Assembly (NCBI RefSeq): GCF_900188435.1
Contig: NZ_FYFA01000002.1
Span: 558,001 to 622,000, forward strand
Length of the DNA stretch: 64,000 nucleotides
Direction of reading: 5' to 3'
Origin: Marinobacter sp. es.048
GTDB lineage: Bacteria > Pseudomonadota > Gammaproteobacteria > Pseudomonadales > Oleiphilaceae
The position numbers and the translations under genes are program-made. The notes below the pieces were generated by a model. The model was not told where the DNA came from, did not search any database, and worked only from the letters and a program-made list of their open reading frames with translations. Below, piece after piece: positions 1 to 64,000 of the stretch. Position 1 is the first letter of the stretch. Every line of letters begins with the position of its first letter.

Positions 1-281
1 ACCATGGTGGAGAATTCCACCATTCGTCCGGTTTTCAAACCCTGATCAGCCGCCTCTTGCATCCAGGAATCGGGAACGGGACGACCATTCTCTGCCTCCA
101 GCTGACGATCTGCCGCCAGAAACGAACTGGCTGAAGAAACCAGGGTACGCTGCAGCTGATTGGCAAACAAAGCAATGGTGGCAACCGTGGCAACGGCAAT
201 GATCAGGGCGGCCAGAACGACGCGAACATCCCGTTCTCGCCAGTCCCTGCGAACTGACATGAGTTTTTTTGCAGCAGCCAT
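1..281 (-). CDS. ABC transporter permease, YbbP/FtsX-like, N-terminal part (partial)
   Basis: About 93 N-terminal residues are present before the gene runs off the left edge. The protein begins [20 protein letters not shown], followed by a hydrophobic segment (about residues 20-40, VVLAALIIAVATVATIALFA) and a soluble stretch rich in charged residues. This is the usual start of an FtsX/MacB-type permease with a first membrane helix and a large periplasmic domain. Its start overlaps the stop of the upstream ATPase by one base (TGATG), so the two are translationally coupled. By synteny with ybbA and tesA it is probably the YbbP permease. Only the first helix is visible, so the subfamily call rests on context. 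Confidence 0.75.
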   Translation of the reverse strand, partial: MAAAKKLMSVRRDWRERDVRVVLAALIIAVATVATIALFANQLQRTLVSSASSFLAADRQLEAENGRPVPDSWMQEAADQGLKTGRMVEFSTM

Positions 282-1009
282 CAGTGCGCCATCTCCTGCG
301 CCGCTTCCGGTTCTGTCAGGACGCCGGCTTCAATATGGAACTGTCGATTGCATCGAGCCGCCAGGTGTTCGTCGTGGGTGACCATCACCAGCGTTGTACC
401 CTGCTCCCGGTTCAGTGCCATCAAAAGATCGGAAACTGCCTGACCAGTGCGGTTATCCAGGTTTCCGGTCGGCTCATCGGCGAACAGAATCAGGGGGTCA
501 GACGCAAATGCCCGGGCAATAGCTACCCTCTGCTGCTCACCGCCAGACAGCTGTCTGGGTGTGTGGGTCAGGCGCTCGCCTAACCCGACCCGCTCCAGCA
601 GCTCCCGCGCCCTTTTTTCGGGGGACGCCATACCGGCAAGCTCCAGGGGCAACATGACGTTCTCAAGCGCGGTGAGCGCCGGCAAAAGCTGGAAGGACTG
701 AAACACAAACCCGACCCGATGGGCCCGGAGCTTCGCCCGCTCGTCCTCGCTAAGTTTGCTGATCACTGATCCGTCCAGCTCGACAGTGCCCTCGCTGGGC
801 GTGTCCAGCCCCGCCAGCAACCCCAAAAGGGTGGTTTTACCAGAACCGGATCGCCCGACAATGGCTACGGATTCTCCCCGATTGATTTCGAGAGTGACCC
901 CTTGCAAGATCGTGAGCGTATCGGTTTCAACACTGACACGGTGAGTCAGGTTATTTACCCGTAACATTGGGCTCTGGCTATCCGGGTTAACATTGGTCAT
1001 CTGATTCAC
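281..1009 (-). CDS. ybbA: ABC transporter ATP-binding protein YbbA (LolD-like)
   Basis: A 242-residue ATPase of the LolD/MacB-type family. Visible motifs are the Walker [10 protein letters not shown], the signature [14 protein letters not shown], the Walker [13 protein letters not shown] and a switch histidine in VMVTHDEH. The chosen start is GTG at 1009, because GGGAG lies six bases upstream; the ATG at 1000 would be too far from it. It is coupled to the permease on its 3' side and diverges from tesA, the classical ybbA/tesA arrangement. The complex probably acts on lipids or proteins at the inner membrane; the substrate cannot be read from sequence. Confidence 0.9.
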
Positions 1010-1062
1010 GGAATCTCCCGATCCTGGGTCTCGAAAACGGCTTAAAGGTGTATTGGTTGTCT

Positions 1063-1692
1063 ATGCATACGGCATTGGTGTACGTCAGATCAATTCTTTT
1101 TCTCGTGGTTGCCCTGCTGGCCCTGCCGGTGGCAGCCAACCAGAACACGCTGCTTATCGTCGGTGACAGCCTCAGTGCGGCCTATGGGGTGCCCTCCGAA
1201 ACTTCCTGGGTGCAGCTTCTGAGAAACCGGCTCGAGAGCAACGGGTTGAAGGGCTGGGAAGTGGTCAATGCCAGCATAAGCGGAGAAACCACGGATGGCG
1301 GTGCCCGCCGGCTACCTGATCTCCTTGAGGAGAACGAACCCGATGTGGTGGTCATTGAATTGGGTGGCAACGATGGCCTTCGCGGTTTTCCGCCCAATGT
1401 TATCGAATCCAATCTCGCCTCCATGATCGAAAAGGTCCAGAACTCGGGTGCTCGCGCCGTGCTGGTGGGTATGCAGATACCTCCGAACTACGGACAGCGG
1501 TATACAGAAATGTTCGCCGGGATCTATCCGAAACTGTCTGACCAGTATGACACCGCGCTGGTTCCCTTTTTCCTGGACGGAATCTACAACCAGGCCGGGC
1601 TGATGCAGGACGACGGCATTCATCCTACCGAGGAAGCCCAGACCCAACTGTTGGAAAACGTCTGGCCGGTGCTCAAACCGATCCTGCAATAA
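1063..1692 (+). CDS. tesA: Multifunctional acyl-CoA thioesterase/arylesterase TesA (SGNH hydrolase), periplasmic
   Basis: About 209 residues. A hydrophobic signal peptide (about residues 5-25, ending LPVAA) precedes the SGNH block I motif GDSLSAAYG with the nucleophilic serine. Block III is ELGGNDGLRG, and the catalytic Asp-His pair is in DDGIHPT near the C terminus. This is the pattern of TesA/lysophospholipase L1, which hydrolyses acyl-CoAs, lysophospholipids and aryl esters in the periplasm. The ATG at 1063 is preferred because AAAGGTG lies about 12 bases upstream; a GTG at 1048 in the same frame is an alternative. It is divergent from ybbA, as in many gammaproteobacteria. Confidence 0.9.
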   Translation: MHTALVYVRSILFLVVALLALPVAANQNTLLIVGDSLSAAYGVPSETSWVQLLRNRLESNGLKGWEVVNASISGETTDGGARRLPDLLEENEPDVVVIELGGNDGLRGFPPNVIESNLASMIEKVQNSGARAVLVGMQIPPNYGQRYTEMFAGIYPKLSDQYDTALVPFFLDGIYNQAGLMQDDGIHPTEEAQTQLLENVWPVLKPILQ

Positions 1693-1699
1693 AGCCGGC

Positions 1700-2665
1700 T
1701 CAGGCCAATCCTTGCAGGAAGGCCAGAGCCCGGCGCTCAGACCAGTAGAAGCCGTCGCGGGCATGTTCGACAAATCCCACATGGCCACCCCAACGGGGTG
1801 CTTCCAGACGCACATGGGCGCCGAGCTTCCGCCGCGATTCCGGAAAACAGTGCGCCGACAGGAACGGATCATCGGCAGCATTCACCATCAGCGCGGGCAC
1901 CCGGATATCTCGCATCCGTCCCAGTGCCGAACACTGCGCCCAGTAATCCTGAGCATTACGGAAACCGTGCAGTGGAGCGGTGTAACGGTCATCAAACTCG
2001 TGAAAGCTGCGGATGGCATCAAACCCTGAAATATCAATCAGGTCCGGAAATCTTTCCGCCTTTTCCTGCATTTTGACCTTCAAATCCCGGAGAAAGCGCT
2101 GCATGTAGATCTTCCGGCTGGGCAACGCCAGCATATCGGCGCTGCCAGCCAGGTCACAGGGAACTGAATAGGCAACGGCGCCGCAGATCCGGCTGTCCAC
2201 CCGCTCGCCCTGCTCCCCCAGGTAGAGCAACGTCAGGTTGCCTCCCATGCTGAAGCCCGACAGAAACAGGGTGTCGTAAGTGCCGGCCAGACCATGATCC
2301 ACCACCAGGCTGAGGTCTTGTGTGGCGCCACTGTGGTAAAACCTTGGCTGTCGGTTCATCACACCGCCGCAGGAGCGGAAGTTCCAGGCCAGAACGTCCC
2401 AACCCTCCCGTAACAGGGCCCGGCTAAGGCCTAGCACATAGGGCCGGCGGCTGTGACCCTCCAGACCATGAGAGACAATGGCTAGGCGGTCACTGCCCTG
2501 CCGGTACCAATCCAGGTGCAGTTCGTCGTCATCTGGTGTGGTAATAATTTCCGGTTCCGGATCCACCATTGGCACCTTGCGAAACAGCGTGGGCCAGACA
2601 GACTGGACGTGGCCATTCCGCAACCACAGCGGCGGACGGTAGTGAAGGGTCCTGCTTTCGTACAA
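1700..2665 (-). CDS. YheT-like alpha/beta-fold hydrolase
   Basis: A 321-residue protein with the N-terminal pattern of the YheT/ABHD1-3 family (PPLWLRNGHVQSVWPTLFRK). The nucleophile elbow is GFSMGGN, a likely acid Asp lies in NAADDPF, and a late histidine in RWGGHVGFVEH completes the triad. The family contains esterases/acylhydrolases of poorly defined substrate. The start is a TTG at 2665 with AAAGG about seven bases upstream; no in-frame ATG lies close downstream that would keep the conserved N terminus. It is convergent with tesA. The hydrolase fold is clear; the substrate is unknown. Confidence 0.85.
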   Translation of the reverse strand: MYESRTLHYRPPLWLRNGHVQSVWPTLFRKVPMVDPEPEIITTPDDDELHLDWYRQGSDRLAIVSHGLEGHSRRPYVLGLSRALLREGWDVLAWNFRSCGGVMNRQPRFYHSGATQDLSLVVDHGLAGTYDTLFLSGFSMGGNLTLLYLGEQGERVDSRICGAVAYSVPCDLAGSADMLALPSRKIYMQRFLRDLKVKMQEKAERFPDLIDISGFDAIRSFHEFDDRYTAPLHGFRNAQDYWAQCSALGRMRDIRVPALMVNAADDPFLSAHCFPESRRKLGAHVRLEAPRWGGHVGFVEHARDGFYWSERRALAFLQGLA

Positions 2666-2689
2666 TTTTTAGCCTTTCATATCAGGGGG

Positions 2690-2718
2690 TTGACCCCGTA
2701 AATCAAAGCGCTTAATAT
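2690..2718 (+). promoter_or_regulatory. Sigma-70 promoter of tRNA-Asn (first copy)
   Basis: TTGACC at 2690-2695, a 17-base spacer, then TAATAT at 2713-2718, followed by a GC-rich discriminator (GCGCGCC). This is the usual arrangement of a stringently controlled stable-RNA promoter. The same hexamers, spacing and discriminator recur before the second tRNA-Asn copy. Confidence 0.75.
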
Positions 2719-2737
2719 GCGCGCCACTTGATGCTGT

Positions 2738-2813
2738 TCCCCGATAGCTCAGTTGGTAGAGCAACGGACTGTTAATCCGTTTGTCGCTGGTTCGAGCCCA
2801 GCTCGGGGAGCCA
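2738..2813 (+). tRNA. tRNA-Asn (anticodon GTT)
   Basis: A 76-base cloverleaf with encoded CCA. The acceptor stem TCCCCGA pairs with TCGGGGA, the D-arm contains AGCTCAGTTGGTAGAGC, the anticodon loop CTGTTAA carries GTT at 2771-2773, and the T-arm contains GGTTCGAGCC. The sequence is identical to the copy at 17395-17470. Confidence 0.97.
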
Positions 2814-2821
2814 CTTATTCC

Positions 2822-2858
2822 AAAATGCCGCTGTTTCTTCAGAACCAGCGGCATTTTT
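2822..2858 (+). terminator. Bidirectional intrinsic terminator after tRNA-Asn
   Basis: An 11-bp stem (AAATGCCGCTG at 2823-2833 with CAGCGGCATTT at 2846-2856) is followed by a T-run. The opposite strand also ends in several T residues. It can therefore stop both the tRNA transcript and the convergent aminopeptidase gene that ends at 2870. Confidence 0.8.
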
Positions 2859-2869
2859 CGTTTCAGACC

Positions 2870-4159
2870 TCAGAAAATCAGTTCGCGCTGCATGAACTCG
2901 GTCAGTACGCGGTACAACGTGAAACCATCCTCGGTGCCAATCAGTTCCCGAATGGAATGCATACCGAACTGGGGCACACCAATATCCAGAGTAGTTACGC
3001 CCAGATTCCCCGCCGTCAGTGGCCCGATGGTACTGCCACAGCCCATATCACTGCGAACCACGAACGTCTGGTGCGGCAAACCCAGCTCGTCACTAATGTG
3101 CCGATAGACCGCTGCCGAGCGGCTGTTGGTGGCGTAGCGCTGGTTGTGATTGACCTTGATCACCGGCCCCTGATTGAGAATCGGACCGTGATTCTCATCA
3201 TGCTTGTCCATGTAATTCGGGTGAATGCCATGGGCGTTGTCCGCCGACACCATCATTGAGCGAGCAATAGCACGAGCCTTGCCAGAGCCGGCCCAGCGAT
3301 CCAGAACCGTAGTCAGGAACGGCCCTTGTGCGCCTTCGGCCGACATGCTGCCAACTTCCTCGTGATCGTTGCAGACCAGCAGCGCGGCTTCGTCGCCGGA
3401 GGTTTTCAATAGTGATTGGAGACCAATGTAACAGCTCAGGAGATTGTCCAGGCGCGCCGAGGCAATGAAATCATCGCGCAAACCGACAAACGAAGCCTCA
3501 CGGGCATCGTAGAAGCTGAGCTCGTAGCCTAGCACCTTGCGGACATTGAGTCCGGCTTCGGTCTTGACCTGTTGCGATAGCAGATCCACAAAGCTGGTCG
3601 TGTCGCTTTCGGGAACCTGCATCAGAACCGGTGGCAGATCGGTCTGGGGGTTAACCGTGCGATTGCTGTTGGCATCGCGGTCGAGATGGATGGCCAAGCT
3701 GGGAATGAATGCCACAGGCTTACGGAAATCCACCAGGGTGTCCCCTACCTTGCCGTCTTCGTCCAGCACGGTAACCCGACCGGCCAGGGAAAGATCCCGG
3801 TCAAACCAGGGATTCAGCAAAACACCGCCGTAAACCTCGACACCCAGCTGGAAAAAGCCATTGCGGCGAAGCTCCGGGTTGGGCTTGACCTTCAGGCAGG
3901 GGCTGTCGGTATGAGCGCCCACCATCCGGATCCCCGAGGTGGTGACATCTTTGCTGCCGGTTCGGAAGGCGATGATTGAGGAACCGTTGCGGATAACGTA
4001 GTAGCCCTGGTTGCTGGCCAGCGACCAGTCTTCCCGTTCGTCCAGCTCCTGAAACCCGGCCGCGCTGAGCCGTTGCTTCATGGTGTCGACTGCATGCCAG
4101 GGTGTGGGGGAAGTGTTCAGAAACTTCAATAAATCTTTGTTAAATTCAGCGTGTTCCAT
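2870..4159 (-). CDS. apeB: M18 family aminopeptidase ApeB
   Basis: A 429-residue zinc aminopeptidase of the M18 family, which removes N-terminal acidic or neutral residues from peptides in the cytoplasm. Expected metal-binding segments are visible: [14 protein letters not shown] (first His), [20 protein letters not shown] (Asp and Glu ligands plus catalytic Glu), [14 protein letters not shown] and a C-terminal block ending [14 protein letters not shown] with the last His. The start at 4159 ([11 protein letters not shown]) is preferred because AGGGA lies eight bases upstream. A longer reading to 4219 lacks a ribosome site and adds sequence not typical of the family. Confidence 0.93.
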
Positions 4160-4280
4160 GATGTCCCTGATTAAAAGATAATTGCGCCAATAGTATGGCA
4201 TGAAGCCGTAAAGCCTCATACTGGGTCAACGGACATTCCCTATAACCGGGTCACAAATCAACCACCACCGGGAGCCCAAC

Positions 4281-4766
4281 GTGCCTGCACCGAGATTTCT
4301 CGACATTGAATACTGCCAGACCGACGACGCGCTTTTTCCCACCGCCATGGCCTGGTCGCTGGAGGACGGCCGAATGAAAACCGTGGTGATCGCACCTTCT
4401 GACGACTGGCTCCCGGAAGACGGTGACCTGGGTGATGTCGACCTTCTTTATCTCGAAGAACAGGGCGTGCCCCTGATTGAGCTGGCCCGGGAACTGCACC
4501 AGGACCTCCCAGACCAGATCGTTTTCGTGGACGGCCTTGATCCGGACGAGATTCTGGTAGACCTGATCTTCACGGCCGTGGCACAGGAGGCCCCGTTCGA
4601 AATCGCTCCCATCAGTGAGCTGATCACCGGTCTGGATAGCGAAACCCTGGAAGACCGCCGCCGTCAGCTCCTGTTCGAGGAAAGCCTGGAACCCCAGCTG
4701 CCTGAAAACGGCGTCTACGCTCTGCTACTGATGGCCCGGGAAGAAGGCCTGTTCGACGAGGACTGA
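4281..4766 (+). CDS. Conserved hypothetical protein, acidic, possible degenerate exonuclease-like fold
   Basis: A 161-residue, strongly acidic protein starting at a GTG with GGGAG six bases upstream. I do not recognise a characterised family. The opening FLDIEYCQTD and the following alternating hydrophobic and acidic segments recall the first motif (D-x-E) of DnaQ-type 3'-5' exonucleases, and VFVDGLDPD could be a second acidic strand. The full set of four acidic catalytic residues cannot be assigned. It stands between divergent apeB and the outer-membrane barrel gene, with no clear operon partner. Confidence 0.75.
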   Translation: MPAPRFLDIEYCQTDDALFPTAMAWSLEDGRMKTVVIAPSDDWLPEDGDLGDVDLLYLEEQGVPLIELARELHQDLPDQIVFVDGLDPDEILVDLIFTAVAQEAPFEIAPISELITGLDSETLEDRRRQLLFEESLEPQLPENGVYALLLMAREEGLFDED

Positions 4767-4873
4767 GCAACAGACAGGACGGGCAAGGGGAAGTGTGACA
4801 CGGGTCGACGTAACAAACGGTTACACGAGGCAGAATCAGCCCGTATTCGCCCACGTCAGGAATCCCGATAACA

Positions 4874-5482
4874 ATGAACAAGGTTGTGCGAACGCCCGTC
4901 ATCTGCCCGCTTGTCCCTGCGCTGCTCCTCGCCTCCCAAGCCGTTTTAGGCCAGGAGACTCCAAGGGCAGACAAACACTACATCGGCCTGCTGGCAACCA
5001 CTTACAACCACCGCACCATCGGTGAAAACACCAAGGAAACCGCCTGGGGCACTGGCGGAACACTGGTGGTGGGTGGCCATATTACCGACCTGTTCCACGC
5101 CGAGCTGCGGGCCGGTGGTGGCTTCAAGGACGCCGAGATCCCTGACAGTGACCTGACCCTGAGCGTGGACTACTACGCCAGCTGGTATATGGGCCTGCAC
5201 TACCCGATCACCGACTACGCCAATGTCTACGGCCAGTTCGGCTTTTCCTACATTCACGGTGAAGGCGAGGTCAGCGATCCGGCGAATGACCGCAACAGCC
5301 CCTACCTGGATCTAGATGGCGAATTTCCGGACAGCGGCTTCAGCATAAGCTGGATCGCCGGTCTCGACTTCGAGGTGATGGACAACACCTTCCTGGTGTT
5401 TGAGGGCGGAAAGCTGTTCGAAGACACCGGAACGGATGTGAATACCTTCCAGTTCTCCGGCGGCGTGCGCTACGAGTTCTAA
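4874..5482 (+). CDS. Outer-membrane beta-barrel protein (OmpA/OmpW-like porin domain)
   Basis: A 202-residue protein with an N-terminal signal peptide of about 26 residues ending near LASQAVLGQ. It is followed by alternating amphipathic beta strands (for example YIGLLATTY, GTLVVGGHI, HAELRAGGGF, VYGQFGFSYIHG). The C terminus is GGVRYEF, whose terminal Phe is the canonical BAM recognition signal. These traits indicate a small eight-strand barrel of the outer-membrane beta-barrel family. No OmpA-type peptidoglycan-binding domain follows. The ligand or function is unknown. The start at 4874 has AGGA upstream. Confidence 0.8.
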   Translation: MNKVVRTPVICPLVPALLLASQAVLGQETPRADKHYIGLLATTYNHRTIGENTKETAWGTGGTLVVGGHITDLFHAELRAGGGFKDAEIPDSDLTLSVDYYASWYMGLHYPITDYANVYGQFGFSYIHGEGEVSDPANDRNSPYLDLDGEFPDSGFSISWIAGLDFEVMDNTFLVFEGGKLFEDTGTDVNTFQFSGGVRYEF

Positions 5483-5485
5483 AAT

Positions 5486-5576
5486 GTAGGTCGGATTAGC
5501 GAAGCGTAATCCGACAATCTGCTGATACTTAATGCCGCTGAATTTTGTCGGATTACGCTTCGCTAATCCGACCTAC
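5486..5576 (+). repeat. REP-like palindromic repeat pair (inverted), locus A
   Basis: Two 31-base units face each other at 5486-5516 and 5546-5576. Each is itself palindromic (TCGGATTA...TAATCCGA), and the pair forms a perfect 31-bp inverted repeat around a 29-base loop. The central triplet is GAA in the left unit and TTC in the right. The repeat lies immediately after the barrel gene stop and before the end of rlmKL, so it may also act as a bidirectional transcript end. Related copies are at 17796-17889 and 57882-57914. Confidence 0.85.
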
Positions 5577-5589
5577 GAATCCCGAAGAG

Positions 5590-7764
5590 TCAGGCCTTGT
5601 GGCGAATGTGCCAGCACCGGTGTATCCGGGCGTTGCGCTGAAAATCCTTGTCCAGGGTATCCCGCGTCACTTCAGCAACCTCGAACTCGCTTTCCAGCGT
5701 CTCGTCCAGCTTGAAGCGTCGGAAATTGCTGGAAAAGATCAGCAACCCGTCGGAACTCAACCGTGCCATGGCCTGCCTGACCAGCGTCGGATGATCCTTC
5801 TGGATATCCAGAACGCCGGCCATACGGGCAGAGTTGGAAAAGGTCGGCGGGTCCATGAAGATCAGGTCAAACCGTTGGTCCGCCGTTTTCCGGTCTGCCA
5901 GCCAGGCCAGGCAGTCTGCCTGCTCTACCCGATGCTTCTTGGGGTCGGCTCCGTTCAGCGCAAGGTTCTCCTCGGCCCAGCCGACATACGTCTTTGACAT
6001 ATCCAGACTGAGTGAGCGGCTGGCGCCTCCAGCCACGGCATGCACAGTAGCCGCGCCAGTATAGCAAAACAGGTTCAGAAAGCGCTGGTTTGCCGAGTGT
6101 TGCTGAATCCAGCGCCGCACCGGTCGATGATCCAGAAACAGACCGGTGTCCAGATAATCCTTGAGGTTTACCTTCAACACGCAGCCATGTTCGTGAACCT
6201 CGAAAAACTCGCCGCTGGCGGCCTGCTTCTCATACTGATTGGTACCCGTCTGTCGCTGACGCTGCTTGCACACCATGTCTTCCCGCTCCACGCCCAGTGC
6301 TTCGGGAATGATCGCAAGGGCTTCGGCCAGGCGTTCACGGGCGGAGCGCTCGTCCACTGATTTCGGAGCGGCATACTCCTGCACGTGAACGCGCCCCTCG
6401 TAGATATCGATCGCCAAGGCAAACTCCGGCATGTCCGCATCGTAAAGACGATAGCAACCAATGCCCTGCTTTCTTGCCCACTGGCCAATGCTCTTCATAT
6501 TTTTCTTGAGCCGGTTACGGAGCATGGCCGCACGCTCCTCGTTGGCGATGCGAGGAGTAATCTCACCCGGAATATCAGGCGCCCGCGGTGTCATGGCGCT
6601 GACGTCATTGATCTCGAACAGCAACAACTGAGCGGGCAGCTTGCCGTTGAAAAGCCGGTATTGCTTGTAGCTTCGCAAACCGATGGACTTACCGAATTCC
6701 GGGGCCCCGGTGAATACGCCAAGGCGCCAGCCTGGAACGCTGCGTTTCACCGCGTCGCCCAGGGCCTGGTACAAGTCACCCAGCTTTCTGCGCTCACTCA
6801 ACCGCTCACCGTATGGGGGATTGGTCAGCACCAGCCCCTGCGCAGACCAGTCGCCCTCAAGTTCCAGAGCATCGACCGCCCGGGCCTCAACGTGGACAAC
6901 ATTCTCCAGACCGGCCCTTTGAATGTTTTTCCAGGCAGTCGCGATGACCCGGCTGTCCTGATCAAAGCCCGCCATTTTGGGAATTCGCCCTTGTTTACCC
7001 TCATGGGCGCGGCGCTCCGCTTCCTGGCGCAGTGAGAACCACATCTCGGGCTGATGGCCTGGCCATTTCTCGAAGCCGAACCGTTCCTGCTTGCGGCCGG
7101 GCGCCATGTCCAGCGCCATCATGGCAGCTTCAATGACAAGAGTGCCGGACCCACACATCGGGTCCACGAAATCGCCGCCGGCCGCGGCAATCTCCGACCA
7201 GCCCGCGCGCATCAGCAATGCCGCAGCCAGGTTTTCTTTCAGTGGCGCTATGCCTTTATCCGTCCGGTAGCCGCGCATGTGCAGGCTGTGCCCGCTCAGA
7301 TCAATGCCCAGGGACAAACGGCCACGATTGAGTCGGGCGGAGACAATGACATCCGGGTTTTTGGCATCCACTGAAGGACGCGGTCCGCCATTGGTCTGGA
7401 ACCGGTCCACAATGCCGTCCTTGACCCTTTGGGCGCCATATTGCGTATTGCGGATGGCCTCGTTCTGCCCGAGAAACGTAACGCGAAAACTGCCGTGCAC
7501 AGGAATGTGCTGTTGCCAATCCATGTGGACAACGCCGTCATAGAGCTGATCGCCGCTGTTGGCATCCACTTCGCCAATGTGAAGGATCACCCGGTTGGCG
7601 AGACGCGACCATAGACAGGCGCGATAACCACCCTCCAGGGAACCTTCCACCCAGACCCCGGCCGGGGCATTGCGCACGGTATCCAGACCAAAGGTGCTGA
7701 GCTCGTCCGCCAGTAGGTATTCCACCCCCTTCGGGCAGGTTACGAAAAATACAGATTTGGACAA
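5590..7764 (-). CDS. rlmKL: Bifunctional 23S rRNA methyltransferase RlmKL (m2G2445 and m7G2069)
   Basis: About 724 residues with the fused architecture of RlmKL. An N-terminal THUMP region comes first. The RlmL methyltransferase follows, with DPMCGSGTLVIEAA (SAM loop) and LTNPPYGERL (catalytic NPPY). The C-terminal RlmK domain carries NLFCYTGAATVHA and FMDPPTFSNS. It modifies helix 74 and H80-region guanines of 23S rRNA. The first possible start (TTG at 7770) abuts CAGGAG. The TTG at 7764 is six bases from AGGAG and gives MSKSVFFVTCPKG, so it is preferred. It is divergent from rmf. Confidence 0.93.
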   Translation of the reverse strand: MSKSVFFVTCPKGVEYLLADELSTFGLDTVRNAPAGVWVEGSLEGGYRACLWSRLANRVILHIGEVDANSGDQLYDGVVHMDWQQHIPVHGSFRVTFLGQNEAIRNTQYGAQRVKDGIVDRFQTNGGPRPSVDAKNPDVIVSARLNRGRLSLGIDLSGHSLHMRGYRTDKGIAPLKENLAAALLMRAGWSEIAAAGGDFVDPMCGSGTLVIEAAMMALDMAPGRKQERFGFEKWPGHQPEMWFSLRQEAERRAHEGKQGRIPKMAGFDQDSRVIATAWKNIQRAGLENVVHVEARAVDALELEGDWSAQGLVLTNPPYGERLSERRKLGDLYQALGDAVKRSVPGWRLGVFTGAPEFGKSIGLRSYKQYRLFNGKLPAQLLLFEINDVSAMTPRAPDIPGEITPRIANEERAAMLRNRLKKNMKSIGQWARKQGIGCYRLYDADMPEFALAIDIYEGRVHVQEYAAPKSVDERSARERLAEALAIIPEALGVEREDMVCKQRQRQTGTNQYEKQAASGEFFEVHEHGCVLKVNLKDYLDTGLFLDHRPVRRWIQQHSANQRFLNLFCYTGAATVHAVAGGASRSLSLDMSKTYVGWAEENLALNGADPKKHRVEQADCLAWLADRKTADQRFDLIFMDPPTFSNSARMAGVLDIQKDHPTLVRQAMARLSSDGLLIFSSNFRRFKLDETLESEFEVAEVTRDTLDKDFQRNARIHRCWHIRHKA

Positions 7765-8083
7765 GTTCAACTCCTGGTTCTTGGACGGCTTGAGGTAAGT
7801 TTCCGAAATAAGGGCTATTCCGAAAATCGAAGCAAAATTTTTAGTTCACATAACTATAAAAAAAGCGTCACATAGATGAAATAATTAGTGTACATCCGCT
7901 AAAGGTTCGACTTACCTTGTAAGTGACGCGTCGTTCCGGAAGGGTGCGAACCTTCCGTTAACAGGATCCTGACTGCTCTGGCTTGAGCTGACAATAGTGG
8001 GTTATCCCGGAGCGGGTAACACTTGTCGCAGCCACTGCAGATGTGTACACGCTTGTTCTGTTAATCCATCAGTGAGGAACGGC
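7765..8083. promoter_or_regulatory. Divergent promoter and leader region between rlmKL and rmf
   Basis: About 320 non-coding bases. It holds an AT-rich stretch (7830-7890), a separated inverted pair GCGTCAC/GTGACGC around 7865-7930, and a 7-bp hairpin at 7937-7957 (CGGAAGG with CCTTCCG) in the rmf leader. A ribosome-binding GAGGAA precedes the rmf ATG. No clean -35/-10 pair could be assigned. Growth-phase control of rmf would be expected from family knowledge but is not shown by a recognisable operator. Confidence 0.5.
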
Positions 8084-8296
8084 ATGAAAAGACAGAAAAG
8101 AGACATGTACGCTCGTGCATTCAAGCGGGGTTATCTCGCTGGCGTGTCCGGAAAATCCAAAGACAGCTGCCCGATTGAACAGGCGGAAGTTCGACAGGAA
8201 TGGCTGAACGGGTGGCGAGAAGGCCGCACAGATCAATGGGAGGGCATGACCGGCGTATCCGGCATCCATAAACTGGCTAACGTTACGACAGCGTGA
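8084..8296 (+). CDS. rmf: Ribosome modulation factor
   Basis: A 70-residue basic protein beginning MKRQKRDMYARAFKRGYLAG, the diagnostic RMF opening, and containing the family motif EVRQEWLNGWREGR. RMF binds the 30S subunit and dimerises 70S ribosomes into inactive 100S particles in stationary phase or starvation. The ATG at 8084 is chosen because GAGGAA lies upstream and the preceding in-frame sequence is not conserved-looking. The protein is longer than the 55-residue Escherichia coli form, a tail length seen in pseudomonad-type RMFs. Confidence 0.95.
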   Translation: MKRQKRDMYARAFKRGYLAGVSGKSKDSCPIEQAEVRQEWLNGWREGRTDQWEGMTGVSGIHKLANVTTA

Positions 8297-8368
8297 CGCC
8301 TTAACCAACCCCGATTCTTAATCTGATCTTTTTACACACAATTTGACGCAGTACCCAGAGCAACCCAA

Positions 8369-8452
8369 ACGGGGCCTCCCGCCCCGTACCATGCGATGAA
8401 GCGCCACGGGGTACATTCCCCGCCAGGGCCCGCTAAGCGGGCCCACTTTCGT
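8369..8452 (+). terminator. Two GC-rich hairpins downstream of rmf
   Basis: One hairpin (ACGGGGC/GCCCCGT at 8369-8375 and 8381-8387) and a second, GGGCCCGC/GCGGGCCC at 8426-8433 and 8437-8444, with ACTTTCGTT after it. The U-tract is weak, so this is a plausible but imperfect terminator between the convergent rmf and pyrD genes. Confidence 0.5.
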
Positions 8453-8468
8453 TATGGGGCACGGTAAA

Positions 8469-9488
8469 TCACTTGACCTGCCGGATCGCCTCAACAGCTT
8501 CTTTAATCAGTTCAGGCCCCCGATAAATGAAGCCGGTGTAGATCTGGACCAGCCTGGCACCGGCCCGGACTTTCTCGGCCGCACTTTCACCGTCCATAAT
8601 GCCACCCACACCAATAATCGGCAGTGATTCCCCCAGCTCCGCATAAAGCCCATGGATGACCCTGAGAGAAGCCTCCCTCACCGGTGCGCCGCTAAGGCCA
8701 CCAGCTTCATCGGCATGGGTATGGCCTGCCACAGCATCCCGGCTGATCGTTGTATTGGCGGCAATCACGCCATCAAGCCCCGTCTCACGCAGTGCGGATG
8801 CCACGAAGCGGATACCATCATCATCCATGTCCGGAGCGATCTTCACCGCCACAGGCACGTACCGGCCATGCAACTTCTCGCACTGGAGCTGTTCGTCCTT
8901 GATCGCCTCCAGTAGGCCCTTCAGGGAGTCTCCAAACTGCAGATCCCGAAGACCGGGCGTGTTGGGCGAGGACACATTCACCGTTATGTAGTCGGCCCGA
9001 CTGTAAACTGCCGATATCCCTTTCCGGTAATCTGACTCGGACTGGTCGTTGGGCGTATCCTTGTTCTTGCCAACATTGATTCCAAGCACGCCCTTGTAGC
9101 GGCGCTGATCCACACGGGCCAGCAAGTGGGCCAGCCCCTCGTTGTTGAAACCCATCCGGTTAATGATGGCCTGATGCTCCGGTAGCCGGAACATCCGCGG
9201 CTTGGGGTTGCCGGGCTGCGCCAGAGGCGTCACGGTACCGACTTCAATAAACCCGAAGCCCAGGGCGCCAAGCGCATCGATGTGATCGGCGTTCTTATCC
9301 AGACCTGCAGCAAGCCCGACGGGGTTCGGAAAATCCAGCCCCATAACATTTACTGGCAATGAATCTATCTTTGGTGAAAAAGCGTTCAAAACGCCTAATC
9401 GGTGCGCAAGATCGAGACCATTCAATGCAACATTGTGAGCCTGCTCCGCTGGAAGGCGGAAAAGCAGATTGCGGATAACGCCGTACAT
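8469..9488 (-). CDS. pyrD: Quinone-dependent dihydroorotate dehydrogenase
   Basis: A 339-residue class 2 dihydroorotate dehydrogenase, which oxidises dihydroorotate to orotate in pyrimidine synthesis and passes electrons to membrane quinones. The N-terminal amphipathic helix (MYGVIRNLLFRLPAEQAHN) identifies the membrane-associated class 2 form. FMN-site segments such as NPVGLAAGLDKN, INRMGFNNEG, NVSSPNTPGLR (with the catalytic Ser) and IIGVGGIMDG are present. The start at 9488 has GGGGAG nine bases upstream and gives the family's usual length. Confidence 0.95.
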   Translation of the reverse strand: MYGVIRNLLFRLPAEQAHNVALNGLDLAHRLGVLNAFSPKIDSLPVNVMGLDFPNPVGLAAGLDKNADHIDALGALGFGFIEVGTVTPLAQPGNPKPRMFRLPEHQAIINRMGFNNEGLAHLLARVDQRRYKGVLGINVGKNKDTPNDQSESDYRKGISAVYSRADYITVNVSSPNTPGLRDLQFGDSLKGLLEAIKDEQLQCEKLHGRYVPVAVKIAPDMDDDGIRFVASALRETGLDGVIAANTTISRDAVAGHTHADEAGGLSGAPVREASLRVIHGLYAELGESLPIIGVGGIMDGESAAEKVRAGARLVQIYTGFIYRGPELIKEAVEAIRQVK

Positions 9489-9897
9489 CTGAAAAAACTC
9501 CCCTGATCCAAGTGGGCGGAGTATACCGGAAGTTTTCCACAGCATCCCGGGATAGAACCAAATCAGCTCTAAATGACTGTATCATGGCACTCTCATGACC
9601 TTTTCCACGGAATCTGTGGATAAACCTGTTGAAAATCGCGGGGCAACGGTTGTCATCCCTTGATAACTGCGCCAATCTACAAATTGATCATTTTTTAACC
9701 AGTTATTTTTATGTTTATTTTCAATCGCTTATATATTTTTTTCCTAGCTGTCGACAAATACTAAACAAAATGTTAACCCGTCACCGTTTTGCAATGATGT
9801 GCATAAATCACTTGAAATCCTCCCTTTGAGGCGCCCCTGCCAAAGCCCCTGAGATTAACGTTATACTGACACCTGTCTTCTGATCTGGAGTGCTTCA
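9489..9897. promoter_or_regulatory. Intergenic region with DnaA-box-like sites and an AT-rich tract
   Basis: About 409 non-coding bases between divergent pyrD and the cation efflux gene. Two sites fit the DnaA-box consensus TTATNCACA exactly on the minus strand (9615-9623 TTATCCACA; 9798-9806 TTATGCACA). Two near matches lie on the plus strand (TTTTCCACA 9533-9541; TTTTCCACG 9601-9609). Between the exact boxes is a markedly AT-rich stretch (about 9680-9780). Promoters of both flanking genes must also be here, but no clean hexamers were assigned. Confidence 0.5.
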
Positions 9898-11058
9898 ATG
9901 CAAGAGCCGATTTCCCCCGCCCAACAGCACCGGGAAAACCTCGCGGGCGAAATGAAGGCCGCCTCGCGCGTGACCATTATCGGAATGATTCTCGATGCCG
10001 TGCTCGGGATCATAAAAGTCATTGGTGGTGCTCTTTTTCATTCCCAGGCCCTGCTGGTGGATGGCATTCACTCCTTTACGGATGTCGCCTCTGATCTGGT
10101 TGTTCTTGGCGTCATGAAGGTATCGCGCCAGGAGCCGGATGACGACCATCCCTACGGCCACCAGCGAATCGAAACCTTCGGCACTTTGGTTCTGGGCAGC
10201 ATCCTGATTGCCGTTGGCGCCGCCCTGGCCTGGGAAAACACCCTACGCCTGATAGAGGGCGGCGTGGATACCGTGCCTGGCTGGCCGGTTCTGGTGGCAG
10301 CTGCAGCTTCTGTTGCGGGCAAGGAATGGATTTTCCGATACACACGCCATGTTGGTCTCAAGATCCGCTCGGACCTGATTATCGCCAACGCCTGGCACAG
10401 CCGAACCGATGCATTTTCCTCAGTCGTGGTTCTGGTGTCCACGGCCGGCGCCATGCTCGGCATGGTCTGGCTTGATGTGTTCGCGGCGGTGGTGATCGCA
10501 GGCATCATTATCCACATTGGCTGGAAGTTTACCTGGGACAGCGTCAAGGAGCTTGTGGATACCGGCCTCTCCCAGGAAGATACGGAGATGCTCAAAAGTA
10601 TCGCCCGGGACACAAACGGAGTGCGCAACGTGCACGAACTTCGCAGCCGTCGTATGGGTCACGACATTCTGCTGGATATACACCTGGTGGTTCGCCCCGA
10701 AATCAGCGTTTCGGAAGGACATCAGATCGGCATGCAGGTTGTCTCTGGAATGCGGGATGCCCTGGACAACATTCGGGACATCAACTTCCATATCGACGCC
10801 GAAAACGACGAAGATCAGCCGCTGACCTCCGAGCGCCTGCCCTCCCGTGAAGACATCCGGGCCATCCTGGCCCGACACCTGGGAGAGTTGCCGCAACACA
10901 GCCGGCTTCGGTTGCACTATCTGAAAAACAAAGTCCATTTGGAGCTGTTCCTGGATGGCCCCGAGGGTGAGACCGTCTTCTCATCCTCGAACATCAGGGA
11001 AAAGCTCGGTGATTACCCGTGGTTTGGGAGTGTCCGGGTTTGGGTGTCCGGCCCCTGA
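9898..11058 (+). CDS. Cation diffusion facilitator family transporter
   Basis: A 386-residue CDF transporter that would export divalent metal (Zn, Fe, Mn, Co or Cd) from the cytoplasm by proton antiport. The paired metal-site motifs are HSFTDVASD in helix 2 and HSRTDAFSS in helix 5. Several hydrophobic helices span residues 20-210. A cytoplasmic C-terminal dimerisation domain with DILLDIHLVVRP and NFHIDAEND follows. An extra tail of about 90 residues after the usual domain makes it longer than FieF (about 300). The metal specificity cannot be read from these motifs, although the all-His/Asp pairs are compatible with zinc or iron. Confidence 0.9.
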   Translation: MQEPISPAQQHRENLAGEMKAASRVTIIGMILDAVLGIIKVIGGALFHSQALLVDGIHSFTDVASDLVVLGVMKVSRQEPDDDHPYGHQRIETFGTLVLGSILIAVGAALAWENTLRLIEGGVDTVPGWPVLVAAAASVAGKEWIFRYTRHVGLKIRSDLIIANAWHSRTDAFSSVVVLVSTAGAMLGMVWLDVFAAVVIAGIIIHIGWKFTWDSVKELVDTGLSQEDTEMLKSIARDTNGVRNVHELRSRRMGHDILLDIHLVVRPEISVSEGHQIGMQVVSGMRDALDNIRDINFHIDAENDEDQPLTSERLPSREDIRAILARHLGELPQHSRLRLHYLKNKVHLELFLDGPEGETVFSSSNIREKLGDYPWFGSVRVWVSGP

Positions 11059-11077
11059 AAGCAGCCGGCCATAGAGC

Positions 11078-12577
11078 CTAGCGACGCCTGTTCTCTTCCA
11101 TCCTTGAAAGAAATTCATGCATGATAAGGGTATAGAGCTCACCCCCGAGGAAGCGGTCTTCCACGCCGGCATCAATGCTCGGATTGTCGTTGACTTCAAT
11201 GACGGCAACGCGGTTGCCTGACTGCTTGATATCCACCCCGTACAGCCCGTTGCCGATAAGCTTGGTGGCATTCAGGGCCGCCTGAATGACATTTCTTGGC
11301 ACCTCATACGTGGGCATGGTTTCAAAACCACCGCTCTCACTCTCCGACTCGCTGTGCTGATAGATCTGCCAATGGCCTTTGACCATCATGTACTTGCAGG
11401 CGTAGATGGCCCGTCCACCAAGCACACCAATGCGCCAGTCGTAATCGGTATACAGGTATTCCTGAGCCAGCACCAGGGCGGACTGCTTGAACAGATCCCT
11501 CAGGCCGGCGCGAAGGGTTTTCTCGTCTTCGGCCTTGGTAACGCCGCGGGAAAACGCACCATCCGGGATCTTGATGACCACCGGAAAGCCGAGTTCAGTG
11601 ATGACCTGCTCGACAGCGTTCTTCTGATCTTTGGAAAGGATCAGTGTCTTTGGCGTGGGAACCTTGTTGTTCTTCAGGAGATCCGCAAGGAATACCTTGT
11701 TGGTACACTTGAGGATCGACACCGGGTCATCAATGACCACCATGCCTTCAGCGGCCGCCTTGCGGGCAAACCGGTAAGTGTGGTGGTCAATGGCGGTGGT
11801 CTCCCGAATGAACAACCCATCGTATTCCGGCAGGCGCATATAATCCCGGCGGGTAATCTGCTCAACGTTGATGCCCAGTTTACGTCCGGCCTTCTCGAAG
11901 CGCTTCAGGGCAACCTTGTCACTGGGCGGCATCTCCTCATCGGGATTGACCAGCACAGCCAGATCATAGCGGTAACGGCGACGGGTCCTGGGCTTCCGCC
12001 ACACCATGCTGCTAAAACGATCCAGGGCGACAGCGAACACATCCTGTTCCTGTTCGCCAAGATCCGCCGGAGCGGCCGGTTTCATGGACTCGATCTGCCA
12101 CTGTTTGCGGCGCTTGAAGACGATCTCAAGAATCGGGCACGGGAAACGCTCGAACAGCGCACGGGCAACCGGTCTGAGATCCGGATGCTGAGCCTGGCCA
12201 AAGTAGGTCCGGATCCGGACTTCGTGGGTCGCCGCCCGCTCGTCACTGGCGGGATCAATTGCCGAGCCGGCCGCTTCCAGCCAGTTGATGACGCTTTCAT
12301 CAAGCTCTTCCAGCTCAAGGGAAAAGAGGCCTTTGCGTCCCAGGTCATTGAGCGTCATCACCGAAGGCACCACGTGGTGGCCACGGGCTTCTGCCAGAAG
12401 TGAGCAATAATAGCCCTTGCTCAGGTACCGGGCGCTCTGACACAGGTTGATGACTCTCACCCGGCTGGCGGGCGGAGCTGAGAACTGGAGGTACTGATCG
12501 AACGTCAGCACATCCTCACTGGGGTAATACGGCGCCCAGTCTTTGGCGCGGTCCACTACGATAAGCAATCGGGACAT
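11078..12577 (-). CDS. RimK-like ATP-grasp ligase with RLAN-type N-terminal domain
   Basis: A 499-residue protein. Residues 1 to about 200 match the RimK-like ATP-grasp N-terminal (RLAN) type, starting MSRLLIVVDRAKDWAPYYPS. Residues 200-499 form an ATP-grasp domain with ILKCTNKVFLADLLKNN, GFPVVIKIPDGAFSRGV (ATP-binding lysine), ALVLAQEYLYTDYDWRIGVL and the metal-binding tail VAVIEVNDNPSIDAG. Such enzymes join amino acids to a carboxylate by an acyl phosphate. The start at 12577 has GGAGGA nine bases upstream. It diverges from a GNAT/C39-like peptidase gene, which suggests a joint peptide or protein modification pathway with unknown substrate. Confidence 0.85.
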   Translation of the reverse strand: MSRLLIVVDRAKDWAPYYPSEDVLTFDQYLQFSAPPASRVRVINLCQSARYLSKGYYCSLLAEARGHHVVPSVMTLNDLGRKGLFSLELEELDESVINWLEAAGSAIDPASDERAATHEVRIRTYFGQAQHPDLRPVARALFERFPCPILEIVFKRRKQWQIESMKPAAPADLGEQEQDVFAVALDRFSSMVWRKPRTRRRYRYDLAVLVNPDEEMPPSDKVALKRFEKAGRKLGINVEQITRRDYMRLPEYDGLFIRETTAIDHHTYRFARKAAAEGMVVIDDPVSILKCTNKVFLADLLKNNKVPTPKTLILSKDQKNAVEQVITELGFPVVIKIPDGAFSRGVTKAEDEKTLRAGLRDLFKQSALVLAQEYLYTDYDWRIGVLGGRAIYACKYMMVKGHWQIYQHSESESESGGFETMPTYEVPRNVIQAALNATKLIGNGLYGVDIKQSGNRVAVIEVNDNPSIDAGVEDRFLGGELYTLIMHEFLSRMEENRRR

Positions 12578-12776
12578 TAAAGGCATTCCTCCCTGAAAGG
12601 TCTTGCCTGTTATTTGAGGCCACAATACGCCGGCCACGATCGGTGCACAATCGGCGAATAATGCGTGCTTTTACGCATCCTTGCGGTCTTTGCGTTACCC
12701 TGACTCTCACACATAATCGCTGAGTACGGGAAGCCCACCAGCATGCCCTCCTCGCGTTTCGCAAGGCCGTCTCTCA

Positions 12777-13895
12777 ATGCCTGATTTCCAGCTCCGACAA
12801 GCCGCCAGCAAGGATCTCGACGCCCTGGTCTTGCTCGAAAACCGGTGCTTCGCCGAAGACCGTCTTTCCAGGCGTAGCTTCCGTCGTTTTCTGGAGATGC
12901 CCAGAGACCGCTTGATTGTGGCCGAGGCCGATGGCGAACTGGTGGGCTACTGCCTGGTTCTGATGAGCGCTGCTACCCGGCTGGCCCGAATCTACTCCAT
13001 TGCGGTGTCACCGGCTGTCCGTGGTCAGGGTGTGGGCGAGAAACTGGTACGGGAAGCAGAATCGGAGGCGGTGGACACTGGCCGTATCATCATGCGCCTG
13101 GAAGTCCGCGAAGATAACAAAGGCGCCATTGCCCTCTATAAGCGGCTCGGTTATCGCCAGTTTGGCACCTATCGGGATTATTACGAGGACCACGGCGACG
13201 CCCTCCGCTTTGAGCGACGGATACTTTTCTACGAGCCGTCAAGAGAGTTTCCGGCCATTCCCTACTACCCGCAGACCACGGATTTTTCCTGCGGACCGGC
13301 GGCGCTGATCATGGCGATGGCAGCTCTGGATGAGCAACAACCGGTCACTACTCTGGAAGAACTGAAAATCTGGCGGGAGGCGACTACTATTTTCATGCTC
13401 GCCGGCCATGGGGGTTGTGGCCCCCATGGTCTTGCGCTTTCAGCTTGGCATCGTGGTTTTGAAGCCAGTGCCTGGATCAGCATGGAGGGCGCCCTGTTCA
13501 AGGACACGGTCCGGAACGAGGACAAAAAAAGGGTTCTGGAGCTGGTTCACGAAGGTTTCCTGCATGACATCGGCCAGACCGACATCCAGCTGCACCATGA
13601 CCCGCTGACTCTGGAAGCCATGGAAGAGGCCCTGCACGAGGGCCGCGTTCCGCTCATCCTGATCAGCACCTGGCAGTTGAACCGCAGCCGCGTTCCCCAC
13701 TGGGTGACCGTGTGCGCGATCGATGACCAGTTCGTATACCTGCACGACCCGGAGATCGACGTGGAAGTCGGCGAAACCGTAGCCGACAAACAGTACCTGC
13801 CGGTCGACCGCCGGGTATTCAGCCAGATTTCCCGCTATGGCCGAAATCAGCCATTGCAGGCCGCAGTCATCGTGGGACCGAAACGGCCGGCCTGA
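12777..13895 (+). CDS. GNAT N-acetyltransferase fused to C39-like cysteine peptidase domain
   Basis: A 372-residue two-domain protein. Residues 1-150 are a GNAT acetyltransferase resembling RimI, with the acetyl-CoA loop SPAVRGQGVGEKLV and a late ALYKRLGYRQFG motif. Residues 155-372 are a C39-like papain-fold peptidase: PYYPQTTDFSCGPAALIMAMA carries the Gln and catalytic Cys, and HWVTVCAIDDQFVYLHDPE carries the His and Asp. The combination could process and N-acetylate a peptide. It is transcribed away from the RimK-like gene across a roughly 200-base shared promoter region, so the two probably act together. The substrate is unknown. Confidence 0.85.
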   Translation: MPDFQLRQAASKDLDALVLLENRCFAEDRLSRRSFRRFLEMPRDRLIVAEADGELVGYCLVLMSAATRLARIYSIAVSPAVRGQGVGEKLVREAESEAVDTGRIIMRLEVREDNKGAIALYKRLGYRQFGTYRDYYEDHGDALRFERRILFYEPSREFPAIPYYPQTTDFSCGPAALIMAMAALDEQQPVTTLEELKIWREATTIFMLAGHGGCGPHGLALSAWHRGFEASAWISMEGALFKDTVRNEDKKRVLELVHEGFLHDIGQTDIQLHHDPLTLEAMEEALHEGRVPLILISTWQLNRSRVPHWVTVCAIDDQFVYLHDPEIDVEVGETVADKQYLPVDRRVFSQISRYGRNQPLQAAVIVGPKRPA

Positions 13896-15956
13896 TTACC
13901 CGGTCCGCAAAGCCGCCTCTTTCAACTCGGCAATATCATCCCGTAGACGAGCGGCCGTTTCGAAATCCAGCTCGGACGCGGCCTTGTACATTTCATCCTC
14001 CAGCCGGGACACTTCCTTGAGGACTTCCTCCGGCGAGCGGTTGCCAGCCTTGGCCCGATACTGTTCCGCCTCTTCCGCCGCTTTCTGTCCCGGACGCTCA
14101 GCCTTGCGACGGCCCCGACCGCCGCCACCGGCGCCTTCCATGATATCGGCAATCTTCTTGTTCAGGCCCTGCGGGGTAATGCCCTGCTCGAGGTTATGGG
14201 CCTCCTGCTTGGCCCGGCGACGTTCTGTTTCATTAATGGCCCGCTGCATGGAGCCTGTAATCCGGTCGCCGTAGAGTATGGCCTTACCGTGAACATTTCG
14301 AGCGGCACGTCCCATGGTCTGGATCAGTGAACGCTCGGAGCGCAGGAAGCCTTCCTTGTCGGCATCCAGGATGGCTACCAGCGAGACCTCGGGCATGTCC
14401 AGACCTTCCCGCAAGAGGTTGATGCCCACCAGCACATCGAATTCACCCCGCCGGAGGTCCCGGATGATCTCGACCCGCTCCACAGTGTCGATGTCCGAGT
14501 GCAGATAGCGAACCTTGATGTCGTGTTCCATCAGAAAGTCGGTGAGGTCTTCTGCCATACGCTTGGTCAGCGTTGTCACCAGAACCCGCTCCTTCGCCTT
14601 CACCCGTGTGTGGATTTCGGAGAGCAGATCGTCCACCTGGGTAGAGGCCGGACGCACTTCGATTTCCGGGTCCAGCAGACCGGTGGGGCGCACCACCTGT
14701 TCCACCACCTGACCAGCATGCTCGGCCTCGTAAGTCGACGGGGTGGCCGACACGAAGATCATCTGCGGCGCAATTCGCTCCCATTCTTCAAACTTCATGG
14801 GCCGGTTATCCAGCGCTGATGGAAGGCGGAAACCGTACTCAACAAGGGTTTCCTTCCGGGATCGGTCGCCCTTGTACATGGCACCGATCTGGGGAATGGT
14901 CACATGGGATTCATCCACCACCAACAAGGCATTGGGCGGCAGGTAATCAAACAGTGTCGGCGGTGCCTCACCGGGTCGACGACCGGAGAGATAACGCGAG
15001 TAGTTCTCGATGCCGTTGCAATAGCCCAGCTCCAGCATCATCTCGATATCGTACCGGGTTCGCTCTTCCAGGCGCTGGGCCTCAACCAGCCGGTTGTTGT
15101 CTCTCAGCTGCTGTAGCCGCTCATCCAGCTCAACCTTGATATGCTCAACCGCATCCAGCACCGTCTGCCGGGGCGTCACATAATGCGATTTCGGGTAAAT
15201 GGTTACCCGTGGCACCCGGCGCAGGACCTCGCCGGTCAACGGGTCGAAATAGCTGAGATTCTCCACCTCGTCATCGAAGAGCTCGATGCGGATAGCTTCC
15301 TTCTCGGATTCCGCCGGGAATACATCGATCACATCACCCCGAACCCGGTAATTGGCCCGGTGGAACTCGATATCGTTCCTGGTGTATTGAAGCTCGGCCA
15401 GGCGCCGGAGGATGTATCGCTGATCAATCTGATCGCCCCGGTCCAGATGCAGCATCATCTTCAGGTAGGACTGTGGGTCACCGAGGCCGTAGATGGACGA
15501 AACCGTCGCCACAATGATGGCATCCGGTCTTTCCAGTAATGCCTTGGTTGCCGACAGACGCATCTGCTCGATGTGCTCGTTAATGGACGCGTCTTTCTCG
15601 ATAAACGTGTCCGACGAGGGCACGTAGGCTTCAGGCTGATAGTAGTCGTAATAGGAGACGAAATATTCTACCGCGTTGTCGGGAAAGAATTCCTTGAACT
15701 CACCATAGAGCTGGGCCGCCAGGGTCTTGTTGTGGGCCATGATAATGGTAGGCCGCTGGACCTGCTGGATGACATTGGCGATGGTGAAGGTTTTGCCGGA
15801 GCCGGTTACCCCCAGCAACGTCTGGTGTGCCAGACCGGAGTGGATACCATCCACCAGCCCCTCGATTGCCATGGGCTGATCGCCCGCTGGCTGGAACGGT
15901 GAATCCACTTTGAACGCACCTTCTCTGGCGGACACGTTTGCCTGATTACTGGCCAT
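13896..15956 (-). CDS. uvrB: Excinuclease ABC subunit B
   Basis: A 686-residue DNA damage verification helicase of nucleotide excision repair. It has the Walker [11 protein letters not shown] and the beta-hairpin tyrosine-rich segment [37 protein letters not shown] serves as Walker B, with helicase motifs [22 protein letters not shown] and QTMGRAARN, and a C-terminal UVR motif that binds UvrC. The start at 15956 ([13 protein letters not shown]) is preferred; GGAGG lies 12 bases upstream. An earlier in-frame ATG at 16010 has no ribosome site. No LexA box was recognised immediately upstream. Confidence 0.96.
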
Positions 15957-16139
15957 AACTGGCGGAAACCTCCGGTAAAACCGACGCACGGGCAAAACAG
16001 CCCCTGCCATTCGAGAAATTTAGCGATACACTGGCTTCATGATACCATCAGTGCGATCGACGGCTGGGCGAAAATCAGCCAGCAGCTCTGGCACCCGGCG
16101 GTCGCAGCCCTATCAGACGCAGCTTTAAGGAGCGCAAGT

Positions 16140-17324
16140 TTGGACCTTCAACTTTCCAGCCGAGTACAGGCAATCAAGCCCTCTCCCACCCTCGCAGTCA
16201 CCAACAAGGCCGCGGAGCTACGCGCAGCAGGCCAGGACATCATCGGCCTGGGAGCCGGCGAGCCGGACTTCGACACACCTGATCACATCAAACAGGCAGC
16301 CATTGAAGCCATCAATAACGGCCAGACAAAGTACACCGCCGTGGATGGTACGCCAGCCCTGAAAAAAGCGATTATTGCGAAGTTCAAACGGGACAACGGC
16401 CTGGATTACGAAGCCAACCAGGTACTGGTAAGCAGTGGTGGCAAACAGAGCTTTTTCAACCTCGCACTTGCCACACTGAACCCGGGTGACGAAGCCATCA
16501 TCCCTGCTCCGTACTGGGTTTCCTACCCGGATATGGTGCTGGTGGCTGAAGGCAAACCCGTGATTATCGAAACCGGCGCTGAAACCCGCTTCAAGATCAC
16601 TCCGGAGCAGCTGGAAAACGCGATTACCGAGCGCACCCGCCTGTTCGTGATCAACAGCCCCTCGAACCCAAGCGGCATGGCCTACACCCTGGAAGAGCTG
16701 CAGGCCATCGGCGAGGTACTGAAGAAGCACCCGAACATCATGATCGCCACTGACGACATGTATGAGCCGATCCTCTGGACCGGCAAGCCGTTCTGCAACA
16801 TCCTGAACGCCACGCCTGAGCTGTATGACCGCACCTTCGTCCTGAATGGCGTATCCAAGGCCTACTCCATGACTGGCTGGCGTATCGGCTACGCCGCGGG
16901 CCCGGCGAAAATCATCGGCGCCATGAAGAAGATCCAGTCCCAGAGCACCTCCAACCCCGCCTCCATCTCCCAGGCAGCGGCACAGGCTGCCCTTGATGGT
17001 GATCAGGGCTGCGTGGGCGAGATGATCAAGGCATTCAAAGAGCGCCACGACTGGTTGGTCGAGGCACTGAACAAGCTTCCGGGCGTCGAGTGCCTGAATG
17101 GCGACGGTACCTTTTACGTGTTCCCGAGCTTCCAGGGTGCCATCGATGCCGATTCCAGCGTCAGCACCGACGTCGAATTCGCCGAGAAACTGCTGACCGA
17201 CGCCGGCGTGGCACTGGTCCCGGGCTCCGCCTTCGGCTGTCCCGGTCACATGCGCCTGAGCTTCGCGACCAGCATGGAAAACCTGGAAAAGGCTGTCGAA
17301 CGTCTTCAGAAAGCGCTTGGCTAA
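16140..17324 (+). CDS. Aspartate aminotransferase (class I pyridoxal phosphate enzyme)
   Basis: A 394-residue fold-type I aminotransferase of the bacterial Ib aspartate aminotransferase group, which interconverts aspartate/2-oxoglutarate and oxaloacetate/glutamate. The PLP lysine is in NGVSKAYSMTGWRIGYAAG. The N-terminal GLGAGEPDFDTP, the cofactor-binding SSGGKQSFFN and the carboxylate-binding arginine region MRLSFATS are present. Translation starts at a TTG (16140) with an optimal AAGGAG seven bases upstream; no ATG lies nearby, so this is a well-supported non-ATG start. A tRNA-Asn promoter follows directly. Confidence 0.92.
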   Translation: MDLQLSSRVQAIKPSPTLAVTNKAAELRAAGQDIIGLGAGEPDFDTPDHIKQAAIEAINNGQTKYTAVDGTPALKKAIIAKFKRDNGLDYEANQVLVSSGGKQSFFNLALATLNPGDEAIIPAPYWVSYPDMVLVAEGKPVIIETGAETRFKITPEQLENAITERTRLFVINSPSNPSGMAYTLEELQAIGEVLKKHPNIMIATDDMYEPILWTGKPFCNILNATPELYDRTFVLNGVSKAYSMTGWRIGYAAGPAKIIGAMKKIQSQSTSNPASISQAAAQAALDGDQGCVGEMIKAFKERHDWLVEALNKLPGVECLNGDGTFYVFPSFQGAIDADSSVSTDVEFAEKLLTDAGVALVPGSAFGCPGHMRLSFATSMENLEKAVERLQKALG

Positions 17325-17341
17325 AAAGTTCTGGCCAGGGG

Positions 17342-17370
17342 TTGACGGGGCGGTATTGCCAACTTAATAT
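17342..17370 (+). promoter_or_regulatory. Sigma-70 promoter of tRNA-Asn (second copy)
   Basis: TTGACG at 17342-17347, a 17-base spacer, TAATAT at 17365-17370, then ACGCGCC. This is the same architecture as the promoter at 2690-2718. It begins only about 18 bases after the aminotransferase stop codon. Confidence 0.75.
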
Positions 17371-17394
17371 ACGCGCCTCGTCACACGACGACGT

Positions 17395-17470
17395 TCCCCG
17401 ATAGCTCAGTTGGTAGAGCAACGGACTGTTAATCCGTTTGTCGCTGGTTCGAGCCCAGCTCGGGGAGCCA
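17395..17470 (+). tRNA. tRNA-Asn (anticodon GTT), second copy
   Basis: Seventy-six bases, identical to the copy at 2738-2813, including encoded CCA. The acceptor stem TCCCCGA/TCGGGGA and a GTT anticodon in loop CTGTTAA are present. The flanking sequences are unrelated apart from the promoter elements, so the gene was duplicated with or converged on the same promoter design. Confidence 0.97.
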
Positions 17471-17478
17471 CTATTCTG

Positions 17479-17516
17479 AAAACCCGCTAATTCTTTGAGT
17501 TAGCGGGTTTTTTATT
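17479..17516 (+). terminator. Intrinsic terminator after second tRNA-Asn
   Basis: AAAACCCGCTAA pairs with TTAGCGGG followed by a run of six T residues. The rest of the roughly 520-base gap to pyrF holds the hairpin element at 17600-17707 and the repeat pair at 17796-17889; nothing coding is convincing in it. Confidence 0.88.
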
Positions 17517-17599
17517 GCCTTCTTTTTTTGCATTACGTTTTTAACCACATCCTAGGTGGTGATGCATGCTCCTGCCCTGGCCTGCTGTCATTCGGGGCT

Positions 17600-17707
17600 G
17601 GTGGTGTGGGGTCGCCCTCCCAAAAACCGCTACGAGCACGTCCATGTGCGCTTGACTGTGGCCATCCATGGCCACAGACATTTTTGGGAGGGCGACCCCA
17701 CACCACC
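17600..17707. repeat. Conserved-core long-hairpin element, copy 1
   Basis: A perfect 27-bp inverted repeat (17600-17626 with 17681-17707) encloses a 54-base core (17627-17680). On the minus strand the core matches the core of copy 2 (57982-58035) at 53 of 54 positions. The core contains two small palindromes, both with CATGGA(T/C)G at the tip, so the whole can fold as a long stem opening into a three-way junction. The arm sequence differs from copy 2, yet each arm is exactly complementary to its partner. No gene is encoded convincingly. Function unknown; a structured RNA, a mobile hairpin or a transcript end are possible. Confidence 0.85.
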
Positions 17708-17795
17708 GAACCAGAATTCAAAGATATACTCACGGGATATTTGCTGAGTTTCCGCAAGGTACCTAAGGATATGCAACTTGGATTTGCATAGACAT

Positions 17796-17889
17796 GTAGG
17801 TCGGATTAGCGCAGCGTAATCCGACAAATCAGTTGAATCCCAGTTTCGCAATATCCCGCGTCGGATTACGCTGCGCTAATCCGACCTAC
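17796..17889 (+). repeat. REP-like palindromic repeat pair (inverted), locus B
   Basis: Two units of the GTAGGTCGGATTA family face each other at 17796-17826 and 17860-17889, about 90 bases from the long-hairpin element. Here the central bases are GCGCAGC in the left unit and the complement GCTGCGC in the right, instead of GCGAAGC/GCTTCGC at locus A. The two units of a locus therefore match each other better than they match the other locus. Confidence 0.85.
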
Positions 17890-17993
17890 ACCCGCCTTTG
17901 TTTTTCAGGAAAAGGCGGTCAACTGAAAGGTCCAAACGGGACAGCTGGCACCATTACTCAAAGGCTAGGTCAGGATTCGAGGGCCGGACAGAG

Positions 17994-18710
17994 CTAGAGC
18001 CCTATCATCTCTGAGTGAATAGCCTCCAGGGCAGCCAGCGGGTCAGTTGCCTGGGTAATCGGACGGCCGATCACCAGGTAGTCGGAACCGGCTTTGAGGG
18101 CATCGGTGGGAGTCATGATGCGCTGCTGATCGCCTTTGTCAGCAGTCAACGGACGGATACCCGGTGTGATCAGCTTGAAGTCGGCGCCCTGCTCAGCTTT
18201 GAGCTTCGGTGCCTCTTGCGCGGAGCAGACGACGCCATCGAGGCCGCAGTTTTTGGTGAGGGTTGCCAGGCGGGACACCTGGGCTTCCGGGGAATCGGGG
18301 ATGCCGATACCGGCGAGGTCGTCGGCGTTCATGCTGGTGAGGACCGTGACGGCGATCAACAGCGGGCGATCCGCACCAAAAGTTTCCAGGCGTTCCCGGC
18401 AGGCGGTCATCATTTTCTCGCCGCCAGAGGCGTGCACATTGACCATCCAGACACCGAGATCGGCTGCAGCCGCAACGGCTGCTGACGTGGTGTTCGGGAT
18501 GTCATGAAACTTCAGGTCCAGGAATACGTCGAATCCACGCTTCTGAAGTCCTTCCACCAATTGCGGGCCGGAGCGGGTGAACAGTTCCTTGCCCACTTTC
18601 AGGCGGCATTTGCTCGGGTCCAGTTTGTCGACCAGCTCAAGGGCAGGATTCTGGGAAGGAAAATCGAGGGCGACGATGATCTTGGGATCGTTAGCGGTTT
18701 GCACGTTCAC
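17994..18710 (-). CDS. pyrF: Orotidine 5'-phosphate decarboxylase
   Basis: A 238-residue TIM-barrel enzyme that converts OMP to UMP in the last step of pyrimidine synthesis. The catalytic Asp-x-Lys-x-x-Asp array is seen in [13 protein letters not shown], the first strand is [10 protein letters not shown], and the phosphate-binding end is [11 protein letters not shown]. It is the last gene of the minus-strand block that begins at gyrA, just after lapB, as in pseudomonads and Escherichia coli (lapAB-pyrF). Confidence 0.96.
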
Positions 18711-18736
18711 TTATCCTGCAGAAATTCGGTAAAGGT

Positions 18737-19906
18737 TTATTCGGCTTCAACACCCTGGATCGGGCGTACGGTTTCCCATTGCTTGCAGCTTGGGCAAAGC
18801 CAGTGCAGCTGACGGCCAGAGAAACCACAGCTGACACAGCGGTAGACGGGACGATTGGCGAGAATCAGGTGGCCAATACGGCTCACCAGCCTGCCCTCAT
18901 CAGTGGTCATGCCCTTTTCATAGCCGGCCATTTCCACCAGCCTGAGCAAGCCACGGACGCTCGGGCGCGTTTCCAGTTCCTTTCTGAGCAAGTCGATCGC
19001 TCCCGGTCGTCCCGAGGCGCGCTCAACGGATTCCACCAGGGCCAGCAGCAAACTGGTACTCGGATAGCTTTCGTAGAGCTTGCGCAGCTTTTTAGCCAGC
19101 CGACCAATGTCACCGTGTTCGTGCTCGAGCTTCATCAAGCGGTCGATCGCTTCCGGCCCGAACTCGGGGTTCTGGTCAAACACTTTCAGGCACTGGTTGC
19201 CAGCCTCTCGATAACTGCCCTGACGAACCAGCAGCTTCATCAGAATCAGGTTAGCCCGAACACAGGAGCGATCGTATTCGAGCGCTTCCTTGGCCAGCTT
19301 CTGGGCGGCCCATCGGTCGTCCTGCTTCAAAGACTCTTCAGACAGCTCGCAAGTCAGGTAGGCGAGAACCTTGAACATGGCCGGGTCGGCATCGCCTCGG
19401 GTCAGGGTTCGTGCGACCTCGGCGGCTTTGCCCCATTCCTTCTCTTGCTGATAGAGGTCGATGAGCTGCTGCGAAGAGTGCCGGCCGTACTCCTTGTCGC
19501 CCATCAGCTGGTGCAATAGCGCCTCGGCGCGGTCGAGCAGACCGGCATTGAGGTAATCCCGGGCAAGCTCAAGGGTGACATGTGGCGAGAAACGTGGAGG
19601 CAACTCTGGCCTGGCTAGCAGATTCTGGTGAATCAATATGGCACGGTCCGTTTCACCCTTGTTGCGGAAATGGCTGCCAATGGAGAGGTGCAGGCTGACG
19701 GTGTCCTTGTTGACCGCAAGGGACTGTACGAAATTCTCAACCGCCTGGTCGGAGTAGTTGGTGAACAGGAACTGGAGACGGTCCTTTACCGATTCCTCAT
19801 CGGAAATCGTTTTGCCGGATCGACTGTCACCGCTTCCCAGCCGGCCCACAAGCCAGCCAACGGCGACTGCAACTGTCAGCAGCAGCCACTGTAATACGAT
19901 ATCCAT
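18737..19906 (-). CDS. lapB: Lipopolysaccharide assembly protein LapB
   Basis: A 389-residue inner-membrane protein. An N-terminal membrane anchor (residues 5-22) is followed by tandem TPR helices and a C-terminal rubredoxin-like zinc ribbon, CVSCGFSGRQLHWLCPSCKQW, with paired CxxC motifs. LapB controls LpxC turnover with FtsH and so balances lipopolysaccharide and phospholipid synthesis. Its ATG overlaps the lapA stop by one base (TAATG), indicating coupling. A 26-base gap separates it from pyrF. Confidence 0.94.
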   Translation of the reverse strand: MDIVLQWLLLTVAVAVGWLVGRLGSGDSRSGKTISDEESVKDRLQFLFTNYSDQAVENFVQSLAVNKDTVSLHLSIGSHFRNKGETDRAILIHQNLLARPELPPRFSPHVTLELARDYLNAGLLDRAEALLHQLMGDKEYGRHSSQQLIDLYQQEKEWGKAAEVARTLTRGDADPAMFKVLAYLTCELSEESLKQDDRWAAQKLAKEALEYDRSCVRANLILMKLLVRQGSYREAGNQCLKVFDQNPEFGPEAIDRLMKLEHEHGDIGRLAKKLRKLYESYPSTSLLLALVESVERASGRPGAIDLLRKELETRPSVRGLLRLVEMAGYEKGMTTDEGRLVSRIGHLILANRPVYRCVSCGFSGRQLHWLCPSCKQWETVRPIQGVEAE

Positions 19907-20208
19907 TAAAGAGTCCGGTCGTTCTGGGCCCTGGATTTCTCCAATGCCTGCTCGGCGCGATCAAGTCGTTTCTGAAGGGTTCTCCGGGACACCGAGGTGC
20001 GGACGGTGGCCAGCATGGTCATCAGCACGCCAACGAGGGCGCCGACAACGAATGCCATGATAATCCAGACGGCAACACCATGGGGTTGGGTTTCAAACAG
20101 AAGGAAGTTGAGGGAGACTGCCATTTGATTGTTGAGCGAGAATACCAGTGCCAGCAGAACCAGGACCAAAACCAACAGAATAATAAGGATCTTCTGCAAT
20201 CCTGCCAT
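19906..20208 (-). CDS. lapA: Lipopolysaccharide assembly protein LapA domain protein
   Basis: A 100-residue membrane protein with two hydrophobic segments (about residues 5-25 and 45-68) and a C-terminal charged helix rich in Arg and Glu. This is the LapA (YciS) pattern of a small partner of LapB at the inner membrane. It is coupled to lapB by a one-base overlap and lies downstream of ihfB, the usual order. Confidence 0.92.
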   Translation of the reverse strand: MAGLQKILIILLVLVLVLLALVFSLNNQMAVSLNFLLFETQPHGVAVWIIMAFVVGALVGVLMTMLATVRTSVSRRTLQKRLDRAEQALEKSRAQNDRTL

Positions 20209-20267
20209 AGCAATAGCACTCCCAAAGGGCTTTTATGCCCGAATTATACGCGTTCCCTGAGCAGCTG

Positions 20268-20564
20268 TTAAAAGCCTTTCTTCAAGCTGTCGTTGACCTG
20301 CTCTCTCAATTCTTTGCCGGGCTTGAAATGCGGCACATACTTGGCTGGTAGCTGGACAGCCTCACCGGTTTTCGGATTGCGCCCGGTACGCGCGGCCCGG
20401 TGATGAAGGGAAAAACTGCCAAATCCCCGGATTTCTATTCTCTGACCATCGGCGAGCGACTGGGACATGTGCTCAATGATGGTTTTTACAGCCAGTTCGA
20501 CATCTTTAACGGAGAGCTGAGTCTGCTTGGAAGCAATCAGCTCGACCAGTTCGGACTTCGTCAT
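20268..20564 (-). CDS. ihfB: Integration host factor subunit beta
   Basis: A 98-residue HU/IHF-family DNA-bending protein. The signature [25 protein letters not shown] covers the beta arm with the intercalating proline region, and the N-terminal [14 protein letters not shown] forms the dimer helices. It pairs with IhfA to bend DNA at promoters, replication and recombination sites. It is located between rpsA and lapA, the conserved gammaproteobacterial position, with a strong terminator between it and rpsA. Confidence 0.96.
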
Positions 20565-20650
20565 GAGGCGTTTCCCTCTTTCATTTTTATTCGGCCGTCG
20601 GTTACCGGATTCCCATGACTACCTAGTTTAGCCAAACCAGAAAAAAACAC

Positions 20651-20681
20651 AAAAAAACGGGCTCTTAGAGCCCGTTTTTTT
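20651..20681 (-). terminator. Intrinsic terminator after rpsA
   Basis: The 7-bp stem CGGGCTC/GAGCCCG with loop TTA is extended on both sides by A and T runs of seven bases. It is therefore an efficient-looking, bidirectional terminator. It separates rpsA from ihfB, implying that ihfB needs its own promoter or depends on readthrough. Confidence 0.9.
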
Positions 20682-20697
20682 CATACCAACCGGGATT

Positions 20698-22392
20698 TTA
20701 GTCCTTGTTGGCGTTTTGCTGCTGCATCTGCTCCTTGATGAGATCACCGATGGTGGTCGCACCAGAAGAGGTTTCTGCAGTCTTGGTCCGCACATTTTCC
20801 AGTGCCTGCTTGTCGTCCTCAACATCTTTGGACTTCACAGACAGGTTGATAATGCGGTTCTTGCGGTCGATGCTGATGATCTTCGCTTCAACTTCTTCGC
20901 CTTCCTTCAGCGCGTTGCGTGCGTCTTCAACACGGTCACGGCTGATTTCAGAGGCTTTCAGTACCGCTTCAACTTCGTCGTTGAGGGCGATGGTAGCCGC
21001 CTTGGCATCAACTGCAGACACAGTGCCCTTCACAATGGAGCCCTTGTCGTTCAGCTGAACGAACTCGGCGAACGGATCGCTCTCGAGCTGCTTGATACCC
21101 AGGGAAATACGCTCACGCTCCGGATCAACAGACAGGATAACGGTTTCAACTTCGTCACCCTTCTTGTATTCACGAACCGCTTCTTCGCCAGTCTCGTTCC
21201 AGCTGATGTCAGACAGGTGAACCAGACCGTCGATGCCACCATCCAGACCGATGAAGATACCAAAGTCAGTGATTGACTTGATCTTACCGGAGATGCGGTC
21301 GCCCTTGTTGAAGTTGCTGGAGAAATCTTCCCACGGGTTGGATACACACTGCTTGATACCCAGGGAAATACGACGACGCTCTTCGTCGATATCCAGAATC
21401 ATCACGCCCACTTCGTCGCCTACCTGGACAACCTTGGACGGATGGATGTTCTTGTTGGTCCAGTCCATTTCAGATACGTGAACCAGCCCTTCAACACCTT
21501 CTTCCAGCTCAGCAAAGCAACCGTAGTCAGTCAGGTTGGTAACGCGTGCAGTAACCTTGCTGCCTTCCGGATAACGACCCTTGATATCAACCCAGGGATC
21601 TTCGCCCAGCTGCTTCAGGCCGAGAGAAACACGGTTGCGCTCACGATCGAACTTCAGAACCTTGACGCTGATTTCATCGCCAACATTAACGATTTCGCTC
21701 GGATGCTTGATGCGCTTCCAGGCCATATCGGTAATGTGCAGCAGGCCGTCAACACCGCCCAGATCCACGAACGCGCCGTAGTCTGTCAGGTTCTTGACGA
21801 TACCCTTGATTTCCATACCCTCGGTCAGGGTTTCCAGCAGAGCTTCACGCTCGGCACTGTTCTCAGCTTCCAGAACGGCGCGGCGGGAAACAACCACATT
21901 GTTACGCTTCTGGTCGAGCTTGATAACCTTGAATTCGAGTTCTTTGTTCTCCAGGTGCGCGGTGTCGCGAACCGGACGAACGTCTACCAGCGAGCCAGGC
22001 AGGAAGGCACGGATACCGGCCAGATCGACGGTGAAACCACCCTTGACCTTGCCGTTGATGATACCTTTAACCACTTCCTCAGCTTCGAAGGACTTCTCGA
22101 GTACCTTCCAGGCTTCTGCACGCTTGGCCTTTTCACGGGACAGACGGGTCTCACCGAAGCCGTCTTCAACAGCGTCGAGAGCTACATCGACAACGTCGCC
22201 GATAGCAATTTCCAACTCGCCTTTTTCGTTAAGGAACTGGGAGGCGGGGATAACGCCTTCGGACTTCAGTCCGGCGTTAACGGTGACCCAGTCGTTATCG
22301 ACGTCTACAACGGTTCCCTGGACGATGGAACCCGGTTGCATGTCAATTTCTTTTAGGCTTTCTTCAAAAAGATCCGCAAAGCTCTCGCTCAT
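20698..22392 (-). CDS. rpsA: 30S ribosomal protein S1
   Basis: A 564-residue acidic RNA-binding protein with six S1 (OB-fold) repeats. The later repeats carry clear markers such as [38 protein letters not shown] and [22 protein letters not shown], each about 85 residues apart. S1 recruits mRNA to the 30S subunit. The start at 22392 ([13 protein letters not shown]) follows AGGACTC and is the conserved N terminus; the longer reading to 22455 is not supported. It lies 130 bases after cmk in the conserved order. Confidence 0.96.
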
Positions 22393-22522
22393 TATGAGTC
22401 CTATATGATCAACGCAAGTGTACTCCGTGCCACCAGCAACACGGTCTGTTAACAAGTTCCGGATTAAGCCTGTGGCTGGCAGATAACGCTACATCCGGCA
22501 TTTCAACGACAAAAAGGTGTAG

Positions 22523-23203
22523 TCAGGTCTGGCCTGCTGCGGCCATACACCTGCCCAACACCTCTTCTATACTCAATCCCGTAGAATCAATGACTTGCGC
22601 ATCATCTGCGGGCTTGAGAGGGGCTGCGGAACGGTTCATATCCCGTTCATCACGAACCCGTATCTCCTCTAAAAGGGCGTTAATATTAACATCGACACCC
22701 GCGTCCTTCAACTGGCTATAGCGCCGCTGGGCCCTCTCCTCGGCACTTGCCGTCAGGAAGATTTTCACCGGTGCATCCGGGAATACCACAGTCCCCATAT
22801 CACGGCCATCGGCCACCAGTCCCGGCGCCTGCCGGAAATCGCGCTGGCGCTGCAAAAGGGCGTCACGGACCGGCTGCATCACAGCCACTTTTGAAGCATT
22901 GTCGCCCGCCGATTCTGTACGTATATCTGCGGTCACGTCCTGCCCTGCCAGAATGACTTTTACCGGCTCGCCTGCCGGCGTGGGCTCAAACGCCACATCC
23001 AGTCCGCCGGCAACTTTTACCAGCCCGTTCTCGTCATCCAGAGACACGCCCTGGCGAACCGCGGCGAGCGCCGTCAGCCGATACAAAGCACCACTATCAA
23101 GCAGGTGCCAGCCCAGCTTTCGGGCCAACATCTGGGTAATCGTGCCTTTGCCGGAACCCCCAGGACCATCCACGGTGATCACCGGTGCACTGCTACCAAC
23201 CAT
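22523..23203 (-). CDS. cmk: Cytidylate kinase
   Basis: A 226-residue kinase that phosphorylates CMP and dCMP. The P-loop is [11 protein letters not shown], the CMP-binding segment is [12 protein letters not shown], and the lid region [23 protein letters not shown] has the expected arginine and aspartate. The start overlaps the stop of tyrA-aroA by one base. It is followed by rpsA, as in Escherichia coli and Pseudomonas. Confidence 0.95.
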
Positions 23204-25431
23204 TATTCAGCCCCCTCGGCTGAGATATTGATCCCCGTTCCTTGCGCAAGTTCCACAAACCCGGGGAAAGACGTTGCCACGTTGGCACAGTCGGTCACCG
23301 TGATTTCCCCCGCAGTGCGCAGGGATGCGACTGCAAAGGACATCGCGATGCGGTGGTCGCCGTGGCTGTTCACGGTACCGCCACTAATGGTCTGGCCGCC
23401 ATCAATAATAATGCCGTCCGGGGTTACGGTAGTGTCCACGCCCAGTTCGGCAAGGCCATCTGCCATCACCTGGATCCGATCGCTTTCCTTGACCCGAAGC
23501 TCCTCAGCGCCCCGCAGAACCGTTCGGCCTTTGGCGCAAGCTGCAGCAATGAACAGCACCGGGAACTCGTCGATGGCCAGGGGCACCTGATCTTCAGGAA
23601 TATCGATACCCTGCAACTCGGCCGAGCGGACCCGCAGGTCAGCAACCGGCTCGCCACCGATTTCGCGCTCGTCCAGAATCTCGATGCTGGCGCCCATCTG
23701 GTTCAGGATGTTGATCACACCCACCCGGGTCGGGTTCATACCAACGTGCCGAAGGATCAGATCCGAACCCGGGGCAATACTGGCCGCGACCAGGAAAAAC
23801 GCCGACGAAGAAATATCGGCAGGTACATCAATATTGGTGGCCGTCAATTGACCGCCACCACTTACACTGGCCGTCGAGCCATCCCGATGAACGTGGTAGC
23901 CAAAGCCCGCCAGCATGCGCTCGGTGTGATCGCGGGTAGGGGCCGGCTCGGTGACCGACGTACTGCCCTCGGCATAAAGCCCGGCCAGCAGGAGGCACGA
24001 TTTCACCTGGGCACTGGCAACGGGCATTTCATAATGAATACCGGACAGCTTCTGGCCACCACGGATTTTCAGGGGCGGGCGACCACCTTCAGCGGTATCA
24101 ATAACGGCGCCCATCGCCCTGAGCGGATCGGCAACCCGCCCCATCGGGCGGCCAGAGAGACTCGCATCGCCGGTCAGCTCGGAATCAAAGGGCTGGGCCG
24201 CCAGCAATCCTGCAAACAACCGCATGGCCGTTCCGGAGTTCCCCAGATACAATGGTCCCCTTGGGGCCTGCAGCCCGTGCATGCCAACGCCATGGATGCG
24301 AACAAAGCCGTCATCCGGGCCTTCTATGGTCACGCCCATATCCCGGAATGCCTGGAGCGTGGCCAGGCTGTCCTCACCTTCCAGAAATCCTTTCACTTCG
24401 GTTACGCCGTCTGCCAGCGCACCCAGCATTATCGAACGGTGCGACATCGACTTGTCGCCTGGCACCCGGATATCACCGGTAATCGCGCCACCGGGCCGAA
24501 GACGGAACGTCACCTGCTTTTCACTGTTGTTTGTCACGTAAGCCTGTCCTGAGAGCATCTTCGAAAAGTGTTCACGCGCCGCCTTGGCGCGACTGAAAAC
24601 CCGCAACAACGTGGCGCTGTCCTGATTGGCGATGGCAGTACGCAGTTGCTCGAGATCGTGGGTAAAGTGATCAATCACACGCAGAACCGCATCGCGGTTC
24701 GACAGAAAGATATCGTGCCACATCACCGGATCGCTGGCCGCAATCCGGGTAAAGTCCCTGAAGCCACCGGCGGCATAGCGGAAAATATCCATGTTCTCAT
24801 CTTCACCCGCCAGGGTATCAACCAGGGAGAACGCAATGAGGTGCGGCAAGTGGCTTGTGGCTGCCAACACCTCATCGTGATACGCCACCGACATGGTCAG
24901 CACCGTGGCACCGCAGCCCTCCCACAACGCTTTCAACTGAGCAAGGTGCGACTGGCTAACGTCATCAGGCGGCGTAAGAATGACCTTGTGGTTAGCGAAC
25001 AGCTCGGGGTTGGCCGCCCGAATGCCACTCTTCTCCGAACCGGCAATAGGATGGCCGGGAATGATCCGGGGCGACAGGCTGCCGAACACTGCCTCAACAT
25101 CATTCACGAAACTGGACTTGGTGCTACCGACGTCGGTGAGGGTCGCGTCCGCCTCCAATGTCGGACGAATCTGCTCAAGAACCGCGCGGGTTGCCCTTAC
25201 CGGCACAGCCAGCACAACCAGGTCCGCACCCCGGACAGCATCAGACACTGTTGATGCCGCCTGATCGATCACACCCAGCTCTTTGCCGAGCTGCAGCTCC
25301 TCGTCGCGCTGATCGGCTCCAACAACTGTGCCCGCCAGCCCGTTGCGACGGATTGCACAGGCCAGAGAGCCACCAATCAGCCCGAGGCCAATCACAGCTA
25401 CCCGTTTAAACAGAGGCTCGAAAGACGCCAT
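23203..25431 (-). CDS. Fused prephenate dehydrogenase / 3-phosphoshikimate 1-carboxyvinyltransferase (TyrA-AroA)
   Basis: A 742-residue fusion. Residues 1 to about 295 are prephenate dehydrogenase with the NAD-binding [12 protein letters not shown] and the His-containing [12 protein letters not shown]. Residues about 310-742 are EPSP synthase with [35 protein letters not shown] and [15 protein letters not shown]. The first domain makes 4-hydroxyphenylpyruvate and the second makes EPSP in the shikimate pathway. The fusion is known in pseudomonad-like gammaproteobacteria. It lies between hisC (one-base gap) and cmk (overlap), within an aromatic amino-acid operon. Confidence 0.94.
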
Positions 25432-25432
25432 A

Positions 25433-26557
25433 TCAGTCGCTGAGCCCCGATGCGGTCAGTGACTGGGCCAGAGCGTCGATAAAGCGCTCATTTTCTTCCG
25501 GAAGGCCGACAGACACCCGAAGATGCCGTGGCATGCCATAGCCCGCAATGGGCCGGACTATCACTCCGTGAGCCAGCAGGGACTGGTACACGCCCATGGC
25601 CTGCTCCCCCACTTCCACGGCAACAAAGTTCCCGGCCGACGGGATGTAAGCGAGCCCCATCCGGTCGAATGCCTCCTGCAACTGACGGAGACCGGCCGTA
25701 TTCACATCCCGCGAACGCTGGAGGTAATCCTCATCCTCAAGCACAGCCGTGGCTGCAGACAGGGCAACCGTATCGACGTTAAAGGGCTGGCGCACCCGGT
25801 TCAGAATATCGGCAATGGCCGGCGAGCTGATGCTGTACCCGACCCTCAGGGCCGCGAGCCCCCAGGCTTTGGAAAACGTGCGGCAAACGATGAGATTCGG
25901 GAAGCGGGCCAACAATTCGACCCCGTCCGGGTATTGATCACCGGTCAGGTATTCGCAGTAGGCCTCATCCAGGACTACAAGCACATTCTCCGGAATCTTC
26001 GCCAGGAACGCCTCAATCGCATCCGCTGTGTGAACCGTGCCTGTGGGATTATTGGGGTTGGCAACAAACACCAGGCGAGTGCGATCGGTAACCGCCGCGG
26101 CCATGGCATCCAGATCGTGCCCCCACTCCCGTGCAGGCACAGACACGCCCCCGGCGCCGATGGCCTGGGTCACCAGAGGATAAACGGCAAAAGCATACTG
26201 GGAGAAGACGACGTCGGAGTCTGTATCAGCGAAGCAACGGGTAATCACTTCCAGAACATCGTTGGAGCCGTTGCCAAGGGTAATCTGATCCATCCCAACA
26301 TTCAGACGCTTCGACAACGCCTGTTTCAGATTGAATCCGTTACCATCGGGATACAGACAAAGCTCGGATAACGCTTGGCGCGCCGCCTCAAGGGCCTTTT
26401 CGCTAGGCCCGAGCGGGTTTTCGTTGCTGGCAAGCTTGATGATTTCCGCCGGTTTGAGGCCCAGTTCACGGGCCAGCTCGTCGATCGGCTTGCCCGGCTG
26501 GTAGGGTGAGAGCGCCTGTACGCCGCGAACCGCCAGACTCTGGTAATCAATGGCCAT
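25433..26557 (-). CDS. hisC: Histidinol-phosphate aminotransferase
   Basis: A 374-residue fold-type I PLP enzyme. Markers are IKLASNENPLGPSEKA, LGNGSNDVLEVI, VFVANPNNPTGT, the PLP lysine in CRTFSKAWGLAALRVGY and the late arginine in HLRVSVGLPEEN. In this operon position between pheA and tyrA-aroA it can serve both histidine and aromatic amino-acid synthesis (transamination of phenylpyruvate or prephenate); the dual role is inferred from context. The ATG at 26557 has AGGAC upstream; a TTG at 26584 is rejected. Confidence 0.93.
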   Translation of the reverse strand: MAIDYQSLAVRGVQALSPYQPGKPIDELARELGLKPAEIIKLASNENPLGPSEKALEAARQALSELCLYPDGNGFNLKQALSKRLNVGMDQITLGNGSNDVLEVITRCFADTDSDVVFSQYAFAVYPLVTQAIGAGGVSVPAREWGHDLDAMAAAVTDRTRLVFVANPNNPTGTVHTADAIEAFLAKIPENVLVVLDEAYCEYLTGDQYPDGVELLARFPNLIVCRTFSKAWGLAALRVGYSISSPAIADILNRVRQPFNVDTVALSAATAVLEDEDYLQRSRDVNTAGLRQLQEAFDRMGLAYIPSAGNFVAVEVGEQAMGVYQSLLAHGVIVRPIAGYGMPRHLRVSVGLPEENERFIDALAQSLTASGLSD

Positions 26558-26602
26558 AAATCGTCCTCGACACTCTTTGTTCAAAAACGCAGGTGCGGAT
26601 AC

Positions 26603-27700
26603 TCAAAGCACGCCAATCGGGTAGGAGCCCAGGCGTTTGAGCTCAACTGCCTCTTCGTCCACTTCTGCCAACACTTTCCGGACCTGCTCATCTTCCATGT
26701 GTCCCTCGAAATCGATGTAGAACACGTAGGCCCAGGTACCACTCGGCGAAGGCCGTGTTTCGATTCGGGTCAGGCTGAGGCCATGGCGGTGGAAAGGCTC
26801 TAGGAGCTGATATAGCGCTCCCGGCTTATTGCGCATGGACACCAGGATGGACGACTTGTCGTGACCGCTGGCTGGCACTTCCTCCCGGCCGATGATCAGG
26901 AATCTGGTGGTATTGTCCGGGCGATCCTCAATGCTGTTCGCCAGCTTCTCCAGACCGTAGAGCTCAGCTGCCATATCACCGGCAATGGCGGCCGTGCCCG
27001 GCTCCTCGGCAGCCCGACGGGCGGCTTCGGCATTGCTGGAGACGGTAACCCGCTCAATACCGTAGCGGTGAGTGTCCAACCACTGGCGGCACTGGGCAAA
27101 CGACTGCTGATGGGAATAAATCCGGGTAATTTCCTGGTCGCCGTGCTTCGGACACACCAGCAGGTGATGGTGAATCCGCAACTGAACCTCGCCACAGATC
27201 TTCAGCGGCGAGGACATGAACATATCGAGGGTGTGGTTGATCATACCCTCGGTAGAGTTTTCGACCGGCACCACGCCATAGTGGGCGGCGCCGGATTCAA
27301 CTTCCCGGAAAACCGCATCAATGGCAGGCAATGGCACACTGACTACCGAATGACCGAAATGCTTGAGCGCTGCAGCCTGGGTAAAGGTGCCAATCGGCCC
27401 CAGGAAGGCAATGTGCATGGGCTTTTCCAACGCCAGGCAGGCGGACATGATTTCCCGGAACAGGCGGGCCATTTCCTCGCCGGACAGCGGCCCCGGATTA
27501 TGTTCCTTGATGCGCCTAAGCACCTGGGCTTCCCGCTCGGGGCGGTAGAAAAAGATGTCCTGCCCCGGATTGGCGGTCATTTTGACGTGGGCCACTTCCT
27601 GCGCACAGGCGGCCCTGGCACTGATCAGCTCCATGATCTTCTGATCAATCTGATCGATCTCTTCCCGAAGCTCTCCGAGCCGAACCTGCTCATCACTCAT
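26603..27700 (-). CDS. pheA: Bifunctional chorismate mutase / prephenate dehydratase (P-protein)
   Basis: A 365-residue protein. Residues 1-90 are an AroQ-type chorismate mutase helix bundle (LREEIDQIDQKIMELISARA). Residues 95-275 are prephenate dehydratase with the family Thr-Arg-Phe in DNTTRFLIIGREE. A C-terminal ACT domain has SLTRIETRPSPSGTW, a variant of the ESRP motif that binds phenylalanine for feedback inhibition. It follows serC after two bases and precedes hisC. Confidence 0.95.
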   Translation of the reverse strand: MSDEQVRLGELREEIDQIDQKIMELISARAACAQEVAHVKMTANPGQDIFFYRPEREAQVLRRIKEHNPGPLSGEEMARLFREIMSACLALEKPMHIAFLGPIGTFTQAAALKHFGHSVVSVPLPAIDAVFREVESGAAHYGVVPVENSTEGMINHTLDMFMSSPLKICGEVQLRIHHHLLVCPKHGDQEITRIYSHQQSFAQCRQWLDTHRYGIERVTVSSNAEAARRAAEEPGTAAIAGDMAAELYGLEKLANSIEDRPDNTTRFLIIGREEVPASGHDKSSILVSMRNKPGALYQLLEPFHRHGLSLTRIETRPSPSGTWAYVFYIDFEGHMEDEQVRKVLAEVDEEAVELKRLGSYPIGVL

Positions 27701-27702
27701 GA

Positions 27703-28785
27703 TCAGCCACGCTCCTTCGCAAATTCGGTCATGTAGTTAATCAGCGCATCAACACCCGCCTCCGGCATCGCGTTGTAAATACTTGCGCGCATTCCGCCAA
27801 CCGAGCGGTGTCCGGCGAGGTTCAGCAGGCCACGGGTATTGGCGCCCTTCAGGAACTCACCATTCAGGCCATCATCAGCCAGGGTGAACGGCACGTTCAT
27901 CCAGGAGCGGAAGCGCGGGTCGATCGGGTTGGCGTAAAACTCGTTGGTATCGATAAAATCATAGAGCTTGCGGGCTTTGCGCAGGTTGATCTCACCCATC
28001 GCCTTCACACCGCCCTGCTCTTTCAGCCACTTGAAAACCAGACCGGCCAGGTACCAGGAATAGGTGGCCGGGGTGTTGTACATGGAGCCGTTATCCGCAA
28101 TGACCTGATAGTTCATCATGGTCGGGGTCTCCTTGCGGGCCTTACCCAGGAGATCCTTGCGAATAATAACCACCACCAGTCCTGAGGGACCAATGTTCTT
28201 CTGGGCACCGGCATAGATCACACCGAACCTGGAGACGTCCACCGGCCTCGAAAGCATTGATGAGGACATGTCGGCGACCAGCGGTGTGCTCGGGATCTCC
28301 GGAATAAAACCGAACTCCAGACCACCGATGGTTTCGTTGGGCGTGTAGTGCAGGTAAGCCGCGTCGGCACTGGTCTGCCAGGAGGACTGGTCCGGAATGG
28401 TGGTAAAGCCACTGTCTTCCGAACTCGCCACTACGTTCACTTTGCCATAGCGACTGGCCTCGGCAATGGCCTTTTTGGACCAGATGCCGGTGTTCACGTA
28501 GTCAGCAGAACCTTTTTCGCCCAGCAGATTCAGAGGAATGGTGGAAAACTGGCTTGACGCCCCACCCTGCATAAACAGAACGGCGTAGTCGTCCGACACG
28601 CCGGCCAGTTCACGCAGATCTTTTTCTGCAGTTTCGGCAATCTGGACAAACTCGTCGCTGCGATGGCTCATTTCCATCACCGACATGCCGGTACTGCGCC
28701 AGTCGAGCATTTCATCCCGCGCCTGCCGAAGCACGCTCTCCGGCAAAGTGGCCGGACCTGCACAAAAGTTATACGCCCTGCTCAT
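27703..28785 (-). CDS. serC: Phosphoserine aminotransferase
   Basis: A 360-residue PLP enzyme that makes 3-phosphoserine for serine synthesis and also acts in pyridoxine synthesis. It shows the typical N terminus YNFCAGPATLPESVL, the PLP lysine in GVIYAGAQKNIGPSGLVVVI, and GHRSVGGMRASIYNAMP near the C terminus. The ATG at 28785 is the conserved start; a TTG reading to 28803 adds only six residues. It heads the serC-pheA-hisC run directly downstream of gyrA. Confidence 0.96.
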   Translation of the reverse strand: MSRAYNFCAGPATLPESVLRQARDEMLDWRSTGMSVMEMSHRSDEFVQIAETAEKDLRELAGVSDDYAVLFMQGGASSQFSTIPLNLLGEKGSADYVNTGIWSKKAIAEASRYGKVNVVASSEDSGFTTIPDQSSWQTSADAAYLHYTPNETIGGLEFGFIPEIPSTPLVADMSSSMLSRPVDVSRFGVIYAGAQKNIGPSGLVVVIIRKDLLGKARKETPTMMNYQVIADNGSMYNTPATYSWYLAGLVFKWLKEQGGVKAMGEINLRKARKLYDFIDTNEFYANPIDPRFRSWMNVPFTLADDGLNGEFLKGANTRGLLNLAGHRSVGGMRASIYNAMPEAGVDALINYMTEFAKERG

Positions 28786-28835
28786 GTTGCTGCTTTCTCT
28801 CAAGTCTTACTGAATCTGTCTGTGGCAGTGCCGGC

Positions 28836-31466
28836 TTATTCGTCGCCGGCACCTTCACCTTTTTCGCCTTCTTCCGCGCTATCGTCTGCGGCATCGACTT
28901 CACCGTCGATTGGCTCACCGTCGATTTCTTCAGCGTCGGTTTCCGCAATCCGCTCAACACCCACCAGGCGTTCATCTTCCTGGCCAAGCTTGATCAAGCG
29001 GACGCCCTGGGTGTTACGACTCAGGACAGACACCTCATCGGTGCGGGTACGTACCAGCGTGCCCTTGTCAGAAATCAGCATCATTTCGTCCCCGTCAAAC
29101 AGCTGTAGCGCTGTTACCAGGTTGCCGTTCCGCTCGGAACACTGCATCGCAATAACGCCCTGGCTACCCCGGCTGTAAGTCGGGAACTCTTCAATGGTGG
29201 TCCGCTTGCCGTACCCATTTTCAGACGCGGTCAGGATAACCCCGCCTTCCTGCGGAATAATCAGAGACACCACGTGGTGACCTTGTGGCATCTTGATGCC
29301 GCGAACACCACGGGCAGTCCGGCTCATCGGGCGCACTGCTTCCTCATTGAACCGCACAGCCTTGCCAGCGGTCGAGAACAGCATCACCTCTGCGTCGCCC
29401 TTGGTAATGGCGGCACCGATCAGGGTATCGCCCTCATCCAGGGACAGCGCAATCAGGCCGCTGCTGCGGGGACGTGAGAAGTTCGGCAGCGGCGTTTTCT
29501 TGACTACGCCAGCGGACGTGGCCATCAGTACAAACTGGTCTTCCGGATAGTCACGCACCGGCAGGAAGGTGGTGATACGTTCACCTTCTTCCAGCGGCAA
29601 AATGTTGACCATCGGACGACCACGGGAAGCCCGGCTGGCCCGCGGAATCTCGAACACCCGCAGCCAGTAGACCTTGCCGCGGTTGGAGAAGCACAGAATG
29701 GTGTCGTGGGAATTGGCAACCAGCAACTTCTCAACGAAGTCTTCATCCTTCATCGAGGTCGCAGCCTTGCCCCGGCCACCACGGCGCTGGGCCTGATAGT
29801 CTTCCACGGCCTGGGTCTTGGCATAACCACTGTGAGAAATGGTCACCACGAGGTCTTCTTCATCAATCAGGTCGGCAATCGTCAGATCACGCTGAGAGCT
29901 TGTGATCTCGGTACGGCGTTCGTCACCGAACTCGGAAACAACCGCTTCGAGTTCTTCACGGATAACCTGCATCAGGCGGTCCGGGTCGCCCAGAATCTCG
30001 AGCAGGCCAGCAATCTTCTCAAGGATGTCCTTGTACTCGTTCTGCAGCTTCTCGGTTTCCAGACCGGTCAGGCGATGCAGACGCATATCCAGAATTGCCT
30101 GGGTCTGCTCGGGGGACAGATAGTAAAGGCCATCACGCAGACCATAGATTTCCGGAAGATCGTCTGGACGACAGGCGTCCTCACCGGCCCGCTCCAGCAT
30201 CGCCAGAACATCACCCGGAGCCCAGCCCCTGGCCATCAGCTTTTCTTTTGCTTCCACCGAGCTGGGCGACGCCTTGATCAGCTCAATCATCTCGTCGATG
30301 TTGGCGAGGGCAACTGTGAGGCCTTCAAGGATGTGGCCGCGTTCGCGGGCCTTGCGCAGCTCATAGATGGTCCGGCGGGTAACCACCTCTCGACGGTGCC
30401 GCACAAAGGCATCCAGCATCTGCTTCAGATTCAGCGTTTTCGGCTCGCCGTTGATCAGCGCAACCATGTTGATACCGAACACCGTCTGCAGCTGGGTGTG
30501 AGCGAACAGGTTATTGACCACCACATCCGGGTTTTCACCCCGACGCAGCTCGATCACCACACGGATACCTTCCTTGTTGGATTCGTCCCGCAGCTCGGTA
30601 ATACCTTCGAGGCGCTTCTCTTTGACCAACTCGGCGATCTTTTCGATCAGGCGGGCCTTGTTAAGCTGGTACGGCAGCTCAGTAATGATGACAGCGTCGC
30701 GATTGGTTTTTTTGTCGTGCTCAATCTCATGGCGGGCACGGACATAAATACGGCCCCGGCCGGTACGGTAGGCTTCGACAATGCCGGCACGGCCATTGAT
30801 GATGCCCTCGGTCGGGAAATCCGGGCCCGGGATGAATTCCATCAGCTCATCAACCGTGAGATCCGGATTATCAATCAGCGCCAGACAGCCGTTGACCACT
30901 TCCGTCAGGTTGTGGGGCGGAATATTGGTAGCCATGCCCACGGCGATACCGGAGGAACCGTTCACCAGCAGGTTCGGAACCCGGGTAGGAAGCACCTCGG
31001 GAATACGCTCGGTGCCGTCGTAGTTATCGACAAAATCGACGGTTTCCTTGTCCAGATCCGCCAACAGGGAGTGGGCGATCTTCTCCATGCGGATCTCGGT
31101 GTAACGCATGGCAGCCGCGTTATCGCCGTCAATGGAACCGAAGTTACCCTGACCGTCGACCAGCGGATAACGCAGGGAAAACGGCTGGGCCATACGTACA
31201 ATGGTGTCGTAGACCGCAGAGTCACCGTGGGGGTGGTATTTACCGATAACGTCACCCACCACACGGGCGGACTTCTTGTAGGCCTTGTTCCAGTCGTTGT
31301 TCAGTTCGGACATCGCGAACAGAACACGGCGGTGAACCGGCTTGAGGCCATCCCTCACATCCGGAAGCGCCCGCCCGACGATTACACTCATGGCGTAATC
31401 GAGGTAGGACTGTTTTAACTCGTCTTCAATATTGACCGGCAGGATCTCTTTGGCTAACTCACCCAT
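28836..31466 (-). CDS. gyrA: DNA gyrase subunit A
   Basis: An 876-residue type IIA topoisomerase subunit. The breakage-reunion domain has the catalytic tyrosine in [15 protein letters not shown]. The quinolone-resistance region [15 protein letters not shown] keeps the wild-type Ser and Asp at the usual resistance positions. The C-terminal beta-pinwheel includes the GyrA box QRRGGRGK, and the tail is very acidic. The start at 31466 ([12 protein letters not shown]) has AAGGAA upstream; the longer reading to 31523 lacks support. It is the first gene of the minus-strand housekeeping block. Confidence 0.97.
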
Positions 31467-31591
31467 CGAGAAAGGTTCCTTTGCGTTACTGGAAGTCGTA
31501 TCAGGGCCGTTTCCGGGCCCCATAGTTATTCTTCATCAAGCCGCCAAGTCTACCACAGTCGCGCCCTTTCCGGGGCAACTGTGAGGCAGCC

Positions 31592-32446
31592 TTAATCAAA
31601 CACCACCGTCTTGTTTTCGTAGGTAATCACCCGGTCTTCGATGTGCGAACGCAGGCCCCGGGCCAACACGTTCTTTTCCACATCCTTGCCCAGACGAACC
31701 ATATCCTCAATGGAATCGCTGTGGGTAATCCGGATAACGTCCTGCTCAATGATCGGGCCCTCGTCGAGATCCTGAGTCACGTAGTGGCAGGTAGCACCAA
31801 TCAGCTTCACACCCCGGCTGTAGGCCTGATGGTAAGGGCGGGCACCGGCGAAGGACGGCAGGAAACTGTGATGGATGTTGATGACCTTGCCCGCGTACTT
31901 TTTACAAAGCTCACCGGGCAGAATCTGCATGTAGCGGGCAAGCACAACCACATCGGCCTCATATTTCTGGAACAGCTCATCAATGTGGGCGAAGGCGTCT
32001 GCCTTGTTTTCCTTGCTCACCGGCACATGGTGATAGGGAATCTCGTGCCACTCCACCATCCTGCGCAGGTCGTCGTGGTTGGAAATCACCGCCACAATCT
32101 CGGCGTTGATCTCCTTGCTGTGCCAGCGGTACAGCAGATCCGCCACGCAGTGGGATTCCTTGCTGCACATCAGGACAACCTTCTTCGGCTGAGCCGAATC
32201 GGCAATGTGCCAGTGCATGTTGAATTCGCGGGCAATGGGCTCGAACGCGGCACGGAACTGGTCCAGACCGAACGGAATCGAGTTGGCCTTGATTTCGTGC
32301 CGCATGAAAAACCAGCCGGTATGGGTATCCGAATGGTGACTCGCCTCGGTAATCCAGCCATTGTATGTAGACAGAAAATTACTCACCTTGGCGACAATTC
32401 CCACCCGGTCGGGGCAGGAAATCACAAGACGATAGGTATGCTCCAT
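31592..32446 (-). CDS. purU: Formyltetrahydrofolate deformylase
   Basis: A 284-residue enzyme that hydrolyses 10-formyl-tetrahydrofolate to formate and tetrahydrofolate. An N-terminal ACT domain (RLVISCPDRVGIVAKVSNFL) precedes a formyltransferase-like domain with the catalytic Asn-His-Asp set. That set is visible as AVISNHDDLR, INIHHSFLPSFAGARPYHQA and ATCHYVTQDLDEGPIIEQD. The ATG at 32446 follows AAAGG. Confidence 0.95.
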   Translation of the reverse strand: MEHTYRLVISCPDRVGIVAKVSNFLSTYNGWITEASHHSDTHTGWFFMRHEIKANSIPFGLDQFRAAFEPIAREFNMHWHIADSAQPKKVVLMCSKESHCVADLLYRWHSKEINAEIVAVISNHDDLRRMVEWHEIPYHHVPVSKENKADAFAHIDELFQKYEADVVVLARYMQILPGELCKKYAGKVINIHHSFLPSFAGARPYHQAYSRGVKLIGATCHYVTQDLDEGPIIEQDVIRITHSDSIEDMVRLGKDVEKNVLARGLRSHIEDRVITYENKTVVFD

Positions 32447-32589
32447 GAAAACCTTTCCTTAACTGAAATCCGGGAAAGCAGGTGCGTCGGGGAATCACCA
32501 CCGGCATTAACGGCAGGTTAACGGTACGCACCTATGAAAATGACCGGCTATCATAGCCTATCTGAACGCCAGAAACGAGGAATGGAGAG

Positions 32590-34353
32590 ATGGACAGAGA
32601 CCTATACCAACACACTGCCAAAAACCTCGCCAAGGGGCGCTCAGGCCGCCTTTCGATTGTAGCGGCCCTGGCCTTTTTGATGACCGTCGGCCCGGCATTC
32701 GGCCAGGCCATTCTCGAAGGCGAGCGATTTCACCGGGTTACCGCGACCCAGGGCATGGTTGCCACTAGCCATACGCTGGCCACCGAGGTTGCACTCGACG
32801 TACTGAAGAACGGCGGCAATGCAATCGATGCGGCGGTAACAGCCGGTTTTGCCCTGGCCGTCACCCAGCCCCGCTCCGGCAACATTGGCGGGGGCGGCTT
32901 CATGCTGATCTCCAAAGGCGACGGCTCAGACCCGGAAGCCATCGATTATCGCGAAAAAGCGCCCGCCGCCGCCTCGGAGACCATGTTCCAGGACGAATCC
33001 GGAGGTGTGGTTAAAAACCGCAGCCGCTTCACCCACCTGGCCGCAGGCGTGCCCGGGACCGTCGCCGGCCTGGCACTGGCGCTGGAGAGACACGGCACCA
33101 TCACCCTTAAACAGGCATTGGCTCCGGCCATCAAACTTGCCGAAGACGGGTTCGTGTTGCCTCAGCGTTTCACTGAAGGCCTGGAGCAGGCCCGTGAAAG
33201 GCTCGAGCGCTGGCCCGCCACCCGCGAGACCTTTTATAAGGAAGATGGGAGTTCCTGGCGCCCCGGAGAACGTTTTCGTCAGCCTGACCTGGCGGCAACG
33301 CTCCAGCGCATAGCCGATGACGGCGTGAAGGGCTTTTACGAGGGCAGAACTGCCGAGCTGATCGCCAGCGAGATGGACCGGCACGATGGGCTGATCACCC
33401 TGGAAGATCTGAAAAACTATCGCCCTGAGGTACGTACACCGGTGCACGGCACCTACCAGGGTTACGACATTTTCTCCATGTCACCCCCCTCTTCCGGTGG
33501 CACCCACATTGTCCAGATACTGAACATTCTCGAAGGGTTTCCCATGGCCGAGTTCGGCCATAACTCCGCTGATGCGATCCATCACATGGCCGAAGCCATG
33601 AAACTGGCCTACGCCGACCGTTCAAAATACCTTGGCGACACCGATTATGTGGATGTGCCGCTGACAGGGCTGACGAGCAAAGGCTACGCAGAGGAACTCC
33701 GCGAAGGCATTGATCCAGACAAGGCACGACCGGCCAGCGACATTAATCCCGGACAGCCGGCTGCCTGGGAAAGCCCGGAGACCACCCATTTCTCCGTGGT
33801 GGACAAATGGGGCAACGCGGTGTCTAACACCTACACCATCAATTTCAGTTACGGGTCCGGCATCACAGTGGAAGGCGCCGGTTTCCTGCTTAACAACGAA
33901 ATGGACGATTTCAGCGCCAAGCCAGGGGTACCCAACGCCTACGGCCTGATCGGCGGCGAAGCCAACAAGGTCGAGCCAGGCAAACGCATGCTGAGCTCCA
34001 TGTCGCCCACCATCGTGAAAAAGGATAGCAAGAATGTTCTGGTAACCGGCAGCCCGGGTGGCTCCCGGATCATTACCACCACCTTGCAGGTGATCCTCAA
34101 TGTGATTGATCATGGCATGAACATTCAGACCGCCGTGAGCGCACCCCGCATGCACCACCAGTGGCTGCCGGATGAAATCCGGATTGAACAGGGCATCAGC
34201 CCCGACACTATCCGGCTGCTGCAGGAACGGGGGCACACGGTGGTTGGTGGTTCAGCCATGGGCGCCATCCAGAGTATCCTGATTGATGAAAAAGGAGTCC
34301 GTCACGGAGGTGCGGACCCGAGGAGGAGCACTTCGTCGGCCATGGGCTATTAA
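32590..34353 (+). CDS. ggt: Gamma-glutamyltransferase (periplasmic, self-processing)
   Basis: A 587-residue Ntn-hydrolase. A signal peptide (about residues 20-39, ending AFGQA) directs export. The large subunit contains the substrate arginine region NGGNAIDAAVTAGFAL and PRSGNIGGGGFML. Autocleavage is expected before the threonine of TTHFSVVDKWGNAVSNTYT, which becomes the nucleophile, and the lid-loop segment SSMSPTIV and GSPGGSRIITTT follow. It breaks down glutathione and other gamma-glutamyl compounds. It is divergent from purU. The gamma-glutamyl chemistry may relate to the amidoligase gene at 46.5 kb, but the two are not linked in an operon. Confidence 0.94.
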   Translation: MDRDLYQHTAKNLAKGRSGRLSIVAALAFLMTVGPAFGQAILEGERFHRVTATQGMVATSHTLATEVALDVLKNGGNAIDAAVTAGFALAVTQPRSGNIGGGGFMLISKGDGSDPEAIDYREKAPAAASETMFQDESGGVVKNRSRFTHLAAGVPGTVAGLALALERHGTITLKQALAPAIKLAEDGFVLPQRFTEGLEQARERLERWPATRETFYKEDGSSWRPGERFRQPDLAATLQRIADDGVKGFYEGRTAELIASEMDRHDGLITLEDLKNYRPEVRTPVHGTYQGYDIFSMSPPSSGGTHIVQILNILEGFPMAEFGHNSADAIHHMAEAMKLAYADRSKYLGDTDYVDVPLTGLTSKGYAEELREGIDPDKARPASDINPGQPAAWESPETTHFSVVDKWGNAVSNTYTINFSYGSGITVEGAGFLLNNEMDDFSAKPGVPNAYGLIGGEANKVEPGKRMLSSMSPTIVKKDSKNVLVTGSPGGSRIITTTLQVILNVIDHGMNIQTAVSAPRMHHQWLPDEIRIEQGISPDTIRLLQERGHTVVGGSAMGAIQSILIDEKGVRHGGADPRRSTSSAMGY

Positions 34354-34393
34354 CGGGCAATTGACCAGGGTCACTGACCTGAAAGGAGACTGT

Positions 34394-34642
34394 ATGTATC
34401 TTTCTGTACAACTGAGCTGCTATCCCCTGAAAGAGGAATATAAGCAGCCAATCAAAGACCTTATCGCGCGCCTGGAGCAAACCGGGCTGGAAGTCTACCC
34501 GGGGCGAATGAGCACCGAGATTTTCGGCGACTATGATGAGGTTATGAGCGTGCTCTCGGATACCATGAAATGGTCATTCGAGACCTACGGCAAATCCGTC
34601 TTCGTGGCGAAGATCATGGAGGGCGACCGGAGACCGAAATGA
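34394..34642 (+). CDS. YkoF/MTH1187-like small thiamine-binding-type protein
   Basis: An 82-residue protein beginning [20 protein letters not shown] and containing [22 protein letters not shown], the pattern of the YkoF/MTH1187 ferredoxin-like fold that binds thiamine-type ligands. The ATG at 34394 follows AAGGAG. Its stop overlaps the ftsH-like start by four bases (ATGA), so the two are co-translated. A ligand-sensing role for the membrane protease is possible but speculative. Confidence 0.8.
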
Positions 34643-36558
34643 CAGCACCGAGCGGGCCAGACAACCAAAACCAAAAACAGAAGCCGGAGCAGAACCAACA
34701 GCCGGCAATCCCGAACCAGTTCGCGTTCCTGTGGCTCAGCGCGGCCATCTTTCTCATGGTGCTCTGGCTTCAGGACGGCGGACAACCCCGGCTTCAGGAT
34801 CTGGCGTACTCCGAATTCAAAACCGCCGTCATGAATCAGCAGGTAGCGGAAGTTACTTTGAAAGAAGAAGCCATTACCGGTCTGTTTACCGACAGCGGTG
34901 CGGCAGACTTCAGCTCGGACAATCCAGCACGAACCAGCTCCCCGGGATTCCAGACCATCCGACCGCCCATGGAAGATCCTTCCCTGCTTGACCTGCTGGA
35001 AGAGCACGACGTCATCATCCGGGCCACACCCTCCGGACTACCCTGGTGGCAGGAGATGATCCGCGGCTTCCTGCCCTGGATCCTGCTGCTGGCGCTGATG
35101 TTCTGGTTCTGGGGCGCGGCCCAGAAGCGAATGACCCAGGGTGGTGGGCCGTTTGATTTCAGCCGTTCCAAAGCAAGACGGGCCCGCAAGGAAACCTCTA
35201 CGGCAACGCTCGATGACGTGGCCGGCATTGAATCCGCCAAGCGGGAAATTGCCGAAATCATCGATTTTCTGAAATCCCCCGAGAAGTACCGGGCCCTCGG
35301 TGCCGTTATGCCCAAGGGCGTGCTTCTCGTCGGCCCACCGGGCACCGGTAAGACCCTGCTGGCCCGAGCTATCGCCGGCGAAGCCGAAGTGCCCTTCTAC
35401 AGCATCAGTGCCTCGGAATTTATCGAGATGTTCGTGGGCGTCGGTGCCGCTCGCGTTCGGGATATGTTCAAGGAAGCCCGGAAAGACGCACCGGCGCTGA
35501 TTTTCATCGACGAGCTGGACGCTATCGGCCGTTCACGGGGCGCCGGCCTGGGTGGCGGACACGATGAACGGGAACAGACTCTGAACCAGATCCTCACCGA
35601 AATGGACGGCTTCGAGGCCCATGAGAATGTTCTGGTTCTGGCGGCCACCAACCGACCGGACGTTCTGGACAGCGCCCTGCTCCGTCCGGGCCGTTTTGAC
35701 CGCAAGATCACTCTGGATCGCCCACACAAAGAGGCCCGCGCGGCGATCCTGGCCGTTCACGTGCGAAAGGTACCACTGGCAAATGATGTCGACCTGGATC
35801 AACTGGCCGCGCGGACCATCGGTTTTTCCGGGGCGGACCTGAAGAACCTGGTAAATGAAGCAGCGCTCACCGCAGCCCGCGAAAGCCTGCACGAAGTGAA
35901 TGCCCATTGCTTTGAGCTGGCCCGGGACAGAATTATTCTCGGCGAGGAGCGGGACACCAAGCTTAACCCGCAAGAGCGCGAGGCCGTTGCCTACCACGAG
36001 TGTGGTCACGCCATCATGGCTTACTATATGCCGAACGCAGACCCTCTCACCAAGTTGACCATCATTCCTCACGGCATGGCCATGGGAGTGACCGAGCAAA
36101 CGCCCAAAGAAGACCACTATACGTATACCGAGAGCTACCTGAAGGATCGCATCAAGGTGATGCTTGGCGGTCGCTGTTCGGAAAAGCTGATCTATGGCGA
36201 AGTCAGCACCGGCGCCCAGAACGACCTCAAGGAAGCAACCGCACTGATACGCAAGATGATCGGTCAATGGGGTATGAGTGAAAAGATCGGCCCCCTCGGC
36301 CTGAGTATCGGAGAGGATCATGTATTCCTTGGCCGGGAGATGGGCATGCCAAGGGAATTCTCCGAAAAGATGGCCGAGATGATTGATGGGGAAATACAGT
36401 CCCAGCTGCTGGCCCTGGAGAAAGCGACTCTGGACTTCCTGAATGAGCACCGCAACCAATTGGAAGCATTGGCCAAAGCCGTATTGAAGCAAGAAACTCT
36501 TTCTGCCGAAGACGTCGAGGAAATCCTGCGCCAGGAAGATTCACGGAAGATTGCCTGA
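34639..36558 (+). CDS. FtsH-family membrane AAA+ zinc protease (probable paralogue)
   Basis: A 639-residue protein with the full FtsH layout. It has a first membrane helix (about residues 33-50), a roughly 100-residue periplasmic domain, a second helix ([15 protein letters not shown]), an AAA+ module ([18 protein letters not shown], second region of homology [20 protein letters not shown]) and a peptidase domain. The metal site is HECGH instead of the usual HEAGH, and the third ligand Asp is kept in STGAQNDL. Context (not next to rlmE/folP) suggests an accessory FtsH, not the housekeeping one. It is coupled to the YkoF-like gene. Confidence 0.88.
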
Positions 36559-36573
36559 TACTCCAATCATGGC

Positions 36574-37293
36574 CTAGATCACCAGGTCATGACTGAACAG
36601 CGTAATACAAAACCCAAGGACCGCTCCCAGAGGTGGACCCCAATGCCGGTCAAGCCTGGATTGAGGAGCGATGTCCTGGAAAATCAGGTACAGAATACCG
36701 CCGGAAGCCATCAACATCAGTGAGCCAAGTAACACGGGGCGCTCAGATAAGAAGAAATATCCAAACAGGCCCGCCATCGGGCCTGTGATGACCAGGCTAC
36801 TCATAAAGACCAATGTCTTTCGTGAGCTGTGGCCTTCGAGGTAAAGCAACTCCCGATAAGCGTTGAACCCCTCTGGTAAATTCTGCAATGCAATGAGCAA
36901 CGCCATGAGGAGTGCGATCTCGGTGTTCACCACAGCGAGCCCACCGAGCGCCGCAGCTTCCGGAATAAAATCCAGCATCACACCCAGAAGCTGAGGAGAT
37001 TCACGGCGTTTCAACCCGAGAACTCGCTCTATCAGGAAGAAGATGAGCCCGCCCGCAAGAATTGCCGGAATCGCAAGAAGGGATCCCCCCATACTGGACC
37101 GGCCTTCCGGAATAAAAACTACGGCGACCGCGCCAAGCAGGATGCCGCCCCCGAGCGCGATTACAAAATGACGAAACTCCTGTTCCAGCCAATTGGGTCG
37201 GATCCGCTCGAAACTGGCGAACAGTCCGCCCAATGGAATGCAGGCGCCGGCAAGGACGGTCAGGCCAACAATTGAGAGAACATCTATGAACAT
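36574..37293 (-). CDS. ZIP-family divalent metal transporter
   Basis: A 239-residue membrane protein with about seven or eight hydrophobic helices. The helix 4 and 5 metal-site motifs are recognisable as DFIPEAAALGG and ALQNLPEGFNAY, where ZIP proteins carry H/N-x-x-P-E-G. ZIP carriers bring Zn or Fe into the cytoplasm. It is convergent with the FtsH-like zinc protease gene, so metal supply could be relevant, but no regulatory link is visible. Confidence 0.85.
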   Translation of the reverse strand: MFIDVLSIVGLTVLAGACIPLGGLFASFERIRPNWLEQEFRHFVIALGGGILLGAVAVVFIPEGRSSMGGSLLAIPAILAGGLIFFLIERVLGLKRRESPQLLGVMLDFIPEAAALGGLAVVNTEIALLMALLIALQNLPEGFNAYRELLYLEGHSSRKTLVFMSSLVITGPMAGLFGYFFLSERPVLLGSLMLMASGGILYLIFQDIAPQSRLDRHWGPPLGAVLGFCITLFSHDLVI

Positions 37294-37327
37294 CAGATAA
37301 AAGGACCTATGGGGCGACCGGTGATAT

Positions 37328-38194
37328 TCAGGGCGTGACCGTGACGGGAAGTTTCAGGGCCGCCAGCAATTGCTCTGCGCCGGGCTCCTGAAGCAGTGTG
37401 CAGTCCCGGCTCAGCACCAACTGGACCGCCCTTTCCTGTCGCAGAATCCCGACCACAACAACCGGATCTGTTGACGGCAGAGACCTTACACGAAGCTCCG
37501 ATTCCTGAATACCCAGGTCCTGCGCGACGCCTTTCAGGTCGTCTGATGGAACAGCCGAATCAACCCCCAGCATCAGCGTCACGGGTCGGTGAGAGTGACG
37601 AATCACCTCAGCGGCCGCCTGGACAGCACGGCCGTTGGCGTCCTTGTGGTCATTGAGAAACACCACAACCCTGCCCAGAGGCTCGGTCCGACCTTCACAC
37701 CAGAGCAACACCCTGCCCCGGGAACGACGAACAAGGCCTTTTGCCGTGGAACCCAACCGCGCCCCGGGCGCTGAGGACCAACCAACCCGGCCCATTACCA
37801 AAAGATCCTGGGGGCCGGCGAGCGCCAGCACCTCATCAATCACATGGCCCCGGGCGACACTCAAGGTATGCCTGCCACCGTGTGGCGCTACGGCACCGGC
37901 AAGCGCCCGGCGAGCCTCGTTCGCCAACCTTTGCATTCGCTGTTCAACCTCGCCGGCAGCAAACGGTCGACTGATACCGGACGACGCGCCCACCTCGCGG
38001 GCAAAACCATAGCCAGCGCTTCGCAACTGGTTCAGTTCCTCAACAAACACGCCCAGCACATCGGCACCTGTATTCGCGGCAATCTCAGCCGCAGCCTGCA
38101 AGGCGGCATAGCTCATTCTGGAACCGTCCAGAAGCACCAGAACACGACCGTTTGTGGTGCCAGTATCAGCCTGGGCTGCTCGTGTATCAGTCAC
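37328..38194 (-). CDS. Universal stress protein, tandem Usp-type domains
   Basis: About 288 residues. An N-terminal Usp domain (GRVLVLLDGSRMSYAALQAA ... DLLVMGRVGWSSAPGARLGSTAKGLVRRSRGRVLLW) has the ATP-binding G-x2-G-x9-G(S/T)-like loop. A second, more diverged half (VVVFLNDHKDANGRAVQAA) follows. The start is GTG at 38194, overlapping the Lon-like stop by eight bases, with GGAGG eight bases upstream. A much longer in-frame reading to 38338 lies inside the protease gene and is rejected. Coupling to the protease suggests a joint stress function. Confidence 0.82.
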   Translation of the reverse strand: MTDTRAAQADTGTTNGRVLVLLDGSRMSYAALQAAAEIAANTGADVLGVFVEELNQLRSAGYGFAREVGASSGISRPFAAGEVEQRMQRLANEARRALAGAVAPHGGRHTLSVARGHVIDEVLALAGPQDLLVMGRVGWSSAPGARLGSTAKGLVRRSRGRVLLWCEGRTEPLGRVVVFLNDHKDANGRAVQAAAEVIRHSHRPVTLMLGVDSAVPSDDLKGVAQDLGIQESELRVRSLPSTDPVVVVGILRQERAVQLVLSRDCTLLQEPGAEQLLAALKLPVTVTP

Positions 38195-40586
38195 GATCCT
38201 TGCCTCCGCTGCCGTTCGCATCTTCGTTCTCGTCCCGCTTCTTGCTGGCCTCCGCGAACTTCTCGAGGCGCTCGGCAACCTTGCGATTGAAGCTGTTCTC
38301 CGGAAACTCGCCACTGCCGTCCAGCTCTCCGGCCTCAAGGCCGGTTAAAAGCTCAATCGCCTCATTGATGCGTGAAATTGGATAGATTCGGAACCGGTCT
38401 TCGGCGATCGCCTGCCTCACATCGGCTCTCAGCATAAGGTGTTCAACATTGCTTGCGGGCAGCAGAACGCCCTGCCCGCGAACGTCGCCGGCTTCCTTGC
38501 AGACATCGAAAAAGCCTTCGATCTTTTCGTTCACGCCACCCACGGCCTGAACTTCACCATGCTGGTTCATGGATCCTGTCACGGCGAAGGACTGCTTCAG
38601 TGGCACCCGGGAAATGGCTGAAAGCAGTACACAGGTTTCTGCCACCGAAGCAGAATCGCCCTCGACACCACCGTAGGATTGCTCAAAGGCCAGGCTCGCT
38701 GACAGGGAGAGTTCGCCGTCGCCGGCGTACCGGCTCGCAAGAAACCGGGAAAGAATCATCACGGCCTTGCTGTGAATGGGGCCACCAAGCTTGGCCTCCC
38801 GTTCGATATCCACCACCTGCCCCTTGCCCGGGCGGGCCGTGGCGGTAATCCGAGTAGGCTGCCCAAACATCGACGCGCCAAGTCTGAGTACCGAAAGACC
38901 ATTTACCTGAGCCACTTCCTCGCCGGTGGTGGCAATCATCACTACACCCCGGCTGATTTGCTCACGACTTCGTTCTCGTACCCGGCTGGCCCGGTATTCC
39001 CGCTCATCAATGGCCTGCTGGAGATGGCCGGCTTCAACCGTATCGGCCCCAGCCTGCCCCGCCCAGTGGTCTGCCTCACTCAGGATATCCCGGAGCACCC
39101 GGTCGTGGGCGGTCAGTTTGCGCTGGTCAGCTGCCAGTCGACTGGCATGCTCAATCAGTCTCGCAACAGCGCTTCGCTCCAGGGGCCGCATTTTCAGGGC
39201 CCTGGCCATGGTGGCGATCATTCGGGCGTAGAGTTCGTAGCACTCATCATTACGGTCAAGATCGTCCTCAAAATCCGCCTCCACCTTGAACAGGTCCAGG
39301 AAATCCGGATCGTAATGAGACAACAGGTAGTACAGCATCCGGTCCCCGAGCAGAACCACCTTGACCGACACCGGAATCGGCTCCGGCTGCAAGCTGACGG
39401 TACTCACCAACCCATAAAGCCGCTCGAGAGACTCTATTCGGATTTCACCGGAGGACAGGATTCTTTTCAGGCTCTCCCAGGCCATCGGCTGCGTCAGCAC
39501 CCGACGGGCATCAAGGATCAGATACCCGCCATTGGCACGGTGCATGGAGCCACCGCGAATCAGGGTGAAATCGGTATAGAGATTGCCCTGACGGGCACGA
39601 TGTTCAATCTGCCCCGCCAGATGCTGATGATTCGGCAGGTCCTCATAGATAACCGGTGCGCCCGCCGTTTCGGCATTATCGACCAGCAAATTGACCTTGT
39701 ATCTGGCCAGCAGGCCTGCGGGAGGCCCGTTATCGGTGTCCTGAAAGGCTTCGGCGTGCTCCACTATATCCTCGCGAACGGCATCCAGGTACTCGACAAT
39801 ATCCGTCAGGTGGGACCACTTTTCCCTTAGCTCCCCAATCGGGCCGCCGAGGGTCAACTGCACCATCTCTTCATTCAGGGCATGGACTCTTTCCCGGACT
39901 TCTTTGCGCATCCTGGGAATCTGCTGAATGGTTTGCTGGAGCTTTTTCTGCAGTTCCTCAACCTTGGATTCAACCAACTGTTTCTCTTCATCGGAGAAGT
40001 TCTTGTATTCCTCCGGGTCGATCACCTCGCCCTTACGCATCGGGGCAAAGGTAAAACCGGCCGGCGTCGTGATCATGGCGATGTTGTTGCGGTTCGCCTC
40101 TTCCTGGATATCAAACAGGCCCTGGTGCTGGCGCTTGGCCATTTCTTCCTGGAGCTCCTGCAACCGGGCCTGGTATTCCTCGCTTTCGAAAGTCGCCGGA
40201 ATGGCCGTGCGAAGCTCCTCTGCCAGATCATTCATGTCTTTCTTGAACTGGCGCCCTTCACCGGCGGGCAGCCGAATAGCGCACGGTCGGTCTGAAAACT
40301 GGAAGTTATAGACATGGCACCAATCCGGAGGAATCGGCTGGCCGGCCGCGTGCAGGGACAGGAAACGCTCGACCAGCTCGTGCTTGCCGGCACCGGAGGG
40401 CCCTAGAACAAAGAGATTGAAACCGTCTGCCTGAATGCCGGCGCCAAATTCCAGCGCCCGCAATACCCGATCCTGACCATACGGACGCTCGAGGTCCTGC
40501 AGGTCTTCGGTGGTTTGGAAGTCCAGCCTATCTTCCGGGCAACCGTGGTAGACCTGGTTTTCGGTCAAAGGAGCGGGTATTGGCAT
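38187..40586 (-). CDS. Lon-like (S16) AAA+ protease
   Basis: A 799-residue protein of the LonB/YcbZ-like group that lacks the long Lon N-terminal domain. Walker A is FVLGPSGAGKHELV. A long coiled coil occupies about residues 140-260. A second AAA-like core follows, and then an S16 protease domain with the catalytic Ser in GGVEGDSASVAETC and the Lys in VGGVNEKIEGFFDVCK. It probably degrades specific substrates under stress. It is upstream of and overlaps the Usp gene. The substrate is unknown. Confidence 0.9.
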   Translation of the reverse strand: MPIPAPLTENQVYHGCPEDRLDFQTTEDLQDLERPYGQDRVLRALEFGAGIQADGFNLFVLGPSGAGKHELVERFLSLHAAGQPIPPDWCHVYNFQFSDRPCAIRLPAGEGRQFKKDMNDLAEELRTAIPATFESEEYQARLQELQEEMAKRQHQGLFDIQEEANRNNIAMITTPAGFTFAPMRKGEVIDPEEYKNFSDEEKQLVESKVEELQKKLQQTIQQIPRMRKEVRERVHALNEEMVQLTLGGPIGELREKWSHLTDIVEYLDAVREDIVEHAEAFQDTDNGPPAGLLARYKVNLLVDNAETAGAPVIYEDLPNHQHLAGQIEHRARQGNLYTDFTLIRGGSMHRANGGYLILDARRVLTQPMAWESLKRILSSGEIRIESLERLYGLVSTVSLQPEPIPVSVKVVLLGDRMLYYLLSHYDPDFLDLFKVEADFEDDLDRNDECYELYARMIATMARALKMRPLERSAVARLIEHASRLAADQRKLTAHDRVLRDILSEADHWAGQAGADTVEAGHLQQAIDEREYRASRVRERSREQISRGVVMIATTGEEVAQVNGLSVLRLGASMFGQPTRITATARPGKGQVVDIEREAKLGGPIHSKAVMILSRFLASRYAGDGELSLSASLAFEQSYGGVEGDSASVAETCVLLSAISRVPLKQSFAVTGSMNQHGEVQAVGGVNEKIEGFFDVCKEAGDVRGQGVLLPASNVEHLMLRADVRQAIAEDRFRIYPISRINEAIELLTGLEAGELDGSGEFPENSFNRKVAERLEKFAEASKKRDENEDANGSGGKDRD

Positions 40587-40624
40587 TACATCCTCCTGAT
40601 GGTGTCGGCATTACTTGGGTGTAT

Positions 40625-41770
40625 CTATTCGAGACGCTTCTTGAACCTGAGTGAGGAAACAATCAGGCCGCCGAGGGTGAACAACGCCAGCCAATAAACA
40701 TCCGGCGCCATATTTATCACCTCAACGTCCCTCAGAACCACACCGCGAATCAGGTGCATGAAGTGCGTCGCGGGCAATCCTTCTGCAATATACTGGGCTG
40801 CGACAGGCATGCCCTCATAGGGAAATATGAATCCCGACAAAAGAATCGAGGGCATCAGAACAAACACCGTCATCTGCATTGACTGTAGCTGGTTCCGGGC
40901 AATCGTTGAAATTACCAGCCCAAGCGTCAGGCTTGCGGTGATGAAAAGGAACGTGACGCCTGCGAGCTGGGCCAACCCTCCCCCAACCGGAACATGGAAC
41001 AACACCCGCCCCAAACCGAGGATGATGCTGACCTGAATCACGCCAATAAAAATGTACGGAATGATCTTCCCGATCATCAATTCAATCGGTCGGACCGGCG
41101 TTGATATCAACATTTCCATGTTGCCTCGTTCCCGCTCGCGGACGATTGCGGCAGAGGTAAACATGATCATGGTCATGGTCAGAATGATCGCAACCAGACC
41201 CGGCACGATATTGACGACGGTGCGCTGCTCAGGGTTATAGAGCAGAGTTACTTCAAAGGTGGGCGTAACGCGGTTGACAGGACGGTCCAGCAATTCGGCC
41301 AGAGGCATGCCGCGCAGACTTCTGATGGCAGAGGCGATGATGGTATCGGAGCCATCCGCTATCCATTGAGCAATGGGTCGGCTGGTTTCTTCATTGGTGG
41401 CAGGTGGCGAACCAAAGCCCAATGATTGGTGCCGCGCCAACCGATTGTCGACATCGTCAGGGATGATGAGGACGGCCCTGACTTCCGCACTGGCAATCGC
41501 CACTTGAGCTTCGTCCACGTTTTCAAAGTAAGACCTGACCTCAACGACTTGCGTAGCCTTTACAATCTGCACAAGCTCCCGACTCAAGCCACTCTGGCTG
41601 AAATCGACAATACCTACCGGGATATGGCGGATATTTGTGTTGATGGCATAGCCGAATAACAACAGCTGAATCAGCGGGATCATGACAATCATGCCGAACG
41701 TCATACGATCTCGCCGGAGCTGAATCAACTCCTTGCCCAAAATGGCTCGAATGCGCCGGAGACTGTTCAT
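40625..41770 (-). CDS. ABC-2 type transporter permease (YhhJ/YbhR-like)
   Basis: A 381-residue permease. One N-terminal helix (about residues 22-42) precedes a large periplasmic domain. A cluster of five helices in residues 180-375 follows, including the conserved region VRERERGNMEMLISTPVRPIELMIGKIIPY of ABC-2 exporters. It overlaps the ATPase gene by four bases. With the ATPase and the membrane fusion lipoprotein it should form an efflux pump resembling YbhFSR or YhhJ-RbbA. The substrate (drug, lipid or metabolite) is unknown. Confidence 0.9.
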   Translation of the reverse strand: MNSLRRIRAILGKELIQLRRDRMTFGMIVMIPLIQLLLFGYAINTNIRHIPVGIVDFSQSGLSRELVQIVKATQVVEVRSYFENVDEAQVAIASAEVRAVLIIPDDVDNRLARHQSLGFGSPPATNEETSRPIAQWIADGSDTIIASAIRSLRGMPLAELLDRPVNRVTPTFEVTLLYNPEQRTVVNIVPGLVAIILTMTMIMFTSAAIVRERERGNMEMLISTPVRPIELMIGKIIPYIFIGVIQVSIILGLGRVLFHVPVGGGLAQLAGVTFLFITASLTLGLVISTIARNQLQSMQMTVFVLMPSILLSGFIFPYEGMPVAAQYIAEGLPATHFMHLIRGVVLRDVEVINMAPDVYWLALFTLGGLIVSSLRFKKRLE

Positions 41771-42693
41771 TGTCGACCGCGCCCCGTGCTGGTCACGAAA
41801 ACATCCTCAAGGCTTGGGCGCACCTCGGTGAGACCGTCCTCCGTACCAATAAACGGTTGCCCTGAAAGATAAGCAACGGGATTGCTAACCCGGTTCTTTA
41901 CCAGCACTCGAAGTCGCGCGCCAAGTTGCGCTGCCGAAATAACGTCGGGCAACTCAAGCAGTCGATGTTTTAAGGCGCGAAGATTCAAAGAACTGACCTC
42001 AATAACCCTGGCCCCCATATTGTTCATCAGCTCATCCGGTGCTCCATCGGCTCGCTTGATCCCCCTCTCGAGAATAGCCAACTTGTGGCAGCGTTCTGCC
42101 TCATCCATGTAATGGGTTGAGACCATGATCGTCGTTCCCCCATCAATGAGATCAAACAACTGTTCCCAGAAGTCCCGGCGACTCTGGGGATCCACCGCAG
42201 AGGTGGGCTCATCGAGGAACAACAGATCTGGTTTATGAAGTGTTGCCGCGGCAAGGCTGAGACGCTGTCGCTGGCCGCCACTCATACTTCCTGCCAACTG
42301 ATACCTGCTGTCACGCAGTCCATAGATAACCAGTAGCTCTTCAACCCTTGAGCGCAGCTGTCTGGCCGACAAGCTGTAGATGGTAGCGATAAACCTGAGA
42401 TTTTCCTGAACGGTCAAATCATCGTACAGAGAAAACTTCTGGGTCATGTATCCTATGCGCATCCTCAGTTTTTCCGCACTGGCTGGCAAGCCAAAACCAA
42501 GTACTTCCGCCGTTCCGGCACTGGGCTTCAACAGACCGATCAACATTCGGATGGCCGTGGTCTTGCCACTGCCGTTTGGCCCCAGGAAACCATAAATGCT
42601 GCCTCGTTCGACCTCAAGATTTAGCGCCTGCACGGCCCTGGTATCACCAAAATACCGGCTAAGCCCTTCCGCCCGAATGACACATTTACTCAT
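41767..42693 (-). CDS. ABC exporter ATP-binding protein (YbhF-like)
   Basis: A 308-residue single nucleotide-binding domain. Walker A is GFLGPNGSGKTTAIRML, the signature is GSMSGGQRQRLSLAAA, Walker B is LLFLDEPTSAVD, and the switch His is in VSTHYMDEAERC. A C-terminal extension of about 80 residues is typical of exporter ATPases of the drug-resistance group. It is one of four genes joined by four-base overlaps. Confidence 0.92.
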   Translation of the reverse strand: MSKCVIRAEGLSRYFGDTRAVQALNLEVERGSIYGFLGPNGSGKTTAIRMLIGLLKPSAGTAEVLGFGLPASAEKLRMRIGYMTQKFSLYDDLTVQENLRFIATIYSLSARQLRSRVEELLVIYGLRDSRYQLAGSMSGGQRQRLSLAAATLHKPDLLFLDEPTSAVDPQSRRDFWEQLFDLIDGGTTIMVSTHYMDEAERCHKLAILERGIKRADGAPDELMNNMGARVIEVSSLNLRALKHRLLELPDVISAAQLGARLRVLVKNRVSNPVAYLSGQPFIGTEDGLTEVRPSLEDVFVTSTGRGRQ

Positions 42694-43664
42694 GGCAGTT
42701 CAACCTGGGCCGGTACTCCGTTTGGCAAATCGGCCTCTGTCTCTGGAAGCTGAACCTCTGCGCGGTACATGAGCCTGGCGCGCTCTTCCTGATTAAGCGC
42801 AAAATACGGCGTAAAGGCAGGCTCTGTGGCAATCCACCGCAAATGGCCTTTTATGGTTCGATCAAGACCATCCACTCGCACAGTCAGCTCGTCGCCAATG
42901 GCCAGTTTTACCCGATAAGGCTCTGGCACGTAGACCCGCGCAAACGGTGCCTTGCCGGCCAGAACGATCGCCAGGGGGCTGCCTGCGGTCGCTCGCTCCC
43001 CCAAATTCCAGGGAAGGTTGTCGAGAATACCGTCGCGTGTCGCGACGACAGTCAGATCGGCAAGATGTTTCTTTTCACGGGCGAGCATCGCTCTTGCCGC
43101 ATCAACTCGGGACTCTGCTGCTCTCAGATCTTCTTCACGAGCGCCATTCGTTAATTCGAGCAATGCTTCCTGTGCATTGAGCAGCTTCGCATGATTGGCG
43201 TCGCGCAGTGCGATCGCTTTATCGAGGTCGGCCTGGCTGGCCAGGTTCTGTTTCCTCAGATTGAGGATCCGTGAATGATTGGCTTCACTCTCGGTGAGTT
43301 CGGCTCGGGCGCCGGCCACATTGGCCCGCGCTGCCGCAACTTCCTCCGGCCGCGCTCCGTGTCGGAGTTTTTCGAGATTGGCGACTGCCTCTGACAACTG
43401 GGCCGAAGCCCTGTCCACCTCCGCGCGCTGAAGCGTGTCGTCCAGTTTTACCAGCACAGTCCCTTTTACAACCGGAGAGCCGGGCGACACAGGAAGCTCG
43501 ATAACAATTTCACTGGCGGTAGCTGTATGGGCAATCCGATCCCGTTCCAGCGTCCCCAAAGCCAGGTTGCCTGTTCTACCCTCGCATGCTGAAAGAACCA
43601 GAAACGATAAAACCAAAGCAATACGTATCACGGCATTCACCTTCTTTTGCAATAAGCCGGTCAC
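42690..43664 (-). CDS. HlyD-family membrane fusion lipoprotein (YbhG-like)
   Basis: A 324-residue periplasmic adaptor. A hydrophobic N terminus ends in the lipobox-like FLVLSAC, so it is probably a lipoprotein. A biotinyl/lipoyl half-motif follows, then a long alpha-helical hairpin (about residues 75-200, rich in Ala, Glu and Arg), a second half-motif and a beta-barrel domain. It would join the inner-membrane ABC exporter to an outer-membrane channel of the TolC type, which is not encoded nearby. Confidence 0.88.
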   Translation of the reverse strand: MTGLLQKKVNAVIRIALVLSFLVLSACEGRTGNLALGTLERDRIAHTATASEIVIELPVSPGSPVVKGTVLVKLDDTLQRAEVDRASAQLSEAVANLEKLRHGARPEEVAAARANVAGARAELTESEANHSRILNLRKQNLASQADLDKAIALRDANHAKLLNAQEALLELTNGAREEDLRAAESRVDAARAMLAREKKHLADLTVVATRDGILDNLPWNLGERATAGSPLAIVLAGKAPFARVYVPEPYRVKLAIGDELTVRVDGLDRTIKGHLRWIATEPAFTPYFALNQEERARLMYRAEVQLPETEADLPNGVPAQVELP

Positions 43665-44956
43665 CGCAACGGCTCTCGGCTTCGATCCGGCATGGCGATC
43701 AGCGCCAGCACAGCAAGGAAGGCGGTTGCTGACAGATACATGGCCGGTGCAGTCACAACGCCAGTTGTCGCGATAAGGAACGTGGCGACCATCGGTGTGA
43801 GTCCACCGAATACCCCAAGGCCAAGGTTAAAGGCCACGGAATAACCCGATAATCGGTCGCTCTCCGGAAACATCTCGACGAAAAGTGCAGGGGCAGAGCC
43901 CAGCGGAATCGCCAGAAGCAAAAACACCAGAGCATGTGCCAATACCACCACATAGAGAGAACCTCCGGAGCTGAGCATCCAGGCATAGAGCGGCCAGGCA
44001 ACAAGCGTGAGCAAAAACAGGGAGATTGCTATCCAGCTCCTTCGACGGAGCCATCGATCACCAACGGTGGCAAACAATGGCATCGCCGGGATGACAAGCA
44101 GCATCATGCCCGTGTTGATTAATAAAGCTGTGCCTCGCGATAGAAGCTCCTGAGCTGAGAGCCATTCCGGCAGATAAACAAAAACGATGTAGTAGCACGT
44201 TCCATAACTTGAAGCGAAGGCAAGCGCCAAGAGGGTTTCCCGCCGATTGGTCGTGAACGCCTGCAGCAGCGGCGATGTCTCTTCGCGATTCTCATGGTGT
44301 TGGCTGAATCGTTCGGAATTATGCAGGTTTCGGCGAATCGCGATGGCGGCAACACCCAGGATGGCGCCTCCAAGAAACGGCAGGCGCCAGCCCCAGTCAC
44401 TCAGCGCCTGCTCATCCAGCATATTGGTTACCAGCGCCGCCGCAGCGACCCCGAGCAAAGACCCGGTCATCGAGCCGATGTTGGCCCAACTGCCCGTCAA
44501 ACCTCGCTTTCCATCGGGAGCAGTCTCAACCAGATACGTTGCCGACGATGAGAACTCGCCCCCAACAGAAAGACCTTGCAGCAATCGGATCAGAACGAGC
44601 AACACAGGAGCCAGCAAGCCAGCTAGCTCATAGGAAGGAAGCATCCCGAGCAGCAGAGTCGGCAAGGCCATCAGCATTACAGAGATTTGCATGGTACGAG
44701 CACGCCCGTACCGGTCGCCGAACCAACCGAAAACTGCCGCCCCCAGAGGCCGCATGAGGAAACCGGCAGCAAAAATACCGTAGGTGCCTATCAGTGCCGC
44801 AGTCGGGTTAGCAGACGAGAAAAAAACCGGAGCAATAACTCCGGCCAGATAGCCATAAACGGCAAAGTCGTACCACTCCACGACATTACCGATAAACCCC
44901 GCCATGATGCGGTGTCGAAGTTCTGGAGAGGGAGGCGTTCGCGAACTTTCGGTCAT
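43661..44956 (-). CDS. MFS transporter of the metabolite:H+ symporter (MHS) group
   Basis: A 431-residue twelve-helix transporter. The first helix and following loop GFIGNVVEWYDFAVYGYLAGVI and the loop 2-3 motif GWFGDRYGRARTM are typical of the MHS family (citrate, proline/betaine, ketoglutarate, shikimate). It overlaps the membrane-fusion gene by four bases, an odd partner for an efflux pump. Uptake of an organic acid or osmolyte is likely; the substrate is not determinable. Confidence 0.88.
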   Translation of the reverse strand: MTESSRTPPSPELRHRIMAGFIGNVVEWYDFAVYGYLAGVIAPVFFSSANPTAALIGTYGIFAAGFLMRPLGAAVFGWFGDRYGRARTMQISVMLMALPTLLLGMLPSYELAGLLAPVLLVLIRLLQGLSVGGEFSSSATYLVETAPDGKRGLTGSWANIGSMTGSLLGVAAAALVTNMLDEQALSDWGWRLPFLGGAILGVAAIAIRRNLHNSERFSQHHENREETSPLLQAFTTNRRETLLALAFASSYGTCYYIVFVYLPEWLSAQELLSRGTALLINTGMMLLVIPAMPLFATVGDRWLRRRSWIAISLFLLTLVAWPLYAWMLSSGGSLYVVVLAHALVFLLLAIPLGSAPALFVEMFPESDRLSGYSVAFNLGLGVFGGLTPMVATFLIATTGVVTAPAMYLSATAFLAVLALIAMPDRSREPLR

Positions 44957-45525
44957 TTCCAGTCCATCCCGGTTTTACTCCTGCCTTCAGCCAAAGGGTG
45001 GCAGCAAACTCTCTGATGCAGAGAATTATAGGCGAGGGACAAAAACTAGAGATGATCTGGGGCAAGTACCCGGCTCATCAATCACCGGGCAGATGCCACT
45101 CCGTCTACCAAACGAGCGTCTTTGGCTCCTGTGAGTGCTCACAGAACAAATGCCCCACATCCGGCACGGCAAAGCAGCGAGCGCCGCCAATGCCGTGACC
45201 TTGTAGGAGGCGACCACCCCCGGATCGGTGATCACGAACCAGGACTGCTCCCACCCCATGCCGGCGGCACGGATAAACAGGCCGCTGATGGGCAGAAGCA
45301 GGCCCGGTCAGCGAGAAAGCCAACGCCAGAGGAATATGGCGGCGCCTTCTTAGAACTATAAACAAGGTAGGAATCTATGAACAACAATGCCCTGACTAGA
45401 TAATTTCCGACTGATTTAAAAGCGTTTGGTTATAACGCAAGAGAGTGGCCCTCCTTGAATTGAAAAATGACGACCACAGGTAATAAACAGAACACTTGGG
45501 GACGCATAAACCGGAGCAGACACAG
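44957..45525. other. Intergenic region containing a decayed gene fragment
   Basis: About 570 bases without an intact gene. The part from 45170 to 45350 retains a broken sulfate-permease-like fragment on the minus strand (described separately). The rest shows stops in all frames and no recognisable repeat. The upstream region of the dehydrogenase gene (45400-45525) is AT-rich and may hold its promoter. Confidence 0.5.
45170..45350 (-). pseudogene. cysT: Remnant of a sulfate ABC transporter permease CysT (N-terminal fragment)
   Basis: Two minus-strand frames together resemble the first 60 or so residues of CysT. RRRHIPLALAFSLT lies in one frame. Then, after a shift near 45303, LLPISGLFIRAAGMGWEQ and WFVITDPGVVASYKVTALAAL follow in another. 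The second part matches the known pattern of CysT just after the first helix (W-x-Q-x-W-x-V-I-T-x-P-x-V-V-A-x-Y-K-V-T). The similarity stops at about 45170, and the junction suggests a deletion. No other cys genes are near. The assignment is from memory of the family and needs alignment. Confidence 0.5.
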
Positions 45526-46398
45526 ATGACGCAAACAGTAGCTTTTATCGGACTTGGCATCATGGGTTCGCGCATGGCGGCGAACCTCCTGGACAAGGGC
45601 GACGTCAACCTGATCGTCTACAACCGCTCGACTGAAGCCGCAAAACCGCTGAAAGACAAAGGCGCGAAAGTCGCCGATTCGGCGGCCGACGCCGTCCGGC
45701 AGGCGGATGTGGTCTTCTCAATGCTCGCCTCTCCTCCCGTTGTCGAGGATATGGCCCTCGGCAAGGATGGATTTGTCAGCGCCATGGCGGAAAATGCACT
45801 CTGGGTGGACTGCTCCACTGTGAACCCATCATTCACCGAGCACGCCGAAGAGTCCGCCAAAGCTCAGGGCATTCGGTTCATGGATGCCCCGGTTGCCGGT
45901 ACCCGTGAGCCGGCTGCAAGCGGCGAACTGACCTTCCTCGTGGGAGGCAACGAAGAAGACTTTCAATCGGTAAAGCCGCTCCTTCAGACCATGGGCAAGA
46001 AAATTGTACACGTGGGCCAGGTCGGTCGCGGCACCGCCTTCAAAATGCTAGTGAACGCCATGCTGGCGCAGTCCATGCTCGCTTTTGCCGAGACCACTCT
46101 GCTGGGAGAGAAACTGGGGTTCTCAAGAGATTTCCTGATGGACACCCTGCCAAACTTACCTGTTACTCCGCCCTTTATCGGGGGTAAAGCTGAGCTGATC
46201 CGCAATGGGGACTTTGACGCTCAGTTCCCGCTCGAGCTGATGCACAAAGACCTGCACTTGTTGGAGCAAACGGCCTACGAAGTCGGCCAGCCGCTGTATC
46301 TGGCCAACCTGGCCAAAGAAGTCTATGGAAGTGCCAGCAGCAGTGGCTGGGCGCGCAAGGATTTTGCGTCGGTGTTTGAGTTTCTCAACCGGGACTGA
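45526..46398 (+). CDS. NAD(P)-dependent beta-hydroxyacid dehydrogenase
   Basis: A 290-residue enzyme of the 3-hydroxyisobutyrate/GLYR1-type family. Rossmann motif VAFIGLGIMGSRMAANL, substrate loop FMDAPVAGTREPAASGELTF (with the family Gly-x-x-x-Gly pattern) and catalytic lysine in GRGTAFKMLVNAMLAQ. It may reduce succinic or glyoxylic semialdehyde or oxidise short hydroxyacids. The start at 45526 has CCGGAG nine bases upstream. It precedes the amidoligase-like pair on the same strand, so a shared pathway is possible. Confidence 0.88.
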   Translation: MTQTVAFIGLGIMGSRMAANLLDKGDVNLIVYNRSTEAAKPLKDKGAKVADSAADAVRQADVVFSMLASPPVVEDMALGKDGFVSAMAENALWVDCSTVNPSFTEHAEESAKAQGIRFMDAPVAGTREPAASGELTFLVGGNEEDFQSVKPLLQTMGKKIVHVGQVGRGTAFKMLVNAMLAQSMLAFAETTLLGEKLGFSRDFLMDTLPNLPVTPPFIGGKAELIRNGDFDAQFPLELMHKDLHLLEQTAYEVGQPLYLANLAKEVYGSASSSGWARKDFASVFEFLNRD

Positions 46399-46467
46399 CT
46401 CGGCAATTAACATTGGCGCACATCTTCCACTACTATCAAGATAAGTGAGTGCGAGGATGACGTTGAC

Positions 46468-47952
46468 GTGGGACTGTCGATCAAGACAACAGAATTTGCG
46501 CCGGAAGAGTTTGAACGTTTTGCCGCCAAGGTCAGGACGGATCTTAAAGCGCTCACTCGTCTTCTGAACCGGCCAGGCTTTGGTGAGGGCGAGAGTTCGA
46601 TTGGCGCCGAGGTGGAGTTCTACATCGTAAATTCTGACCTGCGCGTTCAACCCATCAACACCGAAATTGCCGCACGCGTTCAGGACCCCCAGCTCACGGT
46701 TGAGCTCAACCGCTTCAATCTCGAATACAACCTCAGTCCCCAGGCTTTCAAAGGCTCTCCATTCGCCAGAACGGAGCAGGAACTGCTCGCTGCGATCCAA
46801 CGGATCAACCAGCACGCCGCGTCACTGGACGGGGAGCTTGTGCCGATCGGCATTCTGCCCACACTTCGCCAGTCCGATATGGGTGCGAAGGCAATGACAG
46901 ACGAGCCCCGCTATCATGCGTTATCTAAGGCGCTGATCAAGCAACGGGGCGAGCCATTCAGCATTCACATTGGTGGCAACGATGTGATCAATCTGGAAGC
47001 CGACGACGTCTACATGGAAGGCGCCAATACCTCTTTCCAGTTGCATTGGCGGGTGCCCGCACACCGTTTTGCCGATTACTTTAATGCGGTACAACTGGTC
47101 ACGCCAATTGTCCTCGCTCTGGCCAGCAATTCACCCAGCCTGTTCGGCCACCATCTGTGGGACGAAACCCGGATTGCCCTGTTCAAGCAATCCATCGACA
47201 GCCGATCGCCCAACCATAAGACCTGGCGCCATCCGCCACGGGTCTATTATGGAAACGGCTGGACACGCAGCGCCTGGGAACTGTTTGCGGCCTCGGCATC
47301 GCTCTATCCCCCCATCATTCCACTGATGTCGGAGGAAGATCCGATGGCGGTTCTTGATCGTGGTGAAGTGCCCAAACTGGCCGAACTGCGACTGCACCAG
47401 GGAACCACCTGGCCCTGGAACCGGGCCATCTATGACCATACCGAAGGCGGCCACCTGCGCATTGAGATTCGCTCCATGCCCGCAGGTCCAACGGCTGTTG
47501 ATATGTGTGCGAACGGGCTGTTCGTAATTGGCGCTGCGCTGGCAGTACTTGATGATATTCATCATCTGACGTCGATACTCCCCTTCCATTACACTGAACA
47601 CAACTTCTACCGCGCCGCGAAATATGGCGTTGGCGCAGAAATCATATGGCCACACAAGAATCAGGTTCAGTTGCAGGATACGCCCCTGTTAACCGTGGCT
47701 CGTGAGCTGCTACCCCGAGCCCGGGAAGCATTGGCAAAAACAGCCGTGGACGAGTCAGAAATTCACCGATTGCTGGGAATCATCGAAGGCCGCATTGAAA
47801 CCGCGATGTCGGGCGCCCGGTGGCAACGTCACACTACCGAATCTCTGTTCAAATCCCTGAGCCCCGATGAGGCCTTCCAGACCATGCTTTCGCTGTACAT
47901 GGCCAACCAGAAGAAAAATACGCCGCTCCATGAATGGACATTGTCACCGTGA
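46468..47952 (+). CDS. Glutamate-cysteine-ligase-like carboxylate-amine ligase (GCS2 superfamily)
   Basis: A 494-residue protein related to glutamine-synthetase-fold ligases of the GCS2 type. The metal/ATP-binding acidic pair is in SSIGAEVEFYIV, followed by VELNRFNLEYNLSP. Further blocks are TSFQLHWRVPAH, ASNSPSLFGHHLWDETRIALFKQ and GHLRIEIRSMPAGPTAVDM. It would join an amine to a gamma- or alpha-carboxylate using ATP. It starts at GTG (46468) with GAGG upstream and overlaps the downstream aspartoacylase-like gene by 19 bases. It is distinct from housekeeping GshA. The substrate is unknown. Confidence 0.82.
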   Translation: MGLSIKTTEFAPEEFERFAAKVRTDLKALTRLLNRPGFGEGESSIGAEVEFYIVNSDLRVQPINTEIAARVQDPQLTVELNRFNLEYNLSPQAFKGSPFARTEQELLAAIQRINQHAASLDGELVPIGILPTLRQSDMGAKAMTDEPRYHALSKALIKQRGEPFSIHIGGNDVINLEADDVYMEGANTSFQLHWRVPAHRFADYFNAVQLVTPIVLALASNSPSLFGHHLWDETRIALFKQSIDSRSPNHKTWRHPPRVYYGNGWTRSAWELFAASASLYPPIIPLMSEEDPMAVLDRGEVPKLAELRLHQGTTWPWNRAIYDHTEGGHLRIEIRSMPAGPTAVDMCANGLFVIGAALAVLDDIHHLTSILPFHYTEHNFYRAAKYGVGAEIIWPHKNQVQLQDTPLLTVARELLPRAREALAKTAVDESEIHRLLGIIEGRIETAMSGARWQRHTTESLFKSLSPDEAFQTMLSLYMANQKKNTPLHEWTLSP

Positions 47953-48989
47953 GTAACTCGAACGTTCTTGCTTATCTGAATGATCCCTCGCCCCGGACAC
48001 TGGGCCGCTCCCCCCTTGAGTGGCTGGAGCAACTGCAAAAGCCGACGGTTGTTCGTGTTGCCGGTCGTGATCGCTCCCGGACCCGAGCCATGGCAACGCT
48101 GCTTCACGGCAATGAGCCCTCGGGCCTGCTTGCGCTTCATCGATGGCTGCTCGAACAGCACACCCCGGAAGTCAACATGCTGTTTCTCCTGGGTGGCATC
48201 TACCCTGCAAAGATTCCTCCCACACTCTCAATGCGACAGCTTCCAGACGGACGTGACCTCAACCGATGTTTCAGAGAACCGTTCGAGGGAGAAGAAGGGG
48301 CGATTGCCAGGGCCATGCTGGCAGAGCTCCATAACGCGAAGCCCGAATGCCTGCTGGATGTTCACAACACCTCGGGTTCAGGCCCTGCGTTCGCCGTGTC
48401 CATCACCAATGACGCAGCGCATCAGGCACTGACATCGCTCTTTACCGACCGCTTGATTATGACGGATCTACGCCTGGGGGCGCTGATGGAGTATTCCGAG
48501 CAGGAGGTGCCCACGGTAACCATCGAGTGCGGTGGTTACCAGGACGAACAGGCGCACGAACTGGCCTATGAGGGACTCGTCCGATATTGCTCAAGGCCAG
48601 ATGTTTTGTCACTGGAGAAAGCGGACTGGGACGTTACCGTGCTGCGCAATCCGATCCGGGTGGAACTGGCGCCTGAAGCAACCATAGAATATCGCCTCGA
48701 GCCCACTGGCCACGCGGACCTGACCTTCCCCCCCGACATCGAGCATCGTAATTTCGGAATCGTGTCCCCGGATGAGTCCTTGGGATGGGTTGGCAAAAAA
48801 GGCCTGGACATACTCACCGCGATCGGCCACAACCGAAAGGAGAACATGGAACAGGTACTTCAGGTCAGGGATGGGCAGATCTACCCCGCCCAGGCCCTCA
48901 GGACCTTTATGATTACCACCAATCCGGTTATTGCGAAGAGTGATTGCCTGTTTTATGCGGTCAAGGCAACCGGTGAACCTATTTTTTAA
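47934..48989 (+). CDS. Succinylglutamate desuccinylase/aspartoacylase-like zinc hydrolase
   Basis: A 351-residue M14-like amidohydrolase. The zinc ligands are in LLHGNEPSGLLAL (His and Glu) and LLDVHNTSGSGPAFAV (third His). A substrate arginine is likely in MRQLPDGRDLNRCF and a catalytic Glu in VTIECGGYQDEQ. These enzymes remove N-acyl groups from amino acids or cut amide bonds next to carboxylates. Overlap with the ligase gene means that an amide-forming and an amide-breaking enzyme are made together. A GTG at 47949 is an alternative start. Confidence 0.85.
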   Translation: MDIVTVSNSNVLAYLNDPSPRTLGRSPLEWLEQLQKPTVVRVAGRDRSRTRAMATLLHGNEPSGLLALHRWLLEQHTPEVNMLFLLGGIYPAKIPPTLSMRQLPDGRDLNRCFREPFEGEEGAIARAMLAELHNAKPECLLDVHNTSGSGPAFAVSITNDAAHQALTSLFTDRLIMTDLRLGALMEYSEQEVPTVTIECGGYQDEQAHELAYEGLVRYCSRPDVLSLEKADWDVTVLRNPIRVELAPEATIEYRLEPTGHADLTFPPDIEHRNFGIVSPDESLGWVGKKGLDILTAIGHNRKENMEQVLQVRDGQIYPAQALRTFMITTNPVIAKSDCLFYAVKATGEPIF

Positions 48990-48999
48990 CACCAAGGGT

Positions 49000-49060
49000 A
49001 ACCTGACGCCGCCAGTGAACCTGCCGCGACTGGTGTGACGTTGCTCCCGGCAGTCAGGTT
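49000..49060 (-). repeat. attC-like imperfect palindrome after the hydrolase cassette
   Basis: AACCTGAC (49000-49007) is complementary to GTCAGGTT (49053-49060), and CTGCCG (49021-49026) to CGGCAG (49048-49053), leaving an asymmetric bulge as in integron attC folds. The minus strand ends in GTTACCC, a poor match to the recombination core GTTRRRY. It lies 11 bases after the hydrolase stop. Confidence 0.4.
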
Positions 49061-49070
49061 GACGCACCTG

Positions 49071-49955
49071 CTAGATACTGTTGTCGCTTTCTGATTCTAT
49101 GGAGTTGATGGCTTTTCTCAACAGCATATTAAATTCTTCTGGCTTTTCCAGCATTGGAAAGTGACCTGTTTCCTCAATATAAAAGAGTTGGTAATTTTTT
49201 ATATATTTTCTGTTTTCTTCAGGTGCGGTCGGCCATAATCTGGCGTTGATTGAAACTACTGGAATAGCGATATCGTTAAATACAGTCGCAGCCTCTCCGT
49301 TTACATATTGCCCCAAATAGTTGCGGAAGGCACTTAAAGCAATTCCCTTCGGGGCAGAAGACATATCTTCTATTACCCAATTAACCAGTTGTTGGTCAGA
49401 GCCCTCTGGAAACATTGATGAAACAAAATTCTTTGCGGCACTTCTGAAATCCGCCTCAAAGGGTTGAACCATTTCGTCAATTACACCTTGAGGGGTGCGC
49501 TCCGCAACATTTTGTAAGGTATCAACCCCTACAATCCCAACTACTTTCCCTGGCATCAATCTGGCCGCTTCAGCGATTACACCGCCGCCCATTGAGTGCC
49601 CGACCAAGATGGCCCTATCAATTTCTTCTTTATCAATGATTGCTTTTACATCTTTGGCAAATGACAACATTGTAAAATTGGACCTATCTAATGAAGAGTG
49701 TCCATGGCCAGCCAAATCAACTGTAATTACTTGAAACCCATTTGCGAATACAGGAATCTGTTTTTGCCAGTAACGTCCGTCGCAACTCCAGCCGTGAACA
49801 AAAATCAGTGCAGTTTCTCCTTTGCCGGCCACATCATAAGCGATACGTTCTGAATCAAAAGACAATGCGACATCATGCCTGGGAACAAGCTGGTTACTCG
49901 CACATCCCGTCAAGAGGAGAAAAGATATTAATATGAATAACATATGTTTTTTCAT
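49071..49955 (-). CDS. Alpha/beta-fold hydrolase lipoprotein (probable integron cassette gene)
   Basis: A 294-residue lipoprotein with a signal ending in the lipobox LLTGC. The fold is an alpha/beta hydrolase: oxyanion region LIFVHGWSCDGRYW, nucleophile AILVGHSMGGGV, a plausible acid Asp after the core, and the His in EETGHFPML. Base composition is clearly more AT-rich than neighbouring genes, pointing to horizontal transfer. It sits on the minus strand in line with the higBA and small-protein cassettes and is bounded by attC-like sequences. The substrate is unknown. Confidence 0.85.
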   Translation of the reverse strand: MKKHMLFILISFLLLTGCASNQLVPRHDVALSFDSERIAYDVAGKGETALIFVHGWSCDGRYWQKQIPVFANGFQVITVDLAGHGHSSLDRSNFTMLSFAKDVKAIIDKEEIDRAILVGHSMGGGVIAEAARLMPGKVVGIVGVDTLQNVAERTPQGVIDEMVQPFEADFRSAAKNFVSSMFPEGSDQQLVNWVIEDMSSAPKGIALSAFRNYLGQYVNGEAATVFNDIAIPVVSINARLWPTAPEENRKYIKNYQLFYIEETGHFPMLEKPEEFNMLLRKAINSIESESDNSI

Positions 49956-49984
49956 GTTTGATCCTTGTTATTCATATGACGTCA

Positions 49985-50051
49985 GGCTCACGCGTCAGTT
50001 TGGAGCCACGAAGCGGCGGAAAACCGGGCGCTGTGCAGCCAATTGTTATGC
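49985..50051 (-). repeat. Partial attC-like sequence between higA and the hydrolase gene
   Basis: On the minus strand the sequence runs GCATAACAATTGGCTGCA, which resembles the opening (R''-L'') of an attC site. A GC-rich palindromic middle follows, but there is no clear closing GTTRRRY. It overlaps the higA stop codon. It may be a degraded or hybrid site. Confidence 0.3.
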
Positions 50052-50360
50052 CCTGTGTCCGATTTCGGATACAGTATTCCACGGACGAATATTCTTCAGC
50101 TGGTCCTTTAGGGCATCTTCCGCAATCTCAGTGTCGTAGGCTGCCTGAGCTCGCAACCAGTAGCCATTGGACAAACCAAAGAAACGACAGAGTCGCAGGT
50201 CCGTGTCTGCGGTTATCGAACGCTTTCCCGCAACAATCTGGCCGATCCTCTGAGCAGGCACCCCAATCTCTTTAGCCAAGCGGTATTGAGAAATACCCAT
50301 CGGCTCAAGGAACTCTTCCTTCAGTAACTCGCCTGGCGTTACAGCTTCAATGTTGCGCAT
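50046..50360 (-). CDS. higA: HigA-family antitoxin
   Basis: A 104-residue protein with an XRE-type helix-turn-helix: GELLKEEFLEPMGISQYRLA, GVPAQRIGQIVAGKRSITADT and LRLCRFFGLSNGYWL, the diagnostic HigA sequence. It neutralises HigB and represses its own promoter. Located ten bases after higB, in the toxin-first order typical of higBA. Toxin-antitoxin pairs are common in integron arrays, where they stabilise cassettes. Confidence 0.93.
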   Translation of the reverse strand: MRNIEAVTPGELLKEEFLEPMGISQYRLAKEIGVPAQRIGQIVAGKRSITADTDLRLCRFFGLSNGYWLRAQAAYDTEIAEDALKDQLKNIRPWNTVSEIGHRA

Positions 50361-50370
50361 GAGTTACCTC

Positions 50371-50649
50371 CTAATGGTAATCAACAATTTCGACATCTTC
50401 CGCGCCAGCCTTGGTCCAGCGGAAGCAAACCCGGAACTGTCTGTTGATTCGAATGCTGTGCTGACCTTGGCGGTCACCATTCAAGGGCTCCAACATATTC
50501 CCGGGCGGTACTTTAAGATCATCCAACTGGCTTGCAGCCTGGAGTTGCCGAATTTTCCTCAAGGCAACTCGCTCAAAATTGACGAAGCGTCTGACGCGGC
50601 GTCCGCTTGCCAGTTTCTCGGCATCCTTACACTTGAACGATATGATCAT
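50371..50649 (-). CDS. higB: HigB-family mRNA interferase toxin (RelE fold)
   Basis: A 92-residue RelE/HigB-like toxin with the family ending NRQFRVCFRWTKAGAEDVEIVDYH, preceded by PPGNMLEPLNGDRQGQHSIRI. Such toxins cleave ribosome-bound mRNA. Basic and catalytic-site residues (His, Arg) near the C terminus are retained, so it looks intact. It is first in the higBA operon, and its upstream side faces the best attC-like site. Confidence 0.9.
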   Translation of the reverse strand: MIISFKCKDAEKLASGRRVRRFVNFERVALRKIRQLQAASQLDDLKVPPGNMLEPLNGDRQGQHSIRINRQFRVCFRWTKAGAEDVEIVDYH

Positions 50650-50708
50650 TGGTAAATGATGACGCAGAGCGTTATTAACGTCAAGCGTTAATAGGCGGGA
50701 AGAGGGTC

Positions 50709-50806
50709 ATAACGCTGAGGTAACCGGCGCCGGAGCGCCAGCGGAGGGAACCAAAAGCGCCACGCTTTTGGCGTCCGGCGGCCGCGTACTACAGCGATTT
50801 GTTAAT
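50709..50806 (-). repeat. attC-like recombination site upstream of higB
   Basis: On the minus strand it opens TTAACAAATCGCTGTAG and closes CTCAGCGTTATGA. TAAC pairs with GTTA and CGCTG pairs with CAGCG, with a spacer between, as in the R and L boxes of attC. Inside is a long imperfect hairpin, with GCCGGAC/GTCCGGC-like and CCAAAAGCG/CGCTTTTGG pairs. It begins one base after the stop of the small membrane-protein gene and ends about 60 bases before higB, exactly where an attC should be. Confidence 0.6.
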
Positions 50807-51124
50807 TTAGCAAAACTGAGGCGTGGCCCTCGAACAACCGCCGTCTGAACCACCACCGCCGCCGAAAAAAGCATTTAATGCAAACGCTATCAGGACCGTA
50901 ACTAAAGCACATTGCGTTGCTTTCCACGCGACGTTGCCAACAGATTGAGGCGATTCTTCCGGCCCTGCAACTTTATCTCTTGAGCTGAAAAGAAGGCCGA
51001 ACCACAACGCATAAACGACACCAAACCCAACGAGTGGGTATGTCGAAATCAGAATGGCCGATAGCGTCACGATGAATAGCGCGCCGAGGCCAATCAGAAA
51101 ATTCCAGTGTTTCGAACACTCCAA
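50807..51124 (-). CDS. Small membrane protein (integron cassette)
   Basis: About 105 residues. Two or three hydrophobic segments are visible (about residues 9-27, 29-48 and 70-88), followed by a glycine-rich stretch and a short Cys-containing tail (GGCSRATPQFC). It starts at a TTG in a frame that overlaps the upstream gene by 31 bases; the start is uncertain. No family is recognised. Membrane location is the only inference. Confidence 0.55.
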   Translation of the reverse strand: MECSKHWNFLIGLGALFIVTLSAILISTYPLVGFGVVYALWFGLLFSSRDKVAGPEESPQSVGNVAWKATQCALVTVLIAFALNAFFGGGGGSDGGCSRATPQFC

Positions 51125-51390
51125 TCTACTATCTCAGAGAAAACCATTTGGAGTTCTTTTCGTGCAGTGTCTTTGGCGGCTCCTTCTACCGCTTGCTTTG
51201 CAGCCTCCAGCAAGCGATTTTCCCTTCCAGTTTCCGACCTTATGGCCTCCAAGCCTTTTGCAGTAAGGCACGCTTTTGCGAATGTGCCATTGGCGAACCC
51301 ACGATGTGTAATAAACCCAGAGCTTGCTTGCCAATCTACCGTGGGTCTCGCTAGCCCAGAGATTGCTTCAAATATTTCGATGTTTTTCAT
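51094..51390 (-). CDS. Hypothetical protein (first integron cassette)
   Basis: A 98-residue soluble protein beginning MKNIEIFEAISGLARPTVDW, with a helical, charged C-terminal half (LTAKGLEAIRSETGRENRLLEAAKQAVEG). The segment around LTAKGLEAI recalls a winged-helix but no family is assigned. It is the first ORF after the presumed attI, so it would be the most recently inserted or best expressed cassette. GTTAGAA at about 51412 on the minus strand could be the left recombination core. Confidence 0.6.
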   Translation of the reverse strand: MKNIEIFEAISGLARPTVDWQASSGFITHRGFANGTFAKACLTAKGLEAIRSETGRENRLLEAAKQAVEGAAKDTARKELQMVFSEIVDWSVRNTGIF

Positions 51391-51411
51391 AAATGGCTTC
51401 CGTTCCGAAAA

Positions 51412-51670
51412 ATTCTAACAGCTAATTATACCAACGCGTTCGTATATCACCCGTTCGTAAAACTCCATTCAAACGCGCTCAAGAAAACGGGTTTCTCTAG
51501 TAAAAACAATCTTTTGATCACCAATCACCACGACTACCGCCGGAGTTATACGCCCTTTCCTGAGCCACTCCTGCTCGCGCCATAGGCGTATAACTCCGCC
51601 AACATCACTCTCTTGACTTCAACCCAAACCGAAGTTCTGTATATAAAACAGCATTCAAGGATGAATGGAT
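51412..51670. promoter_or_regulatory. Putative attI and intI promoter region
   Basis: About 260 bases between the first cassette and the integrase remnant. It contains a 14-bp inverted repeat (CGGAGTTATACGCC at 51541-51554 with its complement at 51585-51598). A TTGACT at 51613-51618 could be a -35. A LexA-like palindrome CTGTATATAAAACAG at 51637-51651 is one base shorter than the canonical 16-base box. SOS control of integrases through such boxes is established for other integrons. attI cannot be defined precisely. Confidence 0.5.
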
Positions 51671-51811
51671 ATGGATATCCCCACCCCGACACCTGCACAA
51701 CCAACCCGTTTTTTGGACAAAGTTCGGAGTTTTATACGCTTCCATGGCCTCCAGCTCCCTGAAGTGATGGGCTCTGCAGAAACCGAAGTATTCCTGGATG
51801 AGGTGTTTTAA
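51671..51811 (+). pseudogene. intI: Integron integrase intI, internally deleted remnant
   Basis: A 46-codon reading frame. The start has PTRFLDKVR, like the first helix of IntI. It continues directly into SFIRFHGLQLPEVMGSAE and TEVFLDEVF, matching the later IntI segment known from IntI1 as R-x-F-I-R-F-H-G-V-R-H-P ... G-S-S-E-V-E-A-F-L. The residues between these segments and the whole catalytic tyrosine-recombinase domain are missing. It reads away from the minus-strand cassettes, the normal intI/array geometry. AAGG precedes the ATG. Confidence 0.75.
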
Positions 51812-52083
51812 CTCTCCCAGTTGCTGGCTGGAATTCGCTTAACGTGAATGTGGCTGATAAGCCGGATGGTGGGGCGGATCAGGAACTGGAAGCTGCCAAT
51901 GATAAACAGCCAGATGGCCGCTTTCTCGTATTCCGGGAACAGGAACAGGATGCTGCCCACTAGAAACCAGGTGGCGATGAAAAAGTCGTTGATGATGCTT
52001 ACCACCTCGTAGCGGCGCCGGATGATGAGCTCTTCCTTGCCGAGTTTCAGGGTCAGGGGGTTATCGGTGCGGTTTTCAACCAT
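51808..52083 (-). CDS. YrhK-like membrane protein
   Basis: A 91-residue protein with two hydrophobic helices (about residues 33-50 and 55-72) in the YrhK-domain pattern: YEVVSIINDFFIATWFLVGSILFLFPE, then WLFIIGSFQFLIRPTIRL. The function of this family is unknown. Its stop overlaps the intI remnant by four bases in convergent orientation, so this gene may mark the right boundary of the integron scar. Confidence 0.78.
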   Translation of the reverse strand: MVENRTDNPLTLKLGKEELIIRRRYEVVSIINDFFIATWFLVGSILFLFPEYEKAAIWLFIIGSFQFLIRPTIRLISHIHVKRIPASNWES

Positions 52084-52145
52084 TCGTCTGGTGATCTCCG
52101 GTCCGGAAGGAGCGCGGCGGAAACCGGGTTCCGCCGCGATTGGGA

Positions 52146-52493
52146 TTATTGCATGTCGTTAAAAGCAGCGTCGGTTCTCGCTGCCAGGATAAAGTCGTTC
52201 TTGTGCAGGCCGCCGATTTCGTGGCTCCACCAGCTCACTGCAACCTTGCCGTACTCCAGAACAACCACCGGGTGGTGGTCTTCTTCTTCGGCAAGTTCGC
52301 CAATCTTGTTGGTGAGCTCCAGGGCCTTCACAAAGTTTTTAAGTTTGTAGACCTTATGAAGCTGTTCTTCCCCGTCAATTTCCAGAATTTCCCAGTCCGG
52401 AACATCTTTATGCAGCTTCTGCTTTTCTTCCTCAGTCGCCTTGGGTGCGTTCGGGCTGCAGGCTTCACAGCTATGTGCTTTCAGGTCACTCAT
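52146..52493 (-). CDS. phhB: Pterin-4a-carbinolamine dehydratase
   Basis: A 115-residue enzyme that dehydrates 4a-hydroxytetrahydrobiopterin to recycle the phenylalanine hydroxylase cofactor. The active-site region is EEEDHHPVVVLEYGKVAVSWWSHEIGGLHKNDF, with the paired histidines and the later His. The start at 52493 has GGAGG five bases upstream. No phhA is adjacent. It is divergent from imuA, sharing a promoter region. Confidence 0.93.
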   Translation of the reverse strand: MSDLKAHSCEACSPNAPKATEEEKQKLHKDVPDWEILEIDGEEQLHKVYKLKNFVKALELTNKIGELAEEEDHHPVVVLEYGKVAVSWWSHEIGGLHKNDFILAARTDAAFNDMQ

Positions 52494-52586
52494 TTCAACC
52501 TCCATGGTTGATGATTGTACTACAAGCGTGGGTCGTGCCCTTCGCTTTATCAACCCTTCTCTTGAAATCCGGTCGCTTTCCGAATA

Positions 52587-52602
52587 CTGTATATTTAAAC
52601 AG
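52587..52602 (+). promoter_or_regulatory. LexA-binding SOS box upstream of imuA
   Basis: CTGTATATTTAAACAG is a perfect CTGT-N8-ACAG LexA operator, extended to the palindrome TACTGT...ACAGTA. It lies 20 bases before the imuA ATG, so LexA bound there would cover the promoter. It predicts induction of imuA-imuB-dnaE2 by DNA damage. Confidence 0.9.
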
Positions 52603-52621
52603 TATTTCGAGAGTTTTCATC

Positions 52622-53311
52622 ATGAGCGAGCTTCTGAACACGCTGATGCAGGATGCCCGTGTCTGGCAGGGGCACCGCCACACCCAGACCACACAGCCTG
52701 CAGAATCAACCGGTTACCAGGTACTGGATAACCAGCTCGGTGGCCTTGGCTGGCCCCGGGGTGCCCTGAGCGAGTGCCTGCTGGATGCACCGGGTATTGG
52801 TGAGCTGCATTTGCTTCTGCCGCTTATGCAACGGGTGTGCGAAGAGGGCAAAAGCGTGTTCTGGCTAAACCCGCCGCACACGCCCTACGCCCCTGCCCTG
52901 GCCCGGGAAGACGTCAATCTGGACCAGGTGGTGCTGATCCATACCGAAGATGAGGGCGACTTTCTGTGGACTCTTGAGAACTGCCTGCGTTCACCGGTAA
53001 CGGGTCTGGTAATGGCCTGGCCTGGAAAGCTGGCCTCACGGGAAGTCCGTCGCCTGCAACTGGCTGCCGAAGCCGGGAGCAATGTTTGCGTGCTGTTCCG
53101 GGAACGCCGTTACGCCGAGCAGAATTCTCCGGCTGCCTTGCGGCTGGAGCTGGAACCGGGGGAGCAGCAGGATCTCAAGGTAAATGTGCTCAAGCGCCGG
53201 GGTAGCTGGCCCGGGCAGCGCTGTTCACTGGTCATGGCCCAGCGGGCCGATCTCTCATTCCGTGAAACCACCCGGGTTATCCGGGGCCCATGGTCGGACT
53301 CAACAAGGTAA
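52622..53311 (+). CDS. imuA: Translesion synthesis-associated protein ImuA
   Basis: A 229-residue RecA-like-fold protein of the ImuA (SulA2-like) family, with GYQVLDNQLGGLGWPRGALSE at the N terminus and LGAP-like loops later. A classical Walker A is not intact. ImuA associates with ImuB and DnaE2 in the mutasome. The ATG at 52622 is chosen since it directly follows the SOS box; the longer reading to 52445 would run back through the operator. Confidence 0.9.
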   Translation: MSELLNTLMQDARVWQGHRHTQTTQPAESTGYQVLDNQLGGLGWPRGALSECLLDAPGIGELHLLLPLMQRVCEEGKSVFWLNPPHTPYAPALAREDVNLDQVVLIHTEDEGDFLWTLENCLRSPVTGLVMAWPGKLASREVRRLQLAAEAGSNVCVLFRERRYAEQNSPAALRLELEPGEQQDLKVNVLKRRGSWPGQRCSLVMAQRADLSFRETTRVIRGPWSDSTR

Positions 53312-53320
53312 TAACGCTCC

Positions 53321-54739
53321 ATGCTCTGGCTGTATCTGCATTTCCCGCACCTGGTGCTGGACCATATTCGGCGCACCCGTGAAGATCAGGGCGCCCTGGT
53401 GGTGGTTGAAGGCTCTGGCCAGAAGGTAATCCAGGCCTGCCCCGAAGCCAGGAGCCAGGGTATTCGTAGCGGCATGCGCCTGAAAACCGCCATCAGCCTG
53501 GCTCCGGATCTGGGCATGGTGCGAGCCGATGAAACTCAGGAGGCCAGGATTCTGGAAGATCAGGCCCGCTGGCTGTACCGCTATGCTGCCCATATTGTGC
53601 TGGTGCCGCCCGATGGCCTGCTGGCCGAAATTGGCAGCCTTCAAAAATTGTATGGTGGGCTGCCAGCCGTTTGGCAAACCGTGGAACAGGGGCTGAATGA
53701 GCGCCAGCTGAATGCCTGGATCGGTATTGGCTATACCCCTCTGGCGGCCCGGCTGATTGCCCGCGCCGGCAAGGGGGAATGCACGGCAGACAAGGGCCAC
53801 ATTCTTCGAAGCCTGAGCCAGATGCCCCTGCTGGCAGCGGAATTCAACGAGAAGGCGTGCACCCGCTTGCAGCGTCTGGGGCTGAACACATTGGGGGAGG
53901 TGTTTGATTTACCCCCCGGTGAACTGGCGCGGCGCCTGTCTCCGGAGTTGCTGGCCTACATCCAGAAAATCCAGGGCACCCGGCCGGATCCCCGCACGCC
54001 CTGGCAGCCGCCCCACTCGTTCCGGCAACAGGCGGATTTTGTGCAGGAAATAGAACACACCCAGGGGCTGCTGTTTCCGCTCCAGCGTATGCTCATCGAG
54101 CTGGAGGAGGATCTTTGCTGGCGCCAGCAAGATACCGACAGCTTGCGGCTGGTTCTCCGGCACCGGCATGCGGAACCAACCCGGCTGCAGATCCGCACGT
54201 CCGGGCCGGAACACAGGGCCGATAATTTCCTCAACCTGATTCGCCTGCGGCTGGAGCAGCATTCCCTGAGCGCCCCGATCGTCTCCATGGTTTTGCTGGT
54301 GAAGCGTTTCCTATCCCGGGAAGCGCCCTCCGGGCAGGATCTGCTGGGCGAAACCCAGGATCTGAATGAAGCCTGGCATACCCTGATCAGCCGGTTGCAA
54401 GCGCGTCTGGGCGACCAGGCCCTCAGGCAGCTCTCGCCTCAGGCGGATCATCGTCCCGAGCGGGCCTGGTCGGCCTCGGAAGTTCTGCGCAAAACCGGAA
54501 CGCCCCTCATACCGGCGGCAGAACTGCCCAGGCGGCCGCTCTGGTTGTTGAAAGGCCCGCAACCGCTAACTGAGGCGCCCGTTACCTGGTTTTCCGGGCC
54601 TGAGCGCATCAGCGGTGGCTGGTGGGATGGCCAGCGCGTGCACCGGGATTACTACATTGCCCAGTTGAACAGCGGTCAGTTGGCCTGGGTCTTCCGGGAC
54701 GCCCGGGAAGGCTGGTTTGTGCATGGGTGGTTTGGCTGA
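53321..54739 (+). CDS. imuB: DNA polymerase Y-family protein ImuB (non-catalytic mutasome hub)
   Basis: A 472-residue Y-family homologue. The first strand reads MLWLYLHFPHLVLDHIRR where active Y polymerases have the metal-binding D-x-D motif, so the catalytic aspartates are missing, as is known for ImuB. Later segments (AIGIGYTPLAARLIARAG-type helix-hairpin region and a C-terminal hub) are kept. It bridges the beta clamp, ImuA and DnaE2. Its stop overlaps the dnaE2 start by one base (TGATG). Confidence 0.92.
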   Translation: MLWLYLHFPHLVLDHIRRTREDQGALVVVEGSGQKVIQACPEARSQGIRSGMRLKTAISLAPDLGMVRADETQEARILEDQARWLYRYAAHIVLVPPDGLLAEIGSLQKLYGGLPAVWQTVEQGLNERQLNAWIGIGYTPLAARLIARAGKGECTADKGHILRSLSQMPLLAAEFNEKACTRLQRLGLNTLGEVFDLPPGELARRLSPELLAYIQKIQGTRPDPRTPWQPPHSFRQQADFVQEIEHTQGLLFPLQRMLIELEEDLCWRQQDTDSLRLVLRHRHAEPTRLQIRTSGPEHRADNFLNLIRLRLEQHSLSAPIVSMVLLVKRFLSREAPSGQDLLGETQDLNEAWHTLISRLQARLGDQALRQLSPQADHRPERAWSASEVLRKTGTPLIPAAELPRRPLWLLKGPQPLTEAPVTWFSGPERISGGWWDGQRVHRDYYIAQLNSGQLAWVFRDAREGWFVHGWFG

Positions 54740-57700
54740 TGTCCGGGCAGCAGTATGCGGAGCTGTTCTGCTTCAGTAATTTCACCTTCCTGACCGGCGC
54801 CTCTCATCCGCATGAACTGGCTGAGCGAGCACACGAGCTGGGCTACATCGCACTGGCCATCACCGATGCCTGCTCCGTTGCCGGCATTCCCCGGGCCTGG
54901 GCGGCGCTGGCAGAAAGCCCGGTCAAACTCATTACCGGCAGCTGGTTTGAGTTGTCAGATGCCTCCGCCGGCGCCACTCAGCCCCGCTTTATCCTTCTGG
55001 CCCGCACGCGCAAAGGCTATGGCCAGCTTTGCCAGTTGATCACTACCGGTCGTCGCCGGGCTGAGAAAGGCCATTACCAGCTGTTTTACCGGGACATTGA
55101 AACCCACACCCTGGATGACTGCCTGTGCCTGTGGCTGCCCCCCTCGCCTACCGAGGCAGATTCCGATCAGGCGCTGGCCTGCGGCGAGTGGCTGGCCCGC
55201 CTGTTTGACCCCCGGATCTGGATTGCGGCAGCCCGCACCCTGGAATCCGGCGAAGAGCAACGGCTGGCGCGGATACACTGGCTGGCCGATCAGTTGAGCA
55301 TTCCCGTGGCTGCCGTGGGCGAGGTGCACATGCACAGTCGGGAGCGTCAACCCCTGCAGGATGTACTCACAGCCCTGTGCAATCACACCAATCTGGAGAA
55401 TGCCGGCCACTGCCTGTTCCAGAATGGCGAGCGATACCTGCGCCCTATGCCCGTTCTGCAACGTCTGTTTCCGGGCGCCTGGCTACATGAAACCCTGGCC
55501 ATTGCCAGCCAGTGCACCTTTGAGCCCGGCAGCCTGCGCTATGAATACCCGCCAGATCTGGTGCCGGAGGGCGAAACCCCGGCTTGCTATCTGAAACGGC
55601 TGACCCGCGAAGGCGAGCGCCGGCGTTACCCGGATGGCACACCGCTGCAGGTTCAGAGCCTGATCCGCAAGGAGCTGGGCCTGATCTCGGAGATGAACTA
55701 CGAGCATTACTTCCTCACCATCCACGACATCGTGGACTTTGCCCGCAGCCGGGGTATTCTCTGCCAGGGCCGAGGTTCGGCGGCCAACTCTGCGGTTTGT
55801 TATTGTCTGGGCATCACCGAGGTGAACCCGGCCCGGGTGGAACTGCTGTTCGAGCGGTTTATTTCCAAAGACCGGAACGAGCCGCCCGATATCGATGTGG
55901 ATTTCGAGCATGAGCGGCGTGAAGAGGTTATCCAGTATATCTACCGGCGTTATACTCGTGAGCGCGCCGCCCTGGCTGCCACGGTAATCCGTTACCGTCC
56001 CAAGAGCGCCATTCGGGATGTCGGCAAGGCCCTGGGGTTTGATCCGGCACTGGTGGAGCAACTGCTGGAGGGCATCGACTGGCGGGACAAGGCCACCAAC
56101 TGGCGCCAGCAGATTCTGGACAAGAAAATCACCCGCAACCCACAGGTGGCGGACCAGTTCTTCACCCTGGTCAATACCCTGCTGGGCTTCCCACGGCACC
56201 TGTCCCAGCACGTGGGCGGTTTCGTGATCAGCGCCGGACCACTGGCCGAACTGGTACCGGTGGAAAACGCCGCCATGGCCGATCGCACCGTGATCCAGTG
56301 GGACAAGGACGATCTCGAGAGCCTGGGACTGATGAAGGTGGATGTGCTGGCCCTTGGTATGCTCTCCGCCATTCGAAAAGCGCTGGAACTGATCAGCGAT
56401 GAAAAAGGCGAGCCTTTCCGGATACAGGACATTCCCCAGGAAGACCGTGACACCTACTCCATGCTTCAGACAGGCGACAGCATCGGCGTGTTCCAGGTGG
56501 AATCCCGGGCCCAGATCAACATGCTGCCCCGCCTGAAACCGGAAACCTACTATGACCTGGTGATCGAAGTGGCCATCGTGCGGCCTGGCCCCATCCAGGG
56601 CGACATGGTGCATCCGTACCTGCGCCGCAAACACGGCCTGGAGCCGGTGGATTACCCGAACGATGCCGTGCGCAAGGTGCTGGAGCGCACTCTTGGCGTG
56701 CCCATCTTCCAGGAACAGGTGATCAAACTGGCCATGGTGGCGGCCGGTTTCTCCGCCGGCGAAGCCGATCAGTTGCGCCGGGCCATGGCGGCCTGGAAAT
56801 CCCACGGCGACCTGACCCCGTTCCGGGAAAAGCTGGTCACCGGTATGCTCGAGCGTGGTCACGATGCCGACTTCGCCGAACGGCTGTACCAGCAGATCTG
56901 CGGTTTTGGCGGCTATGGTTTCCCCGAATCCCACGCCGCCAGCTTTGCCCTGCTTGTCTACGTCTCCGCCTGGATCAAGCGGCACTATCCGGCGGCCTTT
57001 TACTGTGCCCTGCTGAACAGCCAGCCCATGGGATTCTATTCTCCGTCACAACTGGTGCAGGACGCGCGGCGGCACAATGTCACCGTGCTGCCGCCGGATG
57101 TAAACGCCAGCCAGTGGGATCACACCCTGCAAGGCGAAAACCGCCACCTGCGCCTGGGCCTGAGAATTATCCAGGGCCTGTCGGTTAATGGCGCCGAACG
57201 TATCCACCAGAACCGGCCAGCGGACGGCTACCGCTCTGCCAGCGAACTTCGCCGCCTGGCCGCCCTGAACCAGAGGGATATGGAACTGCTGGCCGGGGCC
57301 AACGCCATGCCGGCATTCACCGCCAATCGCCACCAGGCCTATTGGCAGCTGCTCGACCATGAGCAGCCCACGGAACTATTCGCTGAAGAAGCCACTGCCG
57401 ACTACCAGCCGGACTACTGCCAGCAACTCCCGGAACCCTCAGAAGGCCAAAACGTTCTTGCCGACTACGCCAGCCAGGGGCTCACCCTCCAGCGTCATCC
57501 CCTCGCGCTACTCAGGGAACAAGGGCATCTGAAGTTCTGCCTCAGTGCCGAGCAGCTCAAATCCACCAAAGCCGGGATCCCTGTCCAGGTTGCTGGCCTG
57601 GTCACCGGCCGCCAGCGCCCCGGCTCCGCCTCCGGCGTTACCTTCGTCACCCTGGAAGACGAAACCGGCAACGTGAACGTGGTGGTGTGGCTGGAAACGG

Positions 57701-57858
57701 CACGGCGGCAGCGGAAGCCGTTACTGACTGCCCGACTGCTGCATGTAAAAGGAGTGTTGGAGCGCCAGGGGGACATTGTGCATGTGATGGCAGGGCGGCT
57801 TTCGGATCTTAGCCATCTGATTCAGTCGTTACCTGTGAATTCCAGGAATTTTCATTAA
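54739..57858 (+). CDS. dnaE2: Error-prone DNA polymerase DnaE2
   Basis: A 1039-residue C-family polymerase. The N-terminal PHP domain starts ELFCFSNFTFLTGASHPHEL. The palm carries the metal-binding aspartates in EPPDIDVDFEHERREEVIQYIY and a further acidic residue region LMKVDVLALGML. The fingers include GDSIGVFQVESRAQ. The C terminus has an OB fold (PVQVAGLVTGRQRPGSASGVTFVTLEDETGNVNVVV). Last gene of the SOS operon, it performs mutagenic translesion synthesis with ImuA and ImuB. The start at 54739 overlaps imuB; the longer reading to 54622 is rejected. Confidence 0.95.
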   Translation: MSGQQYAELFCFSNFTFLTGASHPHELAERAHELGYIALAITDACSVAGIPRAWAALAESPVKLITGSWFELSDASAGATQPRFILLARTRKGYGQLCQLITTGRRRAEKGHYQLFYRDIETHTLDDCLCLWLPPSPTEADSDQALACGEWLARLFDPRIWIAAARTLESGEEQRLARIHWLADQLSIPVAAVGEVHMHSRERQPLQDVLTALCNHTNLENAGHCLFQNGERYLRPMPVLQRLFPGAWLHETLAIASQCTFEPGSLRYEYPPDLVPEGETPACYLKRLTREGERRRYPDGTPLQVQSLIRKELGLISEMNYEHYFLTIHDIVDFARSRGILCQGRGSAANSAVCYCLGITEVNPARVELLFERFISKDRNEPPDIDVDFEHERREEVIQYIYRRYTRERAALAATVIRYRPKSAIRDVGKALGFDPALVEQLLEGIDWRDKATNWRQQILDKKITRNPQVADQFFTLVNTLLGFPRHLSQHVGGFVISAGPLAELVPVENAAMADRTVIQWDKDDLESLGLMKVDVLALGMLSAIRKALELISDEKGEPFRIQDIPQEDRDTYSMLQTGDSIGVFQVESRAQINMLPRLKPETYYDLVIEVAIVRPGPIQGDMVHPYLRRKHGLEPVDYPNDAVRKVLERTLGVPIFQEQVIKLAMVAAGFSAGEADQLRRAMAAWKSHGDLTPFREKLVTGMLERGHDADFAERLYQQICGFGGYGFPESHAASFALLVYVSAWIKRHYPAAFYCALLNSQPMGFYSPSQLVQDARRHNVTVLPPDVNASQWDHTLQGENRHLRLGLRIIQGLSVNGAERIHQNRPADGYRSASELRRLAALNQRDMELLAGANAMPAFTANRHQAYWQLLDHEQPTELFAEEATADYQPDYCQQLPEPSEGQNVLADYASQGLTLQRHPLALLREQGHLKFCLSAEQLKSTKAGIPVQVAGLVTGRQRPGSASGVTFVTLEDETGNVNVVVWLETARRQRKPLLTARLLHVKGVLERQGDIVHVMAGRLSDLSHLIQSLPVNSRNFH

Positions 57859-57881
57859 GTTCGTCACTTGCAGGTTACGTC

Positions 57882-57914
57882 TGTCGGATTACGGCTTCGC
57901 CTAATCCGACCTAC
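57882..57914 (+). repeat. REP-like palindromic repeat, single unit, locus C
   Basis: One unit of the TCGGATTA...TAATCCGA family, with centre CGGCTTCGCC instead of the CGCTTCGC of locus A. It ends in CCTACA and has no inverted partner. It lies 24 bases after dnaE2 and 39 bases before the second long-hairpin element. Confidence 0.8.
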
Positions 57915-57953
57915 ATGATGCCTGTCTTTGATGAGAGAACTCCATGGATTCGG

Positions 57954-58063
57954 GAGTGGATAGGGGACCTTCTTTCAGGAATGTCTGTGGCCATGGATGG
58001 CCACAGTCAAGCGCACATGGATGTGCTCGTAGCGGTTCCTGAAAGAAGGTCCCCTATCCACTC
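57954..58063. repeat. Conserved-core long-hairpin element, copy 2
   Basis: A perfect 28-bp inverted repeat (57954-57981 with 58036-58063) encloses a 54-base core (57982-58035). The core holds two hairpins: CTGTGGCCAT/ATGGCCACAG (57985-57994, 57997-58006) and GCACAT/ATGTGC (58013-58018, 58021-58026), both tipped by CATGGATG. The core is in the opposite orientation to copy 1 and differs from it at one position. The arms are different in sequence but follow the same consensus (GGGGwCsyyCTyyCArrAA) next to the core. No protein is convincing. Confidence 0.85.
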
Positions 58064-58095
58064 TAACTCCAAAATTTTCAGTCTTATAAAACAAT

Positions 58096-58122
58096 AAAAC
58101 CCCGCTCGAAGGCGGGGTTTTT
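58096..58122 (-). terminator. Intrinsic terminator after oadB
   Basis: AAAACCCCGC (58096-58105), loop TCGAAG, GCGGGGTTTTT (58112-58122). The A/T flanks make it usable from both sides, ending the oadGAB transcript and any readthrough from dnaE2. Confidence 0.9.
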
Positions 58123-58139
58123 GTACTGCGGCGAACGAA

Positions 58140-59474
58140 TCAGCTCAACAGCTTGATCATAACACCGGCAGCAACCGCAGAGCCGATAACACCGGCCACG
58201 TTCGGACCCATGGCGTGCATCAGCAGGAAGTTCTGCGGGTTGGCTTCCAGACCAACCTTGTTGGACACCCGCGCTGCCATCGGCACCGCAGATACACCGG
58301 CAGAACCGATCAATGGGTTGATCTGCTCCTTGCTCACCTTGTTCATCAGCTTCGCCATCAGAACACCGGTCGCTGTGCCAACACCAAATGCCACAATGCC
58401 CAGACCCAGAATGCCGAGAGTCTGGCCGTCCAGGAACTTGTCTGCCATCAGTTTGGAGCCGACAGACAGACCCAGGAAAATGGTCACGATATTGATCAGT
58501 GCATTCTGGGCTGTGTCGCTCAAACGCTCCACTACGCCACACTCTCGCATCAGATTACCGAAAGTGAACATACCCAGCAGCGGCGCTGCGTCGGGCAGGA
58601 ACAAAACGACTGCAATCAATACCACAATCGGAAAAATGATTTTTTCCTGCTTGCTGACCGGGCGCAGCTGGCTCATTTTGATCTTCCGCTCCTCGGCGGA
58701 GGTCAATGCCTTCATAATGGGCGGCTGAATCATCGGTACCAGCGCCATGTAGGCGTAGGCAGAGACAGCAATTGCACCCAACAGATGGGGAGCCAGAACA
58801 CTGGAAACGTAAATGGACGTCGGACCATCTGCACCGCCAATGATACCGATAGCCGCCGCTTCCAGAATCGTGAAATCCAGAACCCCAGTCCAATCCAGCA
58901 GCGCGGCACCAATAACCGTACCAAAGATACCGAACTGTGCAGCAGCACCCAGCAGCAGCGTCTTGGGGTTGGCGAGCAGCGGCCCAAAGTCCGTCATAGC
59001 CCCCACACCCATGAAGATCAGTAGCGGACCAACCGTACTTCCGATAATAACGGAGTAGAAGTTATACAGCATGCCATTGCCGTAACCGAAGTCCTGGGCA
59101 AGGGAGTTCGCCATCGCCATTTCAGAGTAACTTGCCTCTTTAACGGCCTGCTTGAAGGCCTCCTTCAACTCGGGCGTTACCGCCTGCCCGGCCTGGTAAG
59201 CCACATCCAAGGGCGCAGCCAATGCGGCCAGAATCTGCGTTGCCTCGTTCTTCAGGGCAAAGTGGATGGCATTTTCCGCCGCAGTCAGGGCAAGACCTGC
59301 CTCCGGAATATTCGCCAGAATGCCGCCGAACCCGATGGGTACCAGAAGCAATGGCTCAAATTTCTTGTTAATCGCAAGATAGAGGAGCAAGAGGCCGATG
59401 GCGATCATGATCACCTGGCCGATCTCGATGTTGAACAGGCCACTACCTGTCCAGAGTGTCATTAATTTTTCCAT
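58140..59474 (-). CDS. oadB: Sodium-translocating oxaloacetate decarboxylase, beta subunit
   Basis: A 444-residue polytopic membrane protein of the OadB/GcdB/MmdB family. About ten hydrophobic segments are present, together with the sodium-binding signatures [18 protein letters not shown] and [20 protein letters not shown]. It decarboxylates carboxybiotin and exports sodium. The protein ends [20 protein letters not shown]. It lies 14 bases after oadA. The start at 59474 follows AAGGG. Confidence 0.94.
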
Positions 59475-59488
59475 GGAATGCTGGCCCT

Positions 59489-61276
59489 TTATGCGATTGT
59501 CAGCATTTCGTCATCAGGGGAGACGGCATCACCGACCTTGATGAAGACTTCACCGATTGTGCCGGCTTTCGGTGCGCGAACCTCGGTTTCCATTTTCATG
59601 GCTTCGAGGATAATCATCACATCGCCCTCTTCAACGGTGTCACCCGGAGAAACCAGGACCTTGAAAATGTTGCCGCCCAGCGGCGCAACCACAGGCTCGC
59701 CTTCACCAGTTGCAGGTGCCGGAGCCGAGGAAGCGGCCGGTGCGGAAGCAGCACCGCCCTCGCCCTGGATCTGGCTGATCTCGCCGCCTTCGGAAACAGC
59801 AACAACAAACTTCTTGCCGTTCACTTCAACGGTGTAGGTCTCCGGGCCTTCAGACTTCTTGGCCGGAGCAGCGCTTTCGGCAGTCGGAACCGGCTCGAAC
59901 GCATCCGGGTTGTTACGGTTTTCCAGGAACTTCAGGCCAATCTGCGGGAACAGAGCGTAGGTGAGAACGTCGTCTTCCACGTTTTCCGCCAGCTTGATGC
60001 CTTTCTCGTCGGCCAGCTTCTTGAGCTCGTCAGTCAGTTTGTCCATTTCCGGCTCAAGCAGATCCGCCGGACGGCAGGTAACAGGCTCTTTCCCATCCAG
60101 AACACGCTCTTGCAGTTCCTTGTTCATTGCGGCCGGTGCAGCACCATACTCGCCTTTCAGGATTGCAGAGGTTTCCTTGGAGATGGACTTGTAGCGCTCG
60201 CCGGTCAGAACGTTCAGTACCGCCTGGGTACCAACGATCTGGGAAGTCGGCGTTACCAGAGGAATGAAGCCCAGGTCTTCGCGAACCTTGGGAATCTCGT
60301 CCAGAACCTGGTCGAACTTGTCGCTGGCGTTCTGCTCACGGAGCTGGTTTTCCATGTTGGTGAGCATACCACCCGGTACCTGGGCAATCAGGATACGGGA
60401 GTCGGTACCACGGAGGCTGCCTTCGAACTTCGCGTACTTCTTGCGCACCTGACGGAAGTAGCTGGCAATTTCTTCGAGCAGGTTCAGGTCCAGACCGGTA
60501 TCACGGTCGGTACCCTCAAGGATCGCAACCACGGCTTCGGTGGGCGAGTGACCGTAGGTCATACTCATGGAGGAGATGGCAGTATCCACATTATCGATAC
60601 CGGCTTCCGCAGCCTTGATGGCAGTAGCGGTCGACATGCCGGTGGTGGCGTGGCACTGCATGTGAATCGGGATATCCAGCTCTTTCTTCAGACGGCTGAC
60701 CAGATCGAAGGCCACGTACGGCTTGAGGATACCCGCCATGTCCTTGATCGCAATGGAGTCCGCACCCATATCGGCAACTTCTTTCGCCAGCTCTACCCAC
60801 ATCTCGATGGTGTGCACCGGGCTGGTGGTGTAGGCGATGGTGCCCTGGGCGTGCTTGCCGGTCTTGCGAACGGCCTTGATGGCGCGATCCAGGTTACGGG
60901 GATCGTTCATCGCATCAAAAATACGGAACACGTCGACGCCGTTCTCGGCGGCACGCTCACAGAAACGGTCAACCACATCATCCGCATAATGACGATAACC
61001 CAACAGGTTCTGGCCACGCAGAAGCATCTGCTGCTGGGTGTTGGGCATGGCTTTTTTCAGCTCGCGGATGCGCTCCCAGGGATCTTCGCCCAGGTAGCGG
61101 ATGCAGGAATCAAAGGTAGCGCCGCCCCAGGATTCCAGGGACCAGAAACCGACCTTGTCGAGTTTCTCGGCAATAGGCAGCATGTCATCCAGCCGCATAC
61201 GGGTGGCAAGCAGGGACTGGTGGGCGTCACGCAGGATAACGTCCGTAATCCCCAGCGGTTTCTTTGTGTCAGTCAT
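59489..61276 (-). CDS. oadA: Oxaloacetate decarboxylase, alpha subunit (carboxyltransferase and biotin carrier)
   Basis: A 595-residue soluble subunit. The carboxyltransferase TIM barrel has [19 protein letters not shown], the metal ligands in [10 protein letters not shown] and a catalytic Lys in [12 protein letters not shown] linker rich in Ala and Pro follows at about residues 470-520. The C-terminal biotinyl domain has the biotinylation motif [11 protein letters not shown]. It transfers CO2 from oxaloacetate to biotin, which OadB then uses. The start at 61276 (MTDTKKPLG) has AAGG upstream; the ATG at 61309 lacks one. Confidence 0.94.
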
Positions 61277-61317
61277 CGTGTCAGCCTTCTGTTTAAAGGT
61301 TCTAGTCATTTACCGGT

Positions 61318-61569
61318 TCACTTCTTGTGGCGCGACCGGAATTGTGCAATCGCCTTCTTGATGGCCTCGGCGGTGTCAGGGTCAACCGACGCGGGCGCCT
61401 TCGGCTTGGCACGTGGCGTTTTGGCCGGGGTTGCCGGCTCTGGCGGCGCAAACCGTCCTAAGAGTTTGGACATGAGGAGTGTCGCGAATACCAGAATAAT
61501 CAGGAACACGAACACAAACCCCATTCCGGCAATCATCAGATCAACGGCTTGTGACATCAGGTCAGTCAT
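61318..61569 (-). CDS. oadG: Oxaloacetate decarboxylase, gamma subunit
   Basis: An 83-residue protein with one N-terminal membrane helix (GMGFVFVFLIILVFATLLM), a Pro/Ala/Lys-rich linker and a basic tail ending FRSRHKK. This is the usual OadG arrangement that anchors the alpha subunit and helps bind Zn. First gene of oadGAB, with a candidate palindromic operator 58 bases upstream. Confidence 0.9.
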   Translation of the reverse strand: MTDLMSQAVDLMIAGMGFVFVFLIILVFATLLMSKLLGRFAPPEPATPAKTPRAKPKAPASVDPDTAEAIKKAIAQFRSRHKK

Positions 61570-61626
61570 ATCGAACAGCTACCTGTATTGATTTACGTTT
61601 CTCCCGAACTTTGCCCGGACTGACCA

Positions 61627-61644
61627 GTTAGACCAAAGTCTAAC
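61627..61644. promoter_or_regulatory. Candidate palindromic operator upstream of oadG
   Basis: GTTAGAC-CAAA-GTCTAAC is an 18-base perfect palindrome with seven-base half-sites, 58 bases from the oadG start. It suits a dimeric regulator (for example of the GntR or TetR type). The regulator is not identified. The remaining gap to dbpA (61570-61792) shows no gene. Confidence 0.5.
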
Positions 61645-61792
61645 AGGCTTCCGCAACAATTCGGGGGGCAAAATCCTGCGTAATTTACCGTTTTCAGTGC
61701 TCTCCGGCAACCTGAATAAAAAAATCTATACGGGGTTTCCGAGCGTCTCGGCCTGAAAAGACACCCATTTAAACAGAAGAATCAATTCTCAT

Positions 61793-63166
61793 TCATGCAT
61801 ATCGGACGCGTATTTTCCGACCTTTGACCTTGCCACTTTCAAGCCTGGCCAAAGCCTTACCTGCCAGAGCCTTTTCAACGGCCACAAAACACTGATGGTC
61901 GAACAGGTCAATCTTGCCAACAGCTTTCCCGGGCAAACCCGCTTCACCGGTTAACGCGCCCATAACATCCCCCGGACGGATCTTGTCCTTGCGGCCACCG
62001 GCAATACAAAGGGTTTTCATGGCAGGAGTGACGGGCTTCAGAGGCGTCATCAGCAGGGTCTCTGTGTCTGCCCACTCCACGCTGCGTCCTCTTTCAGATT
62101 CAATACGGGTGATCTTGTGGCCCTGGGCTGGTGTACAGAAGGTAACGGCATGGCCCTGCTCTCCCGCACGGCCGGTTCGCCCGATTCGATGAGTATGCAC
62201 CTCCGGATCCCGCGCAGGTTCAGCATTGATGACCAACGGCAGGGACTTGATATCAAGGCCTCGGGCAGCCACATCGGTAGCAACCAGGATAGAGCAGCTC
62301 TGATTGCCAAAGCGCACCAGCACACTGTCCCGATCCCTTTGTTCCAGGTCTCCATGCAACGGCAGCGCGGAAAAGCCTCGCTCACCCAGTTCCTGCGCCA
62401 TTTCGTCACACTGCTGTTTGGTGGTACAGAAAACAATACAGGACTCGGGCTGCCACTGGGAAAGCAGCGCCACGATGGCGTCCGATTTCGCGTGTGGCGA
62501 CACTTCGTAAAACAGCTCTTCAATATCGGGATTATCACCGGTGTCTTCAGCACGCACATCTACCGGGCTTTTCTGGTACTGCTTACTCAGCTCACGAATG
62601 GGCGCGGGCCAGGTGGCCGAGAACATCATGGTCTGGCGAGAGGGCGGGGTCTGCGACAGGATATCTTCCATCGCTTCCTGAAAACCCATGTCCAGCATTC
62701 GGTCCGCTTCATCAAGTACCACGGTTTTAAGCCGCGCCAGCGAGAGGGTCTGCTTGCGGAGGTGGTCCTGAATCCTGCCCGGAGTACCCACAACAATGTG
62801 GGCGCCATGGCTGAGCGATCCGATCTGGGGACCGATAGCAACACCGCCGCACAGAGTCAGCACCTTGATGTTGTCCCGGGCCCGCGCCAACTCCCGGATG
62901 GCCTTGGCCACCTGGTCTGCCAGTTCACGGGTTGGGCATAGCACCAGAGCCTGAACCGCAAATAGCCGGGGATTGAGGCGCTCGACCAGACTGATACCAA
63001 ATGCCGCCGTTTTTCCGCTACCGGTTTTGGCCATGGCAATGATGTCTTTCCCGGCCAGTCCCGGAGCAAGGGCCTTCGCCTGAATCTCTGTGGGCTGGGC
63101 AAAACCCAGCTGGTCGAGGTTCGAACGCATGGCTGCGGACAGGCCGAAGTCAGTAAAAGAAGACAT
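61793..63166 (-). CDS. dbpA: ATP-dependent RNA helicase DbpA
   Basis: A 457-residue DEAD-box helicase. Motif Q is FGLSAAMRSNLDQLGFAQPTEIQ. Motif I is MAKTGSGKT, motif II DEADR (a DEAD variant typical of some family members), motif III SATW, and motif VI HRIGRTGRAGE. The C-terminal RNA-binding domain (from about residue 380) targets hairpin 92 of 23S rRNA for 50S assembly. The DEADR in place of DEAD-plus-x keeps the core D-E-A-D. Confidence 0.93.
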   Translation of the reverse strand: MSSFTDFGLSAAMRSNLDQLGFAQPTEIQAKALAPGLAGKDIIAMAKTGSGKTAAFGISLVERLNPRLFAVQALVLCPTRELADQVAKAIRELARARDNIKVLTLCGGVAIGPQIGSLSHGAHIVVGTPGRIQDHLRKQTLSLARLKTVVLDEADRMLDMGFQEAMEDILSQTPPSRQTMMFSATWPAPIRELSKQYQKSPVDVRAEDTGDNPDIEELFYEVSPHAKSDAIVALLSQWQPESCIVFCTTKQQCDEMAQELGERGFSALPLHGDLEQRDRDSVLVRFGNQSCSILVATDVAARGLDIKSLPLVINAEPARDPEVHTHRIGRTGRAGEQGHAVTFCTPAQGHKITRIESERGRSVEWADTETLLMTPLKPVTPAMKTLCIAGGRKDKIRPGDVMGALTGEAGLPGKAVGKIDLFDHQCFVAVEKALAGKALARLESGKVKGRKIRVRYA

Positions 63167-63274
63167 AGAAGAAAATCCCGGAATCAGCGGAAGCTGGTTA
63201 TGAAGGCAATATAATGAGGGCGTATACTAGCCCGAAATGATACCAGAATCTGCAACGAAAGAACGGAGTTACTG

Positions 63275-63811
63275 ATGGCATCCCTGCAGGATCAATTGCT
63301 GAAAGCCGGCCTTGCCGACGAGAAAAAGGCCAAGGCCATTCGCAGCGAAAAACGCAAGAAGAGAAAGCAGCAACCCAAGGGCGCTGTCGAGGTTAACGAG
63401 GCCAAGATCCGGGCGCGCGAGGCTCGGGAAGAAAAAGCCGAACGGGATCGGCAGCTGAATCTGGAGCGCCAGCGCGCCGCCGAGAAAAAAGCCATCCACG
63501 CCCAGATCCGTCAGTTGGTGGAGACCAATCGACTGGATCGCAGCCGGGGCGAAACCTCCTACCAGTTTGTCCATGACAAGAAGATCAAGAAGCTTTTCGT
63601 GGACGATACCATGGTCGATCAGCTATCCCGCGGCCGCCTGGCGATTGTTTTCCTGAACGATAACTACGAGATTGTGGCAGAAGGCGTGGCCCGCAAAATC
63701 ATGGAGCGGGATGAAAGCGCCGTGGTGGTACTTCATGATCGCAAGCAGGACGATGCAGGAGAGGATGATCCTTACGCAGGCTACGAAATCCCTGATGATC
63801 TGATGTGGTAA
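63275..63811 (+). CDS. DUF2058 (YaiL-like) protein
   Basis: A 178-residue protein. The first 100 residues are a very basic/acidic long helix (DEKKAKAIRSEKRKKRKQQ, then EREAREEKAERDRQLNLERQ-like repeats), probably coiled coil. The C-terminal domain includes YQFVHDKKIKKLFVDDTMVDQLSRGRLAIVFL. This matches the YaiL/DUF2058 nucleoprotein/polynucleotide-associated family. Function is not established. The start at 63275 follows GGAG. It is divergent from dbpA. Confidence 0.85.
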   Translation: MASLQDQLLKAGLADEKKAKAIRSEKRKKRKQQPKGAVEVNEAKIRAREAREEKAERDRQLNLERQRAAEKKAIHAQIRQLVETNRLDRSRGETSYQFVHDKKIKKLFVDDTMVDQLSRGRLAIVFLNDNYEIVAEGVARKIMERDESAVVVLHDRKQDDAGEDDPYAGYEIPDDLMW

Positions 63812-63946
63812 CGCACTGCTCGCCTGTAGCCCCACGACTTTTGATCCTACATGCAGCCGGGAAATACATAGGTACTACTCATAACCCCAAAACTTCTGAC
63901 TTTGACTATAATCTAGTTATATCCATAGAACAAAAGGGGATTACTT

Positions 63947-64000
63947 ATGAGACTGAAAAATTCATTGAGCTTGATTGCCGGCGCCACGTTGTTGGTGTCT
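63947..64000 (+). CDS. Start of an exported protein (partial)
   Basis: Eighteen codons only: MRLKNSLSLIAGATLLVS, a clear signal-peptide n- and h-region. An AGGGGA ribosome site lies about seven bases upstream. The gene runs off the right edge. An OmpA-type lipoprotein or other envelope protein is possible but cannot be decided. Confidence 0.7.
   Translation, partial: MRLKNSLSLIAGATLLVS

Follow-up and report, generated by a model that had tools for sequence, protein, structure and literature searches.

Two places about 40 kb apart in Marinobacter sp. es.048 carry an almost identical 54-nt core, each time inside a long and perfect hairpin, which raises the question of what such an element is and in which form, DNA or RNA, it matters to the cell. 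Both lie in the window, by which the whole stretch of 64,000 nt that was analysed is meant (contig NZ_FYFA01000002.1, positions 558,001 to 622,000). A sequence-only reading had offered three identities for what it took to be a two-copy element: a structured RNA, a hairpin mobile element moved by a Y1-type or integron-like recombinase, and a nucleoid or chromosome-organising site.

Structure of the element

Copy 1 occupies window positions 17600..17707 with its sense strand, which bears GGA in the loops, on the minus strand, and consists of a perfect 27-bp outer stem around the 54-nt core at 17627..17680 (minus); as a covariance-model match it spans window 17599-17708 (G000:C2:575599-575708, minus). 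Copy 2, at 57954..58063 with its sense on the plus strand, has the same core (57982..58035, plus) within a perfect 28-bp stem whose sequence is unlike that of copy 1. On these points the sequence-only reading was accurate: the cores are identical at 53/54 positions once the minus strand of the first is set against the plus strand of the second, the arms of 27 and 28 bp hold no mismatch, both copies are predicted to fold into a three-way junction in which a long stem carries two hairpins, and neither ends in a U-tract. Hairpin B lies at 17656..17677 in copy 1 (minus, loop AUGGAU) and at 57985..58006 in copy 2 (plus, loop AUGGAU at 57993-57998). Hairpin A lies at 17636..17649 (minus, loop AUGGAC) and 58013..58026 (plus, loop AUGGAU at 58017-58022), respectively. 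The hairpin tips were likewise found as claimed, CATGGATG in both hairpins of copy 2 and CATGGACG in hairpin A of copy 1.

The GGA-loop strand folds at -86.6 kcal/mol in copy 1 (z -10.7) and at -80.7 kcal/mol in copy 2 (z -11.1), in each case with 0/200 shuffles as good, and the opposite strand of copy 1 reaches -84.7 kcal/mol (z -10.9). Read along the sense strand, the element is composed of the stem (usually 25-28 bp), hairpin B, a short conserved linker of CAAGCG or similar, hairpin A, a conserved stretch like CTCGTAGCG or TTCACAGCG, and the returning arm. In most genomic copies the outer stem is near-perfect and 25-32 bp long, and its sequence varies from copy to copy; in other genera it measures 18-51 bp, with a median of 29. 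Some copies have an extra short pairing outside the stem, AGTTTGG with CCAAACT.

Several features adjoin the two copies. Copy 1 begins 130 nt past the second of two tRNA-Asn(GTT) genes, which are located 15 kb apart at window 2738-2813 and 17395-17470. A terminator-like hairpin of the ordinary type stands ~33 nt beyond copy 2 (window ~58096-58122). A second dispersed palindrome, GTAGGTCGGATTA...TAATCCGACCTAC, adjoins several element copies in the window and elsewhere in the genome; it has 5 matches in the window against 0.04 expected, at window 5486-5576, 17796-17889 and 57902-57914.

A dispersed intergenic repeat

Both copies in the window are real, and as a count they fall far short, as there are about 55 in the genome. 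A search of its DNA returned 31 rows, including two in which copy 1 is matched arm to arm, and these correspond to 29 places. A covariance model built from 25 copies out of that search returned 60 rows, which after removal of 6 antisense rows leave 54 places; one half-copy from the DNA search brings the total to ~55. With genes called from codon usage, 52/55 copies are wholly intergenic and 3/55 overlap the edge of a called gene by 32-71 nt. Throughout this genome the core was found mostly with its flanking inverted repeats and not as a part of a known insertion sequence or protein-coding gene. The gene contexts of the 55 copies are UP+/DOWN- in 17, ++ in 13, -+ in 10 and -- in 15, which rules out a fixed gene orientation such as that of a 5' leader or a 3' end.

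The density along the genome is uneven, with 18/55 copies in 0.4 Mb (G000:C1 1.6-2.0 Mb) and few near the inferred ter. A link to the replication strand was considered and dropped, there being no strand bias among the copies (20 skew samples). Nothing in this uneven spread and lack of strand bias speaks for a nucleoid or chromosome-organising site. Opposite-facing pairs, with the 5' ends towards each other and gaps of ~50-225 bp, are frequent; one lies between convergent genes at G000:C1:1996371-1996689, and others were found in G009, G022, G023, G036 and G047 and at loci L217 and L210.

Four of the 55 copies are long forms, in which the loop of hairpin A contains an extra structured insert of ~80 nt. 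The insert is a repeated multi-hairpin sequence (L064:1814-2003, L112:1544-1734, L113, L114, L123, L129), and at the three comparable long-form loci (L064_1814, L113, L114) the loop is plain in G023, G009 or both. The insert may itself be an element, nested in this one by targeting the CACATGG tip.

Conserved loops and similarity to TwoAYGGAY

Across 50 genomic copies both hairpins keep C-A-N-G-G-A-N-G and the loops vary almost solely at N: in both hairpins the loop A is present in 49/50 and each GGA base in 49-50/50, and the spacing of the two GGAs is 23-25 nt. At the first N, 22/50 hairpin B loops and 23/50 hairpin A loops have G or A. The motif CANGGANG occurs twice in 42/51 copies, once in 8 and not at all in 1. 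Outside the genus the loops are nearly as strict, with the first A of hairpin B in 68/74 rows and the other fixed positions in 70-74/74. The copies share ancestry, and their loop conservation is therefore not independent evidence per copy.

Loops of this type are known from the CsrA/RsmA proteins: in the available part of one source, RsmE contacts ANGGAN in a hexaloop, one CsrA dimer is able to bridge two sites, and the CsrA SELEX consensus is RUACARGGAUGU (PMC7652899). The element copies present their GGA in just such an ANGGAN hexaloop. Hairpin A of copy 2 agrees with the consensus at 10/12 positions; in the whole genome 2/55 copies agree at 12/12 and 46 at 9-11, and a 400-kb sample gave no 12/12 match on either strand. 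In other genera the full match was found in 18/73 places, the 73 being distinct (L335 = L403) and exclusive of the weak L401, L170, the antisense rows and L342 (= L402). The hairpin B stems of the window copies, with 8-9 bp, are stiffer than most CsrA SELEX ligands, which have four contiguous pairs or fewer according to the same excerpt (PMC7652899). This genome has one csrA gene; as csrA is found in 76/77 genomes, whether or not they have many copies of the element, its presence does not discriminate.

The closest named family is TwoAYGGAY (RF01731, clan CL00106), which has two AYGGAY-loop hairpins on one outer stem. The excerpts consulted include gamma-Proteobacteria among its taxa (Weinberg et al. 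2010, PMC2864571) and predict that it binds CsrA, its external stem being 'not well conserved' (PMC4333381). The loops of the window copies (AUGGAU/AUGGAU in copy 2, AUGGAU/AUGGAC in copy 1) agree with this definition, and both hairpins stand on a long outer stem. An Rfam scan in gathering mode gave no RF01731 match, whereas in permissive mode copy 2 passes Rfam's gathering cut-off of 43 bits with 43.3 bits (57938..58078, plus) and copy 1 lies just below it at 42.5 bits (17585..17722, minus). A search of the genome for RF01731 found 14 places at 23.2-37 bits, 0 above the cut-off, and a search of 20 of its loci found 6 rows at 30.7-39.1 bits; neither lists the window copies, and the unlisted copies count as unscored. 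Among 19 other-genus loci, L330 passes (45.2 bits) and the other 18 gave no row, and small permissive searches gave no row at E <= 5 for L331, L332, L062, L064 and L066. Since few of the tested copies pass the cut-off, the element is termed TwoAYGGAY-like.

In permissive mode many long hairpins also draw sub-cut-off miRNA matches, so a weak Rfam score is little proof by itself; kinship with RF01731 is better argued from the common plan and the alignment of both loops. Sub-cut-off matches to miRNAs, Ysr224 and other Rfam families were set aside as hairpin noise or as ambiguous. In many copies from other genera (L331-L334, L337-L339, L342, L344, L346) the antisense strand scores 22-32 bits with RF02770 (the Yersinia sRNA Ysr224), far short of its cut-off of 70, by chance or as a distant relative.

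The element differs from TwoAYGGAY in three respects. The unpaired segments by the junction of the Rfam model are mostly deleted in alignments of the element copies; as far as the excerpts consulted show, these segments belong to the model and are no part of the definition in print. Many copies are tipped AGGGA or AAGGA, which is ANGGAN but not AYGGAY. Finally, there are ~55 dispersed copies in this genome, most of them not reported at the cut-off, and such dispersal is not described in the excerpts on TwoAYGGAY that were available, nor was a description of this dispersed repeat found in the parts of the literature searched. If the two are the same family, the present copies suggest why its external stem looks poorly conserved: what is kept is the pairing and not the letters.

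The element also resembles CsrB, CsrC, RsmX, RsmY and RsmZ in having GGA motifs in hairpin loops (PMC7652899, in part). CsrB gathers 22 GGA sequences within one RNA according to the same excerpt (PMC7652899), whereas the element has two sites per copy and many copies, with no promoter motif found and, in the window, no terminator of its own. The best score of RF00166 in the genome is 25.1 bits, against a cut-off of 44.

Covariation and strand bias of pairing

In an alignment of 25 copies, 93.5% of the cells are paired, compared to 68.8% in shuffled alignments and at most 45.4% in slid ones, and the covariation score is 0.655 (0.182 shuffled, at most 0.168 slid). Both sides have changed in 33/44 pairs. 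In hairpin B 5/9 stem pairs change on both sides, and in hairpin A 1/5.

The exceptions to Watson-Crick pairing are unequal between strands. On the sense strand of 49/55 copies there are 37 G.U pairs, 4 A.C and 31 others (p = 1e-7), an excess with the same direction in every gene-context class, and the 25 copies found by BLAST and not by the model have 19 G.U and 1 A.C. In other genera the counts are 54 G.U, 11 A.C and 27 others, with one place included twice and with copies whose selection by the model may favour G.U. In 15/55 copies both flanking genes run one way and the element the other, so that a separate promoter would be needed for sense RNA; 11 of these copies have the same G.U bias (7:1). 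No promoter-like motif was found by one EM method in the 80 nt upstream of 53 copies. A strand-blind process is expected to leave G.U and A.C in equal numbers, so one strand is selected. Most likely this is an RNA strand; single-stranded DNA as the selected form would also give strand-specific G.T pairing.

Comparison of orthologous copies leads in the same direction. Summed over the 19 sets in which each arm is at least 60% identical, some of which may pair different copies, 415 stem pairs are unchanged, 75 are altered on both sides and 28 on a single side; were the arms to change independently, ~15 double and ~147 single changes would be expected. The very strong covariation, the G.U pairs on one strand and RF01731 as the closest family support the structured RNA among the identities first proposed.

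Gain, loss and inversion

The locus of copy 2, termed oadB-like, is flanked by genes for an error-prone DNA polymerase and for the beta subunit of a sodium-translocating decarboxylase. Of 30 such loci (own included), 13 have a plain copy that scores strongly with the model, L123 and L129 have the long form, L138 has an odd variant, and at least six have a compact site without the element (L116, L117, L118, L124, L127, L136). Among these empty sites is that of G023, whose decarboxylase is 100% identical. Some empty sites elsewhere hold remnants of the outer arm (L065, L112), and deletion therefore explains some of the absences. Insertion by a process that copies the target as an inverted repeat is not supported, the empty sites being compact or having outer-arm remnants, and copies in the distant genome G155, which share both stems and flanks, also speak against it.

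Orientation changes as well. G023 and G009 have the core at L104 the other way round, and the left flank and outer arm have not moved; the G009 core, with its lower similarity, may be a different copy. At L114 the inversion in both G023 and G009 takes in the entire element and some of the left flank. At the locus of copy 1 the regions of G023 and G009 align better with one of them inverted (133 vs 45). Each region contains two copies that face opposite ways, and it looks as if these had been flipped together between the two genomes.

In G155 the hairpin is part of a MITE-like repeat of ~365 bp, at whose ends stand the inverted repeats CAGG(A/C)TGTTGAAAAA; such terminal repeats are clear in G155 only. 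The repeat (L347-L354, L344) has a further, third GGA hairpin, GGTGCAGGGATGCACC, and on contig L348 its parts are ~785 bp apart.

Distribution

All of the 49 genomes of the genus that were examined carry the element (own included), with 3 to at least 49 rows each, as do 5/28 genomes from other genera of the order. In a sample of the whole class it was detected at E <= 1e-6 in at least 63/369 genomes and at least 56/272 genera (own included), which are lower bounds with the best 10 candidates scored per genome; among the matches listed, 306/369 genomes had none at that threshold. A pattern scan found at least 80 named loci, and among the matches listed 72 belong to Marinobacter and the others to Vreelandella (2), Halospina, Reinekea, Idiomarina and three MAGs. 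A plasmid, phage, virus or E. coli origin was rejected, as the queries used had no match in PLSDB plasmids, INPHARED phages, viral contigs or E. coli.

Candidate explanations

The explanation that we hold to be somewhat probable is that of a dispersed, high-copy, TwoAYGGAY-like RNA that probably docks CsrA, its transcription, its binding to CsrA and the titration of CsrA being what we infer. The GGA-loop strand would fold into the three-way junction, in which a stem of ~27 bp bears a pair of short hairpins; their ANGGAN hexaloops, at a GGA spacing of 23-25 nt, would act as docking sites for a CsrA/RsmA dimer. Each transcribed copy would thereby present a bridging pair of CsrA sites, and the copies may contribute to a CsrA-titrating pool across the genome or may act on their own transcript. 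The stem would be selected for pairing and not for sequence, undergoing compensatory turnover as the loops and the junction stay nearly fixed. What is new here is the high dispersed copy number, the compensatory turnover of the stem, the inversions, and the presence and absence between close relatives.

Rather unlikely, but the best of the other explanations, is a hairpin mobile DNA, in which one strand folds during replication or transposition, a recombinase reads the junction and the GGA tips, and RNA is irrelevant. Dispersed copies that are present or absent at orthologous loci would be natural for it, as would the lack of a preferred gene orientation and of a promoter motif; strand-specific G.T pairing is expected of a folded DNA strand too, and in G155 a ~365-bp repeat with terminal inverted repeats does carry the hairpin. 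The mobile element proposed from the sequence thus stands in its dispersal and its presence and absence between close relatives, but not in its Y1-type recombinase: at E <= 0.001 no PF01797 (Y1) match was found in the window's own genome, G000, with its ~55 copies, whereas G004 has 22 matches and 6 element copies. A Y1 transposase is therefore not the driver of the spread here, and Y1/RAYT-driven spread was discarded for this genome; the comparison concerns the Y1 family only. Further, orthologous copies keep their pairing through two-sided changes, and a match of the loops to a protein-RNA consensus is not predicted for mobile DNA.

REPs are intergenic palindromes that are present in many copies and often as opposite-facing pairs. 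The element is like REPs, BIMEs and REPINs in all of these features, but differs from the REP/RAYT system in that its genome has no Y1 match, its stem sequence is not conserved across copies and its core has two hairpins. With MITEs it shares being small, non-coding, dispersed and palindromic, and in G155 having terminal inverted repeats; in this genus, in contrast to MITEs, neither clear terminal repeats nor target duplications could be established.

We regard as improbable a hairpin at mRNA ends that serves processing, as an RNase III site, a stabiliser or an insulator, and of which only the stem matters. A near-perfect stem of ~27 bp with free sequence would suit it, and so would the short distance to the gene edge, with a median of 38 nt on the 3' side and 72 nt on the 5' side. 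Against it, the loops are among the most conserved parts, and the element has no fixed orientation to genes and is inverted at some loci. Just as poorly placed is a DNA palindrome that is kept perfect by template switching from arm to arm, free of selection on folding, which would account for the inversions and for the clustering of double changes in the 19 orthologous comparisons (including 32 transversion pairs, against 28 single changes), but as a strand-blind process would not yield G.U:A.C ratios of 37:4 and 54:11, 18/28 single changes to or from G.U, or hairpin B stems that covary around a fixed loop.

Implications

The TwoAYGGAY motif has been called relatively unexplored (PMC11661157, in part). 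Its look-alikes constitute an intergenic repeat of ~55 copies in this genome, mostly beyond the reach of the Rfam model. A stem that is always paired and changes freely is a natural experiment on how structure is kept as sequence turns over. If the copies of the TwoAYGGAY-like RNA bind CsrA, such a bacterium would have ~100 dispersed docking sites, and the modelling of Csr/Rsm regulation would change. A bolder and quite improbable extension is a mobile, genome-wide CsrA sponge with a flipping core, which would put either the GGA loops or their silent complement into the transcript that crosses it; if true, it would be a phase-variable layer of Csr control, set by copy number, across many gammaproteobacterial genomes.
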